Origin: Haloarcula sp. CBA1129 | GTDB lineage: Archaea > Halobacteriota > Halobacteria > Halobacteriales > Haloarculaceae | Length of the DNA: 64,000 nt | Direction of reading: 5' to 3' | NCBI RefSeq assembly: GCF_008729015.1 | Contig: NZ_RKSM01000001.1 | Location: 3,224,001 to 3,288,000, forward strand | Shown here: in pieces, positions 1 through 64,000 of the stretch | How positions within the stretch are numbered: position 1 is the stretch's first letter | How the letters are laid out: every line of letters starts with the position of its first letter | Notes under the pieces: generated by a model | The model's database searches: none | What the model was told of the DNA's origin: nothing | Seen by the model: only the letters and a program-made list of their open reading frames with translations | Made by a program: the position numbers and the translations under genes

Positions 1-90
1 TTTCGAACCGGGAATGCCCGTGATGTATTCGCGTCGGGTGTACGCGGGCTTGTCGATGTCCCGGTACATTGAGGCGGGTTTGTCCGACAT
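1..90 (-). CDS. rpl10e: Ribosomal protein L10e, N-terminal 30 residues (cut by window edge)
   Basis: Large-subunit ribosomal protein of the L16/L10e family, which binds near the A site and the 5S rRNA. The reverse strand reads from an ATG at position 90 to the window edge with no stop, giving 30 residues that begin [20 protein letters not shown]. This agrees with the Haloarcula L10e N-terminus as I remember it. Only the first sixth or so of the usual 170 to 180 residues is present. The reading frame and identity are directly visible; the species inference rests on memory. Confidence 0.92.
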
Positions 91-309
91 AGGTACTCTT
101 GGAGAATACGTCGCCGAGCGGCCCAATAAGGGCTTCGAACCCGCCCGGCCGCGTGTCGTGGTGTCTCACACAGCGGCCTACAGCCGCGAACGGCCCCGTA
201 CCGGCCGTCGCTGTGGCCGGGCTCCTGTGTCTCGGTCCGGTGTGAGCTGTCGCCGGTAACACCGCTGTCACCGCGTTCTTTTACGCTTCGCGCGCCTATA
301 GACGGTAAC

Positions 310-1308
310 ATGAATATGCTCGTTGAGGGTGAGTGGCGGACCGACGCGTACGAAACAACGAACGAGGACGGGGCCTTCGACCGGCAGGACACGACCTTCC
401 GAGGCCGGGTGGAGGACGACCCCGACGCACGATTCCAGCCCGAAGCTGGCCGGTATCATCTCTATGCCTGCCGCGCCTGTCCGTGGGCCCACCGGATTCT
501 GGTCGCCCGGAAGCTGCTGGGACTCGAAGACGCCATCACCGTCGACTACGTCGACCCATATCGCGGTGAGGACGGCTGGCAGTTCACGCCCGAGAAGGAG
601 GGCTGCACGCCGGACACGGTCAACGGGTCGGACTACCTCCGCGAGGTCTACGTCGAAGCCGACCCCGACGCGACCTGTCGCGTGACGGTCCCGGTGCTGT
701 GGGACAAGCAGGAGGAGACCATCGTCAACAACGAATCCGAGGAGATTCTCCGGATGCTCGACACCGAGTTCGACGACGTGGCTGACAACGACGTGGACCT
801 CTACCCTGAAGGCTACCAAGCGGAAGTCGATGACATCATTGACGACATCTACGAGCCGATCAACAACGGCGTCTACCGCTGTGGCTTTGCTGACAGCCAG
901 TCGGCCTACGACGAGGCTGTCGAAGAGCTGTTCGACGCCTTAGACCACTGGGATGCCGTGCTCGAAGACCAGCGTTTCCTCGCCGGCGACCGCCTGACCG
1001 AGGCGGACATCTGTCTGTTCACGACGCTCGTCCGCTTCGACGAAGTGTATCACACCCACTTCATGTGCAACCACAAGCTCATCCGCGAGTACGACAACCT
1101 CTGGCCGTACCTCCGAGACCTCTACCAGCTCCCCGGCGTCGCCGAGACGGTGAACATGGACCACATCACGGAGCACTACTACACCACCCACCCCGACGTG
1201 AGCCCGAAGCGAATCGTCCCGATGGGGCCCGACCCCGACTTCGAGGCTGTCCACGACCGCGACGAACTGGCGGGCGACCTCCCCGAGACGCTGTTCCCGA
1301 CGGCGTAA
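310..1308 (+). CDS. Xi-class glutathione S-transferase / glutathionyl-hydroquinone reductase family protein
   Basis: Predicted cytosolic thiol transferase of the YqjG/ECM4 type, which reductively removes glutathione from hydroquinone conjugates. The 332 residues match the family length. The diagnostic catalytic motif C-P-W-A-H-R has its cysteine at residue 57, inside an N-terminal thioredoxin-like domain. An all-helical C-terminal domain follows, with the usual A-G-D-R-L-T-E-A-D-I stretch. The first ATG is used; a second ATG two codons later is equally possible. Haloarchaea are known to use gamma-glutamylcysteine instead of glutathione, so the natural co-substrate is probably not glutathione. 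The gene stands alone, between L10e on the other strand and a pilin-like gene. Confidence 0.85.
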   Translation: MNMLVEGEWRTDAYETTNEDGAFDRQDTTFRGRVEDDPDARFQPEAGRYHLYACRACPWAHRILVARKLLGLEDAITVDYVDPYRGEDGWQFTPEKEGCTPDTVNGSDYLREVYVEADPDATCRVTVPVLWDKQEETIVNNESEEILRMLDTEFDDVADNDVDLYPEGYQAEVDDIIDDIYEPINNGVYRCGFADSQSAYDEAVEELFDALDHWDAVLEDQRFLAGDRLTEADICLFTTLVRFDEVYHTHFMCNHKLIREYDNLWPYLRDLYQLPGVAETVNMDHITEHYYTTHPDVSPKRIVPMGPDPDFEAVHDRDELAGDLPETLFPTA

Positions 1309-1350
1309 GCGACGGCTGGCCGATATCGAACGCTGAGCTGACGCTGCTTC

Positions 1351-1358
1351 TTTTATAC
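1351..1358 (+). promoter_or_regulatory. TATA box of the pilin-like gene
   Basis: The octamer ttttatac lies 23 to 30 bases upstream of the ATG at 1381. This is the spacing expected for a leaderless haloarchaeal transcript starting at or next to the ATG. Confidence 0.55.
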
Positions 1359-1380
1359 ACCCAGTTCTCACCTGTGTTCA

Positions 1381-1884
1381 ATGAGTCGGGTAGATGGACG
1401 AAGCCGGGGCGTAAGTCCGGTTATCGGCGTCGTCATTCTCGTCGGCATTGCTGCTATTCTTGCTGCCACCATCGGTGTGTTCGCGCTCGGCTTCAGCGAG
1501 CAGCGACCCACGCAGGCCCCGCAGGTCGCTATCGTGGCCGACTACAGCGAGCGGACCACCGGCAACGGGGAGTATCTGAATCTCAGCTTCAAAAGCGGCG
1601 AGACCGTCTACAGGGACTCTCTCTCGGTTGTTGTGACGGGCGCGAAAACCTCCGGTGGCAGCGACGTGACGCTGGACACCGACCCGATACAGGCACAGGC
1701 CGCGACGCGGATTACATCGGGCACCCGGATTACGATACATCAGGGCCACTTTTCCGGGACCGGTGGCGGGTCGTATCTGGACCTGAGCGACGCGACGCTT
1801 CGTCTGGTCTGGAACCCGACGAACGAACCGGAGTCTGAAACGTACGTCATCTACCGTTGGCCGGACCCGAGCCAGCGCAACTGA
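1381..1884 (+). CDS. Archaeal type IV pilin-like protein
   Basis: Small exported protein of 167 residues with a class III (prepilin-type) signal. A short basic N-terminus ending in S-R-G is followed by V-S-P-V-I-G-V-V-I-L-V and a hydrophobic helix to about residue 38. This is the Pilin_N arrangement, in which PibD-like peptidase would cut just before the hydrophobic stretch. The rest (about residues 45 to 167) is polar and looks beta-rich. Function is probably adhesion or surface attachment, but no pilus assembly ATPase or membrane gene lies nearby, so it would depend on machinery encoded elsewhere. Transcription is probably leaderless from the TATA box at 1351-1358. Confidence 0.75.
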   Translation: MSRVDGRSRGVSPVIGVVILVGIAAILAATIGVFALGFSEQRPTQAPQVAIVADYSERTTGNGEYLNLSFKSGETVYRDSLSVVVTGAKTSGGSDVTLDTDPIQAQAATRITSGTRITIHQGHFSGTGGGSYLDLSDATLRLVWNPTNEPESETYVIYRWPDPSQRN

Positions 1885-1920
1885 ACAGCTGCTTTGCCTC
1901 CGCTGTCGGACTGTCTCGCT

Positions 1921-2973
1921 TCACTCGGCCAGCGAGAGCGTGACCGCGTCGGTCTCGTAGTCCTCGATGAACGACCCGGAGCCGCCAAGCGAGACAGTCC
2001 GGTCGCCGATGTCGACGACCAGCGTGTGCTCGATGGGGTAGGAGTTGGTCTGTGGTTCGGCGACCCCCTGTTTCGTCTCGATGACGGTGCCCTCGATGGT
2101 GGTTGTGTCGTCGTCTGCCTGTACCGCCCGTACTTCCGCGGAAACGTGGACATCGTGGCCGGCGCGCAGGTGGAGTGTCGCTTGGAGGACGGCGTGGCGG
2201 AAGTCGTGGTAGGTGGCCGGAAGCGGGGCCGGGTCGGTAACGGTCTCCTCGGTGGCCATCAGCCAGTAGTTCCCGAGGAACGAGCCTGACAGCACCGGGA
2301 CGAGCTGTTGCTGGACGAAGGCGATTGCGCGCTGGTCGGAGTTGGTGCGTGTCACCATCTCGGCCGGGGAGACGAGGCCGAACTGGGCGTCGACGGTGAG
2401 CATTATCGGCATCGGCTGGCCCCATGACCGGGCGACGGAGGCAAGCCCGCTCACGTCCTCGGGGCGCAGGTCGTCGGCGCTACTGACGACTAGCATCACG
2501 AGCACGCCGCGGTCGACGGCCGCGACCAGCTCCTCCGATATCTCCGGGAGATACTGCTGGGGAACCGACAGCATGATCTCGCGCTCCGCGTTTCTGATGT
2601 ATTCCGTGAGCCGCTTGATGACTGTCACCCGCGACTTGATGACGTCGAACTGCTGTGGTTCTCGTGCACTTGCCGAGTATCGGGAATCGAGCGCCCCGCT
2701 CATCTCTTCGAGCCGGTCGGTCAGGGCGTCGATGACTTCCTCGGGCGGCCGAGCGCGGATCGTCGTCGGCACGACGTGGTCGTTGACCTCGACGAACCCG
2801 CGGTCTTCGAGCGATTCGCTGATACTGTAGACGTACCGTTTGGAGACACCGGTATCGTCGGCGATTTCGCTTGCTGTGGCCTCGCCGCTGCCGAGAATCG
2901 ACAGGTACGTGTCGACTTCTTTCTCCGACAGACCCAACTGTGCCAGCCTGTCCCTGAGAGTCGAATCGTCCAT
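1921..2973 (-). CDS. TrmB-family sugar-responsive transcriptional regulator
   Basis: Predicted DNA-binding regulator of sugar transport and metabolism. The 350 residues have the TrmB order. A winged helix-turn-helix (about residues 8 to 65) contains the A-S-E-I-A-D-D-T-G-V-S-K recognition unit. A short coiled linker (about 78 to 110) and a phospholipase-D-like sugar-binding fold (about 115 to 250) follow, and then a beta-rich C-terminal TrmB domain. It diverges from the glucoamylase gene across a 172-base spacer and sits at the head of the maltodextrin cluster, so those genes are its likely targets (inference). I could not assign a convincing operator. A TATA-like gttatcc is visible on the minus strand about 27 bases upstream of its ATG. 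Confidence 0.85.
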   Translation of the reverse strand: MDDSTLRDRLAQLGLSEKEVDTYLSILGSGEATASEIADDTGVSKRYVYSISESLEDRGFVEVNDHVVPTTIRARPPEEVIDALTDRLEEMSGALDSRYSASAREPQQFDVIKSRVTVIKRLTEYIRNAEREIMLSVPQQYLPEISEELVAAVDRGVLVMLVVSSADDLRPEDVSGLASVARSWGQPMPIMLTVDAQFGLVSPAEMVTRTNSDQRAIAFVQQQLVPVLSGSFLGNYWLMATEETVTDPAPLPATYHDFRHAVLQATLHLRAGHDVHVSAEVRAVQADDDTTTIEGTVIETKQGVAEPQTNSYPIEHTLVVDIGDRTVSLGGSGSFIEDYETDAVTLSLAE

Positions 2974-3112
2974 CTGTTCACATCTGGTAACGGCGGCGGA
3001 TAACTGTGTTTCGGTGCTGTGTAGCCCGGAAACGCCTTGGAGCCGCCGGCGGGGGACGTACCGTCGACGGTCTCGCGCCAGCAGTCACAAGAATGAATAA
3101 CTATTACACCAT

Positions 3113-3120
3113 ATTTTATA
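3113..3120 (+). promoter_or_regulatory. TATA box of the glucoamylase gene
   Basis: attttata lies 26 to 33 bases upstream of the ATG at 3146. This supports that start over an in-frame ATG 21 bases earlier, which would fall too close to the box. The spacer is shared with the divergent TrmB-type regulator gene. Confidence 0.55.
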
Positions 3121-3145
3121 TCCCTTGCAGTGGTGTCTCTCTCCA

Positions 3146-5164
3146 ATGACGCTCCGGACGGCACTCAACGACTTCAAGCGGACGCGGGACCGCCGCCACC
3201 AGTTCCCGGGTGAACTGCGCTCTACGACGGGCTTTTTCTCCGGACTCGACAGTCGGCTAGTGCACATTGACCGCGATGGCTCACTACGGGACTACTCCTA
3301 TCCGCTGTGTGGACTCACGGGGATCGACCGCTCGCGGTTCGGCATCGACACAGGTTCGACGACGTGGTTCAGCGCTGACGCCGACCAGCGGTATCTCGGT
3401 GACGCTGGCGTCGTCGAGACTATCCACGACTGCGGCGACTGGGCAGTTGTCCAGACAGACTGTACTATCGAACAGGCACACGTCACTCGGTTCGAACTCC
3501 GCGGCGATGCACCCGCTGACGCGTCATTACGGGCGTTCGTTGACTTCGCACCGGACGGGCGCGACGGCCAGCAAAGCCTGTTGATGCACGGAAACACCGT
3601 CGAGGCCTACCACCGGTCCGAACACGACTTCGCTGGCGTCTCTACCGACCTCGACACCGTGCAGGGCCAGATTCCCGAGCGGCTGCCCGAACTCGTCGAC
3701 GACGACCCGGTTTCGTTCCCCCGGGCGACCGGGGAGCGGCGGTACGAGGATACGACGCTGACCGGCGGTGTCCTGCTGTCTGCGCCGTTCGTCGACGGCG
3801 GCGTCACACTGGCGACGCTGCTGACGGACACGGACGAAACTGACCGCGACGCGGCGCTGTCGACCATCGACCGACTGGTGAGTGACCGCCACACCTCGGA
3901 GACGCTGCTCGAAGCGGGTCAGGCACAGCGGCGATGGACCGCGCCTGCGGACACGCCGAGTCGTGAGAGCGTTGTCTCCGACCTTCGGGTCCTCTCGCTG
4001 CTTTCGGCCACGAACGGAGCCAGAATCGCTGCCCCCGACTTCGACCCGTACTACGTCACCTCCGGCGGCTACGGCTACACGTGGTTCCGAGACGACGCCG
4101 AGATATCGGCGTTCCTGCTCGAAGCCGACGAGACCTTCGGCCTCGGACTGGCGTCGTGGCACCAGCGCTCCGCCGAGTTCTACTGTCGCACCCAGCACCC
4201 GGACGGCAGTTGGCCCCACCGGGTCTGGCCCGGCGACGAGACGCTCGCGCCGGGCTGGGCGAACGCCCGGCTCGAAAGCGGCGCGGACGCGGACTATCAG
4301 GCTGACCAAACCGCAAGCGTCACCAGCTTCCTCGCGACGTATCTCCGGACTGGCGAGCCGACCGACCCGGAGCGCATCGAGACCACGCTCGGGCGCGCCG
4401 TCGAGAGCATCGACGACACGCTGGCCGACGACGGTCTCCCGGTCGCCTGCCAGAACGCATGGGAGAATATGCAGGGGCGGTTCACACACACCGCTGCGAC
4501 CTTCCTGCACGCCTACGCGGCCGTCGCCCGCGCACCCGTCTGTGCAGCGCTCCGGGACCACGCCCGGTCACAGGCCGAGACGGTGCTGTCGGCGCTGGAC
4601 AGCCTGTGGACCGGTGACCGCTACGCACTCCGCGAACACGACGGGACCATCGACGACCGTCTGGATTCTGCGACGCTGGCTCTCCCCGCAGCCTGTCGTG
4701 TCGCCGCCGAGACCGTCGATCTGTCGACCGAGACTCGTGAACGGCTCTGGACCCACGTCGAGACGACACTCGACGGGCTGGAACGGGACACCGGCGATAT
4801 CCGCGGTCTCATCCGCTTCGAGGGCGACGACTGGCGGCGTGGCTCGCAAGACCGAGAGAAAATCTGGACCGTCTCGACGGCGTGGGGCGCAAACAGCGCC
4901 GCTCAACTCGGTGCGCTCCTGCGCGATGCCGACGACAGCCGGGCGGCGGCGGCCTACGCCCGGTCCCGTGATCTGCTGGGCGAGATTCTCCCCGGCGGCT
5001 CGCTCGTCCAGTCCAGCGGCTACCTCCCTGAGCAACTGTTCGACGACGGGACGCCGGACTGTGGCACGCCGCTCGGCTGGCCCCACGCACTCCGGCTAGC
5101 GACGGTCGCCCACCTCGCTGACGCCGGGGAGCTCACTGCCGAGCCGCTGGGCGTCCGCGAGTAA
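3146..5164 (+). CDS. GH15 glucoamylase / glucan 1,4-alpha-glucosidase family protein
   Basis: Predicted glycoside hydrolase releasing glucose from the ends of maltodextrins. The 672 residues comprise an N-terminal beta-sandwich (to about 270) followed by the (alpha/alpha)6 barrel of GH15. The general acid is probably Glu440 in N-A-W-E-N, and the general base Glu629 in Y-L-P-E-Q followed by G-T-P-L-G-W-P-H. The substrate motif Y-T-W-F-R-D-D is also present. There is no signal peptide, so the enzyme should act in the cytosol on imported oligosaccharides. The start follows the TATA spacing. It lies between the TrmB-like regulator and the importer ATPase, consistent with a maltodextrin utilisation role. 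Trehalase-type activity cannot be excluded. Confidence 0.88.
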   Translation: MTLRTALNDFKRTRDRRHQFPGELRSTTGFFSGLDSRLVHIDRDGSLRDYSYPLCGLTGIDRSRFGIDTGSTTWFSADADQRYLGDAGVVETIHDCGDWAVVQTDCTIEQAHVTRFELRGDAPADASLRAFVDFAPDGRDGQQSLLMHGNTVEAYHRSEHDFAGVSTDLDTVQGQIPERLPELVDDDPVSFPRATGERRYEDTTLTGGVLLSAPFVDGGVTLATLLTDTDETDRDAALSTIDRLVSDRHTSETLLEAGQAQRRWTAPADTPSRESVVSDLRVLSLLSATNGARIAAPDFDPYYVTSGGYGYTWFRDDAEISAFLLEADETFGLGLASWHQRSAEFYCRTQHPDGSWPHRVWPGDETLAPGWANARLESGADADYQADQTASVTSFLATYLRTGEPTDPERIETTLGRAVESIDDTLADDGLPVACQNAWENMQGRFTHTAATFLHAYAAVARAPVCAALRDHARSQAETVLSALDSLWTGDRYALREHDGTIDDRLDSATLALPAACRVAAETVDLSTETRERLWTHVETTLDGLERDTGDIRGLIRFEGDDWRRGSQDREKIWTVSTAWGANSAAQLGALLRDADDSRAAAAYARSRDLLGEILPGGSLVQSSGYLPEQLFDDGTPDCGTPLGWPHALRLATVAHLADAGELTAEPLGVRE

Positions 5165-5167
5165 CTC

Positions 5168-5172
5168 TTTTT
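5168..5172 (+). terminator. T-tract after the glucoamylase gene
   Basis: Five consecutive T residues start 4 bases after the stop codon. Short U-tracts are the usual archaeal termination signal, so this is a plausible but weak terminator. Confidence 0.3.
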
Positions 5173-5254
5173 CCACACCTAGTTTCCCCAAAGCTTCGAG
5201 GGAGAGTAGGAACTGTATAACTGGTCGAAAACAGCGACTACGGCCGAGAGTGGA

Positions 5255-6421
5255 CTACTGCGGCGTCGCGACAGGCGCGTCTTCGCTGGCCGTAACTGTC
5301 TCGCCGGTCTCCGGGTCGAACAGGTGGACGGCGGATTCATCGAATGAGACCTGTACGCGGTCGCCGATGGCTGGCTCCACGTCGGTGCTCACTCTGGCGA
5401 TGAAATCCGGCGCGCCGTCGCCCTCGAACCCGGTCTTCGACTCGCCCAGATTGAGATAGAGGTAGTTGTCGCTGCCGACGGGTTCGAGCACGTCAACAGT
5501 CGCCGGGACGGCGTTCTGGTCGCCGCCGTCGCTGACGGAGACGTGTTCCGGTCGGATACCCAGCACGTACGAACCGCCTTCGATGTCGCCGAAGGCACTG
5601 GCACGGCCACCCGTGAGATCATAAGCGAAGTCGTCGTTAGCGCCGGTGAGGCGCACGCCGCTGCTGAGCGGTTCCGCGGTCACGTCGAGGAAGTTCATTG
5701 ACGGCGAGCCGACGAAGCCGCCGACGAACTGGTTCGTCGGGTTCTCGTACACCGTCTTCGGCCGGCCGGCTTGCTGGAGTCGCCCGTCGTTGAGGATGAC
5801 GATGCGGTCGCCCATCGTCATGGCTTCCTCTTGATCGTGGGTGACGTAGACGGCCGTGATGCCGAGTTCCTCCTGCAGGCGCTGGATTTCGGTCCGCATC
5901 GTCGTCCGGAGCTTCGCGTCGAGGTTGCTGAGTGGCTCGTCGAAGAGGAACACGTCGGGTTCGCGAACGATAGCGCGCCCGAGTGCGACACGCTGTTTCT
6001 GCCCGCCCGAGAGCTGGTCCGGTGTGTCATCGAGCAGGTCCCCGATACCCATCATCTCGGCCGTCTCGATGACTCGCTCCTGCCGTTCCTCCTTCGAGAG
6101 GTCCGTGCTCATCCGGAGGCCAAACGCCATGTTTTGTCGGATGGACTTGTGCGGATACAGCGCGTAGTTCTGAAACACCATCGCAACGTCGCGCTTACGG
6201 GCGTGGACGTCCGTTACGTCCTCGTCGCCGATGCGGATACGACCGCTCGTCGGCCGTTCGAGTCCGGCAATCATCCGCAGTGTCGTCGATTTGCCACACC
6301 CCGACGGACCGACCACCGTTACGAACTCCCCGTCGTCGATGGACAGGTCGATGTCGTCGACCGCCACGATAGAGCCACCGTCGAACTCCTTGCGGAGACC
6401 GTCTAGTTCGAGACTCGCCAT
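5255..6421 (-). CDS. Sugar ABC importer ATP-binding protein (MalK/UgpC/MsmX type)
   Basis: Nucleotide-binding subunit that should power the carbohydrate importer encoded at 8.8 to 12.2 kb. The 388 residues have Walker [10 protein letters not shown] near residue 40, signature L-S-G-G-Q-K-Q-R, Walker [14 protein letters not shown], and the extra C-terminal TOBE/OB regulatory domain (about 240 to 370) typical of the MalK class. The start is placed at the ATG giving MASLELDGL; an in-frame ATG seven codons earlier adds residues not seen in the family. It is followed on the same strand by no other importer gene, and the GH13 amylase lies upstream on the same strand, so the two may be co-transcribed. 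Confidence 0.92.
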
Positions 6422-6513
6422 TACACAGAGTCTCACACCCATCGCTAATAAGTTTGATGGGATTTTTCATAGAAGTTCTAGCACAGTCGAAGCGGTCGTG
6501 AAACCGAGAACCG

Positions 6514-8613
6514 TCAGCGCTCTCTCGATGCCGGTGCGACGACGATATCTCTGACCTCGACCGTCCCGCCGCTGCTGATCGGGTCGCCGCCGAGGAGGTC
6601 GGTACCCCCGATTTGGGTGTCGACCGAGACGTTCGCTGTCCCGTCGCCGAAGTGCAGAACGACCACCAGCGTCTCGTCACCGTCGGTGCGTTCGTAGGCG
6701 ACAACCGCCTCCGCATCGCCCGTTTCGACGGTGTGGGGAACCGGGCGTACCTCAGATGCACGCAGTGGGGCGTGATCCGCGCGGAGCGCCACCAGTCGTC
6801 GGTGGAAGTCGGTCAGGGCGTTGTCGCCGTCGTGCCAACGCATCGTTCCCCGCTGTTGCTCGACGCCGCGCTCTTGACCGGCGTATATCATCGGCGTTCC
6901 GGGAAGCGTGAACGTGGCTCCGACGGCCGCCCGAAGCGATGTCTCACCGCATTCGTCGAGGTAACGGTCCTCGTCGTGATTGTCGATATACCGCATGTGG
7001 CCGGTGCGGTCGGGGTAGCCGTGCTCGACCGACGCATCAACTGCTTCGAACAGCGACGACGCCGGTTTCTCACCGGTTCCGATGTCCCGGAGCGTGTCGA
7101 ATAGGTCCGTGTCGTAGTGAACGTCGAACTCGTTTTCGGCGAACGCGGCGTCACGCGGGACCGTCTCGTCGAGCAGCAGGAACTCGGGGTCGTCGGCTTT
7201 CACCTGCTCCCGGACTTCCTTCCAGAACCCGTGTGGTACGCCCCAAGCGACGTCACAGCGGAACCCGTCGACCACGTCGCGCCAGTCGTCCACCACATCG
7301 AGCATCCAGCGGCGGACGGCGAGCGAATCGTAGTTGAGGTTCGGGATTCGCGTCCAGTTGAAGTAGTGGCCCGGCGCGTCTTCGCCAGCCCAGTCGATGT
7401 CGGAGACGTCACGTGACGCCGGTATCCGCTCGTAATAGTCGGCGTACTCGGAGACGCCGGCTCGGTGGAGCTGGAACGCCGGATGGTCCCGCGAGCTGTG
7501 GTTGATGACCAGATCGAATACCACGCGGATGCCGGCCTCGTGGAGTCGGTCGACCAGCGATTCGAACTCCTCGCGAGTCCCAAGGTCCTCGGCGGTGTCG
7601 AAGAAGTCGGTGATGTGGTAGCCATGGCGGGTCGGACTCGCCTGAATGGGGGTGAGCCACACCACGTCGACGCCCAGCGACTCGATGTAGGGGACCCGCC
7701 GCTCGATGGCCTCGAAGGTCGTGTCGACGGTTTCGCCGGCAAACGACCGGACGAATATCTCGTAGATGGTGGCGTCGCTGACCCACGTCGGCGGGTCGGC
7801 GGGCCGCGAGACAGTCGCTGGGGGGTCTGTGGTCCCGCCCTCGCTCCCGTCACCCCTCTCCACGACTAGCGTGTCCGCGACGCTGTGACGCTCGGCGACA
7901 GCGACAGCGTGAAGCCGGGCTGTTTCGGGCAGGGCCTCGTGTGGCACCCGGAGTTCATTGCCGTCGATGGTCACCGCGGACTCCTCCAGCGCGTCGCGGT
8001 CGTCGAGGTAGAATTCGACCATCGGCTCGCTCCCCGACGGGGCCGCGCGGGCGTCCGCTGAGACGACGAAGTCCCCGTCTACTGTCTCTCCAGTGAGTTC
8101 GACCCGCGGCCGGCCGGGCCCTTCAATAGTGACCTCGTCGGTCGCAATCGCTTCGAAGGAGCCGTCGAAGCTGAAGATAGCGTGGTGGGTCCCCGGTGGC
8201 AGGTCGGTCTCGATGATCCACTCGTCGCCATCGCGCTCGGCCCAGTGTGTCCCCATCGTGAAGTCGTTGAACTTCCCGATAACGATGGCGCGGTCGGCGA
8301 CGGCGAAATCGGTGCTCTCGCCATCGTCGCCGAAGTCGCCTTTCGCGACGCTGAACCGGCCCGTCTCGGTGACCGCTGGGAACGCCCGAATGACCTGTTC
8401 GTGCGTGCCGTCCGGGGCGGTTAGCTCGGCTCGATAGACGCCCGGTGTGTCGGGGTCGAGGTGACAGACCGGGCCGTCGCCAAGCGTCGCTGTACTCGCC
8501 GCTGGCCGCTCGACTAACCGCCACTCGGCAGCCATATCGGGATCGGGCTGGCGCGGGGCCAGTTCGACCGATTCGCCGACGGTTGCGAACCGCGGCGGGC
8601 CTGGATGGTGCAT
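6514..8613 (-). CDS. GH13 alpha-amylase / maltodextrin-degrading enzyme
   Basis: Predicted alpha-glucan hydrolase of 699 residues. An N-terminal beta-rich region of about 270 residues contains two sandwich-like segments, including a probable starch-binding or neopullulanase-type domain. A (beta/alpha)8 barrel and a C-terminal beta domain follow. The conserved GH13 regions are all present: D-L-V-I-N-H, the nucleophile Asp454 in G-F-R-C-D-V-A-W, the acid/base Glu483 in L-L-L-D-E-T, and Asp547 in D-N-H-D-E-D. No signal peptide is seen, so it is probably intracellular, like cyclomaltodextrinases and neopullulanases. Its start region faces the binding-protein gene across a 211-base divergent spacer, which suggests shared control. 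Confidence 0.88.
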   Translation of the reverse strand: MHHPGPPRFATVGESVELAPRQPDPDMAAEWRLVERPAASTATLGDGPVCHLDPDTPGVYRAELTAPDGTHEQVIRAFPAVTETGRFSVAKGDFGDDGESTDFAVADRAIVIGKFNDFTMGTHWAERDGDEWIIETDLPPGTHHAIFSFDGSFEAIATDEVTIEGPGRPRVELTGETVDGDFVVSADARAAPSGSEPMVEFYLDDRDALEESAVTIDGNELRVPHEALPETARLHAVAVAERHSVADTLVVERGDGSEGGTTDPPATVSRPADPPTWVSDATIYEIFVRSFAGETVDTTFEAIERRVPYIESLGVDVVWLTPIQASPTRHGYHITDFFDTAEDLGTREEFESLVDRLHEAGIRVVFDLVINHSSRDHPAFQLHRAGVSEYADYYERIPASRDVSDIDWAGEDAPGHYFNWTRIPNLNYDSLAVRRWMLDVVDDWRDVVDGFRCDVAWGVPHGFWKEVREQVKADDPEFLLLDETVPRDAAFAENEFDVHYDTDLFDTLRDIGTGEKPASSLFEAVDASVEHGYPDRTGHMRYIDNHDEDRYLDECGETSLRAAVGATFTLPGTPMIYAGQERGVEQQRGTMRWHDGDNALTDFHRRLVALRADHAPLRASEVRPVPHTVETGDAEAVVAYERTDGDETLVVVLHFGDGTANVSVDTQIGGTDLLGGDPISSGGTVEVRDIVVAPASRER

Positions 8614-8824
8614 ACGCCTACGGTGCGGGGACGGTCCCGTGAGTGTTACGCTTCCGGTTGAATTTTAGAAAAGATATTACCTCGCTTATTTTCCCGCGCC
8701 TGATTTGTTGAAACCCATATACGTCGCGGCGACTTCACGCCGATTCCCGGAATCTATCATCATTGTCTCCTTCGATTTCCGAATGATTTAAGTTATGAAG
8801 GACTATTTCATCCCATATCTATCC

Positions 8825-10105
8825 ATGACAATGGAACGACGGACAGTGCTCAAGCGGATCGGCGGTGTCGGGGCGGCTACAGCCTTGGCTGGCTGTAGTG
8901 TGCAAGAGCAGGGCAGTGGCGGCTCGGACGGAGGAACGGCATCTGGCGACGGTTCAGACGACGGGGCAAGCGGCGGGAGCCAGCAGTCCTCCGGGACCGC
9001 GACGGCGTGGTACCAGCTGCAGGATTCGGAGATACCTGCACGCGAGGCCGCGATGAAGGCCTTCGAGAGCGAGACGGAGTTCGGCGTTGACGGGTCTGAT
9101 ATCTCCAATATGGAAAAGAAGACCACGAGCGCGATTCCGGCCGGCCAAGGGCCGGAGATATTTGAGTGGGCACACGACTGGGTCGGCGACTACTACCAGC
9201 GGGAGTTCGTCGTCGACCAGTCCGACGAGCTCTCCGTGAGCCTCGATCAGTTCACGGACGCCGCCGCCTCCGCCGTCCAGTTCGACGACGCCGTCGTCGG
9301 ACTCCCGCACTCAGCGGAGACGGTGACGCTCATCTACAACGCGGACATCGTCGATGAGGCACCCGAGACGGTCGACGACATGGTGGCGGCGATGGAGGCG
9401 TACCACGACCCGGGTAGCAGCCAGTACGGCCTCGCTGCGCCGTTCGACCCGTACTTCACGAGCGGGTGGATTCAGGCCTTCGGCGGTTACTACTTCGATC
9501 CGGAGCAGGACCCGGCGCTCGGGCTGGATGCCGACGAAGCCATCGAAGGGCTCCAGTTCGCGCTCGACACCCTCCGTCCGTATATGCCGGACGACCCGAA
9601 CTACGAACCGCAGGCTGCGACGTTCTCGGAGGGGAACGCTGCCTTCGCGGTCAACGGGCCATGGTATCTTGCGACGCTGAACCAGAGCGACGTGAACTAC
9701 GAAGTGGCGACGTTCCCTGCCATCGACGGCGGCGAGGTGACGCCGTACACCGGTATCTCGATGTGGTACTTCGCGGACGCGATGAGCGAGGGCGGGGACA
9801 ATGCCACGGCCGCCCGGAACTTCGTCGAGTGGTTCGCCACCAACGAGGACCACGCGACGCGACTCGCCGAAGAGCAGGGTGCGATTCCAGTGCTTGACAG
9901 CCTCGTCGGTAGCGACAAACTCCCCGACCACGTCCAGACGTATTCACAGACCGTCAGCCAAGGGATTCCGATGCCGACCGACCCGCGCATGAACAAAGTG
10001 TGGTCGCCGCTTGAGAACGCCCTCATCGAGGCGTTCAACGGCGACGCGAGCGCCGAAGACGCACTGACGACCGCTGCTGAGGAAATCCGCAGCAACTGGG
10101 AGTGA
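8825..10105 (+). CDS. Maltodextrin-type ABC transporter substrate-binding lipoprotein
   Basis: Extracytoplasmic solute-binding protein, family 1, 426 residues. The N-terminus carries a twin-arginine motif (R-R-T-V-L-K at residues 5 to 10) and a lipobox L-A-G-C with Cys24, so it should be exported folded by Tat and anchored by lipid. A Ser/Gly/Asp-rich linker follows, then the two-lobed binding fold with the characteristic F-A-V-N-G-P-W-Y stretch. The ATG at 8825 is chosen because it begins just before the Tat signal; ATGs ten codons earlier and two codons later are possible. It is first in a tight operon with two permease genes, starting 10 bases before the next ATG. Confidence 0.9.
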   Translation: MTMERRTVLKRIGGVGAATALAGCSVQEQGSGGSDGGTASGDGSDDGASGGSQQSSGTATAWYQLQDSEIPAREAAMKAFESETEFGVDGSDISNMEKKTTSAIPAGQGPEIFEWAHDWVGDYYQREFVVDQSDELSVSLDQFTDAAASAVQFDDAVVGLPHSAETVTLIYNADIVDEAPETVDDMVAAMEAYHDPGSSQYGLAAPFDPYFTSGWIQAFGGYYFDPEQDPALGLDADEAIEGLQFALDTLRPYMPDDPNYEPQAATFSEGNAAFAVNGPWYLATLNQSDVNYEVATFPAIDGGEVTPYTGISMWYFADAMSEGGDNATAARNFVEWFATNEDHATRLAEEQGAIPVLDSLVGSDKLPDHVQTYSQTVSQGIPMPTDPRMNKVWSPLENALIEAFNGDASAEDALTTAAEEIRSNWE

Positions 10106-10115
10106 CCACCGACCC

Positions 10116-11078
10116 ATGAGTACGGTTTCACGAGCGGCGGACCGGATCGAGTCGGTCCCGTTTCTGACGCGGGACGACGCGTCGTTACTGCTAGTGCTCC
10201 CGGGACTGTTCGTCTTCTCGGCGTTCATGCTGTTCCCGGTCCTCTATCTGCTGGGTATCTCCTTTACCAACGCCGAGCCGGCCAACCTGTTCGCCGGCGA
10301 GGGCGTCGTCGCCGTGCTCACGTTCGGCGACGCGCTGTTCGTCGGGCTGGAGAACTACGTCGACGTGCTGACCGACGGCCAGTTCTGGAACTCCTTCGGC
10401 GTCACATGGCTGTTCGTCGCTACGAGCGTCACGCTCAAAATCGGGGCGAGCCTAGCCATCGCGCTCATCGTGACAAGCGAACTCGTCCGCGGCAAGCGCG
10501 TCCTTCGCTCGCTCATCATCTTCCCGATGGGGCTGCCGCCGATTTTCACCATCACCGTGTGGCGCGGCATCTTCAGCTCCGCCGAGTTCGGGCTGATGAA
10601 CCAACTGCTGACCGCGCTCGGAGCAAGTTCCGTCGCGTGGCTGTCGGGCCGCTGGACCGCCTTCGTCGCGTACAACGTCACGGAAGCGTGGCTGGCGTAT
10701 CCGTTCATGGTCATCATCACCGTTAGCGCGCTACAGGACGTACCCGAGGAACTCCACGAGGCGGCCGTCGTCGACGGCGCGGGCTTTCTCGCTCGCTTCG
10801 CTCACATCACGCTCCCGTCGATCAAGCGACCCGTGCTGTTTGCGTCTATCCTGACCTCAGCGGCGTCGTTCCAGCAGTTCCTCATTCCGTTCGTGTTCAA
10901 CCAAGGCGGCCCGGCACGAGCGAACGAACTCATCGTCGTCTATGGCTATCGCGAGGCGCTGTCGTTCCAGCAGTACGGTCGCGGTGCGGCTATCAGCATC
11001 ATCGCACTCGTGTTCATCGGCGCGTTCATGTGGCTCAACGTCAAGAAAGGTAAACTCGCCGACGGGGTGAACGACTGA
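10116..11078 (+). CDS. Sugar ABC transporter permease (MalF type)
   Basis: Integral membrane subunit of the importer, 320 residues with about six transmembrane helices. The ATPase-docking E-A-A loop is recognisable as E-A-A-V-V-D-G-A-G-F followed by the conserved I-T-L-P. The N-terminal cytoplasmic leader is about 30 residues. It begins 10 bases after the binding-protein gene and overlaps the next permease ATG by one base (TGATG), so translation of the two permeases is probably coupled. They should form the heterodimeric channel served by the ATPase encoded at 5.3 to 6.4 kb. Confidence 0.9.
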   Translation: MSTVSRAADRIESVPFLTRDDASLLLVLPGLFVFSAFMLFPVLYLLGISFTNAEPANLFAGEGVVAVLTFGDALFVGLENYVDVLTDGQFWNSFGVTWLFVATSVTLKIGASLAIALIVTSELVRGKRVLRSLIIFPMGLPPIFTITVWRGIFSSAEFGLMNQLLTALGASSVAWLSGRWTAFVAYNVTEAWLAYPFMVIITVSALQDVPEELHEAAVVDGAGFLARFAHITLPSIKRPVLFASILTSAASFQQFLIPFVFNQGGPARANELIVVYGYREALSFQQYGRGAAISIIALVFIGAFMWLNVKKGKLADGVND

Positions 11079-12157
11079 TGTTGCTCAGTACAATCGCCAG
11101 AAAGCTCGGCAACGACATCAAGACGTTCGCGACGATGCCCGCGCGGACGGTCCGCAAGTGGTCCTACACCGTGCAGGCCGTCCGTCGGGGCGAACTGCCC
11201 GCGTCCGAAGTCTTGAAAGTCATCCTCTCGACTATCGGGGCGACGCTCGTGGTGCTGGCACTGCTCTTTCCGATCTACTGGATTCTGATGGCGGCGCTCT
11301 CCGGCTCCGGAAGCTCGCTGTACACCTCCGAGAGCTTCTCACTACTCCCCTCGAACCCGACGGTCAAACCGTTCATCTGGGTTATCGGCGACCTCATCGT
11401 GCCGTCGTACTCGATCTCCGCCGCCATCCCGTTTACCGACCTCGCCTTCGTGTTCCAGACGCCGGGGATCGAAATTCTGGATGCCTCCGACTACGGCGTC
11501 GACCGCCCCTCGGAGTTCAAGCGCTTCCTCTGGAACAGCCTCATGGTAGCGATTCCGACCGTGCTGATCGCGATGTCGCTCATCATTCCGGCGGCCTACG
11601 CCCTCTCGCGGCGGGAGTTCCTGTTCCGCCGGAAGGTCCTGTTCCTCTACGTCCTGATGACGCAGGTCGGAGGCGGTCTCGGTGTCGCTTTGCTCATCGG
11701 GATGTACGCGCTGTACGTCCAGTTCGGCATCAACGACAGCAAGCTGGCGCTTGCGGTGTACTACGCGGCGACCGCCGTGCCGTTCAACACGTGGCTGCTG
11801 AAGACCTACATGGACGGCATCCCGGTCTCCTACGAGGAGGCCGCCGTCGTCGACGGCGCGCCGCCGTGGCGGGTCGTCACCGAGGTCATCATCCCGATGT
11901 CGACGGCCGGGCTGGCGACGGTGTTCATCTTCGTCTTCCTCACCGGGTGGACGGAGTTCGTCGTCGCCCAGACGCTACTCGGGACGGAGAACTACACGCT
12001 GCCGGTCGGCCTCTACGCGATGGTCGACGAGTACTCTATCCCGTGGGCGCGCTTCTCCGCGTTCGCGCTCTCCTTCGCCTCGCCGATCATGCTGGCGTAT
12101 CTGTTCGCCCAGCGCTACATCGAGGGCGGCCTCTCCTTCAGCGGGATGGAAGGCTAG
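11078..12157 (+). CDS. Sugar ABC transporter permease (MalG type)
   Basis: Second membrane subunit of the importer, 359 residues with about six transmembrane helices. Its E-A-A loop reads E-E-A-A-V-V-D-G-A-P-P-W followed by I-I-P-M-S, and the C-terminus is the short cytoplasmic tail usual for MalG. A roughly 80-residue periplasmic-side insertion follows the first helix, as in MalG proteins. The start overlaps the stop of the MalF-type gene (TGATG). Its own stop overlaps by four bases the stop of the convergent lipoprotein gene. The operon of binding protein and two permeases ends here. Confidence 0.9.
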   Translation: MLLSTIARKLGNDIKTFATMPARTVRKWSYTVQAVRRGELPASEVLKVILSTIGATLVVLALLFPIYWILMAALSGSGSSLYTSESFSLLPSNPTVKPFIWVIGDLIVPSYSISAAIPFTDLAFVFQTPGIEILDASDYGVDRPSEFKRFLWNSLMVAIPTVLIAMSLIIPAAYALSRREFLFRRKVLFLYVLMTQVGGGLGVALLIGMYALYVQFGINDSKLALAVYYAATAVPFNTWLLKTYMDGIPVSYEEAAVVDGAPPWRVVTEVIIPMSTAGLATVFIFVFLTGWTEFVVAQTLLGTENYTLPVGLYAMVDEYSIPWARFSAFALSFASPIMLAYLFAQRYIEGGLSFSGMEG

Positions 12158-12744
12158 GCCGGCGCGACGCCTGCCGTCATCCAGCAGCCCTCGTAGGGCC
12201 CTGCTGTCTGCTTTTCGACCGTCCACCGGTAGCTTGTCGTCGTCCCGTTCGCGTCGACGACCGTCACCGGCTGTGTCGCGGTGTCGCCGTCGCGGTCGAG
12301 TGGCCCGTACCGCACCCCCGTCGCGTTCAGGAGCGGCTCGAACCCACTTTCGATGGTCCGGACGAAGTTCGAGTACGGTCCCGTCAGGTCTCGGTTCGAT
12401 GGCGACGCGAACTGCCAAGTCGTGTTGATTCCGGCGTTCGTCGCCGGGTCGTTGTTCTGCAGCGCCAGTACCTGAATGTGGACGACGAGCCCCGGCGGCC
12501 GTTCGCAGTTCGGTCGCAGTTCGAGGACCCGCGGCTGTGTCACGACTGACCCGTTGGCGTCGACGGAGACGTTCCCCCAGTACTCGCCCGTCGTCCCCGT
12601 CGCTTCCGACTCGTCCGTCGGCACGGTGGCGGGCGTTATCGTCGGGTCGGCCGGTGACTGCCCGCCACCGAACAGCGCCCCGCACCCGGCTAGGAACGCG
12701 ACGGCGCAGACCACTCCCAGCCGAACGGCGCGGGACCGTGTCAT
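12154..12744 (-). CDS. Predicted lipoprotein of unknown function
   Basis: Exported protein of 196 residues with a Sec-type signal and a lipobox L-A-G-C placing the lipid-modified cysteine at residue 21. A Gly/Pro/Thr-rich linker follows, then a soluble beta-looking domain containing N-P-A-T-N-A-G-I-N-T-T-W-Q-F and W-T-V-E-K-Q. I do not recognise the family. The start used gives a normal n-region (M-T-R-S-R); longer forms from upstream codons would bury the signal peptide. It converges on the sugar permease gene, overlapping it by four bases, and diverges from the exchanger gene. A role in sugar uptake is not shown by anything in the sequence. Confidence 0.7.
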   Translation of the reverse strand: MTRSRAVRLGVVCAVAFLAGCGALFGGGQSPADPTITPATVPTDESEATGTTGEYWGNVSVDANGSVVTQPRVLELRPNCERPPGLVVHIQVLALQNNDPATNAGINTTWQFASPSNRDLTGPYSNFVRTIESGFEPLLNATGVRYGPLDRDGDTATQPVTVVDANGTTTSYRWTVEKQTAGPYEGCWMTAGVAPA

Positions 12745-12863
12745 ACGCGACCATGTGACTGTACACACTTCGCTGTTCGGTTGTCTCACACGTCGACAGC
12801 TGTTGCTTGTCGTCGTCTCGGGGGACCAACGCTTTTGAGCCATGGGGTTGTCACTGGAGCTAC

Positions 12864-13784
12864 ATGACGATCCTCGACGCCGCGGGCTTTCTGGGCGGAC
12901 TGGGGCTCCTCCTCGTCGGCGCGGACAGGACGGTGCGGTCGGCGGCCGAACTCGCCCTGTACTACGGCGTCTCCACCTTCTTCGTCGGCGTCACCGTCGT
13001 TTCGGTCGGCACGTCGATCCCGGAGATGACTACCTCTGTGTACGCCGCGACATACGGGGCCGGCGATCTACTCGTGGGAAATATCGTCGGCTCCGAGACG
13101 GCACAGATAACGCTCGCCATCGGTATCGTGGCGTTCATCTCCCCTATCTCCGCAGAGCGACGGAACGTCTTGGTCTACGGCGGCGCGATGGTGCTCGCCA
13201 TGATTATCATGATCCTCACCTTGGAAGACGGTATCACCCGCTCCGAGGGGCTGTTGATGATGCTTGCCTATCTCATGTTCATCCACGACATCTACTCCAA
13301 CGAGGGCGGCGAGGAGATAGCCGAGGAGGTCATCGGAGACGAGGAACCGCCGGCGCGGGTGGTACCACAGATTGCACTGGGCATCGGGCTCGTGATAGTC
13401 GGCGGTCACCTACTGGTGACCAACGGGGTCGCCATCGCGACGGTCGCGGGCATTCCCGAGTATCTCGTCGGCATCCTGACCGGTCTGGGAACGACGGCCC
13501 CGGAGATCGCTGTCGCCAGCATCGCCGCCCACGAGGGTCGCGAGGGCATCTCCGTCGGGTCGCTGCTCGGCAGCAACATCACCGACCCAGTGTTTTCCCT
13601 CGGTATCGGCGCGCTGGTCGCGGACGTCACGCTGGCCGACCCGGGAGCCGTCGTCGCGTCCGTGACCTACATGCTGGTCGTCTCGCTCGCCGTCCTCGGA
13701 CTGCTGTACTGGCGGCGAGGCATCGACCGCCGAAACGCGCTCGTCTGTGTGCTCCTGTATCTCCCGTCACTTGCGCTGTTCTGA
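12864..13784 (+). CDS. CaCA-superfamily Na+/Ca2+ (cation) exchanger
   Basis: Membrane antiporter of 306 residues with two homologous five-helix halves, as in YrbG and NCX_Mj. Both alpha-repeats are visible: S-V-G-T-S-I-P-E-M followed by G-N-I-V-G-S-E in the first half, and G-L-G-T-T-A-P-E-I followed by G-S-N-I-T-D-P in the second. The ion-coordinating glutamates are therefore present in both halves. An acidic cytoplasmic loop of about 25 residues (E-G-G-E-E-I-A-E-E) separates the halves. The ATG at 12864 starts directly before the first helix. The cation transported, calcium or another, cannot be told from sequence. Confidence 0.88.
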   Translation: MTILDAAGFLGGLGLLLVGADRTVRSAAELALYYGVSTFFVGVTVVSVGTSIPEMTTSVYAATYGAGDLLVGNIVGSETAQITLAIGIVAFISPISAERRNVLVYGGAMVLAMIIMILTLEDGITRSEGLLMMLAYLMFIHDIYSNEGGEEIAEEVIGDEEPPARVVPQIALGIGLVIVGGHLLVTNGVAIATVAGIPEYLVGILTGLGTTAPEIAVASIAAHEGREGISVGSLLGSNITDPVFSLGIGALVADVTLADPGAVVASVTYMLVVSLAVLGLLYWRRGIDRRNALVCVLLYLPSLALF

Positions 13785-13785
13785 C

Positions 13786-14493
13786 TCAGTCCAGCCGTCG
13801 CTCGACCGCGTCGATATCGCCCGGCTCGTTGACGTTGTGACACCAGCCGTCGAGTTCGACCGCCTCGACGCGATGACCGGCACTCAGCAACAGGTCGATT
13901 GCGTCGGGGAGTTCGTACTCGCCTCGCTCTGAGGGCTGTGTCAGCGCGCAGGCGTGGCCGATAGCCGGTTCGAACACGAAAAAGCCCCGCGTGACCAGCG
14001 TCGACGGCGGGTCCGACGGCTTCTCTACGAGCCCGGTCACTCGTCCCGTCTCGTCCGTCATGACAACGCCGGTGGTCTTGGCCTCGGCCCGCGACACGTC
14101 TTCGACAAGCAGCGTCGCGCTGGCGTCGGTTTCGCGGTGGCGCTCGACCGCATCACCCAGATTCGCCCGGCAGACGTTGTCGCCGTTCAGCACGACAAAG
14201 GTCCCGTCGACAGCAGAGCGAGCCTGTTCGAGCGCGTGAGCCAGTCCCAACTGTTCGTTCTGCCGGACGTACGCTATCGGTGTGTCCCGGTATCGCTCTC
14301 CATAGTGGGCCACGATGTCGTCGCCGCGGTAGCCGATGACGACGACCAGACGGTCGACGCCGACAGACAGCAGCGTGTCGAAACAGTGTGTCAATAGCGG
14401 CGTTCCAGCGACCTCGACCATGGCTTTCGGTTTGTCCGCAGTGAGCGGTCGCATCCGCGTCCCTTCGCCAGCAGCGAGTACGACGCCGTCCAT
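13786..14493 (-). CDS. Sugar-1-phosphate nucleotidyltransferase (GlmU/RmlA N-terminal type)
   Basis: Cytosolic enzyme that should activate a sugar 1-phosphate with an NTP, giving an NDP-sugar for surface glycan synthesis. The 235 residues form a single Rossmann-like transferase domain with the signature L-A-A-G-E-G-T-R-M-R-P-L-T near the N-terminus and K-P-K-A-M-V-E-V-A-G following. N-G-D-N (metal-binding Asp) appears near residue 100 and E-K-P near 150. There is no left-handed beta-helix, so an acetyltransferase half is missing, unlike full-length GlmU. An ATG start is preferred over a GTG four codons earlier. It lies one base from the stop of the convergent exchanger gene. The sugar specificity is unknown. 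Confidence 0.82.
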   Translation of the reverse strand: MDGVVLAAGEGTRMRPLTADKPKAMVEVAGTPLLTHCFDTLLSVGVDRLVVVIGYRGDDIVAHYGERYRDTPIAYVRQNEQLGLAHALEQARSAVDGTFVVLNGDNVCRANLGDAVERHRETDASATLLVEDVSRAEAKTTGVVMTDETGRVTGLVEKPSDPPSTLVTRGFFVFEPAIGHACALTQPSERGEYELPDAIDLLLSAGHRVEAVELDGWCHNVNEPGDIDAVERRLD

Positions 14494-14618
14494 ATCCGGA
14501 CTCACACTTGCACCGGCTAAATGCCTGTGGGCGAGCGGTCTTTGGGCATGGCCTACCTTCGTCGGCCCGGACGCCTCGGGGGAAAGAGACAGGTGGCAGC
14601 AGCGTGTGACTCTGACGC

Positions 14619-14804
14619 ATGGAAGACGAAGCGTGGCGCTCGGTCGAAATCATCCGCGACAACGACGGCGTGCCCCACGTCCTCCAGCAGAAGATGCTGG
14701 TGTACACCAGCGGAGTCTCCGAGGAATCGGCCGGCTACACCAAACCGGCGATGGAACACCGGCTGGTCCCGCTCAAGGACCTCACGAAGTTCGGGCAGTC
14801 GTAA
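14619..14804 (+). CDS. Small conserved haloarchaeal protein (unknown function)
   Basis: A 61-residue acidic-to-neutral protein with no signal or membrane segment and a compact, evenly hydrophobic pattern (for example V-P-H-V-L-Q-Q-K-M-L-V-Y-T). It looks like a genuine folded small protein: codon third positions are strongly G/C and its frame is the one with haloarchaeal amino-acid bias. I do not recognise a named family. It stands between the nucleotidyltransferase gene (opposite strand) and the DUF429 gene, with its own short upstream spacer. Confidence 0.6.
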   Translation: MEDEAWRSVEIIRDNDGVPHVLQQKMLVYTSGVSEESAGYTKPAMEHRLVPLKDLTKFGQS

Positions 14805-14904
14805 ACGGCCCGTCGGGCCAGTCAGTGTTTCGACCGATAGGGGACCGGTTGGGCAAGGAACACCTCGGGATACACTTTTGCGCCCGTCCGACCGAGTATC
14901 GATA

Positions 14905-15648
14905 ATGGCCGAACCGCTGTACGTCGGTGTCGACCGGAGTGACGAGTCTTGGGTCGCTGTCGCGTTCACCGGCGACGGCTTCGACCACGCGTCGGTGTTC
15001 GACAGTATCGGTGCGTGCTGGTCAGCCTACGAGGAGCGTGCTCGGCGGATTCTGGCCGGGGTGCCGATTGGACTCGTGGAGTCGGGCGAGCCGGACCGCC
15101 GGTGTGACGAACTCGCTCGGTCGGTGCTCGGTGAGCGGAGCGGGGCGGTTCGGACGCCGCCGGTGCGAGAGGCGACCCGGAAACAGCGCTACTCGACAGC
15201 CAACCGCGTCCACAAGCGCAAAAGCGGGCACGACCTCTCCGAGCAGGCGTTCGAACGCAGCGACAGCATTGCCCGGGTCGATGAACTCCTGCAGGAACTG
15301 CCCGAAGCCGCCGCTGTTATTCGGGAGTCCCACCCGGAGGTCTGTTTCCGAGCGTTTGGCGGCGAGCCGCTTAGCTTCTCGAAGCACACTGCTGGAGGCT
15401 ACGCTGAGCGGATGCGGATTCTCGCACACTACGACCGCGACGCCGCGCCGACAGTCCAGAAAGCCGCCGAAGCGACCGGTGGGGCGGCGGTGGCCGTCCA
15501 CGATGTGCTGGACGCCGTCGCTCTCGCGTATACGGCGCAACCGGGCGACGGGGAGTTGTACACGCTACCGCCCGAGCCACCGCGAGATGCGGCAGGGCTG
15601 CCGATGGAGGTTGTCTATCGAGCGGCGTCGCCACTGGTCAAACAGTGA
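14905..15648 (+). CDS. DUF429-family predicted nuclease-like protein
   Basis: Cytosolic protein of 247 residues. The N-terminal G-V-D-R-S and the later P-I-G-L, S-H-P-E-V-C-F-R-A-F-G-G and V-H-D-V-L-D-A-V-A-L-A-Y match the DUF429 pattern, which is thought to have an RNase H-like fold with acidic active-site residues. The biological substrate is unknown. The ATG at 14905 directly precedes the first beta strand, and an upstream in-frame extension reads through the small neighbouring gene and lacks family features. A GC-rich hairpin lies 8 bases after the stop. Confidence 0.72.
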   Translation: MAEPLYVGVDRSDESWVAVAFTGDGFDHASVFDSIGACWSAYEERARRILAGVPIGLVESGEPDRRCDELARSVLGERSGAVRTPPVREATRKQRYSTANRVHKRKSGHDLSEQAFERSDSIARVDELLQELPEAAAVIRESHPEVCFRAFGGEPLSFSKHTAGGYAERMRILAHYDRDAAPTVQKAAEATGGAAVAVHDVLDAVALAYTAQPGDGELYTLPPEPPRDAAGLPMEVVYRAASPLVKQ

Positions 15649-15655
15649 CGTGTCC

Positions 15656-15677
15656 CGACGAGCACTGTCGCTCGTCG
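15656..15677. other. Perfect 8-bp stem hairpin after the DUF429 gene
   Basis: The arms cgacgagc and gctcgtcg flank a six-base loop. The hairpin lies between the end of the DUF429 gene and the end of the convergent cold-shock pair. It could stabilise the mRNA end or assist termination on either strand, but no T-tract follows it. Confidence 0.45.
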
Positions 15678-15773
15678 TGAGTTATGTGCATGCCAGCGAA
15701 CCGTCGTGTACGCGATGGTACACCGCGACCGCTGACAAGTGGTTATAGTGCTGGACTGTAGACAGAACCCGTC

Positions 15774-15968
15774 TTACAGTCGCGTGAGATTGGTCGCTCG
15801 CGGACCCTTGTCCGCTTGCTCGATGTCGAACTCGACTTCCTGCCCCTCTTCGAGGTCAGGGCCGCCGACGTCTTCCATGTGGAAGAAGACGTCTTCGTCC
15901 GCATCGTCGGTTTCGATGAAGCCGTAGCCACCAGTGTCATTGAAGAAGTCGACAGTGCCTTCCGCCAT
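15774..15968 (-). CDS. Cold-shock domain protein (second of a tandem pair)
   Basis: Small cytosolic nucleic-acid-binding protein of 64 residues forming a single cold-shock OB fold. The RNP1-like G-G-Y-G-F-I and RNP2-like V-F-F-H-M motifs are present, and the protein is very acidic as usual in haloarchaea. It probably acts as an RNA chaperone. It starts two bases after the stop of the upstream paralogue and differs from it at 8 of 64 positions, indicating a fairly recent tandem duplication. The pair is probably one transcript. Confidence 0.9.
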   Translation of the reverse strand: MAEGTVDFFNDTGGYGFIETDDADEDVFFHMEDVGGPDLEEGQEVEFDIEQADKGPRATNLTRL

Positions 15969-15970
15969 CG

Positions 15971-16165
15971 TTAGAGCCGCTCCACGTTGTTGGCTCGCGG
16001 ACCCTTGTCCGCCTGCTCGATATCGAATTCGAGCTCCTGTCCTTCCTCGAGGTCCGGGCCGCCGATGTCTTCCATGTGGAAGAAGACGTCCTCGTCCGCG
16101 TCCTCAGTATCGATGAAACCGTAACCGCCAGTGTCGTTGAAGAAATCAACCGTTCCTTTCGCCAT
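15971..16165 (-). CDS. Cold-shock domain protein (first of a tandem pair)
   Basis: Paralogue of the following gene, 64 residues, with the same G-G-Y-G-F-I and V-F-F-H-M nucleic-acid-binding motifs. The start is the ATG giving MAKGTVDFF; an in-frame codon three residues earlier would add nothing conserved. A TATA-like gttatcc on the minus strand about 27 to 33 bases upstream suggests a short or absent leader. That differs from bacterial cold-shock mRNAs, which rely on a long structured 5' region. Confidence 0.9.
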   Translation of the reverse strand: MAKGTVDFFNDTGGYGFIDTEDADEDVFFHMEDIGGPDLEEGQELEFDIEQADKGPRANNVERL

Positions 16166-16469
16166 TGCAACCAAACAGATGCCAGCACCACGGATAACAG
16201 TGTCGGTACGAGTATCTGCTCGCTACCTGTACTATCGGTCCGCCGTCTGTTGATTATGCAGTGTGTAATACTGGCATACAACACACTTCGGCGGGCCTGC
16301 AACATCCAGTCGCCATTGTAACTCAACGTACACCGACTGCGCGATGGCAGTCTACGTTGCTGAACACGCACCCAGTTCACTATCGACTTCTGCACCGCTT
16401 GCCCCCGGTGTTCGCTCTTATCCGCCTGCTAACCAAATAGAATTAGACGCGTGAACCCGAATCGCAACT
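16166..16469. other. 304-base divergent spacer between cold-shock and histidine-kinase genes
   Basis: No gene is visible here. The minus-strand TATA-like element for the cold-shock pair lies near 16190-16198. On the plus side aaatagaatt (about 16434-16443) sits 27 to 36 bases upstream of the kinase ATG. The middle (about 16250-16330) is lower in GC than its surroundings. I see no RNA gene or repeat. Confidence 0.5.
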
Positions 16470-17657
16470 ATGTACGGAGGTGTGCGGGCCCGTCTCGCAC
16501 CGTGGCTGCTCGCTGGCTTCGGCCTCGTTCTCACGGGCATGGCCGCCGGCTGGCATCTCGGTATCGAGACACAGCGCCTTGGACAACTCGGGGGTCCCGC
16601 ACTCGCATTTGGCCTCGACGGACTGCTTCCGCTGGTTCTGGTATATGGCAGCTATCGGCTCGTCTCGTCGTCGACACCGGGGGAGCAGATCTGGACAGTT
16701 TTCGTCTGGAGTGTTGTCGGGAGCGTCGCGGTCGGGGCTATCATCGGTTTGAGCATCCTTATCCGCATGATGGAGGGACGAACAATCGCCGAGCCGGTGT
16801 TCGTCACCCTGCTGGCGATAGAAACGGGCGCTGTCACGGGTCTCGTCGCGGGCACGCTCGCGGTTCGGGCCCGTCAGGATGCCAGCCGCGCGAGCCGAAC
16901 CGCGAGCACGCTGTCGTTCGTCAACGACCTGTTTCGACACGATATCTCCAATGGACTGGTCGTTATCGACGGCCGGGCGACGATCATCCAGCGCAACGCT
17001 GACTCCGAGGTCGTACAGACTGCGGCGGACGCGATCCACGAACAGGTAACCGAACTCGATAGCCTAGTCGGCAACGCTGGGGCCGTCGCGGAAACACTCG
17101 GTCCCGACCCGGCCTTCGAACCGATTGACACCGTCGCAATCGCCGAGACGGTGATACAGCGACTCGAACAAACACACACAGTCGCTATTGATCTTCAGGC
17201 CCCGGATAGCGCGATGGTCTACGCCAACGAGGCTGCTCGCCCAGCTCTCCGGAACCTCCTCGAAAACGCTATCGAACACGGGACGCCGGCGGCCGAACTC
17301 TCCGCCGAGGGGACCGCGACGGACGGGTCTGCGCTGCGGGAGGACAAACGGGGGACGGACACGACCCGCCCGACAGCAGACGGGCACAACCGCCCGTCGG
17401 TGCTCGTTTCGATCCGCACGAGCGACGACACCGTCGAGATTCACGTTGTCGACGACGGGCCGGGGATTCCCGACGGCCAGCGTGACAGCATCTTCGACCC
17501 GCGGGCGGGCGAGACGCACGGCGGCGGGCTCCATCTCGTACAGACACTCGTCGAAAGCTTCGGCGGCGATATCGCCCTCGCTGACGGAGCCGACACAGCC
17601 GTCCTCGACACCGACTTCGACGGCGCGCACTTCGTCGTCGAACTCCCGAAGGCGTGA
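16470..17657 (+). CDS. Membrane-anchored sensor histidine kinase
   Basis: Two-component sensor kinase of 395 residues. The N-terminal 130 or so residues contain about four transmembrane helices with very short loops, so the signal is probably sensed in or at the membrane. The dimerisation and phosphoacceptor helix carries His157 in F-R-H-D-I-S-N. The catalytic domain has the N box N-L-L-E-N-A-I-E-H-G, G1 D-D-G-P-G-I-P and G2 T-H-G-G-G-L-H-L-V. An unusual polar insert of about 40 residues separates the N box from the next strand (V-L-V-S-I-R-T). No response regulator gene is adjacent, so this is an orphan kinase. Its partner and stimulus are unknown. Confidence 0.85.
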   Translation: MYGGVRARLAPWLLAGFGLVLTGMAAGWHLGIETQRLGQLGGPALAFGLDGLLPLVLVYGSYRLVSSSTPGEQIWTVFVWSVVGSVAVGAIIGLSILIRMMEGRTIAEPVFVTLLAIETGAVTGLVAGTLAVRARQDASRASRTASTLSFVNDLFRHDISNGLVVIDGRATIIQRNADSEVVQTAADAIHEQVTELDSLVGNAGAVAETLGPDPAFEPIDTVAIAETVIQRLEQTHTVAIDLQAPDSAMVYANEAARPALRNLLENAIEHGTPAAELSAEGTATDGSALREDKRGTDTTRPTADGHNRPSVLVSIRTSDDTVEIHVVDDGPGIPDGQRDSIFDPRAGETHGGGLHLVQTLVESFGGDIALADGADTAVLDTDFDGAHFVVELPKA

Positions 17658-17709
17658 GAGGGGCCCACACGACCAACGTTTCTTGATTGTGGGGGGCACA
17701 GTGACGCGT

Positions 17710-18237
17710 ATGTTTCCTCGCTTGCGTGCACAGGGGCCGACCGTCCTTATCCCGCTCGCGTGGCTGCTCGTGGGGCTGGCCCATCGTGACGTGGTCACCG
17801 ACCGGACAGTGCTGCTCTTCCACGTCGTCGCCGCCGTCCTCATCGCCGCCTTCGCCGTCCTCTCGTGGGACGAGATGGCCACTGGTGTCCTTCGGATCTG
17901 GCGCGATATTCTGCTCGTCGGGCTTCTGCTCACCGTCGGCGGCATTGTCGGCTTGCTCTTCGCTCCACTTCGGGTTCCGTTCCTGACGACGACGATACTG
18001 GGGTGGATGGTTGTTCCGGGCGTCGGTCTCTACTACACCGGGAAGCACGTTCCGACGGGCCAGCGAGCATACACGGCCGGGGCGGCGCTGAGCGTCCTCG
18101 GTGGGGCCGTCTACGCCGGGGCGCTGTTCCCGGCGATGGAAACCGCGCTGCTCGCCGGCATCGGACTTGCACTGGTCGGCCAGACAGTCGGTATCGTTCA
18201 AGCGGTTCGCCAGCCGGGCGAGACCGACTCAAGCTAA
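17710..18237 (+). CDS. Polytopic membrane protein of unknown function
   Basis: Integral membrane protein of 175 residues with about five or six hydrophobic helices and almost no soluble domain. I do not recognise a family. The ATG used gives M-F-P-R-L-R, a positively charged cytoplasmic N-terminus. It follows the histidine kinase by 52 bases on the same strand and could be co-transcribed with it. Its 3' end overlaps by nine bases the end of the convergent dehydrogenase gene. Confidence 0.65.
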   Translation: MFPRLRAQGPTVLIPLAWLLVGLAHRDVVTDRTVLLFHVVAAVLIAAFAVLSWDEMATGVLRIWRDILLVGLLLTVGGIVGLLFAPLRVPFLTTTILGWMVVPGVGLYYTGKHVPTGQRAYTAGAALSVLGGAVYAGALFPAMETALLAGIGLALVGQTVGIVQAVRQPGETDSS

Positions 18238-21200
18238 GGCGGCGTCGAGTTTCTCCACCGGATGGGGCGGCTCGCCGTCGCTTTCCGCCCAGTCGTCCAG
18301 TTGCGTCCGACAGGACGCGCCGGGCGCGACGACGGTGTCACCGCGGCTCTCCCCGATCTGGTCGAACAGGATCGAGCCGATGGCCTTGCTCATCGAGAAG
18401 TGCTCGGCCTCGTAGCCGAAACTCCCGGCCATGCCACAACAGCCCGAATCAAGTGGGTCGACGTCGTAGCCGGCCCGCCGGAGCACGCCGACGGCGTGGT
18501 GGTCCTTCTTCGTCGCCTTCTGGTGGCAGTGTCCGTGGTAGGTCAGCGTCTCTCGCCCGGCATCCCAGTCGGCCCCCTCGTCCAGCCGGAAGGTGTCGAG
18601 GTACTCACAGACGCCGTAGGCGTTGGCCGCGAGCCGTTCCGCGTCCTCGCCCGACAGCAGGTCCAGATAGTCCGACTGGAACATCACGGCGTCGCTTGGT
18701 TCGACCAGCACCACGTCCCAGCCGTCCTCGACTGCGGGGGCGAGGGCGTCGACGTTGTCTCGCGCCGTCGCTCGGGACTGGTCCAGAAAGCCCTTCGAGT
18801 GGGCCGGTCGCCCGCTGTCGGTCCGGTCAGCGAGCTGGACGTGGACACCCGCGGCTTCGAGCACGCGGACGGCGGCTTTCCCCACCTCTGGGTGGCTGTA
18901 GTTCGTGTACGTGTCGGGAAACAGCAGCGCCCGCCGCTCGGCCTCCTCCGCCGGGACCTGTGGGCCGCGGTCGTCGAACCAGTCCTGTAGCGTCGTCCGC
19001 TGGAAGCTCGGCAGTGTGCGATCGGGGGCAATGCCCACTGCCTTCTCCAGTACGGTTCGAGCGCCCGGAACTTTGGTCGCAAGGTTCGACAGCGGCGCGA
19101 ACGTGCTGCCGAGTCCGGCCAGCGCGTCGACGTTGGCGAATATCTTGTCCCGCAGGCTGGAGCCGTGTTCCTGATGGTGAGCGTGGGTCACCTCGGCTTT
19201 GAGCTTCGCCATATCGACCTCGCTCGGGCAGTCCTTCGCACACCCCTTGCAGCCGATACAGAGGTCAAGCACCTCGTGCATGAACTCATCGTCGGTGGGG
19301 TCCTCGGGCAGGTCGCCGCTCATGGCCTGCCGGAGCATGTTTGCCCGGCCGCGGGTCGCGGTGATCTCTTCCTCGGCTGCGCGGTAGGTCGGGCACATCA
19401 CGCCGCCGGTGGTCTCCTGCGGGCCGCGACAGCCGCCACAGCCGTGACAGAGCTCGACCATCCCCTGCATCCCGTTGTCGTTGTCCCACTCCAGCGCGGG
19501 GTCGAAGCCAGCGTCGAACTCGTACTCGGGGTCGAAACGGAGGTTTTCGGTCATATCGACCGTGCGCGCCCGCTCGGGCTTTGCGCCGGATTCGACCTCG
19601 GCGGCGTCGACGCCGACGACCTGCCCGGGGTTGAGCAGCCAGTCGGGGTCGAACGCCGATTTGAGTTCCTGAAACGTCTCCCAGAGGTCCGCCCCGTAGA
19701 GTTTCTCGGTCCACTGCGTGCGGGCGCGGCCGTCGCCGTGCTCGCCCGAGACGCTCCCGCCGTATTTCACGACGAGGTCGGTCACCGCGTCGGCGATGGA
19801 CTCCATTGTTTCGACGCCCTCGACCGATTTGGTGTTGATGAGCGGGCGGATGTGGAGTACGCCGGGGCCGGCGTGGGCGTAGAACGAGGCGAAGGTGTCG
19901 TGTTCGTCGAGGATATCCTGAAAGTCGGCGACGTACTCCGGGAGGTTTTCCGGCGGGATAGCGGTGTCCTCGATGAACGAGCCGTGTTTCTCGTCGGTCG
20001 TCCGCGAGAGCAGGATGGGGAGGCCGGACTTGCGCATCTTCCAGAACTTCTCCCGTTTCGCCTCGTCGTGGGCCTCCATGGCGTCGAACGCCCGCACCGG
20101 CGCGTCAACGACAGTCCGGTCCGTGGTCGTGTCAGCAACCGAATCGACGCCGTTCGTTCGGTCCGCCAGCAGGTCGGCGACCTTCCGCCGCCCGGTCTCC
20201 TCGTCGTCGGCGTAGAACTCTACAATGAGGACCGCCCGGGTCCCGTCGGGGAGCATCCCGACCACGTCCTCGAACTCGGCGGTGTCGCGGGCCAGATCGA
20301 TGAGCACGTCATCGAGCACCTCCACGGCCGCCGGGTCGTGTTCGAGGATGTCCGCAACGTCCTCCATCGCCTCGATGAGCCCCTCGTAGGCCAGCAGGGC
20401 CATCGACTTGGTCTCGGGTATCGGCTCCAGCGACACCTCGGCCTCGGTGACGATGGCCAGCGTCCCTTCGCTGCCGGCCAGCAGCGAGGCGACGTTGACG
20501 GTCCCGTCCGCTGCGTCTTCGAGGACCCAGTCGAGGTTGTACCCCGAAACGTTGCGCTTCAGGTCGGGGTACTGACTCTCGATTGCCTCACCCTTCTCGG
20601 CAAGTATCCGTTCGATTTCGGCGTAAATCTGGGCTTCGAGGTCACCGTCGGGGTCCGCCCGGTCGCGCAGTTCCTCGCGGGTGACCTCGCCGAACGTGGT
20701 GACGGTGCCGTCCGCGAGGACGACCTCACATTCCTCGATGTAGGCGTCGGTCTTGCCGTACTGCAGGGAGTGGGCCCCAGTGGAGTTGTTCCCGATAGCA
20801 CCACCCAGCACGCTCTTGTCGCCCCATGCGGGGTCCGGTGCGAATTTCAGCCCGTGGTCAGCCAGTTCTCCGTTCAGGTCGCCGAGTTTGATGCCCGGCT
20901 GGGCCCGCGCTCTCCGGTCGGACGGTCGGGCTTCGACGAGGTCGTTCATGTACCGCGAGAAGTCCAGCACGACGGCCTCGTTGACGGTCTGGCCGGCGAG
21001 GCTCGTCCCGCCCCCGCGAGGCAGGACTGGAATCTCCCGCCGGGCGCAGTAGGACATGACAGTGGCCACGTCCTCGGTCGACCGCGGATAGACGACGCCG
21101 ATTGGCAGCACCTCGTAGAGGCTGGCATCGGTCGCGTACAACTGCCGCGAGTACTCGTCGAACCGCACCTCGCCGTCGATTCGCGTCTGCAAGTCGTCGA

Positions 21201-21294
21201 CGAGGCCCGACCGAGCGACGCGGTCGTTCTGATAGTCGTAGTTCGATACCTCGTCGGCCGACGGGTCTATTCGGGTGCCGGAATCGGTTGCCAT
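18229..21294 (-). CDS. Fused FAD-linked oxidase and Fe-S protein (D-lactate/glycolate dehydrogenase type)
   Basis: Large cytosolic or membrane-associated flavoenzyme of 1021 residues that should oxidise a 2-hydroxy acid and pass electrons to the respiratory chain. Residues about 55 to 560 form a GlcD/Dld-type FAD_binding_4 and C-terminal oxidase domain (R-G-G-G-T-S-L-A-G-Q contacts the flavin). The second half is a GlcF-like Fe-S module with C-H-G-C-G-G-C, then C-I-G-C-K-G-C-A-K-D-C-P, and a CCG domain with D-S-G-C-C-G-M-A-G. In bacteria these halves are usually separate genes. The ATG at 21294 is chosen; ten more codons upstream add no conserved residues. Haloarchaeal homologues are often called D-lactate dehydrogenase; the exact substrate is unresolved. 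Confidence 0.85.
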   Translation of the reverse strand: MATDSGTRIDPSADEVSNYDYQNDRVARSGLVDDLQTRIDGEVRFDEYSRQLYATDASLYEVLPIGVVYPRSTEDVATVMSYCARREIPVLPRGGGTSLAGQTVNEAVVLDFSRYMNDLVEARPSDRRARAQPGIKLGDLNGELADHGLKFAPDPAWGDKSVLGGAIGNNSTGAHSLQYGKTDAYIEECEVVLADGTVTTFGEVTREELRDRADPDGDLEAQIYAEIERILAEKGEAIESQYPDLKRNVSGYNLDWVLEDAADGTVNVASLLAGSEGTLAIVTEAEVSLEPIPETKSMALLAYEGLIEAMEDVADILEHDPAAVEVLDDVLIDLARDTAEFEDVVGMLPDGTRAVLIVEFYADDEETGRRKVADLLADRTNGVDSVADTTTDRTVVDAPVRAFDAMEAHDEAKREKFWKMRKSGLPILLSRTTDEKHGSFIEDTAIPPENLPEYVADFQDILDEHDTFASFYAHAGPGVLHIRPLINTKSVEGVETMESIADAVTDLVVKYGGSVSGEHGDGRARTQWTEKLYGADLWETFQELKSAFDPDWLLNPGQVVGVDAAEVESGAKPERARTVDMTENLRFDPEYEFDAGFDPALEWDNDNGMQGMVELCHGCGGCRGPQETTGGVMCPTYRAAEEEITATRGRANMLRQAMSGDLPEDPTDDEFMHEVLDLCIGCKGCAKDCPSEVDMAKLKAEVTHAHHQEHGSSLRDKIFANVDALAGLGSTFAPLSNLATKVPGARTVLEKAVGIAPDRTLPSFQRTTLQDWFDDRGPQVPAEEAERRALLFPDTYTNYSHPEVGKAAVRVLEAAGVHVQLADRTDSGRPAHSKGFLDQSRATARDNVDALAPAVEDGWDVVLVEPSDAVMFQSDYLDLLSGEDAERLAANAYGVCEYLDTFRLDEGADWDAGRETLTYHGHCHQKATKKDHHAVGVLRRAGYDVDPLDSGCCGMAGSFGYEAEHFSMSKAIGSILFDQIGESRGDTVVAPGASCRTQLDDWAESDGEPPHPVEKLDAALA

Positions 21295-21470
21295 GGTGTG
21301 TTTCGTATCCAGCCGCCCGGCCACCGACGGACCGGGTACTCGGCGGTTTCACTCTGGCTGTTCTAGCTGTACGCCTGTCAAAACAGTTCCGCTACGGTAT
21401 CCCATCACGCATTCCGGCCGGCCGAGTGCGGCGCTTCCGTCTCTCTGTGATAGCACGTGTTACGCAACTG

Positions 21471-21478
21471 TTAATATA
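21471..21478 (+). promoter_or_regulatory. TATA box of the Hsp20 gene
   Basis: ttaatata lies 25 to 32 bases upstream of the ATG at 21503, fitting a leaderless start. A second strong box, ttatataa (21488-21495), lies only 8 to 15 bases before that ATG. It could drive a transcript starting inside the first codons and using the ATG at 21533. Two stacked boxes may reflect normal and stress promoters. Confidence 0.5.
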
Positions 21479-21502
21479 GCCAACAGCTTATATAAGGTGA
21501 TT

Positions 21503-22030
21503 ATGACACACACCAACGATCCGTTCGAGGCGATGCTCCGACTCTTCGCACAGACGCGACGGACAATGATGGACGACAGCCAGAGCCGCTTGACAGACGA
21601 CAGTCTAGGTCTCCGGATGGGTGACGACTCGGGACACCGGATGGACGACGGTTCGGAACGCCGCACTGAACGACCGACCACGGATACACGCCGAGGCCGC
21701 CACCACAGCCACGGCATCGACACGAACCTCCACGTCGACGAAACCGACGACGGGTACGCCGTGATGGTTGACCTCCCGGGCTTCGAACGGGACGACCTCG
21801 TCGTTCGCTTCGAGGGCGGCATCCTCAGCATTCAGGGCGAGACCACGGTCGCTACGGAGACTAGCGACAGCGCTCGCCGACACAGCCGACGGGTCGCCGA
21901 ACGAGTCACCGTCCCCGGCCCGGTACTGGACGACGACATCACAGCGACCTACCACAACGGCGTTCTCGAAATAACGCTGCCGCGCGCGGACCGTGGTGCC
22001 GACGACTCGAACCGAATCGAAATCGAGTAG
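21503..22030 (+). CDS. hsp20: Small heat-shock protein, Hsp20/alpha-crystallin family
   Basis: ATP-independent holdase chaperone of 175 residues. The N-terminal 75 or so residues are polar, with repeated Arg-Met-Asp-Asp-like stretches instead of the usual hydrophobic arm. The alpha-crystallin domain runs from about 78 to 165, with V-D-L-P-G-F near its start and the closing G-V-L-E-I-T-L-P strand. The conserved C-terminal I-x-I anchor appears as I-E-I-E at the very end. The start follows the TATA box at 21471; a start ten codons later is possible if the second box is used. Heat or salt stress regulation is likely but not shown. Confidence 0.88.
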   Translation: MTHTNDPFEAMLRLFAQTRRTMMDDSQSRLTDDSLGLRMGDDSGHRMDDGSERRTERPTTDTRRGRHHSHGIDTNLHVDETDDGYAVMVDLPGFERDDLVVRFEGGILSIQGETTVATETSDSARRHSRRVAERVTVPGPVLDDDITATYHNGVLEITLPRADRGADDSNRIEIE

Positions 22031-22147
22031 ATGCTTCTCTTCCGGTCATCTGTCTGCCGATTTTAAACGTGTATCTGATGAATAAGTCTCTCTATCGTCA
22101 AGTGGTGGACGCCTGTAACGGGCGAATGCCTTGAGTCAGGAGTGTGA

Positions 22148-22389
22148 CTACAGGTCGACAGTCACATGCAGTTCACTATCAGTTATCGTTCCGATGGCGT
22201 CGGCAGCGACCTCGATAGCCTCTTGGTCGGTGTCACCGAACCCGAGCCCCTGATCCCGGCCTCGGTGAGGTCCGGGTCCGGCTCGACGTACGCGACCTTT
22301 CCTCTGGGTCAACCTCAGTCACGATGCCGATCTGTTCTCCCTGTGTCCATGAGGAACTTCCCCTCGTCTTCTGTCGATAATACTGTCAT
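22148..22389 (-). pseudogene. Decayed PRC-barrel-like small haloarchaeal protein gene
   Basis: The reverse strand from the ATG at 22389 reads MTVLSTEDEGKFLMD and then breaks. In a second frame it continues Q-G-E-Q-I-G-I-V-T-E-V-D-P-E-E, in a third V-A-Y-V-E-P-D-P-D-L-T-E-A, and after another shift F-G-D-T-D-Q-E-A-I-E-V-A-A-D-A-I-G-T-I-T-D-S-E-L-H-V to a TAG at 22148. Joined, these pieces form an uninterrupted protein of about 80 residues resembling the small haloarchaeal PRC-barrel proteins I remember. The region therefore carries at least three frameshifts, which is genuine decay rather than one sequencing slip. Flanks 22031-22147 and 22390-22493 hold nothing I can identify. Confidence 0.72.
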
Positions 22390-22493
22390 TTCTACTGATG
22401 CTACTGGCCGAACCACGTAATCAACGTCGGTTACCCGAGTTCGGCCACCTGCGTTCCTGTCGCCTGTCGTTGGCCGGCAGCCGCCCCGGCCCG

Positions 22494-23057
22494 CTAATAT
22501 CGCGAGAAGTTCTCGTCGGGGTAGACTCCCTCGTCGGTGATATCGACCACGTCCAGCGTCGCCAAACGACTGAGGCGGTCTGCCGCATCGCTCTCGTCGA
22601 CGCCCAGTTCCACCGCCCGCGCCAGCACGCGGTCACGGCTGGGTACAGACTCGATGAAGCCGTCGCTATCTGTCTCTGTTTCTTCCGCAATGATTGCCTT
22701 CAGGATGGCCCCGTGTTCCCGCTTCGACGGTGTAGTGCTGTCGCCGGTCCAGTCCACGCTTAGCGTCCCGTCTTCGTTAACGTGAGAGACGACGAACCCG
22801 TCCGGCAACGTTTCCGTCACCGCCGCCACCAGCGCCGCCCGGTCGAGTCGCGCCTCGAACTGGAACCGCTTGCCGTCTCTGGACTGCCCGAGACTCCCGA
22901 CGTTCGTCCCCACCTCTGCTATCGCCTCTGAAACCGCATCGGCAAGACAGTCCTGTACTGACGCCGCGACGGCGTCCCGCTCCGCACTGAGGTCCGCAAG
23001 TTCGTCTGTCAGGCTCGCGTGGCGCTCCATCTGCTCGTGTGCTGGTTCCGCTGTCAT
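22494..23057 (-). CDS. Conserved haloarchaeal protein of unknown function
   Basis: Soluble acidic protein of 187 residues. An N-terminal helical segment with coiled-coil character (about residues 10 to 55) is followed by a mixed alpha/beta part and a C-terminal helical stretch. The C-terminus resembles a winged-helix bundle (R-A-V-E-L-G-V-D-E-S-D-A-A-D-R-L-S-R-L, then D-V-V-D-I and a G-V-Y-P wing). This may be a regulator or a nucleic-acid-associated protein, but I do not recognise a family. Three closely spaced starts exist; the ATG at 23057 is taken. It lies downstream of the methyltransferase gene on the same strand, 79 bases from its stop, so they may form one transcript. Confidence 0.6.
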   Translation of the reverse strand: MTAEPAHEQMERHASLTDELADLSAERDAVAASVQDCLADAVSEAIAEVGTNVGSLGQSRDGKRFQFEARLDRAALVAAVTETLPDGFVVSHVNEDGTLSVDWTGDSTTPSKREHGAILKAIIAEETETDSDGFIESVPSRDRVLARAVELGVDESDAADRLSRLATLDVVDITDEGVYPDENFSRY

Positions 23058-23136
23058 ACCCATGCTACTCGTCGCCACGGAATTACCTGTTCCGGCGATT
23101 GTGTCGAACTGCTCGGGACAACACAGTGGTCGCCGT

Positions 23137-23778
23137 CTAGTCGCTCGCTGTCGCGGTCCCGCGAGCGAACTCGCGAATCGGCCAGATACCGATCGTCGGC
23201 GTCGTACACTCGGTCAACTGGAGGTGGTCTGATGCCCTGATTCTCGGCCGAAGACGCCGATTCAGGTGACAGTTACCGCCGATTCTGCGCCACAGCGGCG
23301 TCAACAGGTCCTGACTCCGGCCAACCCACCCGTCCGATCGGATGTGGTCCAGAAACCGGAACTCGCCGTCGGGCCGGAGCACTCGGGCTATCTCCGCGAG
23401 CATCGGATCGATAGCCGGCACTGAACAGCACACCCCACACTCGACAACGTAGTCGAAGGTGTTGTCTCCGTAAGGTAACGTTTCGCCGCGGCCACTGACC
23501 AGCGCCATCTCGACCGTGCTGTCCGCGATTTTCTCCTCTGCCCGCTGCCACATCTCCGGGTCCGGCTCGACGGCGTGGAACGATGCCGTCGCCTCGGCCT
23601 CGGACTCGTAGTACGGCAGCATCGGCCCGGTTCCGAGGCCGATCTCGAGAACCGTCCCGTCCAGTCCAGCCGTCAGATACTCCCGATGCTCCGGGACCTG
23701 ACACCGCTCGAAGTACCACTGTACGGGGTCGTAGAGTGCTGCAACGACCGGATGGAACTGAATATCACCCCTGCCCAT
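23137..23778 (-). CDS. SAM-dependent class I methyltransferase
   Basis: Cytosolic methyltransferase of 213 residues in the Methyltransf_11/UbiE-like group. Motif I is V-L-E-I-G-L-G-T-G near residue 43, the acidic end of strand 2 is H-A-V-E-P-D, motif post-II is L-P-Y-G-D-N-T-F-D-Y-V-V, and motif III is L-R-P-D-G-E-F-R-F-L-D-H. The opening H-P-V-V-A-A-L-Y-D-P matches proteins related to quinone or phospholipid methyltransferases. The C-terminal third is Arg-rich. The substrate cannot be assigned. The spacer upstream (23779-23990) holds the small hairpin ttcgct...agcgaa and no gene. Confidence 0.8.
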   Translation of the reverse strand: MGRGDIQFHPVVAALYDPVQWYFERCQVPEHREYLTAGLDGTVLEIGLGTGPMLPYYESEAEATASFHAVEPDPEMWQRAEEKIADSTVEMALVSGRGETLPYGDNTFDYVVECGVCCSVPAIDPMLAEIARVLRPDGEFRFLDHIRSDGWVGRSQDLLTPLWRRIGGNCHLNRRLRPRIRASDHLQLTECTTPTIGIWPIREFARGTATASD

Positions 23779-23990
23779 GATCTTGTTTCGTCACTGATTT
23801 GATTGTAGAAATATGTTCGGATTACTCTCCCCCCAGCAGGTGACGAGTGGTTCGCTTTTAGCGAATCGGAAACAGGTGGTGTGTCGCTCCTCGGAGTGTG
23901 AACCACGCCTAGAACGGCTCGCTGTGCCTTTCTGCTCTCGTCCAAATCCGCTCGGGAGTGTTTTCACTGCGTACTTTGTTCGCAGGAAAA

Positions 23991-24064
23991 TGCCGCCTCC
24001 CGGATTTGAACCGGGGACAGCTCGATCTTCAGTCGAGTGCTCTCCCAGTCTGAGCTAAGGCGGC
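23991..24064 (-). tRNA. tRNA-Phe (GAA)
   Basis: The reverse strand folds into a full cloverleaf: a seven-pair acceptor GCCGCCT/AGGCGGC, an anticodon arm CTCGA-CTGAAGA-TCGAG with anticodon GAA, and a T arm CCCGG-TTCAAAT-CCGGG. A discriminator A is included and CCA is not encoded. No intron is seen. Confidence 0.96.
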
Positions 24065-24153
24065 GTGCACTCCAAGCGATGGCGAGGGTAGAAAAAAGCA
24101 TTTCGAAAGCAGGCGCAGGTTCTGCGGGATCGCCCGGGAGGCTCGACTGCCGA

Positions 24154-24273
24154 TTACGGGAGAAATAGGTCCGCGCTGTCGAACGTCTCGCCGCAGTCGT
24201 CGCATTCGTACTCAGTGCCATTAGTCGTCGAAACGTGCCCGCTGCAGGCCGGACACGTCGAACCATCTATCAT
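24154..24273 (-). CDS. Tiny zinc-ribbon protein (39 residues)
   Basis: A short frame from ATG at 24273 encodes 39 residues with two CxxC knuckles, Cys7/Cys10 and Cys24/Cys27, spaced as in a rubredoxin-like zinc ribbon. The sequence begins M-I-D-G-S-T-C-P-A-C and ends in F-D-S-A-D-L-F-L-P. It belongs to the class of very small haloarchaeal zinc-finger proteins such as HVO_2753 (by resemblance, not checked). It lies between the tRNA-Phe gene and the repeat region next to tRNA-Val. Confidence 0.72.
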   Translation of the reverse strand: MIDGSTCPACSGHVSTTNGTEYECDDCGETFDSADLFLP

Positions 24274-24372
24274 GCCATGCAGTACCACCACTCCGGATAT
24301 ATGGGTTACGGGCGACTATCAATCGAGATAGAAGCCCTGATATCTGGGCCACGATGTCGTGCGCGGCTGATT

Positions 24373-24570
24373 GGACTCGAATCCATAGGGATCGTCCGCT
24401 CCTCACGTATTGTTCGCGATAGAATCGATGGGTCGGGGCGTCCTCGTAAGAGCACTACTCTCCCGGCGGATTCGAACCGAAGGAAGACTCACTGCGTTCG
24501 TCTTCCAGGGTTCGAATCCGCAGGGACCATCCGCTCCTCACGTCTGTTCGTCGCAGGATGGGTCCGGGCG
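24373..24570. repeat. tRNA-derived and inverted repeats beside tRNA-Val
   Basis: A roughly 63-base imperfect direct repeat occurs at about 24373-24440 and 24508-24570, sharing tccgctcctcacgt and the gatgggtc...gggcg end. The second copy runs into the 3' end of the tRNA-Val gene. Between them lies an inverted pair, gcggattcgaacc at 24467 and ggttcgaatccgc near 24509. This is the T arm of tRNA-Val in both orientations and forms the stem of a long hairpin. The spacer 24274-24558 carries no gene. Confidence 0.6.
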
Positions 24571-24632
24571 GATTCGAACCACCGGCCTCGGCCTTGTAAA
24601 GGCCACGTCATAACCAACTAGACCACGGACCC
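24559..24632 (-). tRNA. tRNA-Val (UAC)
   Basis: The reverse strand gives a cloverleaf with acceptor GGGTCCG/CGGACCC, anticodon arm TGGCC-TTTACAA-GGCCG (anticodon TAC), T arm GGTGG-TTCGAAT-CCGCC, and discriminator A. No intron and no encoded CCA are seen. Partial copies of its T arm lie just downstream of its 3' end. Confidence 0.94.
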
Positions 24633-24729
24633 GTATCCCATCGTTTTCCATCGGCAGGAATAACGCTTTCTCTCTCGGTCGACAGTGGGCACCGACAGTA
24701 TTACCCACGGCCTGCCCTTCACACGGGGT

Positions 24730-25314
24730 ATGCAGCGCCCTGCTGTGATTGTCCTCGGACTCGTCGGCCTCCTCGTCGCGGCTGCCGTCGTTCTCCAGAC
24801 TGGTCTCTGGATCGAGGTACTCGGGACCGGTGAGTACGAGGAGGGCACAGTGACGATCCGGGAGGGGTCAGACGCGGCGACGGCCGCGACACAGCCCGAG
24901 ACGGATGCTTCGACACCAGAGACGACCATCGCGGCCCGTGAACAAGAGGGAGGGGAACCGCTGGGGACGGTCGAGGTTCGCGTCGCACAGACGTTCGAGC
25001 AGCGGTACGTCGGGCTGAGCGAGACGGCGTCGCTCGGACCCAACGAAGGGATGCTGTTCATCCACGACGAGGCGGGGAAACACACCTACGTCATGCGGAA
25101 CATGTCGTTCCCGCTCGATATCATTTTCATCGACGCAAACGGGACCATCACGACGATTCACCACGCGCCGCTCCCGCCGGAGGGGACCAGCGAGAGCGGC
25201 CTGACGGGCTATGAAGGGCGGGGCAAGTACGTCCTCGAAGTGAACCGCGGGTGGACAAACCGAACCGGCGTCGAGGTCGGCGACCGGGTCGAACTGCCGT
25301 CCGAAGCCACGTAG
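24730..25314 (+). CDS. Membrane-anchored DUF192-family protein
   Basis: Protein of 194 residues with one N-terminal transmembrane helix (about residues 5 to 25), a Thr/Glu-rich linker to about 78, and a DUF192 domain from there to the end. Domain hallmarks are Q-R-Y-V-G-L-S, N-E-G-M-L-F-I-H, Y-V-M-R-N-M-S-F-P-L-D-I-I-F-I-D and Y-V-L-E-V-N-R-G-W. The domain should face outside the cell. Its biochemical role is unknown in the family. A TATA-like agtattacc lies about 25 to 33 bases upstream of the chosen ATG. The exporter gene follows after 41 bases and may be co-transcribed. Confidence 0.82.
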   Translation: MQRPAVIVLGLVGLLVAAAVVLQTGLWIEVLGTGEYEEGTVTIREGSDAATAATQPETDASTPETTIAAREQEGGEPLGTVEVRVAQTFEQRYVGLSETASLGPNEGMLFIHDEAGKHTYVMRNMSFPLDIIFIDANGTITTIHHAPLPPEGTSESGLTGYEGRGKYVLEVNRGWTNRTGVEVGDRVELPSEAT

Positions 25315-25355
25315 CCCGACGGCCTTTTGCGGGCCCGGTCCCTGCATTCGATAAT

Positions 25356-27278
25356 ATGGATTTCGACGCGGGTTCGGACGACGACGTGTTCGAGGACGCT
25401 AGGGAACGCGTCGACCAGCCGATGCTCCGACTGTTCACCGACTACGGGTGGGGGCAGTGGGGGGCGTTCGTAGTTGGCCTGTTTAGTTCTATCGTGGCCC
25501 GGATGCTGGACCTGCTGCCGCCGATCCTTCTGGCGCTGGCTATCGACGCAATCTTTCTACAGGAGGCCGACTACGGGCTCTTTCTGGTGCCGGACGCTTG
25601 GATTCCCAGCGGGCAAGGCCCACAGCTATGGCTCACAGCCGGCATCATCGCCGCGTCGTTCGGCTTCGGGGCCGTGTTCCACTGGAGCCGGAACTGGGGG
25701 TGGAACAAGTTCGCCCAGCACGTCCAGCACGCCGTCCGCACGGATACGTACGAGACGATGCAGCGGCTGAACATGGACTTCTTCGCTGACAAACAGACCG
25801 GCGAGATGATGTCGGTGCTGTCAAACGACGTGAACCGGTTGGAGAAGTTCCTCAACGACGGGCTCAACTCCGCTTCGCGCATGATAATCATGGTCGTCGG
25901 CATCGCCACGTACCTGTTCTACATGAACTGGCAGCTGGCGCTGGTCGCCCTCCTTCCGGTCCCCATCATCGCCGTGTTCACGAAGCGGTTCATCGAGACC
26001 ATCCAGCCCAAGTACGCCGAAGTACGGTCGACGGTCGGCAAGCTCAATTCGAGACTCGAAAACAACCTCAGCGGCATCCAGATCATCAAAACTGCCAACA
26101 CAGAGCCCTACGAGGCCGACCGGGTCGAGGACACGTCGGAAGACTACCTCGATGCCAACTGGGACGCCATCGAGACGCGTATCACGTTTTTCCCCGGCCT
26201 CCGGCTGGTCTCCGGAATCGGCTTCGTCGTCACGTTCATCGTTGGCGGCCTGATGGTCACCGGGCAGCCACCCGGGCCGCTGACGGCGAGCCTCTCCCGC
26301 GGGCAGTTCGTCGCCTTCATCATCTACACCCAGCGGTTCGTCTGGCCGATGGCCAAGTTCGGGCAGATTATCAACATGTACCAGCGGGCCTACGCCTCCG
26401 CCGAGCGCGTGTTCGGGCTGATGGACACGCCCGGCCGCCTCGAAGAGGCCGAGGACGCGCCGCCGCTTGCTGTGACCGAGGGGCGAGTCGAGTACGACGA
26501 CGTGTCGTTCGGCTACGACAGCGACGACGATCCGGTGCTCTCGGACATCTCCTTCGAGGCTGACGGCGGCGAGACGGTCGCCCTCGTCGGCCCGACCGGC
26601 GCGGGGAAGTCCACCGTCCTGAAGCTCCTGCTTCGGATGTACGACGTGGACTCGGGTGCGGTCCGTATCGACGGACAGAACGTCCAGAACGTCCAGATTC
26701 AGAGCATCCGTCGCGCCATCGGCTACGTCAGTCAGGAGACGTTCCTGTTCTATGGCACCGTTCGCGAAAACATCGCCTACGGAACCTTCGATGCCACCGA
26801 CGAGGAGATCGTCGCCGCCGCGACGGCCGCCGAGGCCGACCAGTTCGTCCGCAATCTCCCAGACGGCTACGACACGATGGTCGGCGAGCGCGGTGTCAAG
26901 CTCTCGGGCGGCCAACGCCAGCGCATTGCTATCGCCCGGGCGATTCTGAAAGACCCCGAAATCCTCATTCTCGACGAGGCGACCAGCGATGTCGACACGG
27001 AGACGGAGATGCTCATCCAGCGCTCGCTCGACGATCTGACCGCCGACCGGACCACGTTCGCCATCGCGCACCGCCTCTCGACGGTGAAAGACGCCGATAC
27101 GATTCTCGTCGTCGAGGACGGCCGCATCGTCGAACGAGGGTCCCACGACGACCTGCTCGCCGCCGACGGCCTCTATGCCAACCTCTGGGCGGTTCAGGCC
27201 GGCGAAATCGACGAACTTCCCGAGGAGTTCGTCGAGCGGGCGATTCAGCGACGGGCGCGGACGGATGCCGACGACTGA
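25356..27278 (+). CDS. ABC exporter, fused membrane and ATPase domains (MsbA/MDR type)
   Basis: Half-transporter of 640 residues that would work as a homodimer to export lipids, drugs or peptides. The N-terminal 350 residues form the six-helix exporter domain, with a long acidic N-terminus. The ATPase domain has Walker A G-P-T-G-A-G-K-S-T, a Q loop, signature L-S-G-G-Q-R-Q-R, Walker B I-L-I-L-D-E-A-T-S-D-V-D, and the His switch I-A-H-R-L-S-T. The aromatic A loop is V-S-F-G-Y. ATG at 25356 follows gataat; longer forms add only out-of-character basic residues. The substrate is unknown. Confidence 0.9.
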   Translation: MDFDAGSDDDVFEDARERVDQPMLRLFTDYGWGQWGAFVVGLFSSIVARMLDLLPPILLALAIDAIFLQEADYGLFLVPDAWIPSGQGPQLWLTAGIIAASFGFGAVFHWSRNWGWNKFAQHVQHAVRTDTYETMQRLNMDFFADKQTGEMMSVLSNDVNRLEKFLNDGLNSASRMIIMVVGIATYLFYMNWQLALVALLPVPIIAVFTKRFIETIQPKYAEVRSTVGKLNSRLENNLSGIQIIKTANTEPYEADRVEDTSEDYLDANWDAIETRITFFPGLRLVSGIGFVVTFIVGGLMVTGQPPGPLTASLSRGQFVAFIIYTQRFVWPMAKFGQIINMYQRAYASAERVFGLMDTPGRLEEAEDAPPLAVTEGRVEYDDVSFGYDSDDDPVLSDISFEADGGETVALVGPTGAGKSTVLKLLLRMYDVDSGAVRIDGQNVQNVQIQSIRRAIGYVSQETFLFYGTVRENIAYGTFDATDEEIVAAATAAEADQFVRNLPDGYDTMVGERGVKLSGGQRQRIAIARAILKDPEILILDEATSDVDTETEMLIQRSLDDLTADRTTFAIAHRLSTVKDADTILVVEDGRIVERGSHDDLLAADGLYANLWAVQAGEIDELPEEFVERAIQRRARTDADD

Positions 27279-27295
27279 AGCGGTGAGAACACCGA

Positions 27296-27300
27296 TTTTT
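27296..27300 (+). terminator. T-tract after the ABC exporter gene
   Basis: Five T residues lie 18 bases downstream of the exporter stop codon and before the next TATA-like element (gattattac near 27319). It is a plausible intrinsic archaeal terminator, judged only on the T-run. Confidence 0.3.
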
Positions 27301-27350
27301 AGACCACCAGTCACAAACGATTATTACGCATCGTATTGTAGTGTTACCAC

Positions 27351-27791
27351 ATGTCAACCGCGTACCTCGCTAGCACGGCCCTAATGGGCGTGTTAGTGAT
27401 GGCAGTGGTCGCATGGATGGTCCGCGGGCGCGGCTGGTACCAGTACAGTCCGGGGGCGTCGACGAGCGGCCGGCCCCCGGCAGACGACCGCGAGGGTCGG
27501 TTCGAGTCGTACGCTGACCAGCCGATGATCTGGGTCGCCGCGTTCGCGGTGCTGGTCGTCGGCCTCCTGATCGGCGTCGTCGCGTCTATCTCCGGCCCCG
27601 TCGAGACCCAGTCGATAGCCGGACTGGCGGTCGCTGTCGCCGGCGGGGCGGGTCTCAGTGGCTATCTGCTGTTCGGCGTGTACCTCTCGGCAACGCGACG
27701 GGGGCATCCCCGTTCGCTGGCGGTCGCTGAGTCCGCGACCGTCGCAGGCGTGCTCTTCCTCATCGCGATTAGTTTCCAGTTGTTGGCCTGA
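27351..27791 (+). CDS. Small membrane protein, convergent with the oxidase operon
   Basis: Integral membrane protein of 146 residues with four predicted helices (about 5-23, 60-82, 90-110 and 122-145) and a polar loop of about 35 residues after the first. It matches no family that I can name. A TATA-like gattattac sits 24 to 32 bases upstream of the ATG. The gene points toward the cytochrome oxidase operon, ending 21 bases from it. Similar proteins are commonly found beside haloarchaeal oxidase genes as I recall, so a role in oxidase assembly is possible but unproven. Confidence 0.65.
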   Translation: MSTAYLASTALMGVLVMAVVAWMVRGRGWYQYSPGASTSGRPPADDREGRFESYADQPMIWVAAFAVLVVGLLIGVVASISGPVETQSIAGLAVAVAGGAGLSGYLLFGVYLSATRRGHPRSLAVAESATVAGVLFLIAISFQLLA

Positions 27792-27811
27792 CTTTCAGGC
27801 TGCTTGGCCGG

Positions 27812-28078
27812 TCACAGTATCGAGTACGCCGCCGCACCGGTCAGTGCGAGCGCGGCGACGGTACCGCCCAGTACGAGGTACGTGACTGCGCGGGGTTCCC
27901 AGCGCAGGTGCTGGTAGTACGCGGCGACCCCGACAGCCTTGATGACCGACAGCACCATGATGAGCGCGAAGGCGACCCAGTAGGCGCTGTCGACGAGGCC
28001 GGCGAACTCGACGACGGCCTGTGCGGTCGCGAACGCGAACAGTACGACGTAGATGACGGTGTAGCCTTTCCAGTCCAT
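27812..28078 (-). CDS. Cytochrome c oxidase subunit IV family protein
   Basis: Small membrane subunit of 88 residues with three helices, matching the prokaryotic COX4 family in length and in the central pattern K-A-V-G-V-A-A-Y-Y-Q-H-L-R-W-E-P. It probably stabilises the oxidase rather than taking part in catalysis. The gene starts two bases after the stop of the fused subunit I/III gene and is the last gene of the oxidase operon. Confidence 0.85.
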   Translation of the reverse strand: MDWKGYTVIYVVLFAFATAQAVVEFAGLVDSAYWVAFALIMVLSVIKAVGVAAYYQHLRWEPRAVTYLVLGGTVAALALTGAAAYSIL

Positions 28079-28080
28079 GG

Positions 28081-30651
28081 TTATAGGATGTAAAACAGCG
28101 GGAACAGGAACAGCCAGACGATGTCGACGAAGTGCCAGTACAGGCCGAAGTACTCGATGGCCCGGTCATCGCCTTGATAGGCCCCGTTCCAAGCCCGGAC
28201 GGCCATGTACGCACAGATGATGAGCCCGATGGTGACGTGGGCTCCGTGGAGTCCCGTCGTCAGGTAGAACGTCGACGACGCGATGTTCGTCGAGAGGTTC
28301 CACCCGTTCGGGAACGCCGCCGTCTCGATGTGGAACAGGTGCTGCCACTCCAGTCCCTTGTTGATGAGGAAGCCGACCCCGAGCGCGAACGTCCCGACGA
28401 GCGCGGCGACGGTCCCGCGCTTGCTCTCTCGCTCGGCCGCGACCATCGCCAGCACGACGAGGAAACTCGACGTGAGCAACAGGTACGTGTTGATGAGGCC
28501 GGGCATCGTCACGTGCTCGGCGGGGATGAGGTCGTGGTGCCACGCCGTCCAGCCGTAGGCGACCCGGACGAAGGCATAGGAGCCGATGAACGCGCCAAAG
28601 AGGACGATGTCGCTGGCGAGGAACGTCCACATCCCGAGTTTCATCTTCTCGACGCGCTCGAAGGGCCACCGCTCGGCGATGGCCATCTCCGGCGCGTGGA
28701 ACGGCTCGCGGGTCATCCCGAACAGTGAGCTGAACGTCGCCACCCCGCCGACAGCTGCCATCGACAGGTAGAACACGCTGCCAGTCCGCACGCCCGACAG
28801 CCCGAGGAACGTGATGAACCCGCCGAGACTGACGAGGAACGGCCAGAAACTCGCGTGGCTGGCGTGTTCCTCGCCGCCGACCTCGTGGGCCGGCTCCATT
28901 TCCGTGGCTGTCACCGCGGCCCTCGCTGTCACCGCGCCCCCATCCGTCGCGGTGCCGCCGTCGGTCGCCGCGTGGCCGTGGGCCGCTGCGCCGGGTGTGC
29001 TCTCGGTCCGCTCGGTGACTGTCTCGTCGTCGAGGAACTCCAGTTTCCCGGTGGCGTAGCTCGGCACGCCGGGGAAGTTCTCCAGTGGCGGCGGCGAGGA
29101 GACGGCCCACTCAGCGGAGGTGGCGTACTCCCAAGGGTTCGGTCCGACGTCCTCGCCGCGCCAGAGACTCACGAAGAGATTGTAGAACATGAGGAGGAAG
29201 CTCGCGCCGAGGATGAAGCCGCCGACGGTCGCCATCGTGTGCCAGATCTGGAGGCCCTCGGGGTAGACGAACACCCGGCGGGGCGTCTCCCAAGCGATGA
29301 ACATCGGGAAGTACAGCAGATTGAACCCGAGGAAATAGACGCCGAACTGTATCTTCCCCAGCGTCTCGTTGTACATCTTCCCCGTTATCTTGGGATACCA
29401 GTAGTAGAGGCCGCCGAACAGCGCCGTCGCGCCCGCGACCATCACGTAGTGGAAGTGGGCGACGACCCAGTAGGTCCCCCGGAACTGGTAGTCGAGCACA
29501 ATCGCGCCGAGGAAGACGCCGGTGATACCGCCGATGATGAACAGGATGAGCGCGCCCAGCGAGAACAGGAACGGCGTCGTGAATCGGACCCGCCCCTTCG
29601 CCATCGTGTAGATGAGCGAGAACACCATCAGGTCGAAGGGCAGGGATATCCCGATGGTCGTCGCCATGAAGATGGTCTTGATGGGGAGGTTGATGCCAGT
29701 CAGGAACATGTGGTGCATCCAGACGACGAAGCTCTGGATCGCCACGAGTACCATCGAGATGATGAACCACTTCCGGCCGACGAGCCGCCGCCCCGTGAAG
29801 GTCTGGAAGCACTCGGCCATCACGCCGAGCGCGGGGAAGAAGACGATGTACACCTCCGGATGGCCGAAGAACCAGAATAGGTGCGCCCACAACAGCGACG
29901 CACCCGGGTTGTCGGCGTCGGTCGCCATCGTCGTCCCGTCGATGGAGTACTGGAAGTAGGTCGTCCCGAGGATGTGGTCTGAAGCGAGTATCATCAGCGC
30001 CGCAAGCAGCGCCGCGAACGCGAACAGCATCATCCAGACGGTAAGATTGATCGACAGCGAGAAGATGGGGATGTCCCGCATCCGGAGCCCTTCAGCGCGC
30101 ATGCGGTACATCGTCGTCAGGAAGTTCACCGAGCCGAGTGTCACCGCGGCGGTGAACATGATGAGCGCGAGCACGACCGAAGTCGCGCCAAGTCCCTCAC
30201 CGGGGATGTACGCTGGCGTGTTCAGCGGGGCGTACATCGTCCACCCGCCCGCGAAGGTGGTCCCTTGGAAGAAGGAGACGCCCATCAGGATTCCCGAGAA
30301 CAGGTACAGCCAGTACGACAGGGCGTTCAGCCGCGGGAAGGCGAGGTCGTCAGCGCCGATCTGTAGCGGGACGACGTAGTTCGCGAAGCCGAAGGCAAAC
30401 GGCGAGATGAACCAGAACACCATCAGCAGGCCGTGTGTCGACACCGCCTGATTGTATCCTATCGACCCCAGCAGGTCCGCGCCGGAGGTGACGAGTTCCA
30501 GTCGGAACAGGAGCGCGAGGACGCCGCCGAAGACGAGGAAAAACAGCGCAGTAATCAGATACAGGACGCCGATGTCCTTGTGGTTGGTCGTGAGGAACCA
30601 CCGGCTGACCGACGATTTCGGCGGCAGACCGTGGTCGTGCTCCTGACTCAT
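28081..30651 (-). CDS. coxA: Fused cytochrome c oxidase subunits I and III (heme-copper terminal oxidase)
   Basis: Catalytic membrane subunit of a terminal oxidase, 856 residues. Residues about 15 to 560 form subunit I with twelve or more helices. H-P-E-V-Y-I provides the proton-channel Glu, a CuB His and the cross-linked Tyr, H-H-M-F has two further CuB ligands, and H-F-H-Y-V carries the heme ligands. A low-complexity Ala/Thr/Gly/His linker (about 590-640) joins it to a subunit III domain with about seven helices ending in Y-W-H-F-V-D-I-V-W-L-F-L-F. The glutamate proton pathway suggests an A-type (aa3-like) enzyme. The start overlaps the subunit II stop by four bases (ATGA), so synthesis is probably coupled. 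Confidence 0.93.
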   Translation of the reverse strand: MSQEHDHGLPPKSSVSRWFLTTNHKDIGVLYLITALFFLVFGGVLALLFRLELVTSGADLLGSIGYNQAVSTHGLLMVFWFISPFAFGFANYVVPLQIGADDLAFPRLNALSYWLYLFSGILMGVSFFQGTTFAGGWTMYAPLNTPAYIPGEGLGATSVVLALIMFTAAVTLGSVNFLTTMYRMRAEGLRMRDIPIFSLSINLTVWMMLFAFAALLAALMILASDHILGTTYFQYSIDGTTMATDADNPGASLLWAHLFWFFGHPEVYIVFFPALGVMAECFQTFTGRRLVGRKWFIISMVLVAIQSFVVWMHHMFLTGINLPIKTIFMATTIGISLPFDLMVFSLIYTMAKGRVRFTTPFLFSLGALILFIIGGITGVFLGAIVLDYQFRGTYWVVAHFHYVMVAGATALFGGLYYWYPKITGKMYNETLGKIQFGVYFLGFNLLYFPMFIAWETPRRVFVYPEGLQIWHTMATVGGFILGASFLLMFYNLFVSLWRGEDVGPNPWEYATSAEWAVSSPPPLENFPGVPSYATGKLEFLDDETVTERTESTPGAAAHGHAATDGGTATDGGAVTARAAVTATEMEPAHEVGGEEHASHASFWPFLVSLGGFITFLGLSGVRTGSVFYLSMAAVGGVATFSSLFGMTREPFHAPEMAIAERWPFERVEKMKLGMWTFLASDIVLFGAFIGSYAFVRVAYGWTAWHHDLIPAEHVTMPGLINTYLLLTSSFLVVLAMVAAERESKRGTVAALVGTFALGVGFLINKGLEWQHLFHIETAAFPNGWNLSTNIASSTFYLTTGLHGAHVTIGLIICAYMAVRAWNGAYQGDDRAIEYFGLYWHFVDIVWLFLFPLFYIL

Positions 30652-31436
30652 GCCGGGGCACCTCCCGCGGCGGGTGCAATCTGGCGGTCAGCGCTGCCGG
30701 TTTCGTTCCCGTCGGTCGCCGTCTCATTCGTGCCCTCCGTTTCTGCGTACCAGTCCTCGTACTCGTCCTGTGGCATTACAATCACATCAGTCGTCATCAG
30801 CGAGTGGCCGCTGCCACACAGCTCGTAGCACTTGGCGGTGTAGGTCCCCGTCTCGTTGGCTGTGAACCAAGCCGAGGTGTGCTGACCCGGAACGGCATCT
30901 GTTTTGACCCGTAACTCAGGTATCCCGAAGTTGTGGAACACGTCCGTCGAGGTCACCCGTAATCTGACCACCCGGTCCTGTGGCACGTAGAGCGTGTTGG
31001 TCGTGTGCCCGTTCGGATATACGAAGTCCCAGCCGAAGCGGTACCCTTCAACGTCGATCTCTAGGGCCTCCTCCTGTGCTATGTCTGGCCCCTGCTCGAT
31101 GTACAGCAGTTGTGAGTACGTCCAAGCGATGAGCGAAACGACGATGATAGCGCTGATGCTGAACGAGTAGAACACCTTCCGACCGCCCGAACCGCCAGTG
31201 GGCATCTCGCCCATCTGCGGGCGCTCGACCTTGTCCGCGTAGGGGTCCTCGGTGCTCCCGTCGTCGCGGTACTTGAGCGCGTGGTACATCGTGTAGGCCA
31301 CGACGACCACCCCGACAGCTGTCCCCAGCAGGAGGAACACCTCGAATATCTGGTTGAACACCGCACTGGGTGCCCTGACGTCGCCACCATGCAAGGGGAG
31401 CACAACCGAGGTGTATGTTACCATGGATGACGCCAT
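30648..31436 (-). CDS. coxB: Cytochrome c oxidase subunit II (CuA type)
   Basis: Electron-entry subunit of the oxidase, 262 residues. Two N-terminal helices (about 25-50 and 88-110) are followed by an extracellular cupredoxin domain. The binuclear CuA site is intact: a His in V-F-H-N-F-G and the cluster C-Y-E-L-C-G-S-G-H-S-L-M. The electron donor in haloarchaea is probably a halocyanin or cytochrome. A C-terminal Thr/Asn/Gly-rich tail of about 35 residues follows. Starts at 31436 and 31424 are both possible; the first is used. The strong TATA box at 31488-31497 would give a leader of some 30 to 40 bases, longer than for most genes here. Confidence 0.92.
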   Translation of the reverse strand: MASSMVTYTSVVLPLHGGDVRAPSAVFNQIFEVFLLLGTAVGVVVVAYTMYHALKYRDDGSTEDPYADKVERPQMGEMPTGGSGGRKVFYSFSISAIIVVSLIAWTYSQLLYIEQGPDIAQEEALEIDVEGYRFGWDFVYPNGHTTNTLYVPQDRVVRLRVTSTDVFHNFGIPELRVKTDAVPGQHTSAWFTANETGTYTAKCYELCGSGHSLMTTDVIVMPQDEYEDWYAETEGTNETATDGNETGSADRQIAPAAGGAPA

Positions 31437-31487
31437 TTCTTCATGATTCTTCCCACCATGTAATAGGTATTGCGGACAGACATTTGA

Positions 31488-31497
31488 CATATATACT
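31488..31497 (-). promoter_or_regulatory. TATA box of the cytochrome oxidase operon
   Basis: On the minus strand agtatatatg stands out in a GC-rich setting, about 52 to 61 bases upstream of the subunit II ATG. It faces away from the divergent small membrane protein gene, whose own T-rich box lies about 30 bases further on. Confidence 0.6.
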
Positions 31498-31523
31498 TCC
31501 GCGGCCTAACGTGTGCGGGAACC

Positions 31524-31530
31524 TTTTTAT
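31524..31530 (+). promoter_or_regulatory. TATA-like box of the gene at 31554
   Basis: tttttat lies 24 to 30 bases before the ATG at 31554. This supports that codon as the start of a leaderless mRNA rather than the in-frame ATG at 31539. Confidence 0.45.
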
Positions 31531-31553
31531 CAATTGCTATGTTACAACACACC

Positions 31554-32078
31554 ATGGAGGACACGTCATCCGGCGTCGAGGACCCACCTATCAACGACGA
31601 CGGCCTGACAGAGGTCGAGGAGTTCGATAGCCTCGCCGGGATTCTCGCCGACGGTGTCATCGGTGCTGCCGGCGGGCTAGTCGGGACCGCGATGATGTCG
31701 GTCGTCTTCCTCATCGCCCAGTCACTGGGCGCGTTCAACCTCAACGACTTCGCCATCCTCACCGAACTCGTGGGCCTTACCGGCTACGTCCCGGAGGTCC
31801 TGTTCGGCTTCTTCATCTTCCTCGGCGGCGGGATGTTCCCGTGGCCGCTGCTGTTTGCCTCGCTGAAGGCGTACCTCCCGGGCCAGTCCGACCCCGTCAG
31901 CGGCGCGTTCTTCGGCGGTGCTATGTGGACCGGTTTCGTGCTCGCCTTCTACACCGACCAGTCCGGACTCACGCTGGTGCTGTACGCGGTGTTGACCCTC
32001 ATTGCCCACGTCGTCTACGGGATCGGCCTCGGCGCGGTGTTCAACTACTTCTCGACGCGCCCGGACTCCATCGTCTGA
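31554..32078 (+). CDS. Polytopic membrane protein divergent from the oxidase operon
   Basis: Protein of 174 residues with an acidic N-terminal tail of about 35 residues and four to five helices. The Gly-rich second helix pattern A-G-G-L-V-G-T-A-M-M is typical of a haloarchaeal family that I associate with DUF6789 (recalled, not verified). It is divergently transcribed from coxB across a short spacer and could be linked to respiration, though nothing in the sequence shows a cofactor site. The start is chosen by TATA spacing. Confidence 0.65.
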   Translation: MEDTSSGVEDPPINDDGLTEVEEFDSLAGILADGVIGAAGGLVGTAMMSVVFLIAQSLGAFNLNDFAILTELVGLTGYVPEVLFGFFIFLGGGMFPWPLLFASLKAYLPGQSDPVSGAFFGGAMWTGFVLAFYTDQSGLTLVLYAVLTLIAHVVYGIGLGAVFNYFSTRPDSIV

Positions 32079-32277
32079 GACGGGCCGCTGTCGTATTTCA
32101 GCGATAGCACAGGCTTTCGCCTCTCTGTGAGTGCTGTTTGAGCAAAAGTCAGCCGCCAATCTGTGCCTGTAGCCACTCACACGGAACAGATCGGCGTACG
32201 GGACGAGTGCCAGTGGACGACGCGAGCGACGCGCTGGCCGCGGGGCGAGCGGCCGCCGGGATGTGGTTGTCCCGAAC

Positions 32278-32724
32278 TCAGGCTTCCGCTTCCGCGTCGG
32301 CGTCGCCGTCCGCCTCCGCGTCTGCCCCGTCTTCGCTCTCGAACTCTTCGAGCGTGCTGCGAAGTTGTGGGATGGTCGCAGTGAGGTCACCGACCTGCTC
32401 GCGGGCGTCGCTAACGTTGTCGATGAGGCCTGCGATGGTTTCGATCTCTTCGGCGAGGTCATCGGCGTCCTCGAAGGCGTCCGCGCGTTCGCCCATCGTG
32501 TACCACTTCTTGGCGTCTCGCAGGTGGTCCTCGGCGTCGCCCACGTCGAGTGCGGTCTTGAGCGAGTTCAGGACGCCGAGCGTGTTGTCGGCCTCCACAT
32601 CCCAGACTGCATCGGCCTCGGGGAGCGCGCCGCGAGCCTTCGCGAGTGACTCCTCGACGTCCGTACGCATTTCATTGGCCGCCTCGCCGAACAGTTCGTC
32701 GTCGTCCAGACTTGACTGACTCAT
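32278..32724 (-). CDS. Acidic helical haloarchaeal protein of unknown function
   Basis: Soluble, very acidic protein of 148 residues, almost entirely alpha-helical, with coiled-coil character around residues 75 to 130 and a low-complexity Ala/Glu/Asp tail of about 15 residues. The conserved-looking core W-D-V-E-A-D-N-T-L-G-V-L-N and D-A-K-K-W-Y-T-M-G-E-R-A-D-A-F resembles a haloarchaeal family that I recall as DUF5790 (not checked). Asp and Glu in the tail are encoded by near-repetitive codons. It is the downstream neighbour of the large membrane protein gene on the same strand, 105 bases after it. The region 32079-32277 contains nothing that I recognise. Confidence 0.65.
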   Translation of the reverse strand: MSQSSLDDDELFGEAANEMRTDVEESLAKARGALPEADAVWDVEADNTLGVLNSLKTALDVGDAEDHLRDAKKWYTMGERADAFEDADDLAEEIETIAGLIDNVSDAREQVGDLTATIPQLRSTLEEFESEDGADAEADGDADAEAEA

Positions 32725-32829
32725 ACGAAGTCGTTGGGACGGTGCGGGATTAAAAGCCCGCCTGAAAGTGAAAGTGAAACCGCAAGACGTGACCGGACGG
32801 TAATTCCTCAAACCGAAAAACCGTTGTGG

Positions 32830-33936
32830 CTACTCGGACCGGATGTCCGAGCGGACCTCGGGAATCGGATCCATGTCGTCGTCGATGTCTCCCAGCACGA
32901 GCATCGCGTAGTATCGCAGGAACGTCGTCAGCGGGACCTGAATGAGCGTGCTGAGGACAAGAAAAACCAGCCCGCCCAGTAGGCCGAGGACGACGGCAAG
33001 GGCGATTCCGATGGTATTCTGGAGGGCGAGATACAGCGCAAACGCACCGAGTCCGACCGGAATCGCGACGACGATGAACGCGATAATCCCGAGAATCGCA
33101 CCGACGATACCGACACCGATCTGGAGGACGATAGAGAAAAACAGGTAGGCGAGGTACTGTTTCGGCTCGCTTTTGATCGAGCCCCAGAGCCGCGACCACC
33201 CGGAGAGGACGCCGTCATTGTCTGCCGCCATCAGCGGGACGACAAACACCGTCGTGAAGCCGAAGACGACCCCGTAGCTGATCGCAAACACTGCGAACAC
33301 GGCGATGACCAGCCCTGAGAGCGCGAGGACGCTCGACGCACCGACGTTCGCGGCCTCGCCACCGAGCGCCAAGAAAAACACGGCTGCACCGATCAGGACT
33401 GCAACGCCGAGCCAGATTCCCACCAGAGCAAGCCTGAAGAGGAACAGTCGGATTCCGTTGCCGACGTGCTCGCTGAAATACTGTCGAACGTGTATCTCGC
33501 GGTCGATGAGCGCCTGAGTCAACACGAACTCCATGAAATTGCTCACGATTCCATAGGCGAGTGCGAGCAGGACGAACAGGCCGATAACGGCGAACACAAG
33601 GAGCCCAGCCCCGGCGAGTAGTTCGTCAGGTGCTCCGGACGGGACACCGGGCTCGGAGACTTGCAAGGCGAGGTTTCCGGGCAGGGATGCCACGCTTTCA
33701 AGCGGTGCGGCCAGCTGGAACTCGCCCCCCGGCCCGCTGGGGCCGCTAGGGCCGCCGTTCCCGCCGAAATCACTGAAGTTGCCGAACGACTGGGCGTTGT
33801 TCAGTCCGACACCGCCGCCACCGATGAAGAACACGACGAACGCCATCCGGAGCCACATCCATTTCTCGAACGGAAACAGAAACGACTTCGTCGCGTCGAT
33901 TGCGTCGTCGATATCGTCGACTGCGTGGAGGGCCAT
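32830..33936 (-). CDS. Large polytopic membrane protein (GDPD membrane-domain-like)
   Basis: Protein of 368 residues with a short amphipathic N-terminus (A-V-D-D-I-D-D-A-I-D-A-T), one helix, a Gly/Pro/Ser-rich extracellular loop of about 65 residues, and then six or more long Ala/Val/Gly-rich helices. The latter resemble the glycerophosphodiesterase membrane domain and similar DUF proteins (DUF7544 by memory). A conserved-looking R-E-I-H-V-R-Q-Y-F loop lies between helices. No catalytic residues are evident; a role in membrane organisation or transport is speculative. It is separated from the MptD gene by 73 bases on the same strand. Confidence 0.7.
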   Translation of the reverse strand: MALHAVDDIDDAIDATKSFLFPFEKWMWLRMAFVVFFIGGGGVGLNNAQSFGNFSDFGGNGGPSGPSGPGGEFQLAAPLESVASLPGNLALQVSEPGVPSGAPDELLAGAGLLVFAVIGLFVLLALAYGIVSNFMEFVLTQALIDREIHVRQYFSEHVGNGIRLFLFRLALVGIWLGVAVLIGAAVFFLALGGEAANVGASSVLALSGLVIAVFAVFAISYGVVFGFTTVFVVPLMAADNDGVLSGWSRLWGSIKSEPKQYLAYLFFSIVLQIGVGIVGAILGIIAFIVVAIPVGLGAFALYLALQNTIGIALAVVLGLLGGLVFLVLSTLIQVPLTTFLRYYAMLVLGDIDDDMDPIPEVRSDIRSE

Positions 33937-34009
33937 GTCGGAATTCTCACAGCCCGCTCTGGTAAAATTTTCGGGGCTGTGTCAGGGATTCAGGCGTCTT
34001 TCCAGCCAT

Positions 34010-34357
34010 TCATTCCTGCACTGCGTCGACCTGCATCAGCGGGTAGCCGTCCTCCATCGCCATGCTTGTCTCGACTGTGACTCCCTCATATTCGATGCGC
34101 ATCTCGACGTTGATCAGCCGCCCGGTGAGTTCTGTGTAGTCTGCGCCGCCCTCGTCGATAGCGTCTTCCAGCGCTTCTGTGCGAACGCTGACGGTGACCG
34201 CCTCACAGAACGGTTGGTTCTCGATGGCCTCCTCCATCGCCGCCGCGAGCGAACCGGCGCTGTCCGGGCTTATCGGTGTCCCAGCGAACTGGTGATACAG
34301 CGACCCGAACTTGACGCCCGCCTCGAAACATGCCTCCTGCGGAGCTGTGGGTTCCAT
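34010..34357 (-). CDS. mptD: Archaeal dihydroneopterin aldolase
   Basis: Enzyme of the archaeal pterin pathway, cleaving 7,8-dihydroneopterin to 6-hydroxymethyldihydropterin and glycolaldehyde. The 115 residues fit the MptD (DHNA, formerly DUF372) family. Recognisable segments are C-F-E-A-G-V-K-F-G-S-L-Y-H-Q-F-A-G-T-P-I-S-P near the N-terminus and A-I-E-N-Q-P-F-C-E-A-V-T-V in the middle, with the Tyr-His-Gln and Glu residues of the pattern kept. The ATG giving MEPTAPQEA is used; the upstream extension is not family-like. In haloarchaea the product feeds tetrahydrofolate synthesis. It diverges from the azf gene. Confidence 0.82.
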   Translation of the reverse strand: MEPTAPQEACFEAGVKFGSLYHQFAGTPISPDSAGSLAAAMEEAIENQPFCEAVTVSVRTEALEDAIDEGGADYTELTGRLINVEMRIEYEGVTVETSMAMEDGYPLMQVDAVQE

Positions 34358-34431
34358 ACAATCGGTCCGGCTGGGCGACAGAAAAGCGAACCGCAAGCTA
34401 CCTATTGCGTGCGACGTATCCTCTCATACGA

Positions 34432-35205
34432 ATGGACGACCCGGTTCTGCTCACCGGCGCTGGCGGCGCTGTCGGGGCGGCCATCCTCGAAGGCCTCGAG
34501 GACGCCTACGAGTGGAAACTCATGTTCCACAGCCCACCCGCCGAGGAGCCCGACCACGAGTACCTCGTCGGGGACGTATCGAGCGAGGGCGACGTGGCCG
34601 CGGCGATGGACGGCGTCGGTGCCGTCATCCACTTGGCGGGCGATCCCCGGCCGGAAGCCCCCTGGGACTCCGTCCTCGAAAACAACATCGACGGCACCCA
34701 GAAGATGTACGAGGCCGCCGTCGACGAGGGCGTCGAGAAGTTCGTCTTCGCGTCCTCGAACCACGCCGTTGGCTCCTTCGAAACGGACGAGCGCACGCCC
34801 GAGATGTATCGCCCGGACGACCAGTATCGCCTCGACGGGACGGAGTTCCCCCGCCCCGGCAACCTCTACGGCGTCTCGAAAGCCACCGGTGAGGTATTGG
34901 GCCGTTACTACCACGACCAGCACGGACTCTCCGTCTGCAACATCCGCATCGGCAATCTCACGCGTGGCCACCCGCCCATCGACTACGAGCGCGGGCAAGC
35001 GATGTGGCTCTCGTATCGAGACTGTGCCCACATCCACGACTGCGCGCTGCAGGCCGACTACGAGTACGAGATCGTCTACGGCATCTCCGACAACGACCGC
35101 AAGTACTACTCCATCGAGCGCGCCAAAGAGGTGCTTGGCTACGAGCCACGGGACAACTCCGCGCACTTCGACGGCGAGGAACGCGTCGCCGAACCGGAGC
35201 CGTAA
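34432..35205 (+). CDS. azf: NAD-dependent glucose-6-phosphate dehydrogenase (Azf type), extended SDR
   Basis: Cytosolic enzyme of 257 residues that should oxidise glucose 6-phosphate in the haloarchaeal oxidative pentose phosphate route. It is a short extended-SDR protein. The dinucleotide fold starts with L-L-T-G-A-G-G-A-V-G, A-V-I-H-L-A-G-D-P-R-P-E-A-P-W-D follows, and the active site has S-S-N-H-A-V-G and Y-G-V-S-K. The sequence closely resembles Haloferax volcanii Azf as I remember it, notably Y-G-I-S-D-N-D-R-K-Y-Y-S-I. Related uronate dehydrogenases are the alternative. The ATG start agrees with a 74-base spacer to the divergent mptD gene. Confidence 0.82.
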   Translation: MDDPVLLTGAGGAVGAAILEGLEDAYEWKLMFHSPPAEEPDHEYLVGDVSSEGDVAAAMDGVGAVIHLAGDPRPEAPWDSVLENNIDGTQKMYEAAVDEGVEKFVFASSNHAVGSFETDERTPEMYRPDDQYRLDGTEFPRPGNLYGVSKATGEVLGRYYHDQHGLSVCNIRIGNLTRGHPPIDYERGQAMWLSYRDCAHIHDCALQADYEYEIVYGISDNDRKYYSIERAKEVLGYEPRDNSAHFDGEERVAEPEP

Positions 35206-35231
35206 CAGCACTCTCCTCTCGACGTCGTCCG

Positions 35232-35849
35232 TCACTCGGACTCGCCGAACAACCCTCGAACGTCGTCGTCTTTCTGCTGTTCCAGTTCGACGTGGTCTCG
35301 GAGCCGCTGATAAACGACGGGCCGCTGGTCGCGCTCGCGCATGAACGAGAACAGCATCCCGACGAACTGGGAGCCGCCGTTGCCCGCCAGTTCACTCCGC
35401 GCGCGGTCAACAGCGTCGTCGATAACTCCCTCGTCGTACTGGCCGGCCTCCGCTAGCACCTCGGCGGCAATGGCGGTGGCGTCGAAGTCCAGTGCGTCGT
35501 AATCAATGGCTTCCTCGTCGTGGGTCAACGCTGGTGGGTCCACTGCTGCGTGGTGCGGGTCCGCCGCCGTCGCCGCGAGGAACGACCGGACCTCCTCCAG
35601 CGCCACGCCGTGATACGGGTCGGGCAGGCCGTCGAGATACTCCGCCGCGCTCTCGGCCAATCCCTGCGCGCCCGCCCAGTTCCCCTCGCTGGCGTGGTGG
35701 ACGACCGCCGTGAACTGGATGAGCCCGTGGAGGAACCGCTCGTCGTCGCCCTCATCGAGGTTCAGCCAGTACTCCTCCCACGCGTCGTGAGCGGCGTGGT
35801 AGCGACCGTCGTTGTACACTGCGATGCCGGCACGGAGATGGTCGCGCAC
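35232..35849 (-). CDS. DUF309-family protein
   Basis: Soluble, mostly helical protein of 205 residues. The DUF309 signature is clear near the N-terminus: Y-N-D-G-R-Y-H-A-A-H-D-A-W-E-E-Y-W, then F-L-H-G-L-I-Q-F-T-A-V-V-H-H and G-N-W-A-G-A-Q-G-L. The family may bind metal through its His/Glu residues but its activity is unknown. No in-frame ATG exists near the N-terminus. The GTG at 35849 giving a start directly before R-D-H-L-R-A-G is preferred over a TTG 16 codons upstream. The C-terminal 90 residues are an acidic helical extension beyond the core domain. It converges on azf with a 26-base gap. Confidence 0.75.
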   Translation of the reverse strand: MRDHLRAGIAVYNDGRYHAAHDAWEEYWLNLDEGDDERFLHGLIQFTAVVHHASEGNWAGAQGLAESAAEYLDGLPDPYHGVALEEVRSFLAATAADPHHAAVDPPALTHDEEAIDYDALDFDATAIAAEVLAEAGQYDEGVIDDAVDRARSELAGNGGSQFVGMLFSFMRERDQRPVVYQRLRDHVELEQQKDDDVRGLFGESE

Positions 35850-35949
35850 ACGGTAGGTTGCATTCGTAGTCAGAAAACCACATCGGCGTCTGTGCAACGG
35901 TTCGCCAGCGTGGCCGTATTACTGTCGCTCAGCGGTTTGCGTCGGTAGA

Positions 35950-36029
35950 AACGTCCGGACGGAGTTCCACGCGAGCACCGCGAGCGTGGAGCACGTCCGG
36001 TCGTGAACGGAGTGAACGTCCGGACGGAG
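35950..36029. repeat. Duplicated 3' end of tRNA-Arg
   Basis: The 15-mer aacgtccggacggag occurs at 35950-35964 and again at 36015-36029, where it forms the acceptor and T-stem 3' strand of tRNA-Arg. The 50 bases between are mostly palindromic (gcgagcaccgcgagcgtgg). Such a short copy of a tRNA 3' end just downstream of the gene is the usual footprint of tRNA-targeted integration, but no integrase or element remains. Confidence 0.5.
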
Positions 36030-36089
36030 ATTTGAACTCCGGTCCCTGGCTCCGCAAGCCAAGAGGATAGTCCACTACCCTATCCGGAC
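36017..36089 (-). tRNA. tRNA-Arg (GCG)
   Basis: The reverse strand folds with acceptor GTCCGGA/TCCGGAC, anticodon arm TTGGC-TTGCGGA-GCCAG giving anticodon GCG, T arm CGGAG-TTCAAAT-CTCCG, and discriminator G. No intron or encoded CCA is seen. Confidence 0.93.
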
Positions 36090-36224
36090 TCATATCGAGA
36101 GAGGGTGGTGCACCTAAAAAGGGTGACGATTCACGCACCGTCACGAGACGGATAGTCACACTTCACTACAACGCTGGTTTGAGCGACCGGGAGTGTATTT
36201 CAACTGTAATACATTATGGAGAAT

Positions 36225-36695
36225 ATGAAGCGGCGACAAATCCTCCGATACGGTGGTCTCAGTTGTTCAACAGCGCTCGCTGGCTGCTTTGGTGGTGATC
36301 CCGGTAGCGAGGAAACATCCACAGGGGGTCCGGGTGAAACTCCGAGTGTGAACGAAACAACATTCAGTATTATCAGGCGACAGTCCGGCTCACAGAGGAG
36401 TTCGGCAACGGTGACGTTCGACGGCAATCAGGTCGTCGTCGAAGGAACTATCTGGGGGGCTGACGGGTGCAAAACGGCCGACCTGACAGAGGCAGCGTAT
36501 GATTCTGGGTCCGATGAACTGCGCATTAGCGTTGGAACAAAGGAGCAGACAGACGCTGGTGATATGTGTACGCAAGCGATTATGGAAATCGACTACCGGG
36601 CTACGGTGACGTTTGCGAACGGACTCCCCGGCACGGTGTCTGTTTCTCACGACAGTGGCGACGGCCCGAGCCCTGTGACAACAGCGACACGCTAA
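36225..36695 (+). CDS. Small Tat-type lipoprotein of unknown function
   Basis: Exported protein of 156 residues. The N-terminus K-R-R-Q-I-L-R-Y-G-G is a twin-arginine signal ending in a lipobox L-A-G-C with Cys21. A Gly/Ser/Thr/Glu linker and a compact beta-looking domain with three further cysteines follow (for example near A-D-G-C-K-T-A and D-M-C-T-Q-A). The cysteines could form disulphides. Third codon positions are less GC-rich than in neighbouring genes, suggesting recent acquisition or relaxed expression. The start at 36225 is favoured by a gtgtattt box 25 to 32 bases upstream over the ATG at 36216. I do not recognise the family. Confidence 0.65.
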   Translation: MKRRQILRYGGLSCSTALAGCFGGDPGSEETSTGGPGETPSVNETTFSIIRRQSGSQRSSATVTFDGNQVVVEGTIWGADGCKTADLTEAAYDSGSDELRISVGTKEQTDAGDMCTQAIMEIDYRATVTFANGLPGTVSVSHDSGDGPSPVTTATR

Positions 36696-36761
36696 CCGCT
36701 CCCCGCGCCGTTCTCACCGTGATGGAACAGTTGTGTCTGCTGTCGGGCCAGCGGACAAGGG

Positions 36762-36883
36762 TTTATATGCCATCCCATAACCACCATCGAGTAATGAACG
36801 GGAGACCATCGAAATCGACCGACAGCGGCCGCTCGCTCGCCCAACGACAACGCTTAAGCGCGCCCCAGCCCAGCGTCCCATAG
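36762..36883 (+). other. Possible TATA box and 29-codon leaderless ORF ahead of rpa
   Basis: tttatat at 36762-36768 is centred 29 bases before an ATG at 36794. That ATG opens a 29-residue basic frame (M-N-G-R-P-S-K-S-T-D-S-G-R-S) stopping at 36883, four bases before the rpa ATG. The frame may be a leader peptide or accidental. A separate TATA-like gcttaag (36852-36858) is at the right distance for rpa itself. Confidence 0.3.
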
Positions 36884-36887
36884 ATAG

Positions 36888-38354
36888 ATGGGTGCGATAG
36901 AGGACATTTACGAGGATCTAGAGACGGACGTCCCCGAGGAGGAGTTCCGCGAGGCCGTCGAGGAGAAGGTCGAGCAGATGGGCGGGCTCGCCGACGAGGA
37001 GACGGCCGCGATGCTGTTGGCCCACGAACTCAACGAGAACGAGGTCAACGCCATCGCCGATATCGAACCCGGGATGGACGAGGTGAAGTTCCTCGCCAAG
37101 GTGATGGCCGTCGGCGACCTGAAGACCTTCGAGCGCGACGACGAGGACGAAGACGGCCGGGTCATCAACGTCGAGGCCGCCGACGAGAGCGGCAGCGTCA
37201 GGCTCGCCTTCTGGGACGGGCAGGCCGTCGACATCGACGAGGGACAACTGGAGGTCGGCGACGTGCTCCGGGTCAAAGGTCGACCGAAGGACGGCTACAA
37301 CGGGCTGGAGGTGTCCGTCGACAAGGCGGAGCCGGACGAGGACGCCACAATCGACGTGGAGCCGGGCGCTGGCTCGTCCATCGACGCGCTGACGATGGGC
37401 CAGTCTGACGTGACGCTTCGCGGGCTCGTCCTCGACACCGACACGATCCGGACCTTCGACCGCGACGACGGCAGCGAGGGCCGCGTCTCGAACCTCACCT
37501 TGGGCGATGAGACGGGGCGCATCCGGGTGACGCTGTGGGACGACCGGGCCGACCGCGCCGAAGAACTCGACGCGGGCGCGGCCGTGGAAATAATCGACGG
37601 CTACGTTCGGGAGCGGGACGGCTCGCTGGAACTCCACGTCGGCGATCAAGGGGCCGTTGACGAAGTGGAAGACGACGTCGCATTCGAGCCCGACGCCGAC
37701 CAAATCTCGGAGGTCGAACTCGAAGAGACGGTCGACATTGCCGGCGTTGTCCGCTCAGCCGACCCCAAGCGGACGTTCGACCGGGACGACGGTAGCGAGG
37801 GACAGGTTCGCAACGTCCGAATACAGGACGCGACCGGCGACATCCGCGTTGCGCTGTGGGGCGACAAGGCGGACAAGGACATCGCACCGGGCGACGAGGT
37901 GCTCGCGGCCGACGTCGAAATTCAGGACGGCTGGCAGGACGACAAGGAGGCCTCGGCAAGCTGGAACTCCACGATTGTCGTGCTCGATGACGGCGCGGAT
38001 CTGGCGACTGGTGGCGCAGGCGGGGGAGCCAGCGCCGAGGCGACCGACGCTGAACACGCCGGCCTGTCTTCCTTCGGCGACGGTGGGGACGACACGGAGG
38101 CGGACACCGGCGGTGACGGGGCGGCCGCCGTCAGTGCCGGCACCGGCGATACCTCTCCGGACGGTGGCGCACAGAGCGCCGGCCAGCAAGTGGAGTTCAC
38201 CGGGACGGTCGTCCAGACCGGCGAACCCGTCGTGCTTGACGATGGCGAGCAGACGATGAGCGTCGAGACCGGCGAGCGCGTGCAGTTAGGGCAGGAGATA
38301 ACGGTCCGTGGCGAACTCCGCGACGACCGGCTCCACGCTGAGGACGTGTTCTGA
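36888..38354 (+). CDS. Replication protein A, multi-OB single-stranded DNA-binding protein
   Basis: Coats single-stranded DNA in replication, repair and recombination. The 488 residues begin with a helical region (about 1 to 65). Three tandem OB folds follow (about 68-150, 172-250 and 278-362), each carrying a F-x-R-D-D and V-x-N/V-x-A-D/E-x-x-G repeat (T-F-E-R-D-D, T-F-D-R-D-D, T-F-D-R-D-D). A Gly/Ala/Asp-rich linker (about 375-430) leads to a smaller C-terminal OB-like domain. No zinc finger is present, which distinguishes it from the zinc-containing archaeal RPAs. By resemblance it corresponds to Haloferax RPA2. It precedes the histone gene, separated by 55 bases. Confidence 0.9.
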   Translation: MGAIEDIYEDLETDVPEEEFREAVEEKVEQMGGLADEETAAMLLAHELNENEVNAIADIEPGMDEVKFLAKVMAVGDLKTFERDDEDEDGRVINVEAADESGSVRLAFWDGQAVDIDEGQLEVGDVLRVKGRPKDGYNGLEVSVDKAEPDEDATIDVEPGAGSSIDALTMGQSDVTLRGLVLDTDTIRTFDRDDGSEGRVSNLTLGDETGRIRVTLWDDRADRAEELDAGAAVEIIDGYVRERDGSLELHVGDQGAVDEVEDDVAFEPDADQISEVELEETVDIAGVVRSADPKRTFDRDDGSEGQVRNVRIQDATGDIRVALWGDKADKDIAPGDEVLAADVEIQDGWQDDKEASASWNSTIVVLDDGADLATGGAGGGASAEATDAEHAGLSSFGDGGDDTEADTGGDGAAAVSAGTGDTSPDGGAQSAGQQVEFTGTVVQTGEPVVLDDGEQTMSVETGERVQLGQEITVRGELRDDRLHAEDVF

Positions 38355-38379
38355 GTCGGCGAGCGACGCTACGGAAACT

Positions 38380-38385
38380 CTTAAG
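38380..38385 (+). promoter_or_regulatory. TATA-like box of the histone gene
   Basis: cttaag lies 25 to 30 bases before the histone ATG, the spacing for a leaderless transcript. It gives the histone-deacetylase pair its own promoter apart from rpa. Confidence 0.45.
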
Positions 38386-38409
38386 ACCGCAACACTCCCG
38401 GGTTTGGGT

Positions 38410-38847
38410 ATGAGTGTCGAGCTACCGTTCGCACCGGTGGATGCGGTCATTCGGCGGAACGCGGACGGACTCCGGGTGAGTGCCGACGCTGCGGAGGAAC
38501 TGGCTCGTCGAATACAGGACCACGGCGCCTCGCTTGCCGTCACGGCAGCCACGGAGGCGACCACGGATGGCCGAAAAACGCTGATGCCGGCCGATTTCGG
38601 CATCGGGCAGGTCCCGGAGAAGGACGGCCTTGAACTCCCCGTCGCACCGGTCGACCGTATCGCACGGCTCGACATCGACGACGACTACCGCGTCGCAATG
38701 GACGCTCGCGTCGCCCTCGCGTCTATCCTCGAAACGTACGCCGACGACACGGCCGCTGCGGCCGCCACGTTGGCTCGTCACGCTGACCGCCGGACCATCA
38801 AGGCAGCTGACGTCGAAACGTACTTCGAACTCGAACAGTACTACTGA
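38410..38847 (+). CDS. Archaeal doublet histone (two fused histone folds)
   Basis: DNA-binding protein of 145 residues made of two consecutive histone folds, roughly 1-68 and 75-145, so that one chain makes the equivalent of a dimer. Both halves start with L-P-x-A-P-V-D and end with an A-D-V/F stretch (L-M-P-A-D-F and I-K-A-A-D-V). This doublet form is characteristic of haloarchaeal histones. It is acidic overall, and its role in haloarchaea is reported to be closer to a regulator than a bulk packager. It is immediately followed, with no base between, by the deacetylase gene. Confidence 0.92.
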   Translation: MSVELPFAPVDAVIRRNADGLRVSADAAEELARRIQDHGASLAVTAATEATTDGRKTLMPADFGIGQVPEKDGLELPVAPVDRIARLDIDDDYRVAMDARVALASILETYADDTAAAAATLARHADRRTIKAADVETYFELEQYY

Positions 38848-39855
38848 ATGAACTTCGGCTACCGCGAGGTCTGTCTGGACCACGACACCGGGCCGCGACA
38901 TCCGGAGAGTCCTGACAGACTTCGAGCGATACGGCGCGCGCTCAAGGAGAACCACGGTGTAGAGTACGTCGCTGCCGACGACGCCGACATTGACCTCGTG
39001 CGTGAGGTCCATGACGCCGACTACATCGAGGAGTTCCGCGAGTTCTGTGACGACGGCGGCGGGAACTGGGACGCCGACACCGTCGCGGTCGAAGAGACAT
39101 GGAACGCCGCGCTCGCGTCAGCCGGTCTCGCCGTCTGGGCAGCGGAAGCCGCGCTTGACGGCAACACTGGCCGCGACACACCGTTCTCCCTTGGCCGACC
39201 GCCCGGCCATCACGCCGTCGGCGACGACGCGATGGGCTTTTGCTTCATCAACAACGTGGCTGTGGCCGCACAGGCGGCCCTCGAAGCCGACGCCGAGCGC
39301 GTCGCTGTCTTCGACTGGGACGTCCACCACGGGAACGGCACACAGGACATCTTCTATGACCGTTCGGACGTGTTCTACGCCTCGATACACGAGGACGGGC
39401 TCTACCCCGGTACCGGCGATGTCGCGGAGACCGGCACGGGCGACGCCGACGGCACGAACCTCAACGTCAAGTACAAACCCGGTGCTGACACCGCCGACTA
39501 TCTCGCTGCAATCGACGAATGCATCGCACCGGCAATTGAAGACTACGACCCTGATCTGTTGCTCATCAGCGCCGGCTTCGACGCGCACGAACACGACCCG
39601 ATTTCACGGATGCGCGTCTCTACCGAAGGATACGGTGCGATGACGGACCGCATGCGCTCGCTCACAGACACCTGTGACGCCGCGCTGGGGATTGTTCTTG
39701 AAGGCGGTTACGGACTTGATACGCTCTCAGACTCCGTCACAACCGTTCACGAAGTGTTTGACGGCTACCAACCGATGGAACCGGACGATGACGTCAGCGA
39801 CGACGCCCGCGATGTTCTCGATGACCTCGCCGATCAGGGCTTCGGGTCGAAGTAG
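38848..39855 (+). CDS. Histone-deacetylase-family amidohydrolase (class II/AcuC-like)
   Basis: Zinc-dependent deacetylase of 335 residues. Motifs include R-P-P-G-H-H-A (the paired catalytic histidines), G-F-C-F-I-N-N-V-A, V-F-D-W-D-V-H-H-G-N-G-T (zinc ligands Asp and His), A-G-F-D-A-H (third ligand Asp), and L-E-G-G-Y (transition-state Tyr). All catalytic residues are therefore intact. Substrates may be acetylated proteins, possibly the histone encoded immediately upstream (TGA followed directly by ATG), or small acetylated amines. Its last 22 bases overlap the end of the convergent CCA-adding enzyme gene. Confidence 0.92.
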   Translation: MNFGYREVCLDHDTGPRHPESPDRLRAIRRALKENHGVEYVAADDADIDLVREVHDADYIEEFREFCDDGGGNWDADTVAVEETWNAALASAGLAVWAAEAALDGNTGRDTPFSLGRPPGHHAVGDDAMGFCFINNVAVAAQAALEADAERVAVFDWDVHHGNGTQDIFYDRSDVFYASIHEDGLYPGTGDVAETGTGDADGTNLNVKYKPGADTADYLAAIDECIAPAIEDYDPDLLLISAGFDAHEHDPISRMRVSTEGYGAMTDRMRSLTDTCDAALGIVLEGGYGLDTLSDSVTTVHEVFDGYQPMEPDDDVSDDARDVLDDLADQGFGSK

Positions 39856-41264
39856 CCCGCTAGATCGACGCCAAAACCGTCAGCAAGGGCTGCGATCTCT
39901 GTGCTGACCAGTACCTCGTACCCGTCTTCCAGTGCCGACTCGATTCGCGGCCCCAGTCCCACGTCGAAAACGGCATCGCTTGACAGGAATTCAGGCGCTG
40001 TGGTAACCGACCGTGGTCGTTCGACGACGTAGCGGTCACCGTCGATAAAGGGACCAGCCACCTCGGCGTCGTTGTCGTACTTCTGGAAAAACCCCCCCGC
40101 GTGCTCGCGGACGTGGATTGGCGGCCCCTCGTGACGCTCGACGGCCGGCCGCTCGGCGACGGCGAATTCGAGCAGCAAAACGGCGTCCCGCTGTGCTGGT
40201 GGGTCGGCGTCGTCGCCAGATATCGCACCGCCGACGGCTCGGCTCTCGGTGTCTGTAGTACTGTCCTCGACGAACGTGGCCGACCGCAGGACCTCGAACC
40301 CTCGTCGGTCGAGTTCGCTGCAGAGCCCGGCGAGGGACTTCCGGAGCTGCGGCCAGAGCTGGTCGTCGACGATATCCGGGGCGGCGAAACGGAGCGCCAC
40401 TGGCGTCGTTTCCCGCCGTGACACCGCGGCTTCGACGTCTGCCGCTGCGAACGGGTCAGGGTCGTCCTCGGTGAACAGCGACGCTCGCGGCTCGGCGAGC
40501 AGATCCCGGGCGTAGTGCTGGAGTGTGGCGACGTTCGCGGCGGACAGCACCGCTGCGACGTTGCGCTCCGGGTCCGTCGGGTCGATGACGACCAGCGGGT
40601 CGTCGAACGTCTCGCGCCCGTGATTCTCGGGGTCCAACCGAACCGGCGGGTGCCAGTCCGCGACTGCTTCGATGAACGCCCGGAAGCCGCCGTACTCAAG
40701 CACCAGTAGTTCCGTCAGATAGCCCGAGAACCCGCGCGTTCGGAGGTCGCTCCCGTAGACGCCGATACCTTTCAGGAACTGCTTTGCCACCCGTACCTCG
40801 CCCGCGCTCTCGTCGTCCAATCGCTCTTGTAGATATCTGGTGTGAAACGGCGTCCGGTCCACTGCGGACTGGATTTCCGTGGCGTCCGCGACCGCGTAGC
40901 ACGGCACCAGATCCACGGCGTAGCCCTCGCGCTCACCGACGACGTAGGGGTGTTCGGCGTACTCCTCCTGCCCCTCGGGCAAAACCTCGTGACCGACCGT
41001 CAGGCCGTACTCCTCCAATTCGTCGCGGTCGAGCGACGGCGGAAAACAGACGAACACGTCCACGTCCCGGTCGCCAGCGGTCCACGTGCCCCGCGCCGTC
41101 GACCCGACCTGTACGACCTCAGCGTCGACCGGCAGGCCGGCAATGGCCGCTTCGGCGTCGGCCATCACCGCATCGGCGACTCGCTGTAACTCCGCTCGTT
41201 CGTCGTCGGTCGGCGAGACCCGTGCCCGCACTTCCCCGACGACGGCGTCGAACTCATCACTCAT
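39834..41264 (-). CDS. cca: CCA-adding tRNA nucleotidyltransferase (archaeal class I)
   Basis: Adds the 3' CCA to tRNAs, required here because none of the five tRNA genes in the window encodes it. The 476 residues contain the nucleotidyltransferase head with G-S-T-A-R-G-T and the metal-binding pair D-R-D-V-D-V-F-V near residues 60 to 70. The archaeal-specific central and C-terminal domains follow (for example P-F-H-T-R-Y-L, K-Q-F-L-K-G-I-G-V-Y-G-S-D-L and T-R-G-F-S-G-Y-L-T-E-L-L). The start at 41264 gives MSDEFDAVV; a longer form is not family-like. The gene converges on the deacetylase gene, with which it shares 22 bases. Confidence 0.92.
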   Translation of the reverse strand: MSDEFDAVVGEVRARVSPTDDERAELQRVADAVMADAEAAIAGLPVDAEVVQVGSTARGTWTAGDRDVDVFVCFPPSLDRDELEEYGLTVGHEVLPEGQEEYAEHPYVVGEREGYAVDLVPCYAVADATEIQSAVDRTPFHTRYLQERLDDESAGEVRVAKQFLKGIGVYGSDLRTRGFSGYLTELLVLEYGGFRAFIEAVADWHPPVRLDPENHGRETFDDPLVVIDPTDPERNVAAVLSAANVATLQHYARDLLAEPRASLFTEDDPDPFAAADVEAAVSRRETTPVALRFAAPDIVDDQLWPQLRKSLAGLCSELDRRGFEVLRSATFVEDSTTDTESRAVGGAISGDDADPPAQRDAVLLLEFAVAERPAVERHEGPPIHVREHAGGFFQKYDNDAEVAGPFIDGDRYVVERPRSVTTAPEFLSSDAVFDVGLGPRIESALEDGYEVLVSTEIAALADGFGVDLAGYFDPKP

Positions 41265-41359
41265 ACCGCCGATTACGCACAAGTGCGTGAAAGCGTGTCG
41301 ATGCCGACTGGAAACGAAAGCCCTAATTACCAACTCTGGCAATCAGTAAATGCGTTCGC

Positions 41360-41432
41360 GCCGCCGTAGCTCAGTTGGTAGAGCACCTGGTTGTTACCCA
41401 GGTTGTCCCAGGTTCGAGCCCTGGCGGTGGCG
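41360..41432 (+). tRNA. tRNA-Asn (GUU)
   Basis: Cloverleaf with acceptor GCCGCCG/CGGTGGC, D arm GCTC...GAGC, anticodon arm CCTGG-TTGTTAC-CCAGG (anticodon GTT), T arm CCAGG-TTCGAGC-CCTGG, and discriminator G. No intron or CCA is seen. Confidence 0.95.
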
Positions 41433-41538
41433 TCGTTCTCTCGGCCGATTTCACTGCCAGTCTGTCGCTTTCAGCTATCGAAACCCGATGACTCCAACCC
41501 GACAGGCTAAAGATGCGGACTCATCAACATCGTTCTGA

Positions 41539-41613
41539 GGGCCCTTAGCTTAGTCTGGTTAAAGCGATCGGCTCATAACCGATTGAGCGCTGGTTCAAAT
41601 CCGGCAGGGCCCA
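41539..41613 (+). tRNA. tRNA with CAU anticodon, probably Ile2 (elongator Met possible)
   Basis: Cloverleaf with acceptor GGGCCCT/AGGGCCC, anticodon arm ATCGG-CTCATAA-CCGAT (anticodon CAT), T arm GCTGG-TTCAAAT-CCGGC, and discriminator A. It lacks the initiator hallmarks. Haloarchaeal elongator tRNA-Met genes, as known from Haloferax, carry an intron, and this one does not. The G-rich acceptor resembles isoleucine tRNAs. I therefore favour tRNA-Ile2, whose C34 is modified to agmatidine by TiaS. Confidence 0.85.
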
Positions 41614-41702
41614 TTTCTGCCACGTAATGCCTCTAGGAGAGCGGGCTACCGAACCGGCTAGTCCCATCGATTCGTCGACCCTTCTCACTCACACTTCGCT
41701 GC

Positions 41703-42113
41703 TTACTCGTCGACAACGACGACCTTGACCTGCTGGACGCCACCAATCGCCCGGAGTCGGTTGGCCAGTTCCGTGATTTTGCCGCCCACGCCCTCGACGA
41801 CTAGCGTTTCCATACAGGTGTCGTGGGAGAGATGGATGTGCTGGACAGAGGTGATGATGTCGGCCATTTCGTGTTGGACCGTCTGGAGTTCGTCGGCGAT
41901 GCCTGATACATGGTGGTCGTGGACGATGACGATGGTCCCGTGGTGGTGTTGCTCGTCACCGGACTCCCACTCGTATGTCGCGAAGAAGTCACGCAGCGAG
42001 TCACGGATTGCTTCCGACCGGCTCGCGTATTCCCATTCGTCGACGATGCCATCGAGTCGGTCGACCATCGACGACGGGAGTGTCAGGCTGATCCGGTCGA
42101 GATCCTCACTCAT
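41703..42113 (-). CDS. nikR: Nickel-responsive regulator NikR
   Basis: Ribbon-helix-helix repressor of nickel uptake, 136 residues. The N-terminal DNA-binding domain (about 1 to 50) has the R-I-S-L-T-L-P strand and S-R-S-E-A-I-R-D helix. The C-terminal ACT-like domain contains the square-planar nickel ligands, His92, His94 and Cys100 in H-I-H-L-S-H-D-T-C, plus His81 from the partner chain. A His-rich loop H-H-H-G-T and H-D-H-H may bind further metal. It diverges from the metal importer genes, whose promoter carries a matching operator candidate, which fits repression when nickel is plentiful. Confidence 0.93.
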   Translation of the reverse strand: MSEDLDRISLTLPSSMVDRLDGIVDEWEYASRSEAIRDSLRDFFATYEWESGDEQHHHGTIVIVHDHHVSGIADELQTVQHEMADIITSVQHIHLSHDTCMETLVVEGVGGKITELANRLRAIGGVQQVKVVVVDE

Positions 42114-42158
42114 GTGTGTCGATAGGGACGGGCCAGCATATGGGTATCTGGGCTTCGG

Positions 42159-42204
42159 TAATACTCACCTGCCCGCGGTAATACTGCTCGATGAAAAAGT
42201 ATTA
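42159..42204 (+). promoter_or_regulatory. Candidate NikR operator overlapping the cbiM TATA box
   Basis: taatact at 42179-42185 and its exact inverse agtatta at 42198-42204 form a 7-bp inverted repeat with a 12-base spacer. A third half-site taatact, within a cggtaatact decamer, lies exactly 20 bases upstream at 42159-42165. The right arm overlaps gtattatta (42199-42207), the TATA-like box about 27 to 35 bases before the cbiM ATG, so a bound regulator would block TBP. NikR is the obvious candidate because its gene is divergent from this site. Confidence 0.6.
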
Positions 42205-42233
42205 TTAGAACGGCGGAGCCAGAGTGGAGTAGC

Positions 42234-42872
42234 ATGCACATTCCCGACGGATACATCGATCTACCGCTCGCGCTGCTGTTCGGCGTGCTTGCAGTCGCTG
42301 TTCTGAGCGTCGCTGCGAAGCGCGTCAACGGCGAGATATCGGACGCGCGTGCACCGCTTCTGGGCGTCGTCGCGGCGAGCATCTTCGCCGCACAGATGCT
42401 CGATTGGCCGATCCCGGGCGGTACCAGCGCCCATTTTGTCGGGGGCGCATTCGCGGCGATTCTCCTCGGACCGCATTTGGGCGCGCTCTGTGTCGCGACC
42501 GTCGTCACGATTCAGGCGCTCGTCTTTGGCGACGGTGGGCTCGTGGTGCTTGGCGCGAACGTGTTCAACATGGCCGTCGTTGAGGTGTACGTCGGCTACG
42601 GCATCTACCGCCTCCTCGTCCCCTACGGCGAGTTCCGCGCTGCCTTCGCCGCTGGATGGCTGGGAATCACGGCCGGTGCGCTGACCGCCGCGCTCCAGCT
42701 CGGCCTCTCCTCGGCGTTCCAGTATCAGCTGCTGACGACGCTGTCGATAATGGGCGTCGGGCACCTCGCGCTGGGGCTGATTGAGGGAGCTATCACCGCT
42801 TCGGTCTATCGCTACCTCGCCCGCGCTCGCCCCGACCTCCGACCCAACGCCGCCCCGGAGGTGAGCGCGTGA
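42234..42872 (+). CDS. cbiM: ECF-type nickel/cobalt transporter substrate component CbiM/NikM
   Basis: Membrane substrate-binding component of an energy-coupling-factor importer, 212 residues with about six or seven helices. The mature N-terminus M-H-I-P-D-G-Y-I is the hallmark, since the backbone amine of the first residue and His2 bind the metal. G-G-T-S-A-H-F-V-G-G and A-N-V-F-N-M are further family motifs. The divergent NikR suggests nickel rather than cobalt. Its stop overlaps the ATG of the next gene (TGATG), the first of three tight junctions in the operon. Confidence 0.93.
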   Translation: MHIPDGYIDLPLALLFGVLAVAVLSVAAKRVNGEISDARAPLLGVVAASIFAAQMLDWPIPGGTSAHFVGGAFAAILLGPHLGALCVATVVTIQALVFGDGGLVVLGANVFNMAVVEVYVGYGIYRLLVPYGEFRAAFAAGWLGITAGALTAALQLGLSSAFQYQLLTTLSIMGVGHLALGLIEGAITASVYRYLARARPDLRPNAAPEVSA

Positions 42873-43186
42873 TGGTCTGGGAACGCCCCGACTGGCTGCC
42901 CCACGCGCTCGCCGCGTTGCTGGTCCTGACGCTGCTCACACCGGTGTTCGGGTGGGCGGCTGGTCAGGTCGGCTACGCCGAACCGCTCGAGAACGCCGCC
43001 GAGACGACCGGTGCGACGGACCACGCCACTGCTGTCGGCACCGCGCTGTTCCCGGACTACGGCGTCCCCGGACTCGGTGGCGCACCCGGAACGTTCGTGT
43101 CGGCTGTCGTCGGGACCGCGCTGACGCTCCTCGTCGGCGCTGCCATCGGTCGCGCGCTCGGGACGGATACTGAGACGCGGCAGTAA
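42872..43186 (+). CDS. cbiN: CbiN/NikN-like PDGLE-domain subunit
   Basis: Small membrane subunit of 104 residues with two helices (about 10-30 and 78-98) and an extracellular loop between them. The C-terminal half reads P-D-Y-G-V-P-G-L, and the loop A-E-P-L-E-N-A-A-E-T-T recalls PDGLE-type and CbiN proteins, which assist CbiM in metal binding. The family match is by architecture and operon position more than by strong motifs. The ATG overlaps the cbiM stop; a GTG one codon earlier is an alternative. cbiQ begins three bases after its stop. Confidence 0.78.
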   Translation: MVWERPDWLPHALAALLVLTLLTPVFGWAAGQVGYAEPLENAAETTGATDHATAVGTALFPDYGVPGLGGAPGTFVSAVVGTALTLLVGAAIGRALGTDTETRQ

Positions 43187-43189
43187 CGT

Positions 43190-43981
43190 ATGTCCGGCAG
43201 AGACCTGCTCGACCGGACCGTCGCGGCCATTGCGGCCAGCGCCCAGTGGTTCCTGCTCGCGGAGGACCTGCCGGACCGGGACGGGTTTCTTCAGGCCGTC
43301 ACGCCGACGGTCAAACTCGTCGGCACCGCGACACTTGTGGCCGTTACCGTGACACAGCGGACGCTGACAGTCGTCAGCGCACTCGCTCTCCTCGCTGCGG
43401 CGCTGGCAGCCCTTTCCCGGGTCCCCGTCCGCACCTTTTTGGGTCGGCTGACCGGCCCGCCGGCGTTCGCGCTCGTCGTCGTCGCGCCACAGGCCGTCCT
43501 GATGGGTGGGCCCTCGTTGGGTTCGCTCCCGCTCTCGGCCGCCGGCGTCGACTACGTGCTCACGTTCGCCATCCGGGTGACCGCGTGCGTCGGCTTCCTG
43601 TCAGTGCTGTTGTTGACGACTCGCTTTGCCGACCTGCTGGGTGCGTTTCGTCGGCTCCGGGTCCCACCGATTGCCGTCTCGCTGCTCGGAATCACCTATC
43701 GCTATCTCCTCCTCTTTTTTGCCGAACTCGAACGTATGGTCCGGGCTCGGCGGAGCCGGACCGTCGCCGAGCCGAGTCTTCGCCGGAACTGGCGCGACTC
43801 GGGGCACTTCGTGGGCTCGTTTCTCGTCCGGAGTCTGGAACGCGGCGAGCGGGTCCAGCGGGCCGCTCGCGCTCGCGGCGGCACCGGTTCGACGCCGACA
43901 CGGCATCGGGAACCGCTCGGGCGGGCCGATCTCGTCTTCGGACTGGGCGTCACACTGGCCGTCGTGGTGGTGATCGCGTGA
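43190..43981 (+). CDS. cbiQ: ECF transporter transmembrane component CbiQ/NikQ
   Basis: The coupling membrane protein of the importer, 263 residues with about five helices. It ends in cytoplasmic helices carrying the two Ala-Arg-Gly type coupling motifs (R-A-R-R and A-A-R-A-R-G-G), which dock onto the ATPase dimer. Other conserved pieces are T-T-R-F-A-D-L-L-G-A-F and I-T-Y-R-Y-L-L-L-F. It starts three bases after cbiN and overlaps cbiO by four bases (GTGA). Confidence 0.9.
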   Translation: MSGRDLLDRTVAAIAASAQWFLLAEDLPDRDGFLQAVTPTVKLVGTATLVAVTVTQRTLTVVSALALLAAALAALSRVPVRTFLGRLTGPPAFALVVVAPQAVLMGGPSLGSLPLSAAGVDYVLTFAIRVTACVGFLSVLLLTTRFADLLGAFRRLRVPPIAVSLLGITYRYLLLFFAELERMVRARRSRTVAEPSLRRNWRDSGHFVGSFLVRSLERGERVQRAARARGGTGSTPTRHREPLGRADLVFGLGVTLAVVVVIA

Positions 43982-44790
43982 CTACCATCGAGGCAACTGA
44001 TCTCCGGTACGCATATCCTGACGGAACACTGGCCGTTGACGGTGTCGACGTAACTGTCGAACGCGGCGACCGCGTGGCGCTGCTCGGCCCGAACGGGGCC
44101 GGCAAGTCGACGCTGCTGGAGCTGTTGGGCGGCTTAGTCGACCCCGATGACGGGGGGGTCCGGTACTTCGGGGAGACGACCGATGCCGACACCGTCCGCA
44201 GTCGCATGAGCGTCCTTACGCAAAACCCCGCAGACTACCTGTTCAATCCGACCGTCCGCGAGGACCTCGCCTACGGGCCGGCGCAACTCGACTGCGACCG
44301 GGCGGAAGTCGACCGCCGCGTCGAGCGAGTCGCGGACCGTCTGGACCTCGGTGGCCTCCTATCGAAACCGCCGTTCCGCCTCAGCGGTGGCGAACAACGC
44401 CGGGCTGCACTCGCCAGCGCGCTTACCGTCGAGCCGGACGTGCTGTTGCTCGATGAACCGGTGAGCAACGTCGACGCCGCGAACAGGAAAACAATCCTCG
44501 ACCTGCTCGACGACCTCGCGGCCGACGGCGTCACGCTCGTCGTCTCGACGCCGGACACCGAGCTCGTCCCCCACGTCGCAGACAGAGTGTTGCTACTCGA
44601 TGATACTGGAGCGATTGCTGCAAAGGGGACCACCCGCGACCTCCTGACTGATACCGACCTGCTGAGGAACTGTGACCTGCGCCCGCCACAGGTCGTCAGA
44701 CTGTTTGAAGGGAGAACGGCGGACGTGCCACTGACCGTCGACGAGGCTGCCGAACGACTGGACACAGGCGGTCTGGATACTGTGGAGTGA
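43978..44790 (+). CDS. cbiO: ECF transporter ATP-binding protein CbiO/NikO
   Basis: ATPase of the metal importer, 270 residues, acting as a homodimer. Walker A is G-P-N-G-A-G-K-S-T near residue 38, followed by the Q loop L-T-Q-N-P-A-D-Y-L-F-N and the usual T-V-R-E-D-L-A-Y-G-P, signature L-S-G-G-E-Q-R-R, and Walker B L-L-L-D-E-P-V-S-N-V-D. The GTG start at 43978 overlaps the cbiQ stop by four bases, so translation is probably coupled. A C-terminal extension of about 45 residues is typical of CbiO. The last gene of the operon. Confidence 0.92.
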   Translation: MTTIEATDLRYAYPDGTLAVDGVDVTVERGDRVALLGPNGAGKSTLLELLGGLVDPDDGGVRYFGETTDADTVRSRMSVLTQNPADYLFNPTVREDLAYGPAQLDCDRAEVDRRVERVADRLDLGGLLSKPPFRLSGGEQRRAALASALTVEPDVLLLDEPVSNVDAANRKTILDLLDDLAADGVTLVVSTPDTELVPHVADRVLLLDDTGAIAAKGTTRDLLTDTDLLRNCDLRPPQVVRLFEGRTADVPLTVDEAAERLDTGGLDTVE

Positions 44791-44830
44791 CGCTCTAAGG
44801 TGTGGCGATCCGGGGCCCGTCAGCCGGCTC

Positions 44831-45358
44831 TCATTCTGACTCGTCGAGCAGGCGGCCGTGCACGTCGATCTCGCCGTTCCGAATCCGGGTGCTGCTGATT
44901 CGCGTGCCGTCTTCGGCGACGACGAACGGCGGCGTGTGAATCTCTAGTGGGTGGAGTCCCGCGTCCCGTCGCTGCTGATTGAGTTCGTAGGCGCGGCGCT
45001 GTGCCTTCGCCTCCGGCGAAGCGACGAGCGCATCCACGTCCGCCCGTGTCGCGGCCGGTCCTTGCGTGTCGTCTAACCGGAGGATCTCGTAGGTGGCGGT
45101 GTAGGACTCGCCTAACTGGTCTAACTCGGAATCGAGTGCGGCATGACGGTTGTCGTATGCACCCAACTGCTCGGCGTGTGCCGGGTCGCTGCGCGTCTCC
45201 GTGGCCAGTTCGGAGCTAGTCAGACCAACGATGACGTGGCCGTCGCCGCGCCCGTCGTGGCTCGCGGTCTGAAACGCTTTATGTAGTAGCGCCCGGTGAC
45301 CGTTGTGAATCGGTGTGAAAGTCCCGCCAAGAATCGCTGTCCGGTCCGCGTCTGCCAT
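44831..45358 (-). CDS. coaD: Archaeal phosphopantetheine adenylyltransferase
   Basis: Coenzyme A biosynthesis enzyme that joins 4'-phosphopantetheine and ATP to give dephospho-CoA. The 175 residues show the nucleotidylyltransferase fold: G-G-T-F-T-P-I-H-N-G-H near the N-terminus (the T/HxGH ATP site) and I-S-S-T-R-I-R near the end, which is the archaeal/eukaryotic PPAT version. The ATG at 45358 follows a TATA box at 45381-45389, giving a leaderless mRNA. A GTG or ATG eight codons earlier would lie too close to that box. The gene is alone; a 40-base gap separates it from the convergent cbiO gene. Confidence 0.88.
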   Translation of the reverse strand: MADADRTAILGGTFTPIHNGHRALLHKAFQTASHDGRGDGHVIVGLTSSELATETRSDPAHAEQLGAYDNRHAALDSELDQLGESYTATYEILRLDDTQGPAATRADVDALVASPEAKAQRRAYELNQQRRDAGLHPLEIHTPPFVVAEDGTRISSTRIRNGEIDVHGRLLDESE

Positions 45359-45380
45359 ACACGAATGTCCCACCAGTGTC

Positions 45381-45389
45381 ATATATAAC
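45381..45389 (-). promoter_or_regulatory. TATA box of coaD
   Basis: On the minus strand gttatatat lies 23 to 31 bases upstream of the ATG at 45358. It is one of the clearest promoter boxes in the window and fixes the start of the gene. Confidence 0.6.
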
Positions 45390-45560
45390 TGCTGTCCGTC
45401 GCATCACTCATACTGTTATCTGTACCTATTTCAAGCGATTTGCCGCTCTCAGGTGGCAAAACTCGTTGCAGGCTTACAGCTGCCAGTCCTCTCCATCGAC
45501 CGTACCCGGTAACACTCGCGTCAGCAGTCACTCAAGTAGCTCCGGCACGTATTGATACCA

Positions 45561-46550
45561 ATGACCGAAGCCACCCCCACGCCGGGCATCCACCACGTCA
45601 CATGCATCGCGAGTGACCCACAGCAGAACATGGACTTCTGGGTTGAAACGCTCGGCCTCAGGCTCGTCAAGCGCTCGATCAATCAGGACGACCCGAGCAC
45701 GTATCATTTCTTCTTCGCCGACGCCGAGGGGAACCCGGGAACGAGCATGACGTTCTTCCCGTGGGAGGATCACGCACAGGGGAAGGTCGGTTCCGGACAG
45801 GTCTCACGTACCGCGTTCCGCGTGCCCGAGGGGAGCCTCGACTACTGGGAGGATCGCTTCGACGAGTACGGTGTCGATTACGACGACCGTGTCGAGCGGT
45901 TCGGCGAGACAGTCCTCCCGTTCCGCGACCCGGACGGACTCCCGGTCGAACTGGTCGAGGTCGAGATTCCCGACGACGACCCGACCGAGCCGTGGACGGA
46001 GTTCGTCCCCGAAGACGCTGCGATCCGGGGCTTTCACTCCGTGACGCTGTGGCTGGCTGACCCCGAACCAACGGAGGACCTGCTCCGAAAGATGGGGTTC
46101 GAGGAGGTCGACACCGAACAGGCACAGGGCGATACTCCCGGCGACGAACGAACCCGCTTTGCCGCGCCCGGGTCAGTCGGGAAGTACGTCGACGTGTTGC
46201 CGACCATCGAGGGCGGTCGTCAGGGCCACGGCACGGTCCACCACGTCGCCTTCCAGACGCCGACCGACGAGGACCAGCAGTCCATGCGCGAGGCCGTCCG
46301 CAGTGCGGGGCTGCGCCCCACCTCACAGATCGACCGCCACTGGTTCCGGTCGGTCTACTTCCGGGAGTTTGGCGGCGTGCTGTTCGAACTCGCCACGAGC
46401 GGCCCGGGCTATACCAGCGACGAACCGCTTGACGACCTCGGTGGCCGGCTGGTGTTGCCCGGAAAGTTCGAGGGCCGACGCGAGGAAATCGAAGCCGGAC
46501 TCACGGACGTGACGATACCCCGGCCAGAGACAGCCGAAGCCGACGACTAA
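45561..46550 (+). CDS. Ring-cleaving dioxygenase / glyoxalase-superfamily protein
   Basis: Vicinal-oxygen-chelate protein of 329 residues with two glyoxalase modules (about 1-150 and 160-310), as in the YkcA/MhqO group that opens hydroquinone-type rings. It begins T-P-G-I-H-H-V-T-C-I, supplying the first metal His. H-H-V-A-F-Q-T and F-E-L-A-T near residues 225 and 280 supply the second His and the Glu. The ATG at 45561 is used; a TTG three codons earlier is less likely. Together with the glutathionyl-hydroquinone-reductase-like gene at 0.3 kb it hints at quinone detoxification, although the two are far apart. Confidence 0.82.
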   Translation: MTEATPTPGIHHVTCIASDPQQNMDFWVETLGLRLVKRSINQDDPSTYHFFFADAEGNPGTSMTFFPWEDHAQGKVGSGQVSRTAFRVPEGSLDYWEDRFDEYGVDYDDRVERFGETVLPFRDPDGLPVELVEVEIPDDDPTEPWTEFVPEDAAIRGFHSVTLWLADPEPTEDLLRKMGFEEVDTEQAQGDTPGDERTRFAAPGSVGKYVDVLPTIEGGRQGHGTVHHVAFQTPTDEDQQSMREAVRSAGLRPTSQIDRHWFRSVYFREFGGVLFELATSGPGYTSDEPLDDLGGRLVLPGKFEGRREEIEAGLTDVTIPRPETAEADD

Positions 46551-46631
46551 CGCCGACGAACGACTGGTATACACTCCATTCTTCCTGTTAGCTTGTGAGT
46601 AAATATGAGTGCCCAGCGTGTCCAGTGTCAT

Positions 46632-47003
46632 ATGTCCACAGAGGGACAGGAGTACGTTATCGCGCCGTGGGGGGAGAGCGAGTGTGAGACGACGGATGTC
46701 ATGGTCGACCTGCCGTCCCGAGAGCTTGCGGCTCAGCTGGAAGTCCCGACAAGCGTGCTAGACCGCATGGCACAGCTCAGCGACGAGCACGACATCTCGG
46801 TCACGCAGGCGCTCGGGGAGCGACTGGAAATCAACCGAGCGCGGGTGTCGCTCTGTGCCGCGAAATCGGTCGACGACGTGGCTGCCGTCCAGCAGCACCT
46901 CACCGACGCCCGCGAGTACCTGTCCGGTGTCGAGACGCTCGATACGACCGACCTCGAAGCCGACATCGAACACCTCTGGACCAACGAACTCGGCAGCGCG
47001 TAA
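46632..47003 (+). CDS. Haloarchaeal protein of unknown function
   Basis: Soluble acidic protein of 123 residues with no signal or membrane segment. The N-terminal third contains beta strands with two cysteines flanking S-E-C-E-T-T. The rest is helical (S-V-L-D-R-M-A-Q-L-S-D-E-H-D-I and A-V-Q-Q-H-L-T-D-A-R-E-Y-L). The segment around A-A-Q-L-E-V-P-T-S-V looks like a ribbon-helix-helix or dimerising helix, but this is tentative. taaatatg (46600-46607) lies 25 to 32 bases before the ATG at 46632. An in-frame ATG at 46605 is possible. No family recognised; next gene is 254 bases away, with the TATA-like ctttataaaa near 47139 in that spacer. Confidence 0.55.
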   Translation: MSTEGQEYVIAPWGESECETTDVMVDLPSRELAAQLEVPTSVLDRMAQLSDEHDISVTQALGERLEINRARVSLCAAKSVDDVAAVQQHLTDAREYLSGVETLDTTDLEADIEHLWTNELGSA

Positions 47004-47257
47004 CCCGACGCCAGAGCGGCGCGGAGAACCGGCTATTTGCACCCGTCGTCCCCTCGGACAGCAGTTTATTGTTGAACCCGACCGAAAAGTAACGAACTGC
47101 TGAGGCGTGACCGAGAGCCGTCCAAACCGGGACAGCAACCCTTTATAAAACGGATTCGTGCATGTTCGGCGTCGCCGCTTTCAATTCTTTATCGTTGGCC
47201 CGGAGTTTACAGTAACTTTAATTCCCTAAGTGTCTCACCTGCGCCCGTAGTATTATC

Positions 47258-49018
47258 ATGAACGATGATAGACGACTGTGGTTCGTAGCTGCAGTGTCGC
47301 TACTCCTGATATTCAGCGGGAGCGGACTTGCATGGACAGTACAAACAGACGCCGGTTCCGTCGAGGTTCGCGACGTGACATTCTCTGGGACCAACGGGAC
47401 GATGATGAGCGGGACGTTGTACATCCCTGAGGAGGCGAGCAGCGCTTCGCCACAGCCGGGGGTGTTGGCCGTCCACGGGTATATCAATTCGAAGGAGACG
47501 CAGTCGCCGTTCGCCATCGAGTACGCGAGACGGGGCTTCGTCGTCTTGGCAATCGACCAGACGGGCCACGGCTACTCGGATCCGCCGGCGTTCAAGAACG
47601 GCTACGGCGGCCCCGACAGTCTCGAATACCTTCGGTCACTGGACTACGTCGACAACGAAAACATCGGCCTTGAGGGGCACTCGATGGGCGGTTGGACCGT
47701 CGTCACGGCGGCCGCGGCCCACCCGGACGGGTACGAATCGATGGTCATCGAGGGCTCTTCGACGGGATCGAACCGCGCTCCCGAAGGCACTGAGTCGTTC
47801 CCACGGAATCTCGCCGTCGTGTTCAGCGAGTACGACGAGTTCTCCCCGCTGATGTGGGGGACGGCGAGTGCGTCCGATGTCGAGCAGAGCGAAAAGCTTC
47901 AGACGGTGTTCGGCACGGACAGCGCCGTCGAGGGGGAGCGCACCTACGGCAGCGTTGAGGATGGGACCGCACGGCGGCTGTACACGCCGGCAACGACCCA
48001 CCCCGGCGACCACTTCTCGACCGCAGCCATCGGCGCGTCAATCGAATGGCTCCAGCTAACGCTTGAGGGCGAGGACGAGATGGACCCCAGCAATCAGGTC
48101 TGGTACTGGAAATCGATGGGGACGTTTATCGCCCTTATCGGTGGGGTGCTGTCGCTGTTCCCGGCGGGCGGGCTGCTCATCGAGCGAACATCGACAGACA
48201 GGCTTCGCCGGGAGTACCCCGAAGGGAAGGGAATGACCGGCGGCAAGCGGTACGCGGCGTCGCTACTCGCCGCTGCCATTCCGATTGTGACCTACTTCCC
48301 GCTGCAGGACGCTGCACCGGCGATTATCGGCCTCAGCTGGCTGTTCCCACAGCAGATTAACAACGGTGTCATCGTCTGGGCACTGGGGAACGCGGTCATC
48401 ACCGCGGTCCTGTTCGCAGTGTGGCATTACACGAGTAATGCGGACGACCCGTCGGTGTCGCTTGCGAACTACGGCCTCGATACGGGCGACGGCGCGCGGA
48501 CGGTCGGCGTCTCGATTCTGGCCGGCGTCGCTACCGTTGCCGTGCTGTACCTGCTAGAAGCCGTCGTGGCGTTCCTGTTCCAGACGGACTTCCGCATCTG
48601 GGTGTTCGCGATCAAGCTTCTGTCGCCGGCACAGTTCCGCATCGGCCTCTCGTATCTCCTGCCGCTGTTTGCCTTCTTCGTCGTCCTCGGCGCGCTCCTG
48701 CACGGCCAGCTCCGTCCAGAAGGCGAGTCCCGGTCGCTCCGCCGTGCGATGGCGACGAACTGGCTTCTCGTCGTTGGCGGATTCGTCGTGCTGCTGGCGG
48801 TTCAGTACATCCCGCTGTTGACCGGCCAGCCGCTCCCGCTTGGCCACCCGCTGTTGACGATCTTGGCGCTGCAGTTCGTCGCCCTGCTCAGTATCGTGGC
48901 CTTCGTTAGCACCTACTTCTTCAGAAAGACGGGTCGTGTCTGGGTCGGCGCGACAATCAACGCTGTCCTCGTGACGTGGGTCATCGTCGCCGGGACGGCG
49001 ACGCAGTTCCCAGTTTAG
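47258..49018 (+). CDS. Alpha/beta hydrolase fused to a polytopic membrane domain
   Basis: Unusual two-part protein of 586 residues. An N-terminal helix (about 8-27) anchors an alpha/beta-hydrolase domain on the outer side (about 35-270) with nucleophile Ser142 in G-H-S-M-G-G. The domain also has the H-G-Y oxyanion segment and T-H-P-G-D-H-F supplying the probable catalytic His. From about residue 290 to the end there are roughly nine hydrophobic helices. The hydrolase resembles dienelactone-hydrolase or peptidase S9-like esterases. The membrane half matches nothing I can name. It might cleave a lipid or act as a signalling or transport unit. No partner gene lies in the same orientation. Confidence 0.78.
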   Translation: MNDDRRLWFVAAVSLLLIFSGSGLAWTVQTDAGSVEVRDVTFSGTNGTMMSGTLYIPEEASSASPQPGVLAVHGYINSKETQSPFAIEYARRGFVVLAIDQTGHGYSDPPAFKNGYGGPDSLEYLRSLDYVDNENIGLEGHSMGGWTVVTAAAAHPDGYESMVIEGSSTGSNRAPEGTESFPRNLAVVFSEYDEFSPLMWGTASASDVEQSEKLQTVFGTDSAVEGERTYGSVEDGTARRLYTPATTHPGDHFSTAAIGASIEWLQLTLEGEDEMDPSNQVWYWKSMGTFIALIGGVLSLFPAGGLLIERTSTDRLRREYPEGKGMTGGKRYAASLLAAAIPIVTYFPLQDAAPAIIGLSWLFPQQINNGVIVWALGNAVITAVLFAVWHYTSNADDPSVSLANYGLDTGDGARTVGVSILAGVATVAVLYLLEAVVAFLFQTDFRIWVFAIKLLSPAQFRIGLSYLLPLFAFFVVLGALLHGQLRPEGESRSLRRAMATNWLLVVGGFVVLLAVQYIPLLTGQPLPLGHPLLTILALQFVALLSIVAFVSTYFFRKTGRVWVGATINAVLVTWVIVAGTATQFPV

Positions 49019-49102
49019 ACCCGGCGTTTCACCCTCTTCTCGCTTCTGTCGGCCAAGCCGTGTTTCGGCCGTGGCGACGTACAGCCGAAACCCGGCGGCG
49101 CC

Positions 49103-51385
49103 TCAGTCGTCGCCCATCACGCCTTCCGCGACGGCCATGTCCTCGACCGTGGGGTCGTCCTCGGACGCCCGGAGGACGAACCGCTTGCGGATCAGGTCGG
49201 CGGCGTAGATGGCCGTTCCGAGGATGATGAGCGTGTCACCGGGGAGTCGCGCCCAGAACAGCGTCTGGACGAGCGGCTGGTTGTAGAACGCCACGCTCCG
49301 GGCCGCGGCGTAGCTGCCGGTAAAGGCGGCCTCCAGCTGGAGGAAACCCACGGGCAGCACGGAGACGAACACCATCAGCGCCAGCCCCACGTTCCAGCAC
49401 CAGAACGCCGCCCGGAGCCAAGAGCCGTCCCAGCGACCGGGCTTGATCGCCAGCTGGAGCATGTAGGTGACCATCCCAAGCGCGAGGAAGCCGAACGCGC
49501 CGAACATCGCGGCGTGGGCGTGGCCGACCGTGAGGTAGGTGCCGTGCTCGTAGTAGTTGATGAGCGGGAGGTTGATGAAGAACCCGAGCACGCCGGCCCC
49601 GACGAAGTTCCAGACCCCGCTGGCGATGATGAACATGAACGGGAGCTTGTAGGGGAACCCGCCGGTCTCGGACATCGCTCGGTACTGGCCCAGCGCCTCG
49701 TAGAGGATGAACACCAGCGGGAGCAGCTCAAGCGTCGAGAACACGCTCCCGATAGGGACCCACATGTCGGGCATACCGACCCACCAGTAGTGGTGGGAGA
49801 CACCGATGACACCGGTGGACATCACCAGTAAGGCCTGAAGCATGACCGCTTTCTCGGCACTGCGGCGGCTGAGCAGGTTCATCGACACCAGCGTCAGCCC
49901 GATAATGGCGACGATGAAGAACTCGAAGGCCCCTTCGACCCACATGTGGACGACCCACCAGCGCCAGAACTCCGTGACGGCGATGTTGGTCTCCGGGGTG
50001 AAGAAGAACCCGGCGGTAAACAGCAGGGCGATGGAGCCGCCGGCGTACAGGATCATGTGTGCGAGACCGAACACCGGCTCGCGGTCCAGCAGCGGCTTCA
50101 GTCCCCGAATCGAGAGGACAGCCCACAGGCCGAAACCGACGAGCAGTCCGACCTGCCAGACCTTCCCGACTTCGAGGTACTCTAGCCCTTCGTTGCCGAA
50201 CAGCCACCAGAGGTCACCGAAGTATCCGTGGGAACCGAGCCAGATGCCGCCGAGGCCGCCGACGGTGACGACGACGATGGCTCCAAGCAGCACGTCGATG
50301 TACGTCGACTGGCGGTTCGGCTCGTGGCCGGTCAGCAGCGGCGGGAGGAACAGTCCCGCACCGAGCCACGTCGCGGCGATCCAGAGGATGCCAAGGTCGA
50401 TGTGCCAAGTCTTTGCCATCGCGAACGGGAGAATCTGGAGGATGTGAACGCCGAAGATCTCCTCGATGCCGAAGAACCCGGCCCGTTCGATGTAGAAGTG
50501 CGCGAGCAACCCACCGAGTAACACCTGCGCGAGGAACAGCCCGGCGGCGACCGGGATGAACCGCAGGGCGGCCCGCTGGCTGGGGAAGATGCTCACGTCC
50601 CCCGGTTCCGGAACTGAGAGGTCAGCGGCGGACGGTTCCGGGAGGCTGACAGACTGGTAGAGCCAGATGCCGCCACCGGCGGCAGCGACGAGGAGGACCA
50701 TTGCGATGACGCTCCAAGTCATCGCCGCGCCGGTCGCATCGTTACCGGCGGCCGGCTCGTACGGCCAGTCGTTCGTGTAGGAGTGTTCGCCGCCCGGGCG
50801 GTCGGTATGGGAGAACCACGCCGTCCACATGGCGAAGTCGGCGAACTGCCGGGCGTCGCCTTCGGAGTCGATCATTCCCTCAGGGACGCCCCGCTCGTGG
50901 CTTCCCTCGTGGTACCGCTCGACGTACTCCTGTCGGACCTGCTGATGGGCGTACAGCTCCGCGGCGGAGTACTCGATGTTCCCGCCGTCGTACTCCCCGC
51001 TCAGGTCCTGTTTGACGTCATCGTCGACGGCGGCCTGTTCGGCCGTCGACAGCGAGTCGTACTCGGTCCCGTAGCGCTCCTCGGCGTAGTAGGTCCGCAT
51101 GTGCTGGGTTTTCAGCTCCAGCGAGTCAGCGGTGTAGTCCGCGCCGTAGTACGCGCCGTTACCGAGAATCGACCCGTGGTTCATCAGCCCGTTCTTCTGG
51201 AACGTCTTCTTGCCCTCACGGATGTCTTCGCCCGTGAGAACTGTCTCGCCGTCGGGTCCGACGACCTGCTCCGGAATGGGTGGCGCTTCTTGGTACGCGA
51301 TCCACGCGCCGGCCCCCATGACGATGAGATTGAAGACGAACGCGGCGGCGATTACCTTCGCGATCGTTTTGCGTTTGAGCTTCAT
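49103..51385 (-). CDS. norZ: Quinol-dependent nitric oxide reductase (qNOR)
   Basis: Membrane enzyme reducing two NO to N2O with quinol electrons; 760 residues. The N-terminal extension (one helix and about 200 extracellular residues, including G-L-M-N-H-G-S-I-L-G-N-G and the conserved D-F-A-M-W-T-A-W) is fused to a twelve-helix heme-copper-like core. The core provides heme and non-heme iron ligands in W-H-I-D-L-G, H-M-W-V-E-G-A-F-E-F-F (with the conserved Glu), H-H-Y-W-W-V-G and G-H-A-H-A-A-M-F-G. Haloarchaeal denitrifiers carry this form. The start at 51385 matches the box at 51408-51415. No other denitrification gene is nearby, so it may serve mainly NO detoxification. Confidence 0.93.
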   Translation of the reverse strand: MKLKRKTIAKVIAAAFVFNLIVMGAGAWIAYQEAPPIPEQVVGPDGETVLTGEDIREGKKTFQKNGLMNHGSILGNGAYYGADYTADSLELKTQHMRTYYAEERYGTEYDSLSTAEQAAVDDDVKQDLSGEYDGGNIEYSAAELYAHQQVRQEYVERYHEGSHERGVPEGMIDSEGDARQFADFAMWTAWFSHTDRPGGEHSYTNDWPYEPAAGNDATGAAMTWSVIAMVLLVAAAGGGIWLYQSVSLPEPSAADLSVPEPGDVSIFPSQRAALRFIPVAAGLFLAQVLLGGLLAHFYIERAGFFGIEEIFGVHILQILPFAMAKTWHIDLGILWIAATWLGAGLFLPPLLTGHEPNRQSTYIDVLLGAIVVVTVGGLGGIWLGSHGYFGDLWWLFGNEGLEYLEVGKVWQVGLLVGFGLWAVLSIRGLKPLLDREPVFGLAHMILYAGGSIALLFTAGFFFTPETNIAVTEFWRWWVVHMWVEGAFEFFIVAIIGLTLVSMNLLSRRSAEKAVMLQALLVMSTGVIGVSHHYWWVGMPDMWVPIGSVFSTLELLPLVFILYEALGQYRAMSETGGFPYKLPFMFIIASGVWNFVGAGVLGFFINLPLINYYEHGTYLTVGHAHAAMFGAFGFLALGMVTYMLQLAIKPGRWDGSWLRAAFWCWNVGLALMVFVSVLPVGFLQLEAAFTGSYAAARSVAFYNQPLVQTLFWARLPGDTLIILGTAIYAADLIRKRFVLRASEDDPTVEDMAVAEGVMGDD

Positions 51386-51407
51386 GTGGTTGGAACTCCA
51401 GTACCCC

Positions 51408-51415
51408 AAAATAAG
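51408..51415 (-). promoter_or_regulatory. TATA-like box of the nitric oxide reductase gene
   Basis: Minus-strand cttatttt lies 23 to 30 bases before the ATG at 51385, supporting a leaderless mRNA and the chosen start. Upstream codons in the same open frame show no family similarity. Confidence 0.5.
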
Positions 51416-51560
51416 AAGGGGGTAAGACGTTCTCAGTCGCTGGCGACGGGCGGGAACATGTTCGCCCTGATAGGGACCGGTGCTCTCGTGTCCCCGGATT
51501 CGTAGCAGTGCGTGGCGCGGTATCACAAGGCAGATTACCACCTGTCCCTCCCACTGTGAC

Positions 51561-52133
51561 ATGCGCCGTCGCCACTTCCTCCGGACGCTCGGGCTGTCAG
51601 CACTGGTCGGGAGCGCGGGCTGTACCGGGCAGTCGGACGATACAACACCGGCTTTCGAAGTATCGAGCCCCGCGTTCAGCTCCGGCGACGAGCTTCCGGC
51701 CCGATTCACCTGCGACGGCGACGGCGTTTCGCCGCCGTTTGTCATCGAGCGCGTCCCGGAGCCGACGGCAGCGCTTGCCGTCACAGCCGAGTATGACGGT
51801 GGCGTGTTCAGCCAGCCGGTGTTCTGGACGCTGTGGAACGTCCCGCCAGAGACGGAGCGGATTCCGGCCGGACTCCCTCGCAAGCCGACTCTCGACACGC
51901 TCGGCGGCGCTCGGCAGGGAACACAGCCCCCAAACGAGCCGGGGTATGAACCACCGTGTCCGCCGGCCGGACAGCCCTATGAACACCGGTTTCAGGTGTT
52001 CGCTCTCGGCGAGACACTCTCTATCGATGGTGGGACCGAACAGGAAGAGGCGTCGGAGACCATTGCGAACGCGCTCATCGCAAGCACCCGTGTCACCGTT
52101 GACTATACCCACCCGGTTGGGACCGAAAGCTGA
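51561..52133 (+). CDS. PEBP / YbhB-YbcL (Raf-kinase-inhibitor-like) lipoprotein
   Basis: Exported protein of 190 residues. The N-terminus M-R-R-R-H-F-L-R-T-L is a twin-arginine signal ending in a lipobox-like G-S-A-G-C, so it is probably a Tat lipoprotein. The phosphatidylethanolamine-binding-protein fold follows: S-P-A-F-S-S-G-D, F-T-C-D-G-D-G-V-S-P-P, F-W-T-L-W-N-V-P-P near the ligand pocket, and Y-E-P-P-C-P-P-A-G-Q-P-Y-E-H-R-F-Q-V-F-A-L. The family binds phosphate-bearing or hydrophobic ligands; the specific role is unknown. It diverges from the nitric oxide reductase gene across about 175 bases. Confidence 0.85.
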   Translation: MRRRHFLRTLGLSALVGSAGCTGQSDDTTPAFEVSSPAFSSGDELPARFTCDGDGVSPPFVIERVPEPTAALAVTAEYDGGVFSQPVFWTLWNVPPETERIPAGLPRKPTLDTLGGARQGTQPPNEPGYEPPCPPAGQPYEHRFQVFALGETLSIDGGTEQEEASETIANALIASTRVTVDYTHPVGTES

Positions 52134-52301
52134 CCGATGGTACCCGGACGCGAGCGAATCCAGCACACCGTCTGAACGACTGCTCATTTGCTGCTGTCTG
52201 CTGGTCGGACAACTCTTGAGTGACACAGCTCGTTGTGACTGACCATCTCGTCGCGCGTGGTACGCCGTTACTTATGGCAATGTTTCACAATACCATTAAA
52301 C

Positions 52302-52308
52302 CTATATA
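52302..52308 (+). promoter_or_regulatory. TATA box of the small zinc-finger gene
   Basis: ctatata lies 25 to 31 bases before the ATG at 52333 within a strikingly A/T-rich stretch (about 52284-52330). It indicates an actively transcribed, leaderless small gene. Confidence 0.55.
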
Positions 52309-52332
52309 CTGGTGTGATATACCATAGCATGT

Positions 52333-52512
52333 ATGGCGTCCGCACCGAGTAGTGACGATATGTTCGACGAGTTCCTCTCCCAACGTGGCCACGACGTGGA
52401 CCAGAGTGGTTGGGAAGAGAGCTATAACAAGAAGCAGTGCCCTGATTGTGGCGGCCTTCACGAGGCGACAGCGGCACAGTGCTCGGTGTGTGGCTGGACA
52501 CCGGTACGGTAA
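52333..52512 (+). CDS. Small zinc-finger protein (HVO_0416-like)
   Basis: Protein of 59 residues with an acidic helical N-terminus (D-D-M-F-D-E-F-L-S-Q-R-G-H) and a C-terminal zinc ribbon made by Cys36/Cys39 (C-P-D-C-G-G-L) and Cys50/Cys53 (C-S-V-C-G-W). The architecture and length agree with the small haloarchaeal zinc-finger family typified by HVO_0416, as I remember it. It probably mediates protein or nucleic-acid contacts in regulation. The frame has a good promoter and high-GC third positions. Confidence 0.75.
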   Translation: MASAPSSDDMFDEFLSQRGHDVDQSGWEESYNKKQCPDCGGLHEATAAQCSVCGWTPVR

Positions 52513-52691
52513 GGATACTCCGGTTTTCGATCTTCCGCTCTTATCCGGTAGCAGCGGTACTGACCGGCAGAGCCGACAGCACGCCCGCTGGCGGGATCTG
52601 TCACTACGTCTCCTATCGAGACAGCGCCGGCTCAGACAGTCGTAACTGCATCACGTTGCGCGGAAAGGAAGTGGGGAGTCTGTGTGTGGCC

Positions 52692-52781
52692 AGCCGACGG
52701 TTGGGGGGTGGTGTGTCGGCGGGCCGACCGGTTCGTAGCCGACGATTGGGGGGTCGTGCATCGGCGGATCGACCGGTGTGT
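52692..52781. repeat. Two-copy 45-bp tandem repeat
   Basis: The unit agccgacg(g/a)ttgggggg is repeated with a 45-base period (starting at 52692 and 52737), with about nine mismatches over its length. It lies between the small zinc-finger gene and the 3' end of the PadR gene, in a 274-base spacer with no other feature. Because 45 is a multiple of three, the unit also repeats at protein level in one frame (P-P-x-H-x-P-P), but no gene is supported. Confidence 0.55.
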
Positions 52782-52786
52782 GGTGG

Positions 52787-53284
52787 TTACAGCGCATCGA
52801 GCGACGCATGGAGGAACAGCCCGAGCGCGAGATGTTGGTACGCAGACGTTGCGATCTGCTCTCTCGCAGTTGCATCGTCCGCGATTCCGTACTGTTTCGT
52901 CTGGACGAGTTCGTGCATCTGGAGCGTGCCATCCGCTTCTAACTCGTGCAGCCGGGGGTACACTGTCCCCGGACTCAGCTCGGCACCGAACTGGGCTTCC
53001 AGCTCCTCCATCAGTCCGGTCCCGTGGGTGCCACCATCGGCGACTGCGATCATCGCCAGTAGGATCTCTTCCAGACTCTGTGTGACCAGGCCGTCATCGA
53101 CTGGGGTATCGCCGTCGACGACGTCGTCAATGACCGGATCCAACACCGACTCCGTGATGGCGTCACGACTGGGTGGGTCATGCGATTCCGGGCGCTCTGT
53201 ATCGCCGAGAGGGGTCACTCGCTCATCGGCTGTCTTGCCCTGCATCTTGCCCGTCGTCACGCGACGGAGGTTGTCTCCGGACAT
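52787..53284 (-). CDS. PadR-family transcriptional regulator
   Basis: DNA-binding regulator of 165 residues. An acidic, probably disordered N-terminus of about 70 residues precedes the PadR winged helix (about 72-165). The winged helix has L-E-E-I-L-L-A-M-I-A, G-T-G-L-M-E-E-L-E-A-Q-F-G, L-S-P-G-T-V-Y-P-R-L-H-E-L-E-A-D-G, and the wing ending Y-G-I-A-D. The C-terminal dimerisation helix seems short. The start at 53284 (M-S-G-D-N-L) is used, and a later ATG is possible at 53245. TATA-like elements are at about 53315-53322 and 53330-53341 on the minus strand. It diverges from the HTH gene at 53417; targets unknown. Confidence 0.82.
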   Translation of the reverse strand: MSGDNLRRVTTGKMQGKTADERVTPLGDTERPESHDPPSRDAITESVLDPVIDDVVDGDTPVDDGLVTQSLEEILLAMIAVADGGTHGTGLMEELEAQFGAELSPGTVYPRLHELEADGTLQMHELVQTKQYGIADDATAREQIATSAYQHLALGLFLHASLDAL

Positions 53285-53387
53285 CGTCTCACCTGAACGC
53301 AATCCGCAGTCAGTGCTATAGGGGCTATCATGATATAAACGGGGCAGTGTTTTCTGAACGTGAAATCACCACAGTGCTCGAAAACGC

Positions 53388-53395
53388 TTATATAA
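53388..53395 (+). promoter_or_regulatory. TATA box of the HTH regulator gene at 53417
   Basis: ttatataa, inside gcttatataatatg, lies 22 to 29 bases before a GTG. This fits a leaderless transcript that begins with GTG and makes that codon the likely start. Confidence 0.6.
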
Positions 53396-53416
53396 TATGA
53401 CGCGAATTCTGGTGTA

Positions 53417-53767
53417 GTGGCTGAGGAACAGAGCATCGAGGAGGTTCTCGATACGATCGGCGACCAGCACGCCCGTCGTGTACTCGCCGCAATCAGTCGA
53501 GAACCACAGTCTGCGAAGGAACTCGCGGAGGAGTGTGACCTCTCGCTGCCGACGGTGTATCGACGCATCGAACTGCTCGACGAGTACGACCTTGTCACCG
53601 ACCGAACACTCGTCGCCGAGGACGGGAACCACTACAAGGTGTACGAGTCCAACTTCGAGTCGACGGTCATCTCGCTCGAAGACGAGGAGTACAAAGTACG
53701 CATCTATCGGGAGGAGAACCTCCCGGACCGGTTCAGTCAGCTCTGGGACGAGCTGAACCCGGAATGA
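53417..53767 (+). CDS. ArsR-like winged-helix transcriptional regulator
   Basis: Single-domain regulator of 116 residues starting with GTG. The winged helix (about 5-75) contains L-D-T-I-G-D-Q-H-A-R-R-V-L-A-A-I, the recognition unit A-K-E-L-A-E-E-C-D-L-S-L-P-T-V-Y-R-R-I, and the wing Y-D-L-V-T-D-R-T. A short C-terminal strand-helix follows. There is no metal-binding cysteine pair, so it is not a classical metal sensor. A membrane protein gene follows 28 bases downstream on the same strand, an arrangement common in haloarchaea as I recall, which suggests a one-component membrane-linked switch. Confidence 0.82.
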   Translation: MAEEQSIEEVLDTIGDQHARRVLAAISREPQSAKELAEECDLSLPTVYRRIELLDEYDLVTDRTLVAEDGNHYKVYESNFESTVISLEDEEYKVRIYREENLPDRFSQLWDELNPE

Positions 53768-53795
53768 ATTTGTTGACCAGTGAACGGGTGACCGC

Positions 53796-54095
53796 ATGAC
53801 GACTGGCGTGGCTATCGCACGTGGCGCGCTCGTCCTGATGCGGATGGTAGTGTTCGGACTGACACTCGGTATCACGCTCATTAGCTTTCAGGCCTACCGG
53901 AAGCGTCCGTCAGAACGGCTCCAGTACGCGTTCGTCGGCTTTGCGTTCATCAGTATGGGCGTCGCCATCTCCAGTGTCATCACGCAACTGAGCGCCGGCG
54001 AGACCGGTGCCATCGTTCGCGTGTTCTTCCAGATGGCGGAGACGATCCCGTTCATCATCGGGTTCGCGATGCTGTACGTGTCGCTGTACCGATGA
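53796..54095 (+). CDS. Small three-helix membrane protein paired with the HTH regulator
   Basis: Protein of 99 residues with three hydrophobic helices (about 6-30, 45-65 and 75-97) joined by short polar loops, R-K-R-P-S-E-R between the first two. It resembles the DUF7521-like haloarchaeal proteins encoded next to winged-helix genes (recalled, not verified). The likely role is sensing or sequestering the upstream regulator at the membrane, an inference from gene order only. The start lies 28 bases after the regulator stop, and the next gene begins 81 bases downstream. Confidence 0.65.
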   Translation: MTTGVAIARGALVLMRMVVFGLTLGITLISFQAYRKRPSERLQYAFVGFAFISMGVAISSVITQLSAGETGAIVRVFFQMAETIPFIIGFAMLYVSLYR

Positions 54096-54176
54096 GAAAT
54101 CCGTTCGGGTGCGCCTGTCAGTTGTCGTCCCCGTAAAGCACGTTGTTTATTTGGCCGCGGTCCCACTACATGTTCA

Positions 54177-56018
54177 ATGACTGATTCGACCACCGAGGTT
54201 GTCCGCCTGTTCGGTGGGCCCGGTAGCGGGAAGACGACGGCGCTACTCGACCGCGTCGAGGAACTGCTGGAAGACGACGACGTCGATTTCCGTGACGTAC
54301 TGGTTGTCTCGTACACGCGTGCGGCGGCCGCCGAGATCCGCGAGCGGCTTGCGGACCGACTCGGCCTGTCCCCTCGTGCACTTCGCGGGAACGTCTGTAC
54401 GATGCACGCGAAGGCGTACGAACTGCTGAACCTCTCTCGTGGCGATGTCGTCGGCGAGGACGACAAAGAGGCCTTCTGCGAGGAGTTCGGTATCGATTAC
54501 GAGGACGAGTACGAAGGGTCCCGTCGCCGCTCTGCCCGCTCGACCACTCTCGGGAACAAGATCATCGCGACGAGCCAGTGGCTCCAGCGGACTCGCCGCG
54601 ACGTGGCCGACTGGTACGACGTCCCGTTCAAATGGGACGACGAGGAAGTCCGACTCCCGCCGGAAATCGACGACAACGCCCAGACTGGCAACAAATACAC
54701 GCCGACGTGGCCGACCGACGACGACCGCGTCGACGTGCCAAGCGTCATCCGCGGCTGGCGCACCTACAAGGGCGAGAACGACCTGACGGGCTTCGCGGAT
54801 ATGCTCGAACGGGTCGCCCAACGCTCACTGCTGCCCAACGTCGAGTACCTCATCATCGACGAGTTTCAGGACATCACGACGCTGCAGTACGACGTGTACG
54901 ACGAGTGGAAGCCCCACATGGAGCGGGTGCTCATCGCTGGCGACGACGACCAGGTCGTCTACGCTTGGCAGGGCGCGGACCCGGACCTCCTGCTTGAGGA
55001 AATCGTCACTCAGGACGAGGTCCTGCCAAACTCCTACCGGCTCCCCTCGCGCATCCTGAACGTCGTCAACCGCGAGGTGCGCCACATCGAGAAGCGCCAA
55101 GAGAAAGACCTCAATCCGCGCAAAGAAGGCGGCCGCGTCGAGGCGGTCCAGAACCCCTCGATGTTCGATCTCTCCCGAAACGTCACGCGGACCATCGAGC
55201 AGTCCGACGAGACGGTGATGGTGCTGTTCCGGGCCCGCTACCAGATGTTCCAGTTCATCGACGAGTTCATCGACAACGGGATTCCCTTCTCCTGTCTCAC
55301 CGACCAGCGGATGTGGACCGACCGGCTCACCCAGTACGTCAACGGGCTCGAAGCCGTCGAAGCCGACGAGCCGCTTACGGTGCTCGAAGCCCGTCGCCTC
55401 GCCGACATGCTCGTCGACTCTGCCTTCGGCACGGGCGAACGCGACGACCTCTTCGACGCGCTCGAAGAAATCGACGAGTCCCACGAGGACGAAGACATCG
55501 CCGACATCGAAATCGAACCCGACGTCGTTCAGGAGCACGTTCCGTTCCTGCCGGATGCGGCCTCGGCGGGCGATATGCTCAGGAAAGTGACTAACTTTCA
55601 GGAGCGGACCGTCGATGCCTACTTCACCGGCGACTACACCGGAATGGACGCCGACCGAGTCCGTGTGGGGACCATCCACTCTGCCAAAGGTCGTGAGGCC
55701 GACCATGTGTTCGTCGCGACTGACCTCACGGAGAAGGTCGTCGAGCAGATGGCCGCGACCGTCGACCAGCAGGGCATCGAGGTGCCCGGTATGGAGGAGT
55801 TCACGAAACACACCAGTCCCGTTCCAACGCTAACCGACAACGAACGACGCGTGTTCTACGTCGGGATGTCCCGGGCCCGCGAACGGCTCGTCCTGCTTGA
55901 GAACCTCGTCGACGGTGCGCCGACGCTGCCTATCGACGTGTTGCTGGAGAACGAGCCAAGCGACCGTTCCATCGAGCAACTACTCGACGACGCTAGCGAA
56001 ACCATCGCCGCGGACTGA
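54177..56018 (+). CDS. UvrD/Rep-family superfamily 1 DNA helicase
   Basis: ATP-dependent DNA helicase of 613 residues for repair or replication-fork restart. Motif I G-G-P-G-S-G-K-T-T is near residue 14, motif Ia with S-Y-T-R-A-A-A-A-E-I follows, and motif II is D-E-F-Q-D. Motif III is G-D-D-D-Q-V-V-Y-A-W-Q-G-A, motif IV lies near N-S-Y-R-L-P-S-R-I, motif V is V-G-T-I-H-S-A-K-G-R-E-A-D-H-V, and motif VI is F-Y-V-G-M-S-R-A-R-E. All catalytic elements are therefore intact. It is shorter than E. coli UvrD (about 720 residues), mainly in the 2B region. It has a TATA-like tttatttgg about 27 bases upstream. Confidence 0.93.
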   Translation: MTDSTTEVVRLFGGPGSGKTTALLDRVEELLEDDDVDFRDVLVVSYTRAAAAEIRERLADRLGLSPRALRGNVCTMHAKAYELLNLSRGDVVGEDDKEAFCEEFGIDYEDEYEGSRRRSARSTTLGNKIIATSQWLQRTRRDVADWYDVPFKWDDEEVRLPPEIDDNAQTGNKYTPTWPTDDDRVDVPSVIRGWRTYKGENDLTGFADMLERVAQRSLLPNVEYLIIDEFQDITTLQYDVYDEWKPHMERVLIAGDDDQVVYAWQGADPDLLLEEIVTQDEVLPNSYRLPSRILNVVNREVRHIEKRQEKDLNPRKEGGRVEAVQNPSMFDLSRNVTRTIEQSDETVMVLFRARYQMFQFIDEFIDNGIPFSCLTDQRMWTDRLTQYVNGLEAVEADEPLTVLEARRLADMLVDSAFGTGERDDLFDALEEIDESHEDEDIADIEIEPDVVQEHVPFLPDAASAGDMLRKVTNFQERTVDAYFTGDYTGMDADRVRVGTIHSAKGREADHVFVATDLTEKVVEQMAATVDQQGIEVPGMEEFTKHTSPVPTLTDNERRVFYVGMSRARERLVLLENLVDGAPTLPIDVLLENEPSDRSIEQLLDDASETIAAD

Positions 56019-56102
56019 CGCGGTCTGGCTCCTCACTCGTCGATTGTCTCACCTTCTGGGTAGTCTCTTGCCGCCGACGACCCGGACCGCTGGCGTGACG
56101 AG

Positions 56103-56357
56103 TTAGTCCTCGTCACCACTGTCCGGTGGCTTCCCACCGGGGAGCGCACTGCGCGCCCGCCCCGCGATTGCGCCGGGAATGTCTGTCGGGGAGGGAGCGA
56201 CCCACTCGATGACCAGTAAGGCAGCGGCTAACCCGAGAAAGACCACACCGATCGCTGTCTGGCCGCGAGCGAGGTTGTCGACGCCGAGAAGGGTGACCCG
56301 CGCGGCGAGTACGACCGCAACCATCAGTTCGATTGTCCCGATGAGACCCCGTGCCAT
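56103..56357 (-). CDS. Small two-to-three-helix membrane protein of unknown function
   Basis: Protein of 84 residues with an N-terminal helix (about 5-25), a second helix (about 38-58), and a cytoplasmic or external tail rich in Pro, Gly and Asp. The pattern M-A-R-G-L-I-G-T-I-E-L gives the likely start at 56357. Longer in-frame forms add basic residues unlike a haloarchaeal protein. No family that I can name. It converges on the helicase gene and diverges from the phosphodiesterase gene. Confidence 0.55.
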   Translation of the reverse strand: MARGLIGTIELMVAVVLAARVTLLGVDNLARGQTAIGVVFLGLAAALLVIEWVAPSPTDIPGAIAGRARSALPGGKPPDSGDED

Positions 56358-56467
56358 CGGCCGTCGTAGGCGGTGACTAAACAAAAGCGTCGCGCCTGCG
56401 TGACGACCGCGTCCCCACAAGGTCGAGGTACATACGTTCAAGTCGCTGCCAGTGAAACGTCGCTGGT

Positions 56468-56959
56468 ATGCAAATCGGTATCGTCTCTGACACGCACGAC
56501 AACGCCGCGCAGGTCGACGCCGCAGTTGAGACGTTCGTGGACGCTGGCTGTGAGACAGTCATCCATTGTGGCGACTTCGTGGCTCCGTTCTCGGTGACGC
56601 CGTTCGACGGTGACTGGTCGTTTTACGCCGCCCGCGGCAACAACGACGGCGAGTGGGCGGTCCAGTCCACTGTTGCGGAGTTCGGCACGTACTTCGGCGA
56701 AATGGGCGAGCTGACCATCGATGGGCACACTATCGCGGTGTATCACGGGACCAGCGGGGAGCTCGTCGACGCGCTGGTCGACTGTGGGACCTACGACTAT
56801 GTTTTCCACGGCCACACGCACGAACGCGGGCACGAGGAGCGCGGGGGCACGGAACGAATCAATCCCGGTGGCATCTCGATTCCGCCGGCCCCTGAGCCGT
56901 TCTCGGTCGCGACGCTCTCGACGGCTACTGGCGAAGTCGAATTCCACGAACTGGGGTAA
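56468..56959 (+). CDS. Metallophosphoesterase (YfcE/MJ0936-like phosphodiesterase)
   Basis: Cytosolic binuclear-metal phosphodiesterase of 163 residues. Metal-site motifs are D-T-H-D-N at the N-terminus, H-C-G-D-F, G-N-N-D-G, V-Y-H-G-T and G-H-T-H, the full set expected for this family. The physiological substrate is not known; MJ0936 and YfcE cleave model phosphodiesters. The stop lies two bases from the stop of the convergent GAPDH gene. Confidence 0.9.
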   Translation: MQIGIVSDTHDNAAQVDAAVETFVDAGCETVIHCGDFVAPFSVTPFDGDWSFYAARGNNDGEWAVQSTVAEFGTYFGEMGELTIDGHTIAVYHGTSGELVDALVDCGTYDYVFHGHTHERGHEERGGTERINPGGISIPPAPEPFSVATLSTATGEVEFHELG

Positions 56960-56961
56960 AA

Positions 56962-58026
56962 TTAGTCGTCGGCGTGGCTGTCGACGCGCTGTGGGCTGCC
57001 GTCGTGCTCGACGAGCCCGCGGCCGACGCCGAGGGCTTCGTCGGTCCGGCGAATGCTCTTCTCGGCGCTTGCGGTCCGCTCGGACAGTGCGCGAACGGCG
57101 TCGATGTTCTCCGGCACGACATCGGCTTCCTGATGGATGGCTTGGAACAGGTAGAGGTCCCGCCCCTCGACCGTGATCGATTCGGCCCAGATGCAGTTCT
57201 CCCATACGTCACCGCGGGGGCGACCGGCGTCGCGGGTGTACTCTTTGAGCTTCCCCGCGCCGTCGATGCCGAGTGTCTCCGGGATGAGGAACAGGCGCGA
57301 CTCGTCAGCGAGCAGGGACGTGACTTCCTCCGTTGTTGGCTCGCTCTCCAGCGTGACGTTGACGCTGTGGGTGTGCATCTGCGTCGTCGGGACCTTCATT
57401 CCCATCGTGTCGATGTCGAGGTCGGGAAAAATCGTCTGGACGTCGGGACCGTGATGGGAGGGGATTTCGACGGGGTCAGGGAGTGTGTCGTTGATTGGAC
57501 CACGACCGGTCTGGCCCGGATCGGCACCGCGTCGGACCAGTGTCACGCGCGATTTCTCGACGCCGTATGATTCTTTGAGCGGCGCGAGGAGGCGTGAAAG
57601 CCCGGTTGTATTGCAGGAGACGACGCGGGCCGTGTCCGCCCCAACCGCGTTCTCGTAGTTGGCGCGGGCGTTGAAGCTCACGTCTGCCACATCGGCGTCC
57701 TCTCCACCTTGGAAGATGGCTGGCGTGTCGTGCTCGGCATACAGCGGCGCGTTGGCCGCGCCGACGCCACTTGGCGTGGTGTCGACGATCACGTCGCTCG
57801 TTTCAATGAGGTCATGGACCGTACCGGCCGTCGCGAGATCGGCTTCATCGAACGGTTCGCGGCCGTCCGCGGCATAGAGGTCGTAGCCGCGGTCGTCTGC
57901 GATAGTTGCCTCGAAGTTCGGCGAGCGCTTTGCGACGCCCGCAACTGTCATATCTGGCTGGACACGCACCGCGTCAGCGACGCGTTTCCCGATGGTGCCG
58001 AAGCCGTTGATGCCCACGTGGAGCAT
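56962..58026 (-). CDS. gapB: Type II (archaeal) glyceraldehyde-3-phosphate dehydrogenase
   Basis: Phosphorylating GAPDH of central metabolism, 354 residues, of the archaeal type II class. The dinucleotide-binding [12 protein letters not shown] is at the N-terminus, and the catalytic Cys138 lies in [15 protein letters not shown] and G-P-I-N-D form the phosphate region. In haloarchaea this isozyme is generally thought to work in gluconeogenesis, with the type I enzyme in glycolysis. The N-terminal ATG at 58026 fits the family start exactly. It ends two bases from the convergent phosphodiesterase gene. Starch island and GAPDH are not adjacent, so no operon link is implied. Confidence 0.93.
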
Positions 58027-58218
58027 ACACGTCCATCTCTCCGGGGAGAGTATATTCTTTGTGATTAATATTCGGAGAAATTAACTCAGATCGTTGTACC
58101 TCTGGCGATTGTGACCTTTTACCACGAGCGGTCTGTGGACACTGAGATGCAGCGTGTTTCGATGCCGTACGCCGGCGGTCTATCAAGAGTTATTCAGCCG
58201 GAGAACGCAGCCAGTTGT

Positions 58219-59178
58219 ATGGACAACTCCTCGCTTCGCGCGCCTGCAGAGACCGCGGTCAAACAGTGCCTGAACCTCCAGCCCGACGAATCGTGTGCGG
58301 TTGTCACTGATGACCAGCGGAAAGCCATTGGTGAGGCGCTGTACCGTGTCGCCGCCGAAGTCACCGACGACGCCGTTTTCGTTCGCTACCCGCCGGGCGA
58401 GCAACACGGTGCGGAACCGCCCGCGCCGGTCGCTGGCGCGATGGAAACCGCCGATGTCGTGCTCGCGCCGACGACCAAGAGCCTGAGCCACACTCAGGCC
58501 CGGACCGACGCTAACGATGCCGGCGCTCGGGTCGCGACCCTGCCCGGAATCAGCGAGGGCGTGTTTCTGATGGGGTTAGACGCCGACTACCACCGCATCG
58601 AACAGCACTGCGAGGATGTGCTGGCACAGGTGAAAGACGCCGCGGAAATCCGGGTCACCTCGCCACAGGGTACCGACATCACGTTCGGCATCGGCGCTCG
58701 CGAGTGGCATATGGACACTGGCATCGTTCACGAGGCCGGTGAAATGTCGAACCTCCCTGCTGGTGAAGTGTTTCTCGCCCCGGAAACGGCCGACGGCACG
58801 TTCGTCGTCGACGGGACGATGCGCCCCCACGGGAAGCTCGACGGCAAGCAGCTCACGTTCGAGGTCGAGGACGGCTACGTCACGGATATCGACGATCCCG
58901 ATATCCGCAGGCAGGTCGAGGACGCCGCCGATGAGGTCGGACGGGACGCCTACAACCTCGCCGAGCTCGGTATCGGCACGAACGTCGCTGTGACCGAACT
59001 CGTCGGCTCCGTCCTGTTAGACGAGAAGGCCGGCGGGACGGTCCATATCGCTATCGGCGACGACCACGCGATGGGCGGCGACGTGCACGCACCGATCCAT
59101 CTGGACGGAATTCTGACGGAACCGACCGTGTATGCGGACGGGGAGGTCGTAGACCTCCCGAAGCCGAGTGGTGAATGA
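58219..59178 (+). CDS. M29-family aminopeptidase (leucyl aminopeptidase/AmpT-like)
   Basis: Probable metallo-aminopeptidase of 319 residues. Family-typical segments are P-T-T-K-S-L-S-H-T-Q-A-R, N-L-P-A-G-E-V-F-L-A-P (metal-ligand Glu), N-L-A-E-L-G-I-G-T-N, L-D-E-K-A-G-G-T-V-H-I-A-I-G-D and D-V-H-A-P-I-H-L-D. These provide the Glu, His and Asp residues that hold the two metals. It probably recycles peptides in the cytosol. The start at 58219 gives MDNSSLRAPAE; an extension of 36 codons lacks family features. The last codons of the gene form part of a palindrome that is repeated 107 bases downstream. Confidence 0.85.
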   Translation: MDNSSLRAPAETAVKQCLNLQPDESCAVVTDDQRKAIGEALYRVAAEVTDDAVFVRYPPGEQHGAEPPAPVAGAMETADVVLAPTTKSLSHTQARTDANDAGARVATLPGISEGVFLMGLDADYHRIEQHCEDVLAQVKDAAEIRVTSPQGTDITFGIGAREWHMDTGIVHEAGEMSNLPAGEVFLAPETADGTFVVDGTMRPHGKLDGKQLTFEVEDGYVTDIDDPDIRRQVEDAADEVGRDAYNLAELGIGTNVAVTELVGSVLLDEKAGGTVHIAIGDDHAMGGDVHAPIHLDGILTEPTVYADGEVVDLPKPSGE

Positions 59179-59266
59179 AATGAACCGCGAGGCAGGCGAG
59201 GAAGTAACGCTTCCTCGCGTTGAGTGAGCGGCGTAGCCGCGAACACGGGGAGGTCGTAGACCTCCC
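59140..59266. repeat. Palindromic 20-bp direct repeat bracketing two hairpins
   Basis: ggggaggtcgtagacctccc is present at 59140-59159, inside the end of the aminopeptidase gene, and again at 59247-59266. Each copy is itself a hairpin (gggaggtc-gta-gacctccc). Between them are two further perfect hairpins, gcgaggaag-taacg-cttcctcgc (59196-59218) and gcggc-gta-gccgc (59228-59240). The arrangement resembles a small mobile or structured-RNA element that inserted at, and duplicated, the end of the gene. No transposase is present. Confidence 0.6.
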
Positions 59267-59330
59267 AAGAATAAATGTCGACTGACAGGTGTCGTGAGTA
59301 GCACCCGCTGACCGCCGGACAGTCTCCGCA

Positions 59331-59744
59331 TCAGTGCGTGTATTCCGTTTTCACAGCGTATCCGACGACGACAACCGCCCAGACGAGTGATCCGACGAGG
59401 ACGAGGTCGAACGGTATCGGGTAGCCGATGTTCCACGCGAGCACGAGCCCCTGTATCGCACTCATGAATGCCATCGTTGCGACGGTAATCGTGGCCGCCA
59501 CTCGCGGCACGTCCGGCGGGTCATAGCGGAACGCCACTTTCAGCACAGTGAGCGTTCCGAGCATCAGCGCTGGCATGAGAACGATACCGGCCGGTTTCGA
59601 GACGTAGTTATCGGGTGTGCCCGACGCGGAGAAGTGAATCGCGACTTCGGCGGGGAGGTGCGACCAGACTGCGAGGCCAGCTAGGACGGTCGAGACGATG
59701 ATGGCACCGCTTGCGATGTCAGCACGGCTCTGTCGGCGTGCCAT
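59331..59744 (-). CDS. DUF1648-type membrane protein
   Basis: Integral membrane protein of 137 residues with four helices. The N-terminal half has the DUF1648 pattern, a helix followed by L-P-A-E-V-A-I-H-F-S-A-S-G-T-P-D-N-Y-V-S-K and another helix. The family includes immunity and SdpI-like proteins, but DUF1648 alone does not establish immunity to a toxin. No toxin-like small gene is next to it. The ATG at 59744 is in a normal position relative to the first helix. Confidence 0.75.
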   Translation of the reverse strand: MARRQSRADIASGAIIVSTVLAGLAVWSHLPAEVAIHFSASGTPDNYVSKPAGIVLMPALMLGTLTVLKVAFRYDPPDVPRVAATITVATMAFMSAIQGLVLAWNIGYPIPFDLVLVGSLVWAVVVVGYAVKTEYTH

Positions 59745-59854
59745 ACCCGTTGTTTGAGCCGGCGGTTCAAGAAGGTCAGCGTGACTATGCGAGTGAGAAC
59801 CACGAGCAGCGCCGTGGCGACGACCATTTAGGGGAGCACGGTCAAATCCGGTAT

Positions 59855-60508
59855 ATGACAGACGCTACACCGGGCGACCGCATCGCCCTCCCGTGTCCGG
59901 CCTGTTCGCCGGATCTGGAAACGGTTCACGAGGTGCTGAAGCCGGGCGGCCACGTGACGGTCCGCTGTACGGACTGTGACCACGTCCACAAAGAACAGCT
60001 ACCGGAGGAAGAGACGCTGGAGCGAAGTGTCGTCGTCTCACAGGACGGGGACTCCTTTACCGCACAGGTCGACGTGCCGGCCGATGAAGAGCTGTCCGTC
60101 GGCGAGGAGTTCCTGCTGGAGACCGAGGAAGCCGTCGTGACGGCTCGGATTACCAGCTTAGAGACCGCCGACGGCCGCGAGGACGAGGCGGCCGCCGAAG
60201 ACGTCGAAACCATCTGGTCGCGGGCCGTCGGAAACGTCTCGGTCAACGTCACGATGCATCCGAAGGACGGCACCCACGACGAGACTGAGAGCTTCAAACT
60301 CCACGTTCCCGGCGACTACGAGTTCGTCGTCGGCGAGACCGAGGAGTTCGGAGAGGAGGAGTTCACCGTCGAGGGGATTCACGTCCGCGACGACGCTCAC
60401 GGCTACGACCACGAGAACATGGACCACGACGGCGACATGGGTATCGCGAAGGATATCAACCGACTGTACGTTAGGGACGAGTCGACCACGGCGTGGTCGG
60501 CGTGGTAG
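59855..60508 (+). CDS. HVO_0476-like zinc-finger protein
   Basis: Soluble acidic protein of 217 residues. The N-terminal zinc ribbon has two CxxC knuckles, C-P-A-C near residue 14 and C-T-D-C near 38. A beta-rich segment (about 55-150) follows, then a C-terminal part rich in His and Asp (H-G-Y-D-H-E-N-M-D-H-D-G-D-M). It resembles the haloarchaeal protein HVO_0476 (by memory). The gene is one base ahead of the PCMT gene, which supports a conserved operon with the two PCMT genes. Confidence 0.75.
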   Translation: MTDATPGDRIALPCPACSPDLETVHEVLKPGGHVTVRCTDCDHVHKEQLPEEETLERSVVVSQDGDSFTAQVDVPADEELSVGEEFLLETEEAVVTARITSLETADGREDEAAAEDVETIWSRAVGNVSVNVTMHPKDGTHDETESFKLHVPGDYEFVVGETEEFGEEEFTVEGIHVRDDAHGYDHENMDHDGDMGIAKDINRLYVRDESTTAWSAW

Positions 60509-60509
60509 G

Positions 60510-61133
60510 GTGGCCGACTGGGGCCGGGAGCGGTCGCGACTGGCCGACCGTCTGCGAGAGCGTATCGACGACGAGGCCGTTCTCGCGGCGATAGCGTCGG
60601 TTCCCCGCCATCTGTTCGTCCCGGCCGACAAGCGACGTGATGCCTACGCCGACCGCCCTCTTCCTATCGGCTCGGGCCAGACGATTTCTGCGCCGCATAT
60701 GGTCGCAATCATGGCCGACCTGCTCGACCTGTCCCCGGGAGACCGGGTGCTGGAAATCGGGACCGGCTGTGGCTATCACGCGGCGGTGACCGCCGAACTG
60801 GTCGGCCCCGAGAACGTCTACAGCGTGGAGTACCACGCGTCGCTGGCCGAGGCGGCACGAGAGACGCTGGAAGCGACCGGCTACGGCGCGGTTTCCGTTC
60901 GAGCCGGCGACGGCAAGGAGGGATGGCCCGAACACGCGCCCTACGACCGGACGTATCTGACCTGCGCCGCGCCGGATTACCCCGCTCCGCTCATCGACCA
61001 GACCCGCGATGGCGGGGTCCTTTTGGCTCCACTCGGCGACGGTCAACAGCGCCTCGTTCGGGCGAGGAAACGGGCTGACGGCACGCTCGACAGGACCGAT
61101 CACGGCGGCGTCCGGTTCGTCCCGCTGCGGTAG
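60510..61133 (+). CDS. pcm: Protein-L-isoaspartate O-methyltransferase (first copy)
   Basis: Repair enzyme that methylates isoaspartyl residues in damaged proteins; 207 residues, the standard length. The substrate loop P-R-H-L-F-V-P and the diagnostic G-S-G-Q-T-I-S-A-P-H-M are present. SAM motif I is V-L-E-I-G-T-G-C-G-Y, and G-D-G-K-E-G-W and C-A-A-P-D-Y-P follow. It starts with GTG one base after the stop of the zinc-finger gene. All expected catalytic and SAM residues are visible. Confidence 0.92.
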   Translation: MADWGRERSRLADRLRERIDDEAVLAAIASVPRHLFVPADKRRDAYADRPLPIGSGQTISAPHMVAIMADLLDLSPGDRVLEIGTGCGYHAAVTAELVGPENVYSVEYHASLAEAARETLEATGYGAVSVRAGDGKEGWPEHAPYDRTYLTCAAPDYPAPLIDQTRDGGVLLAPLGDGQQRLVRARKRADGTLDRTDHGGVRFVPLR

Positions 61134-61194
61134 GCTTTTCGACAGACGTGGCCGTTGTCGCGCCATTGATATAGCTCCGGCCGAATACACTGCT

Positions 61195-61926
61195 ATGGAC
61201 CCGGCGGTACTGCGGGACGACATGGTCGACAGCCTACAACACGAGAGCAAGGGTGTCGTCCGGAGCGCGTGGCTGTCGACAGCGATGCGTGCCGTCCCCC
61301 GTGAGGCCTTCGTCGGCGAGCAACAGGCCTACTCCGACCGCCCGTTTGAACGCCTCGGCACACGTGTACTCTCGCCCAGTACCGCTGGTCGAATGCTCGA
61401 AATACTGTCGCCCGATGCGGACGACGACGTACTCGTGGTCGGTGCCGGCGTCGGCTACACGGCTGCAGTGCTGGCAGAGCACGTCGGCGCGGCCAACGTT
61501 CAGGCGATAGACATCACGCGTCGGCTCGTCGTCGAAGCCCGCCAGAACCTCGCAGATGCAGGCTATGACGCCGTTTTAGTGGATCGCCGTGACGGGGCTG
61601 ACGGGCTGCCCGAATACGCGCCCTACGACCGAATCCTCTTGGAAGCCGCCGCTATCGACCCACCCAGAGCGCTTCTCCAGCAACTAACCGAGGACGGGCA
61701 GCTCGTGATGCCGCTGGGCACCGGCGAACAGTCACTGGCTGTCGTCGACGCCGATGGTTCGGTCCAGCGCCACGGGACCGTCGCGTTCCAGCCGATGCTC
61801 GTCGAGGGCGAGCAGGCCGATACCGTCGAGCGCAACCGGACCCACCGCGAGGACCGCGAGCACGCCCGGCGGGCGGCCCAGTCCCGAGCTGGCTGGGAGC
61901 AGGAGTGGATCGACTGGGACGGCTAG
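61195..61926 (+). CDS. PCMT-like methyltransferase paralogue (divergent second copy)
   Basis: Paralogue of the preceding gene, 243 residues. The PCMT outline is kept (P-R-E-A-F-V, Y-S-D-R-P-F, motif III L-L-E-A-A-A), but the key substrate loop G-Q-T-I-S-A-P has become G-T-R-V-L-S-P-S-T. Motif I is [10 protein letters not shown] without the usual Glu-Ile-Gly-Thr-Gly. A 40-residue Arg/Glu-rich tail is added. It may methylate another target, regulate the first enzyme, or be inactive. The gene follows by 61 bases on the same strand and overlaps the next convergent gene by four bases. Confidence 0.8.
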   Translation: MDPAVLRDDMVDSLQHESKGVVRSAWLSTAMRAVPREAFVGEQQAYSDRPFERLGTRVLSPSTAGRMLEILSPDADDDVLVVGAGVGYTAAVLAEHVGAANVQAIDITRRLVVEARQNLADAGYDAVLVDRRDGADGLPEYAPYDRILLEAAAIDPPRALLQQLTEDGQLVMPLGTGEQSLAVVDADGSVQRHGTVAFQPMLVEGEQADTVERNRTHREDREHARRAAQSRAGWEQEWIDWDG

Positions 61927-62369
61927 GGCGACTCGACGACGAGTAGGTCGGTGTTCGAGCGGGCGTCCTCGTAGTGACTCCCCGCCGGTGGTTTCACTTC
62001 GAAAGTGACTGTGCCGTCCTGTTGATTCGGACCGAGCGACGGCGACAGTGAGAGCGTCACGTTCCCTGCACTTCCTGTCTCGCCAGTCTTGACCGACGAA
62101 AGCGTTGCTGTCCCGCTTTTTGTGACTACCGTCGCGCCGGACACGGGCGACCCGTTGGAATCTATGACGGTGACAACGACATCCTGTGTCCCCGGATTAG
62201 TCACTTCGGGGTGAGGCTCCACATCGACTTCCGTTACTTGCAGCGTCTCGATTCCAGAGATGGTGCTCATCATCACGGAGAGGCAGGCGACGCCGACCAC
62301 CAGTGCGATGACGAGCCGAATCGGCAGCCCCTCGATAGCACGTTCGTCACGCCACAGCGAATCTGACAT
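61923..62369 (-). CDS. Membrane-anchored Ig/carboxypeptidase-regulatory-like secreted protein
   Basis: Protein of 148 residues with a single N-terminal hydrophobic helix (about 16-38) that is preceded by R-A-I-E-G-L-P, a pilin-like or signal-anchor arrangement. A beta-sandwich domain follows (D-V-V-V-T-V-I-D-S-N-G-S-P-V-S-G-A-T-V, as in Ig-like and carboxypeptidase-regulatory repeats). It probably faces the cell surface. Related haloarchaeal proteins are catalogued as DUF7382 as I recall. It shares a symmetrical divergent promoter with the ATPase gene at 62445. Confidence 0.7.
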   Translation of the reverse strand: MSDSLWRDERAIEGLPIRLVIALVVGVACLSVMMSTISGIETLQVTEVDVEPHPEVTNPGTQDVVVTVIDSNGSPVSGATVVTKSGTATLSSVKTGETGSAGNVTLSLSPSLGPNQQDGTVTFEVKPPAGSHYEDARSNTDLLVVESP

Positions 62370-62391
62370 GGGCAGGGGTGGTTACGGGGTC

Positions 62392-62423
62392 GTATTTGAA
62401 CCCTCGGACAAGCGTTCAAATAC
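62392..62423. promoter_or_regulatory. Mirror-image divergent promoter (perfect 10-bp inverted repeat)
   Basis: gtatttgaac (62392-62401) and gttcaaatac (62414-62423) are exact inverse copies with a 12-base spacer. Each arm is a TATA-like element at the expected 22 to 32 bases from the ATG it serves: 62445 on the plus strand and 62369 on the minus strand. The two core promoters face away from each other and are so close that their complexes would collide, so they are likely co-regulated or mutually exclusive. Confidence 0.6.
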
Positions 62424-62444
62424 TGGAACGGACCAACCACCGGC

Positions 62445-63509
62445 ATGGTCGTTATCGGGTGCAAGGAAGCGACGGGAGCGACGGCGCGGCTGGGGCACTA
62501 TCGGGCCCGCGATGGGAGCCGTGGCGCTGCGGTCGACCTCGATGTCGACCAGCCACACGTTGGCCTCGTCGTCGGCAAACGTGGGTCTGGGAAGACGTAC
62601 ACGCTCGGCGTCCTCGCTGAAGGGTTGCTGGCCGCGGAGGGAGTCGCACCGGTCGTCGTCGACCCGATGGGGGCGTTCACACCGCTTGGCACCGCGGACG
62701 TGTCTGCGATGGTGATCGACCCCAGCGTTCGCGCGGACGCGCTCGGCCCGCGCCAGTGGTGCATAGTGCTTGGCCTCGACCCGGAACAGGGCGCGGGAGC
62801 GCTCGTGTGGCGAGCGGCGACCGAGTGTACGACCCTTGATGGGATGCGTTCGTGGGTGGCCGAATCGGATGCCGCGGCGAGCACTGCCCGCGCAGCGGCG
62901 AACCATCTCGCACTCGCCGCGTCATGGGACATCTTCGATGCTGCGGGTATCGAGACGGAGGCGCTATTCACCGACGGCCTGACCGTACTCGACCTGTCGG
63001 GACTCGATTCGCGGCCGGCCGGTGTCGTTCTCGCTGCTGTCTCGACCGCGCTGTACGACGCTCGGATGGCCGAACAGACGAGTCGGCTGCCGTGGCTGCT
63101 GGTCGACGAGGCCCACGCGTTCACCGACGGGGTGGCCCGACGGCCGCTCCGCCGACTCGTCACTCGGGGCCGCCAGCCCGGCGTGAGTTGCGTGCTGGCG
63201 ACACAGCGACCCAATGCCATCCCGCCGACGACCGTCTCACAGGCGGACCTGCTCGTCGCCCATCGGCTGACGAGTACGGCTGACATCGACGCGCTACAGG
63301 CGGCCCAGCCGACGTATCTCGATGGAGACTTCGCGGCTCGGCTACCCGAGAAAACGGGTGACGCGCTCGTCGTCGATGACGGCACCGAATCCGTCCACCA
63401 CCTGACGGTCCGTGAGCGGCGGACGCCCCACGGCGGCGAGACGCCGCGAGCCAGTGCCCTCGTAGCAGACACACATCACGAAGTCTCTGCAGGGTGGTCT
63501 GAACCCTGA
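62445..63509 (+). CDS. HerA/DUF87-like P-loop ATPase
   Basis: Predicted DNA- or protein-translocating ATPase of 354 residues. The HerA-type order is seen: G-L-V-V-G-K-R-G-S-G-K-T (Walker A, near residue 46), W-L-L-V-D-E-A-H-A-F (Walker B), a following R-Q-P-G-V-S-C-V-L-A-T-Q-R-P segment, and a probable arginine-finger region at H-R-L-T-S. It lacks the N-terminal HAS-barrel of full HerA and is shorter. No NurA nuclease gene is adjacent, so the end-resection role of HerA is not supported by context. Conserved haloarchaeal relatives are annotated simply as ATP-binding proteins. Confidence 0.8.
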   Translation: MVVIGCKEATGATARLGHYRARDGSRGAAVDLDVDQPHVGLVVGKRGSGKTYTLGVLAEGLLAAEGVAPVVVDPMGAFTPLGTADVSAMVIDPSVRADALGPRQWCIVLGLDPEQGAGALVWRAATECTTLDGMRSWVAESDAAASTARAAANHLALAASWDIFDAAGIETEALFTDGLTVLDLSGLDSRPAGVVLAAVSTALYDARMAEQTSRLPWLLVDEAHAFTDGVARRPLRRLVTRGRQPGVSCVLATQRPNAIPPTTVSQADLLVAHRLTSTADIDALQAAQPTYLDGDFAARLPEKTGDALVVDDGTESVHHLTVRERRTPHGGETPRASALVADTHHEVSAGWSEP

Positions 63510-63521
63510 TGCCTTGCAGGA

Positions 63522-63881
63522 TTACACGATCCGAACGACGCCCCAAGCTAACCCGATGCCGATCAGTGCACAGACAAGGTTCCCGACAGCGTTGAGCACG
63601 GAAAGCGTCACGTGGCCGTCCTCCCACAGCCGTACCGTCTCGACCGAAAACGAGGAGAACGTCGTGAACGATCCACACGCACCGACACCGAGTAGCAATG
63701 CCGCGTCGCCGGTCACACCAGCGAACGTCAGCAGTCCGAGGACGAAGCTTCCGATAGCGTTCACCGTGAGCGTCCCGAGCGGGAACGTCTCTCGCTTGAC
63801 GGCTCCCGTCAGGTAGTGGCGAGCGAGCGCGCCAATAGCGCCGCCGGCTCCGACCAAATGTGCTGGCTCGATAGTGACCAT
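63522..63881 (-). CDS. crcB: Fluoride channel CrcB/Fluc (second of two)
   Basis: Fluoride export channel subunit of 119 residues with four helices. The family markers G-A-L-A-R-H-Y, T-L-T-V-N-A-I-G-S-F-V-L-G and G-S-F-T-T-F-S-S-F-S are all present, the last being the pore Phe/Thr/Ser track. The start ATG overlaps the stop of the preceding crcB gene (TGATG), so the two subunits are translated together. Paired crcB genes commonly form a heterodimeric channel. Confidence 0.93.
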   Translation of the reverse strand: MVTIEPAHLVGAGGAIGALARHYLTGAVKRETFPLGTLTVNAIGSFVLGLLTFAGVTGDAALLLGVGACGSFTTFSSFSVETVRLWEDGHVTLSVLNAVGNLVCALIGIGLAWGVVRIV

Positions 63882-64000
63882 CACCGCTCACCTCCGGCGA
63901 GCAGGCGGACGGCTGTCTGACCGACAAGGACGCCGGCAAACCCCATGGCGTAGCTGCCGACGATATTCGCGACGGCCCACTCGGGCGTCAGCACCGTCTC
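63881..64000 (-). CDS. crcB: Fluoride channel CrcB/Fluc, C-terminal 39 residues (cut by window edge)
   Basis: The reverse strand is open from the window edge to a TGA at 63881-63883 and encodes a hydrophobic segment. It ends in the pattern A-N-I-V-G-S-Y-A-M-G-F-A-G-V-L-V-G-Q-T-A, typical of the last helix of CrcB proteins. The stop overlaps the ATG of the neighbouring crcB gene by one base. The rest of the gene, including the pore motif, lies outside the window, so identity rests on this segment and on the operon. Confidence 0.75.
   Translation of the reverse strand, partial: ETVLTPEWAVANIVGSYAMGFAGVLVGQTAVRLLAGGER

Follow-up and report, generated by a model that had tools for sequence, protein, structure and literature searches.

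In glutamic intramembrane proteases of the CPBP type, such as Rce1 (PF02517; PDB 4CAD), catalysis is associated with the motifs EExxxR, FxxxH and HxxxN. A few CPBP folds are known or proposed to work as non-catalytic scaffolds, namely SpdC, LnsB and APH-1. In Staphylococcus aureus the SagB-SpdC (LyrA) peptidoglycan release complex (PDB 6U0O) consists of an external, membrane-associated hydrolase and a CPBP fold without protease residues, and SpdC orients and scaffolds the glycosidase SagB for the cleavage of glycan strands (PMC10581084; PMC12272431). LnsB with LnsA, and APH-1 with presenilin, have likewise been discussed as non-catalytic CPBP folds (PMC7387801), APH-1 being a CPBP relative (PMC6588880). 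Here we describe a gene from the haloarchaeon Haloarcula sp. CBA1129 that encodes an alpha/beta hydrolase and a polytopic membrane half in one chain. The gene lies in a stretch of 64,000 nucleotides that was analysed as a whole and is called the window below; its features are collected in Table 1. As far as a homologue's model shows, the protein looks like SagB and SpdC joined into a single chain, with SagB-SpdC as the best structural match to the membrane half. There are clear differences: SagB-SpdC is built from two chains and its enzyme is a glucosaminidase, whereas the fusion is one chain with an alpha/beta serine hydrolase, and the identity between SpdC and the membrane half is 9% in the aligned part. 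The LnsA-LnsB system for lipoprotein N-acylation is similar in that an enzyme is combined with a CPBP-like membrane protein lacking the catalytic motifs (PMC7387801), but it differs from the fusion in having two genes, an NlpC/P60 enzyme and acyl transfer as its reaction.

Table 1. Features of the fusion gene, with positions counted in the window and conservation counted over 56 distinct aligned members
Feature	Position	Strand	Basis
Whole gene, 586 aa plus stop	47258..49018	+	ORF exact at these coordinates
N-terminal membrane anchor, ~residues 9-29	47282..47344	+	Helix in full-length model; conserved hydrophobic stretch
Alpha/beta hydrolase domain, ~residues 30-270	47345..48067	+	Pfam PF00561 and others; PDB sequence matches; Foldseek matches
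Codon of nucleophile Ser142 (GHSMG)	47681..47683	+	Invariant, 56/56
Codon of acid Asp193	47834..47836	+	D 51/56, E 5/56
Codon of His248	47999..48001	+	Invariant, 56/56
Membrane helix preceding the CPBP-like core, ~residues 288-308	48119..48181	+	Helix 12-38 of homologue model, outside the SpdC/Rce1-aligned region
Predicted degenerate CPBP-like core, seven helices, ~residues 329-580	48242..48997	+	VIA-align of homologue model residues 58-315: Z 10.3 with 6u0o_A, 9.7 with 4cad_I
External loop with the strongest membrane-half motif, FQTDFRIW, residues 441-448	48578..48601	+	D444 51/56, R446 53/56, W448 50/56
Codon of Asn568, expected place of second CPBP histidine	48959..48961	+	Last-helix profile alignment; not significant alone

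An earlier note, made from the sequence of the window, had described a fusion of a hydrolase and membrane helices at this place, and an intact gene of this kind is borne out by the open reading frame, by a genome search that finds the gene in single copy in the 4.05 Mb host genome, and by relatives over the full length (95-97% identity in other Haloarcula, 51-64% in other Halobacteriales). In the hydrolase part, Pfam Abhydrolase_1 (PF00561) matches residues 69-176 with an E value of 4.7e-13 (49.8 bits against a cut-off of 25.8). The nearest PDB sequences are esterases and other hydrolases, with PET46 (8b4u) first, and Foldseek gives PET46 and acetyl xylan esterases for this part, the same class as the sequence search. 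The note had also pointed to a triad-like set of Ser142 and a late histidine. This histidine is His248, and the acid, which had been left unnamed, is Asp193, so that a serine, an acid and a histidine follow each other in the order of a triad, with a GxSxG elbow. The set is conserved across the members, as the counts in Table 1 show, and it is retained despite an identity of only ~15-25% between the membrane halves of different groups. Judged by profile score and triad, the domain is a member of the alpha/beta hydrolase superfamily, and the fusion protein carries an apparently active external enzyme. Alpha/beta hydrolases of the acetyl xylan esterase or PET46 type have the fold and the triad in common with residues ~30-270 but, unlike the window protein, come without a membrane half.

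The fusion is conserved well beyond this genus. Matches to the membrane half were found in 37 of 292 sampled genomes of the haloarchaeal class (~13%, with E values up to 1e-3); one of them (G199) is short and has an internal stop. Outside the archaea the fusion was first seen in gut Clostridia and in one Treponema, and the bacterial samples gave matches in 10 of 291 genomes for the class of Hungatella, 22 of 299 for Lachnospiraceae and 11 of 198 for the class of Treponema (some partial). No relatives were found on viral contigs. The hydrolase precedes the membrane half in the same frame in 87 of 90 distinct cases; two of the three exceptions (L214, L220) are apparently cut by the end of the sequence and the third (L190) has a broken frame, so that none of the 90 is an intact membrane half without the hydrolase and the fusion appears obligate. 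The earlier note had sensed that such a fusion is unusual, and rightly; it is conserved in haloarchaea, Clostridia and Spirochaetia. A quick rather than careful tree groups all haloarchaeal members together (SH-aLRT 98). Their clade adjoins a bacterial member of the spirochaete class (L217) and falls inside the bacterial diversity under midpoint rooting, the root being for drawing only. This fits a single transfer from bacteria to haloarchaea followed by losses. One genome has, in addition, a degraded further copy of the hydrolase part that is interrupted by a stop codon (G076:C1:1766681-1767189).

The membrane half has eight helices in the homologue model, which together with the N-terminal anchor makes nine in total and agrees with the "about nine" of the earlier note. 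Its orientation can be read from the charges of the loops. Averaged over the members, the loops of the C-terminal half contain 4.0, 2.0, 3.1 and 2.4 lysines plus arginines where they are placed inside and 1.2, 0.4, 2.0, 0.3 and 0 where they are placed outside. Because of these counts, the hydrolase and the FxxDxRxW loop are placed on the outer face of the membrane, outside the cytoplasm, in keeping with the earlier view of a hydrolase held outside the membrane on an N-terminal anchor. Seven positions keep to one polar or aromatic class in at least 95% of members, namely K285, W374, R446, K453, Y466, Y517 and T558, and in this charge-derived topology six of the seven are at the outer side.

That the membrane half had no recognisable family was stated from the start, and profile searches give the same picture, with no family match in Pfam, NCBIfam or the PDB sequences. 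The cut-off of PF02517 is not reached (the best member has an E value of 1.5), and with the CPBP HMM the family members score below 5 bits, against 7.2 for the top reversed-sequence control. Alignment to a narrow CPBP profile gave a P value of 0.14, against 0.22 for the reversed control. With richer profiles in local mode the C-terminal helices align with CPBP motif 3, in the same place, at P 0.0064, where reversed controls give 0.1-0.19; this alignment is suggestive only. Inspected by eye, the last helices are laid out as in CPBP, with an LGL-type motif and helix and then an external loop. The helix end LLHGQLR stands where CPBP has EELLFRG, the AVQY helix stands where it has FxxxH, with another helix after it, and at the last motif FFRKTGRVWVGATINA stands where CPBP has YERTGNLLVPVVAHG. 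In the profile alignment of the last helices, which is non-significant alone, Asn568 is found opposite or next to the histidine of the HxxxN motif. The catalytic motifs EExxxR, FxxxH and HxxxN are absent, and there is no conserved glutamate or histidine anywhere in the membrane half; its only strongly conserved acid is D444 in the external loop. The host genome also encodes five ordinary CPBP genes.

A degenerate CPBP layout, with SpdC as the analogue, had been predicted from these motifs before any usable model of the membrane part existed. The model was made with AlphaFold from the membrane half of a Treponema homologue and 13 relatives (14 sequences), the homologue sharing ~25% identity with the window protein over this part, and it reached a pLDDT of 78.8 and a pTM of 0.80. 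A full-length model from 13 sequences was poor (pLDDT 54.7). With Foldseek alone, nothing matched the membrane model significantly (best E 0.12), and the glycerol facilitator and aquaporins in its top rows were discarded at TM-scores of ~0.15-0.2. When VIA-align was run over Foldseek's best 1000 chains, rank 1 went to 6u0o_A from SagB-SpdC (Z 10.3, 211 aligned, rmsd 4.6) and rank 2 to 4cad_I from Rce1 (Z 9.7, 202 aligned, rmsd 4.7), where a Z near 10 is middling and values below ~13 can arise by chance for helical bundles. The next match is an unrelated fold with Z 5.6, and APH-1 is found lower in the list with Z 4.6. We read the membrane half as a predicted CPBP fold that has an additional helix at its N-terminal end and has lost the catalytic residues. 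Compared with Rce1 and other CPBP proteases, the predicted core fold and the layout of the C-terminal helices are alike, but the three motifs are theirs and not those of the fusion, and no Pfam match lies above the cut-off. The earlier note had held that its proposal of an undescribed function would fall if the membrane half turned out to be a known family. By the model it would belong to the CPBP fold superfamily; on the side of sequence it is a degenerate outlier under every threshold, and the fusion itself stays undescribed in the literature searched.

Two other readings of the membrane half have to be weighed here. It might be an unrelated bundle of eight helices in which the match to CPBP is a chance arrangement, and the Foldseek E values above 0.1, the sequence profiles that are non-significant alone, and a Z in the range that helical bundles can reach by chance speak for this. 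What makes this unlikely in our view is that the best two of the 1000 chains are both CPBP, well ahead of the rest, as predicted beforehand. It might also still be a protease or an esterase with another catalytic set, which would turn the protein into a fusion of two enzymes. There is a precedent in DidK, a CPBP homologue that is an esterase (PMC10811503), but DidK retains the CPBP catalytic residues and the fusion family has no conserved glutamate or histidine in this half, and we regard a second enzyme as very improbable.

Taking the membrane half as a degenerate CPBP fold, the protein is probably a single-chain extracytoplasmic ester hydrolase, kept in position on the membrane surface by a scaffold of the pseudo-CPBP type, rather than a transporter or a sensor. 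Since non-catalytic CPBP folds act with partner enzymes, a hydrolase on the outer surface would here be held by such a scaffold with the partner in the same chain. The N-terminal helix and the C-terminal pseudo-CPBP domain would together hold the serine hydrolase at the cytoplasmic membrane, on its outer face. The F-x-x-D-x-R-x-W loop and the conserved outer helix ends may contact the hydrolase or border its entrance, and the active site would thus face an ester substrate that lies in the outer leaflet or is fed along it. The recurrence of the fusion in gut bacteria and spirochaetes suggests that the dead protease part keeps the enzyme at the membrane surface. The scaffolding itself, the specificity for esters and a lipid-like or membrane-associated substrate are what we infer beyond the gene and the model. 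The earlier note had suggested that the membrane half moves a product or senses a cleaved compound. This is not favoured by the predicted fold, which is that of CPBP, where non-catalytic members act or are proposed as scaffolds. As for transporters, the folds of bile-acid transporters reach a Z of only ~5 with VIA-align, and Pfam and NCBIfam give no family match for the half.

No description of such a hydrolase-CPBP fusion was found in the searched literature, which is no proof that there is none. We give about even chances to the proposal that this is a family undescribed in that literature, whose members combine a serine hydrolase for good with a non-catalytic CPBP fold that positions the enzyme at the outer leaflet, in archaea as well as bacteria; this would be the principle of SagB-SpdC applied to a different enzyme. 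If this is true, pseudo-CPBP domains would be a general scaffold for surface hydrolases and not a staphylococcal peculiarity. A conserved fusion in one chain would leave no doubt about the partner of the scaffold, and it would offer a simple system of one polypeptide for testing how another enzyme is guided by the fold of a dead intramembrane protease. The CPBP reading would also provide the fold of a membrane domain not covered by Pfam and NCBIfam.

Gene neighbourhoods bring in two further explanations of the function. In a Treponema (L008:1367-7851) the fusion gene is the last of an operon with gldA, dhaKL and an alkaline phosphatase gene, in a member of Lachnospiraceae (L014:1272-5999) it follows gldA and dhaKL with a gene for a PocR/AraC-type regulator adjoining, and in the case of a divergent member (L148) a gene for glycerate kinase lies right next to it. 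These loci would suit nutrient scavenging, in which the hydrolase would release glycerol or other small products from (phospho)glycerides outside the cell, with the membrane half aiding the product or lipid in crossing or leaving the membrane. Glycerol genes occur in only 2 of 39 bacterial loci and glycerate kinase in 1 of 39, however, and in haloarchaea the neighbours are variable and unrelated. To our knowledge CPBP folds are not known as transporters, and scavenging is in our judgement not a likely role; as a general one, drawn from the two operons, it failed to hold across the 39 bacterial loci and was set aside. The other explanation is the turnover of membrane lipids or isoprenoid esters within the envelope of the cell itself, where the pseudo-CPBP domain would bind the lipid. 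For this speaks one haloarchaeal family (f3), where all five genomes with the main form that were sampled for neighbours (L171, L174, L175, L177, L179) have a geranylgeranyl-reductase-family gene that follows the fusion gene immediately and in the same orientation, with a gene for a 2Fe-2S ferredoxin upstream and divergent, and also one bacterial locus (L150) with upstream genes for a CrtI-like flavoprotein and an FAD/2Fe-2S reductase. The flavoprotein scores 251.8 bits, against an NCBIfam cut-off of 580 for the lipid reductase itself, and the neighbourhood is absent in the other haloarchaea examined, the window included, which leaves lipid turnover a rather doubtful explanation. The surface hydrolase with a pseudo-CPBP scaffold is the reading we prefer.

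Outside the f3 family the haloarchaeal loci have no common partner gene. In the window the fusion gene stands alone, as the earlier note had remarked in finding no obvious partner: upstream are a glyoxalase-family gene and a hypothetical protein of ~130 residues, and downstream, on the opposite strand, is a nitric oxide reductase-like gene. In 8 of the 39 bacterial loci (L007, L012, L147, L229, L232, L244, L245 and L247) a gene for a MarR-type regulator is directly adjacent, in differing orientations. A small acidic protein without a Pfam match is encoded upstream of the fusion gene in the window (46629-47000), and another Haloarcula (L181) has it at the corresponding place.
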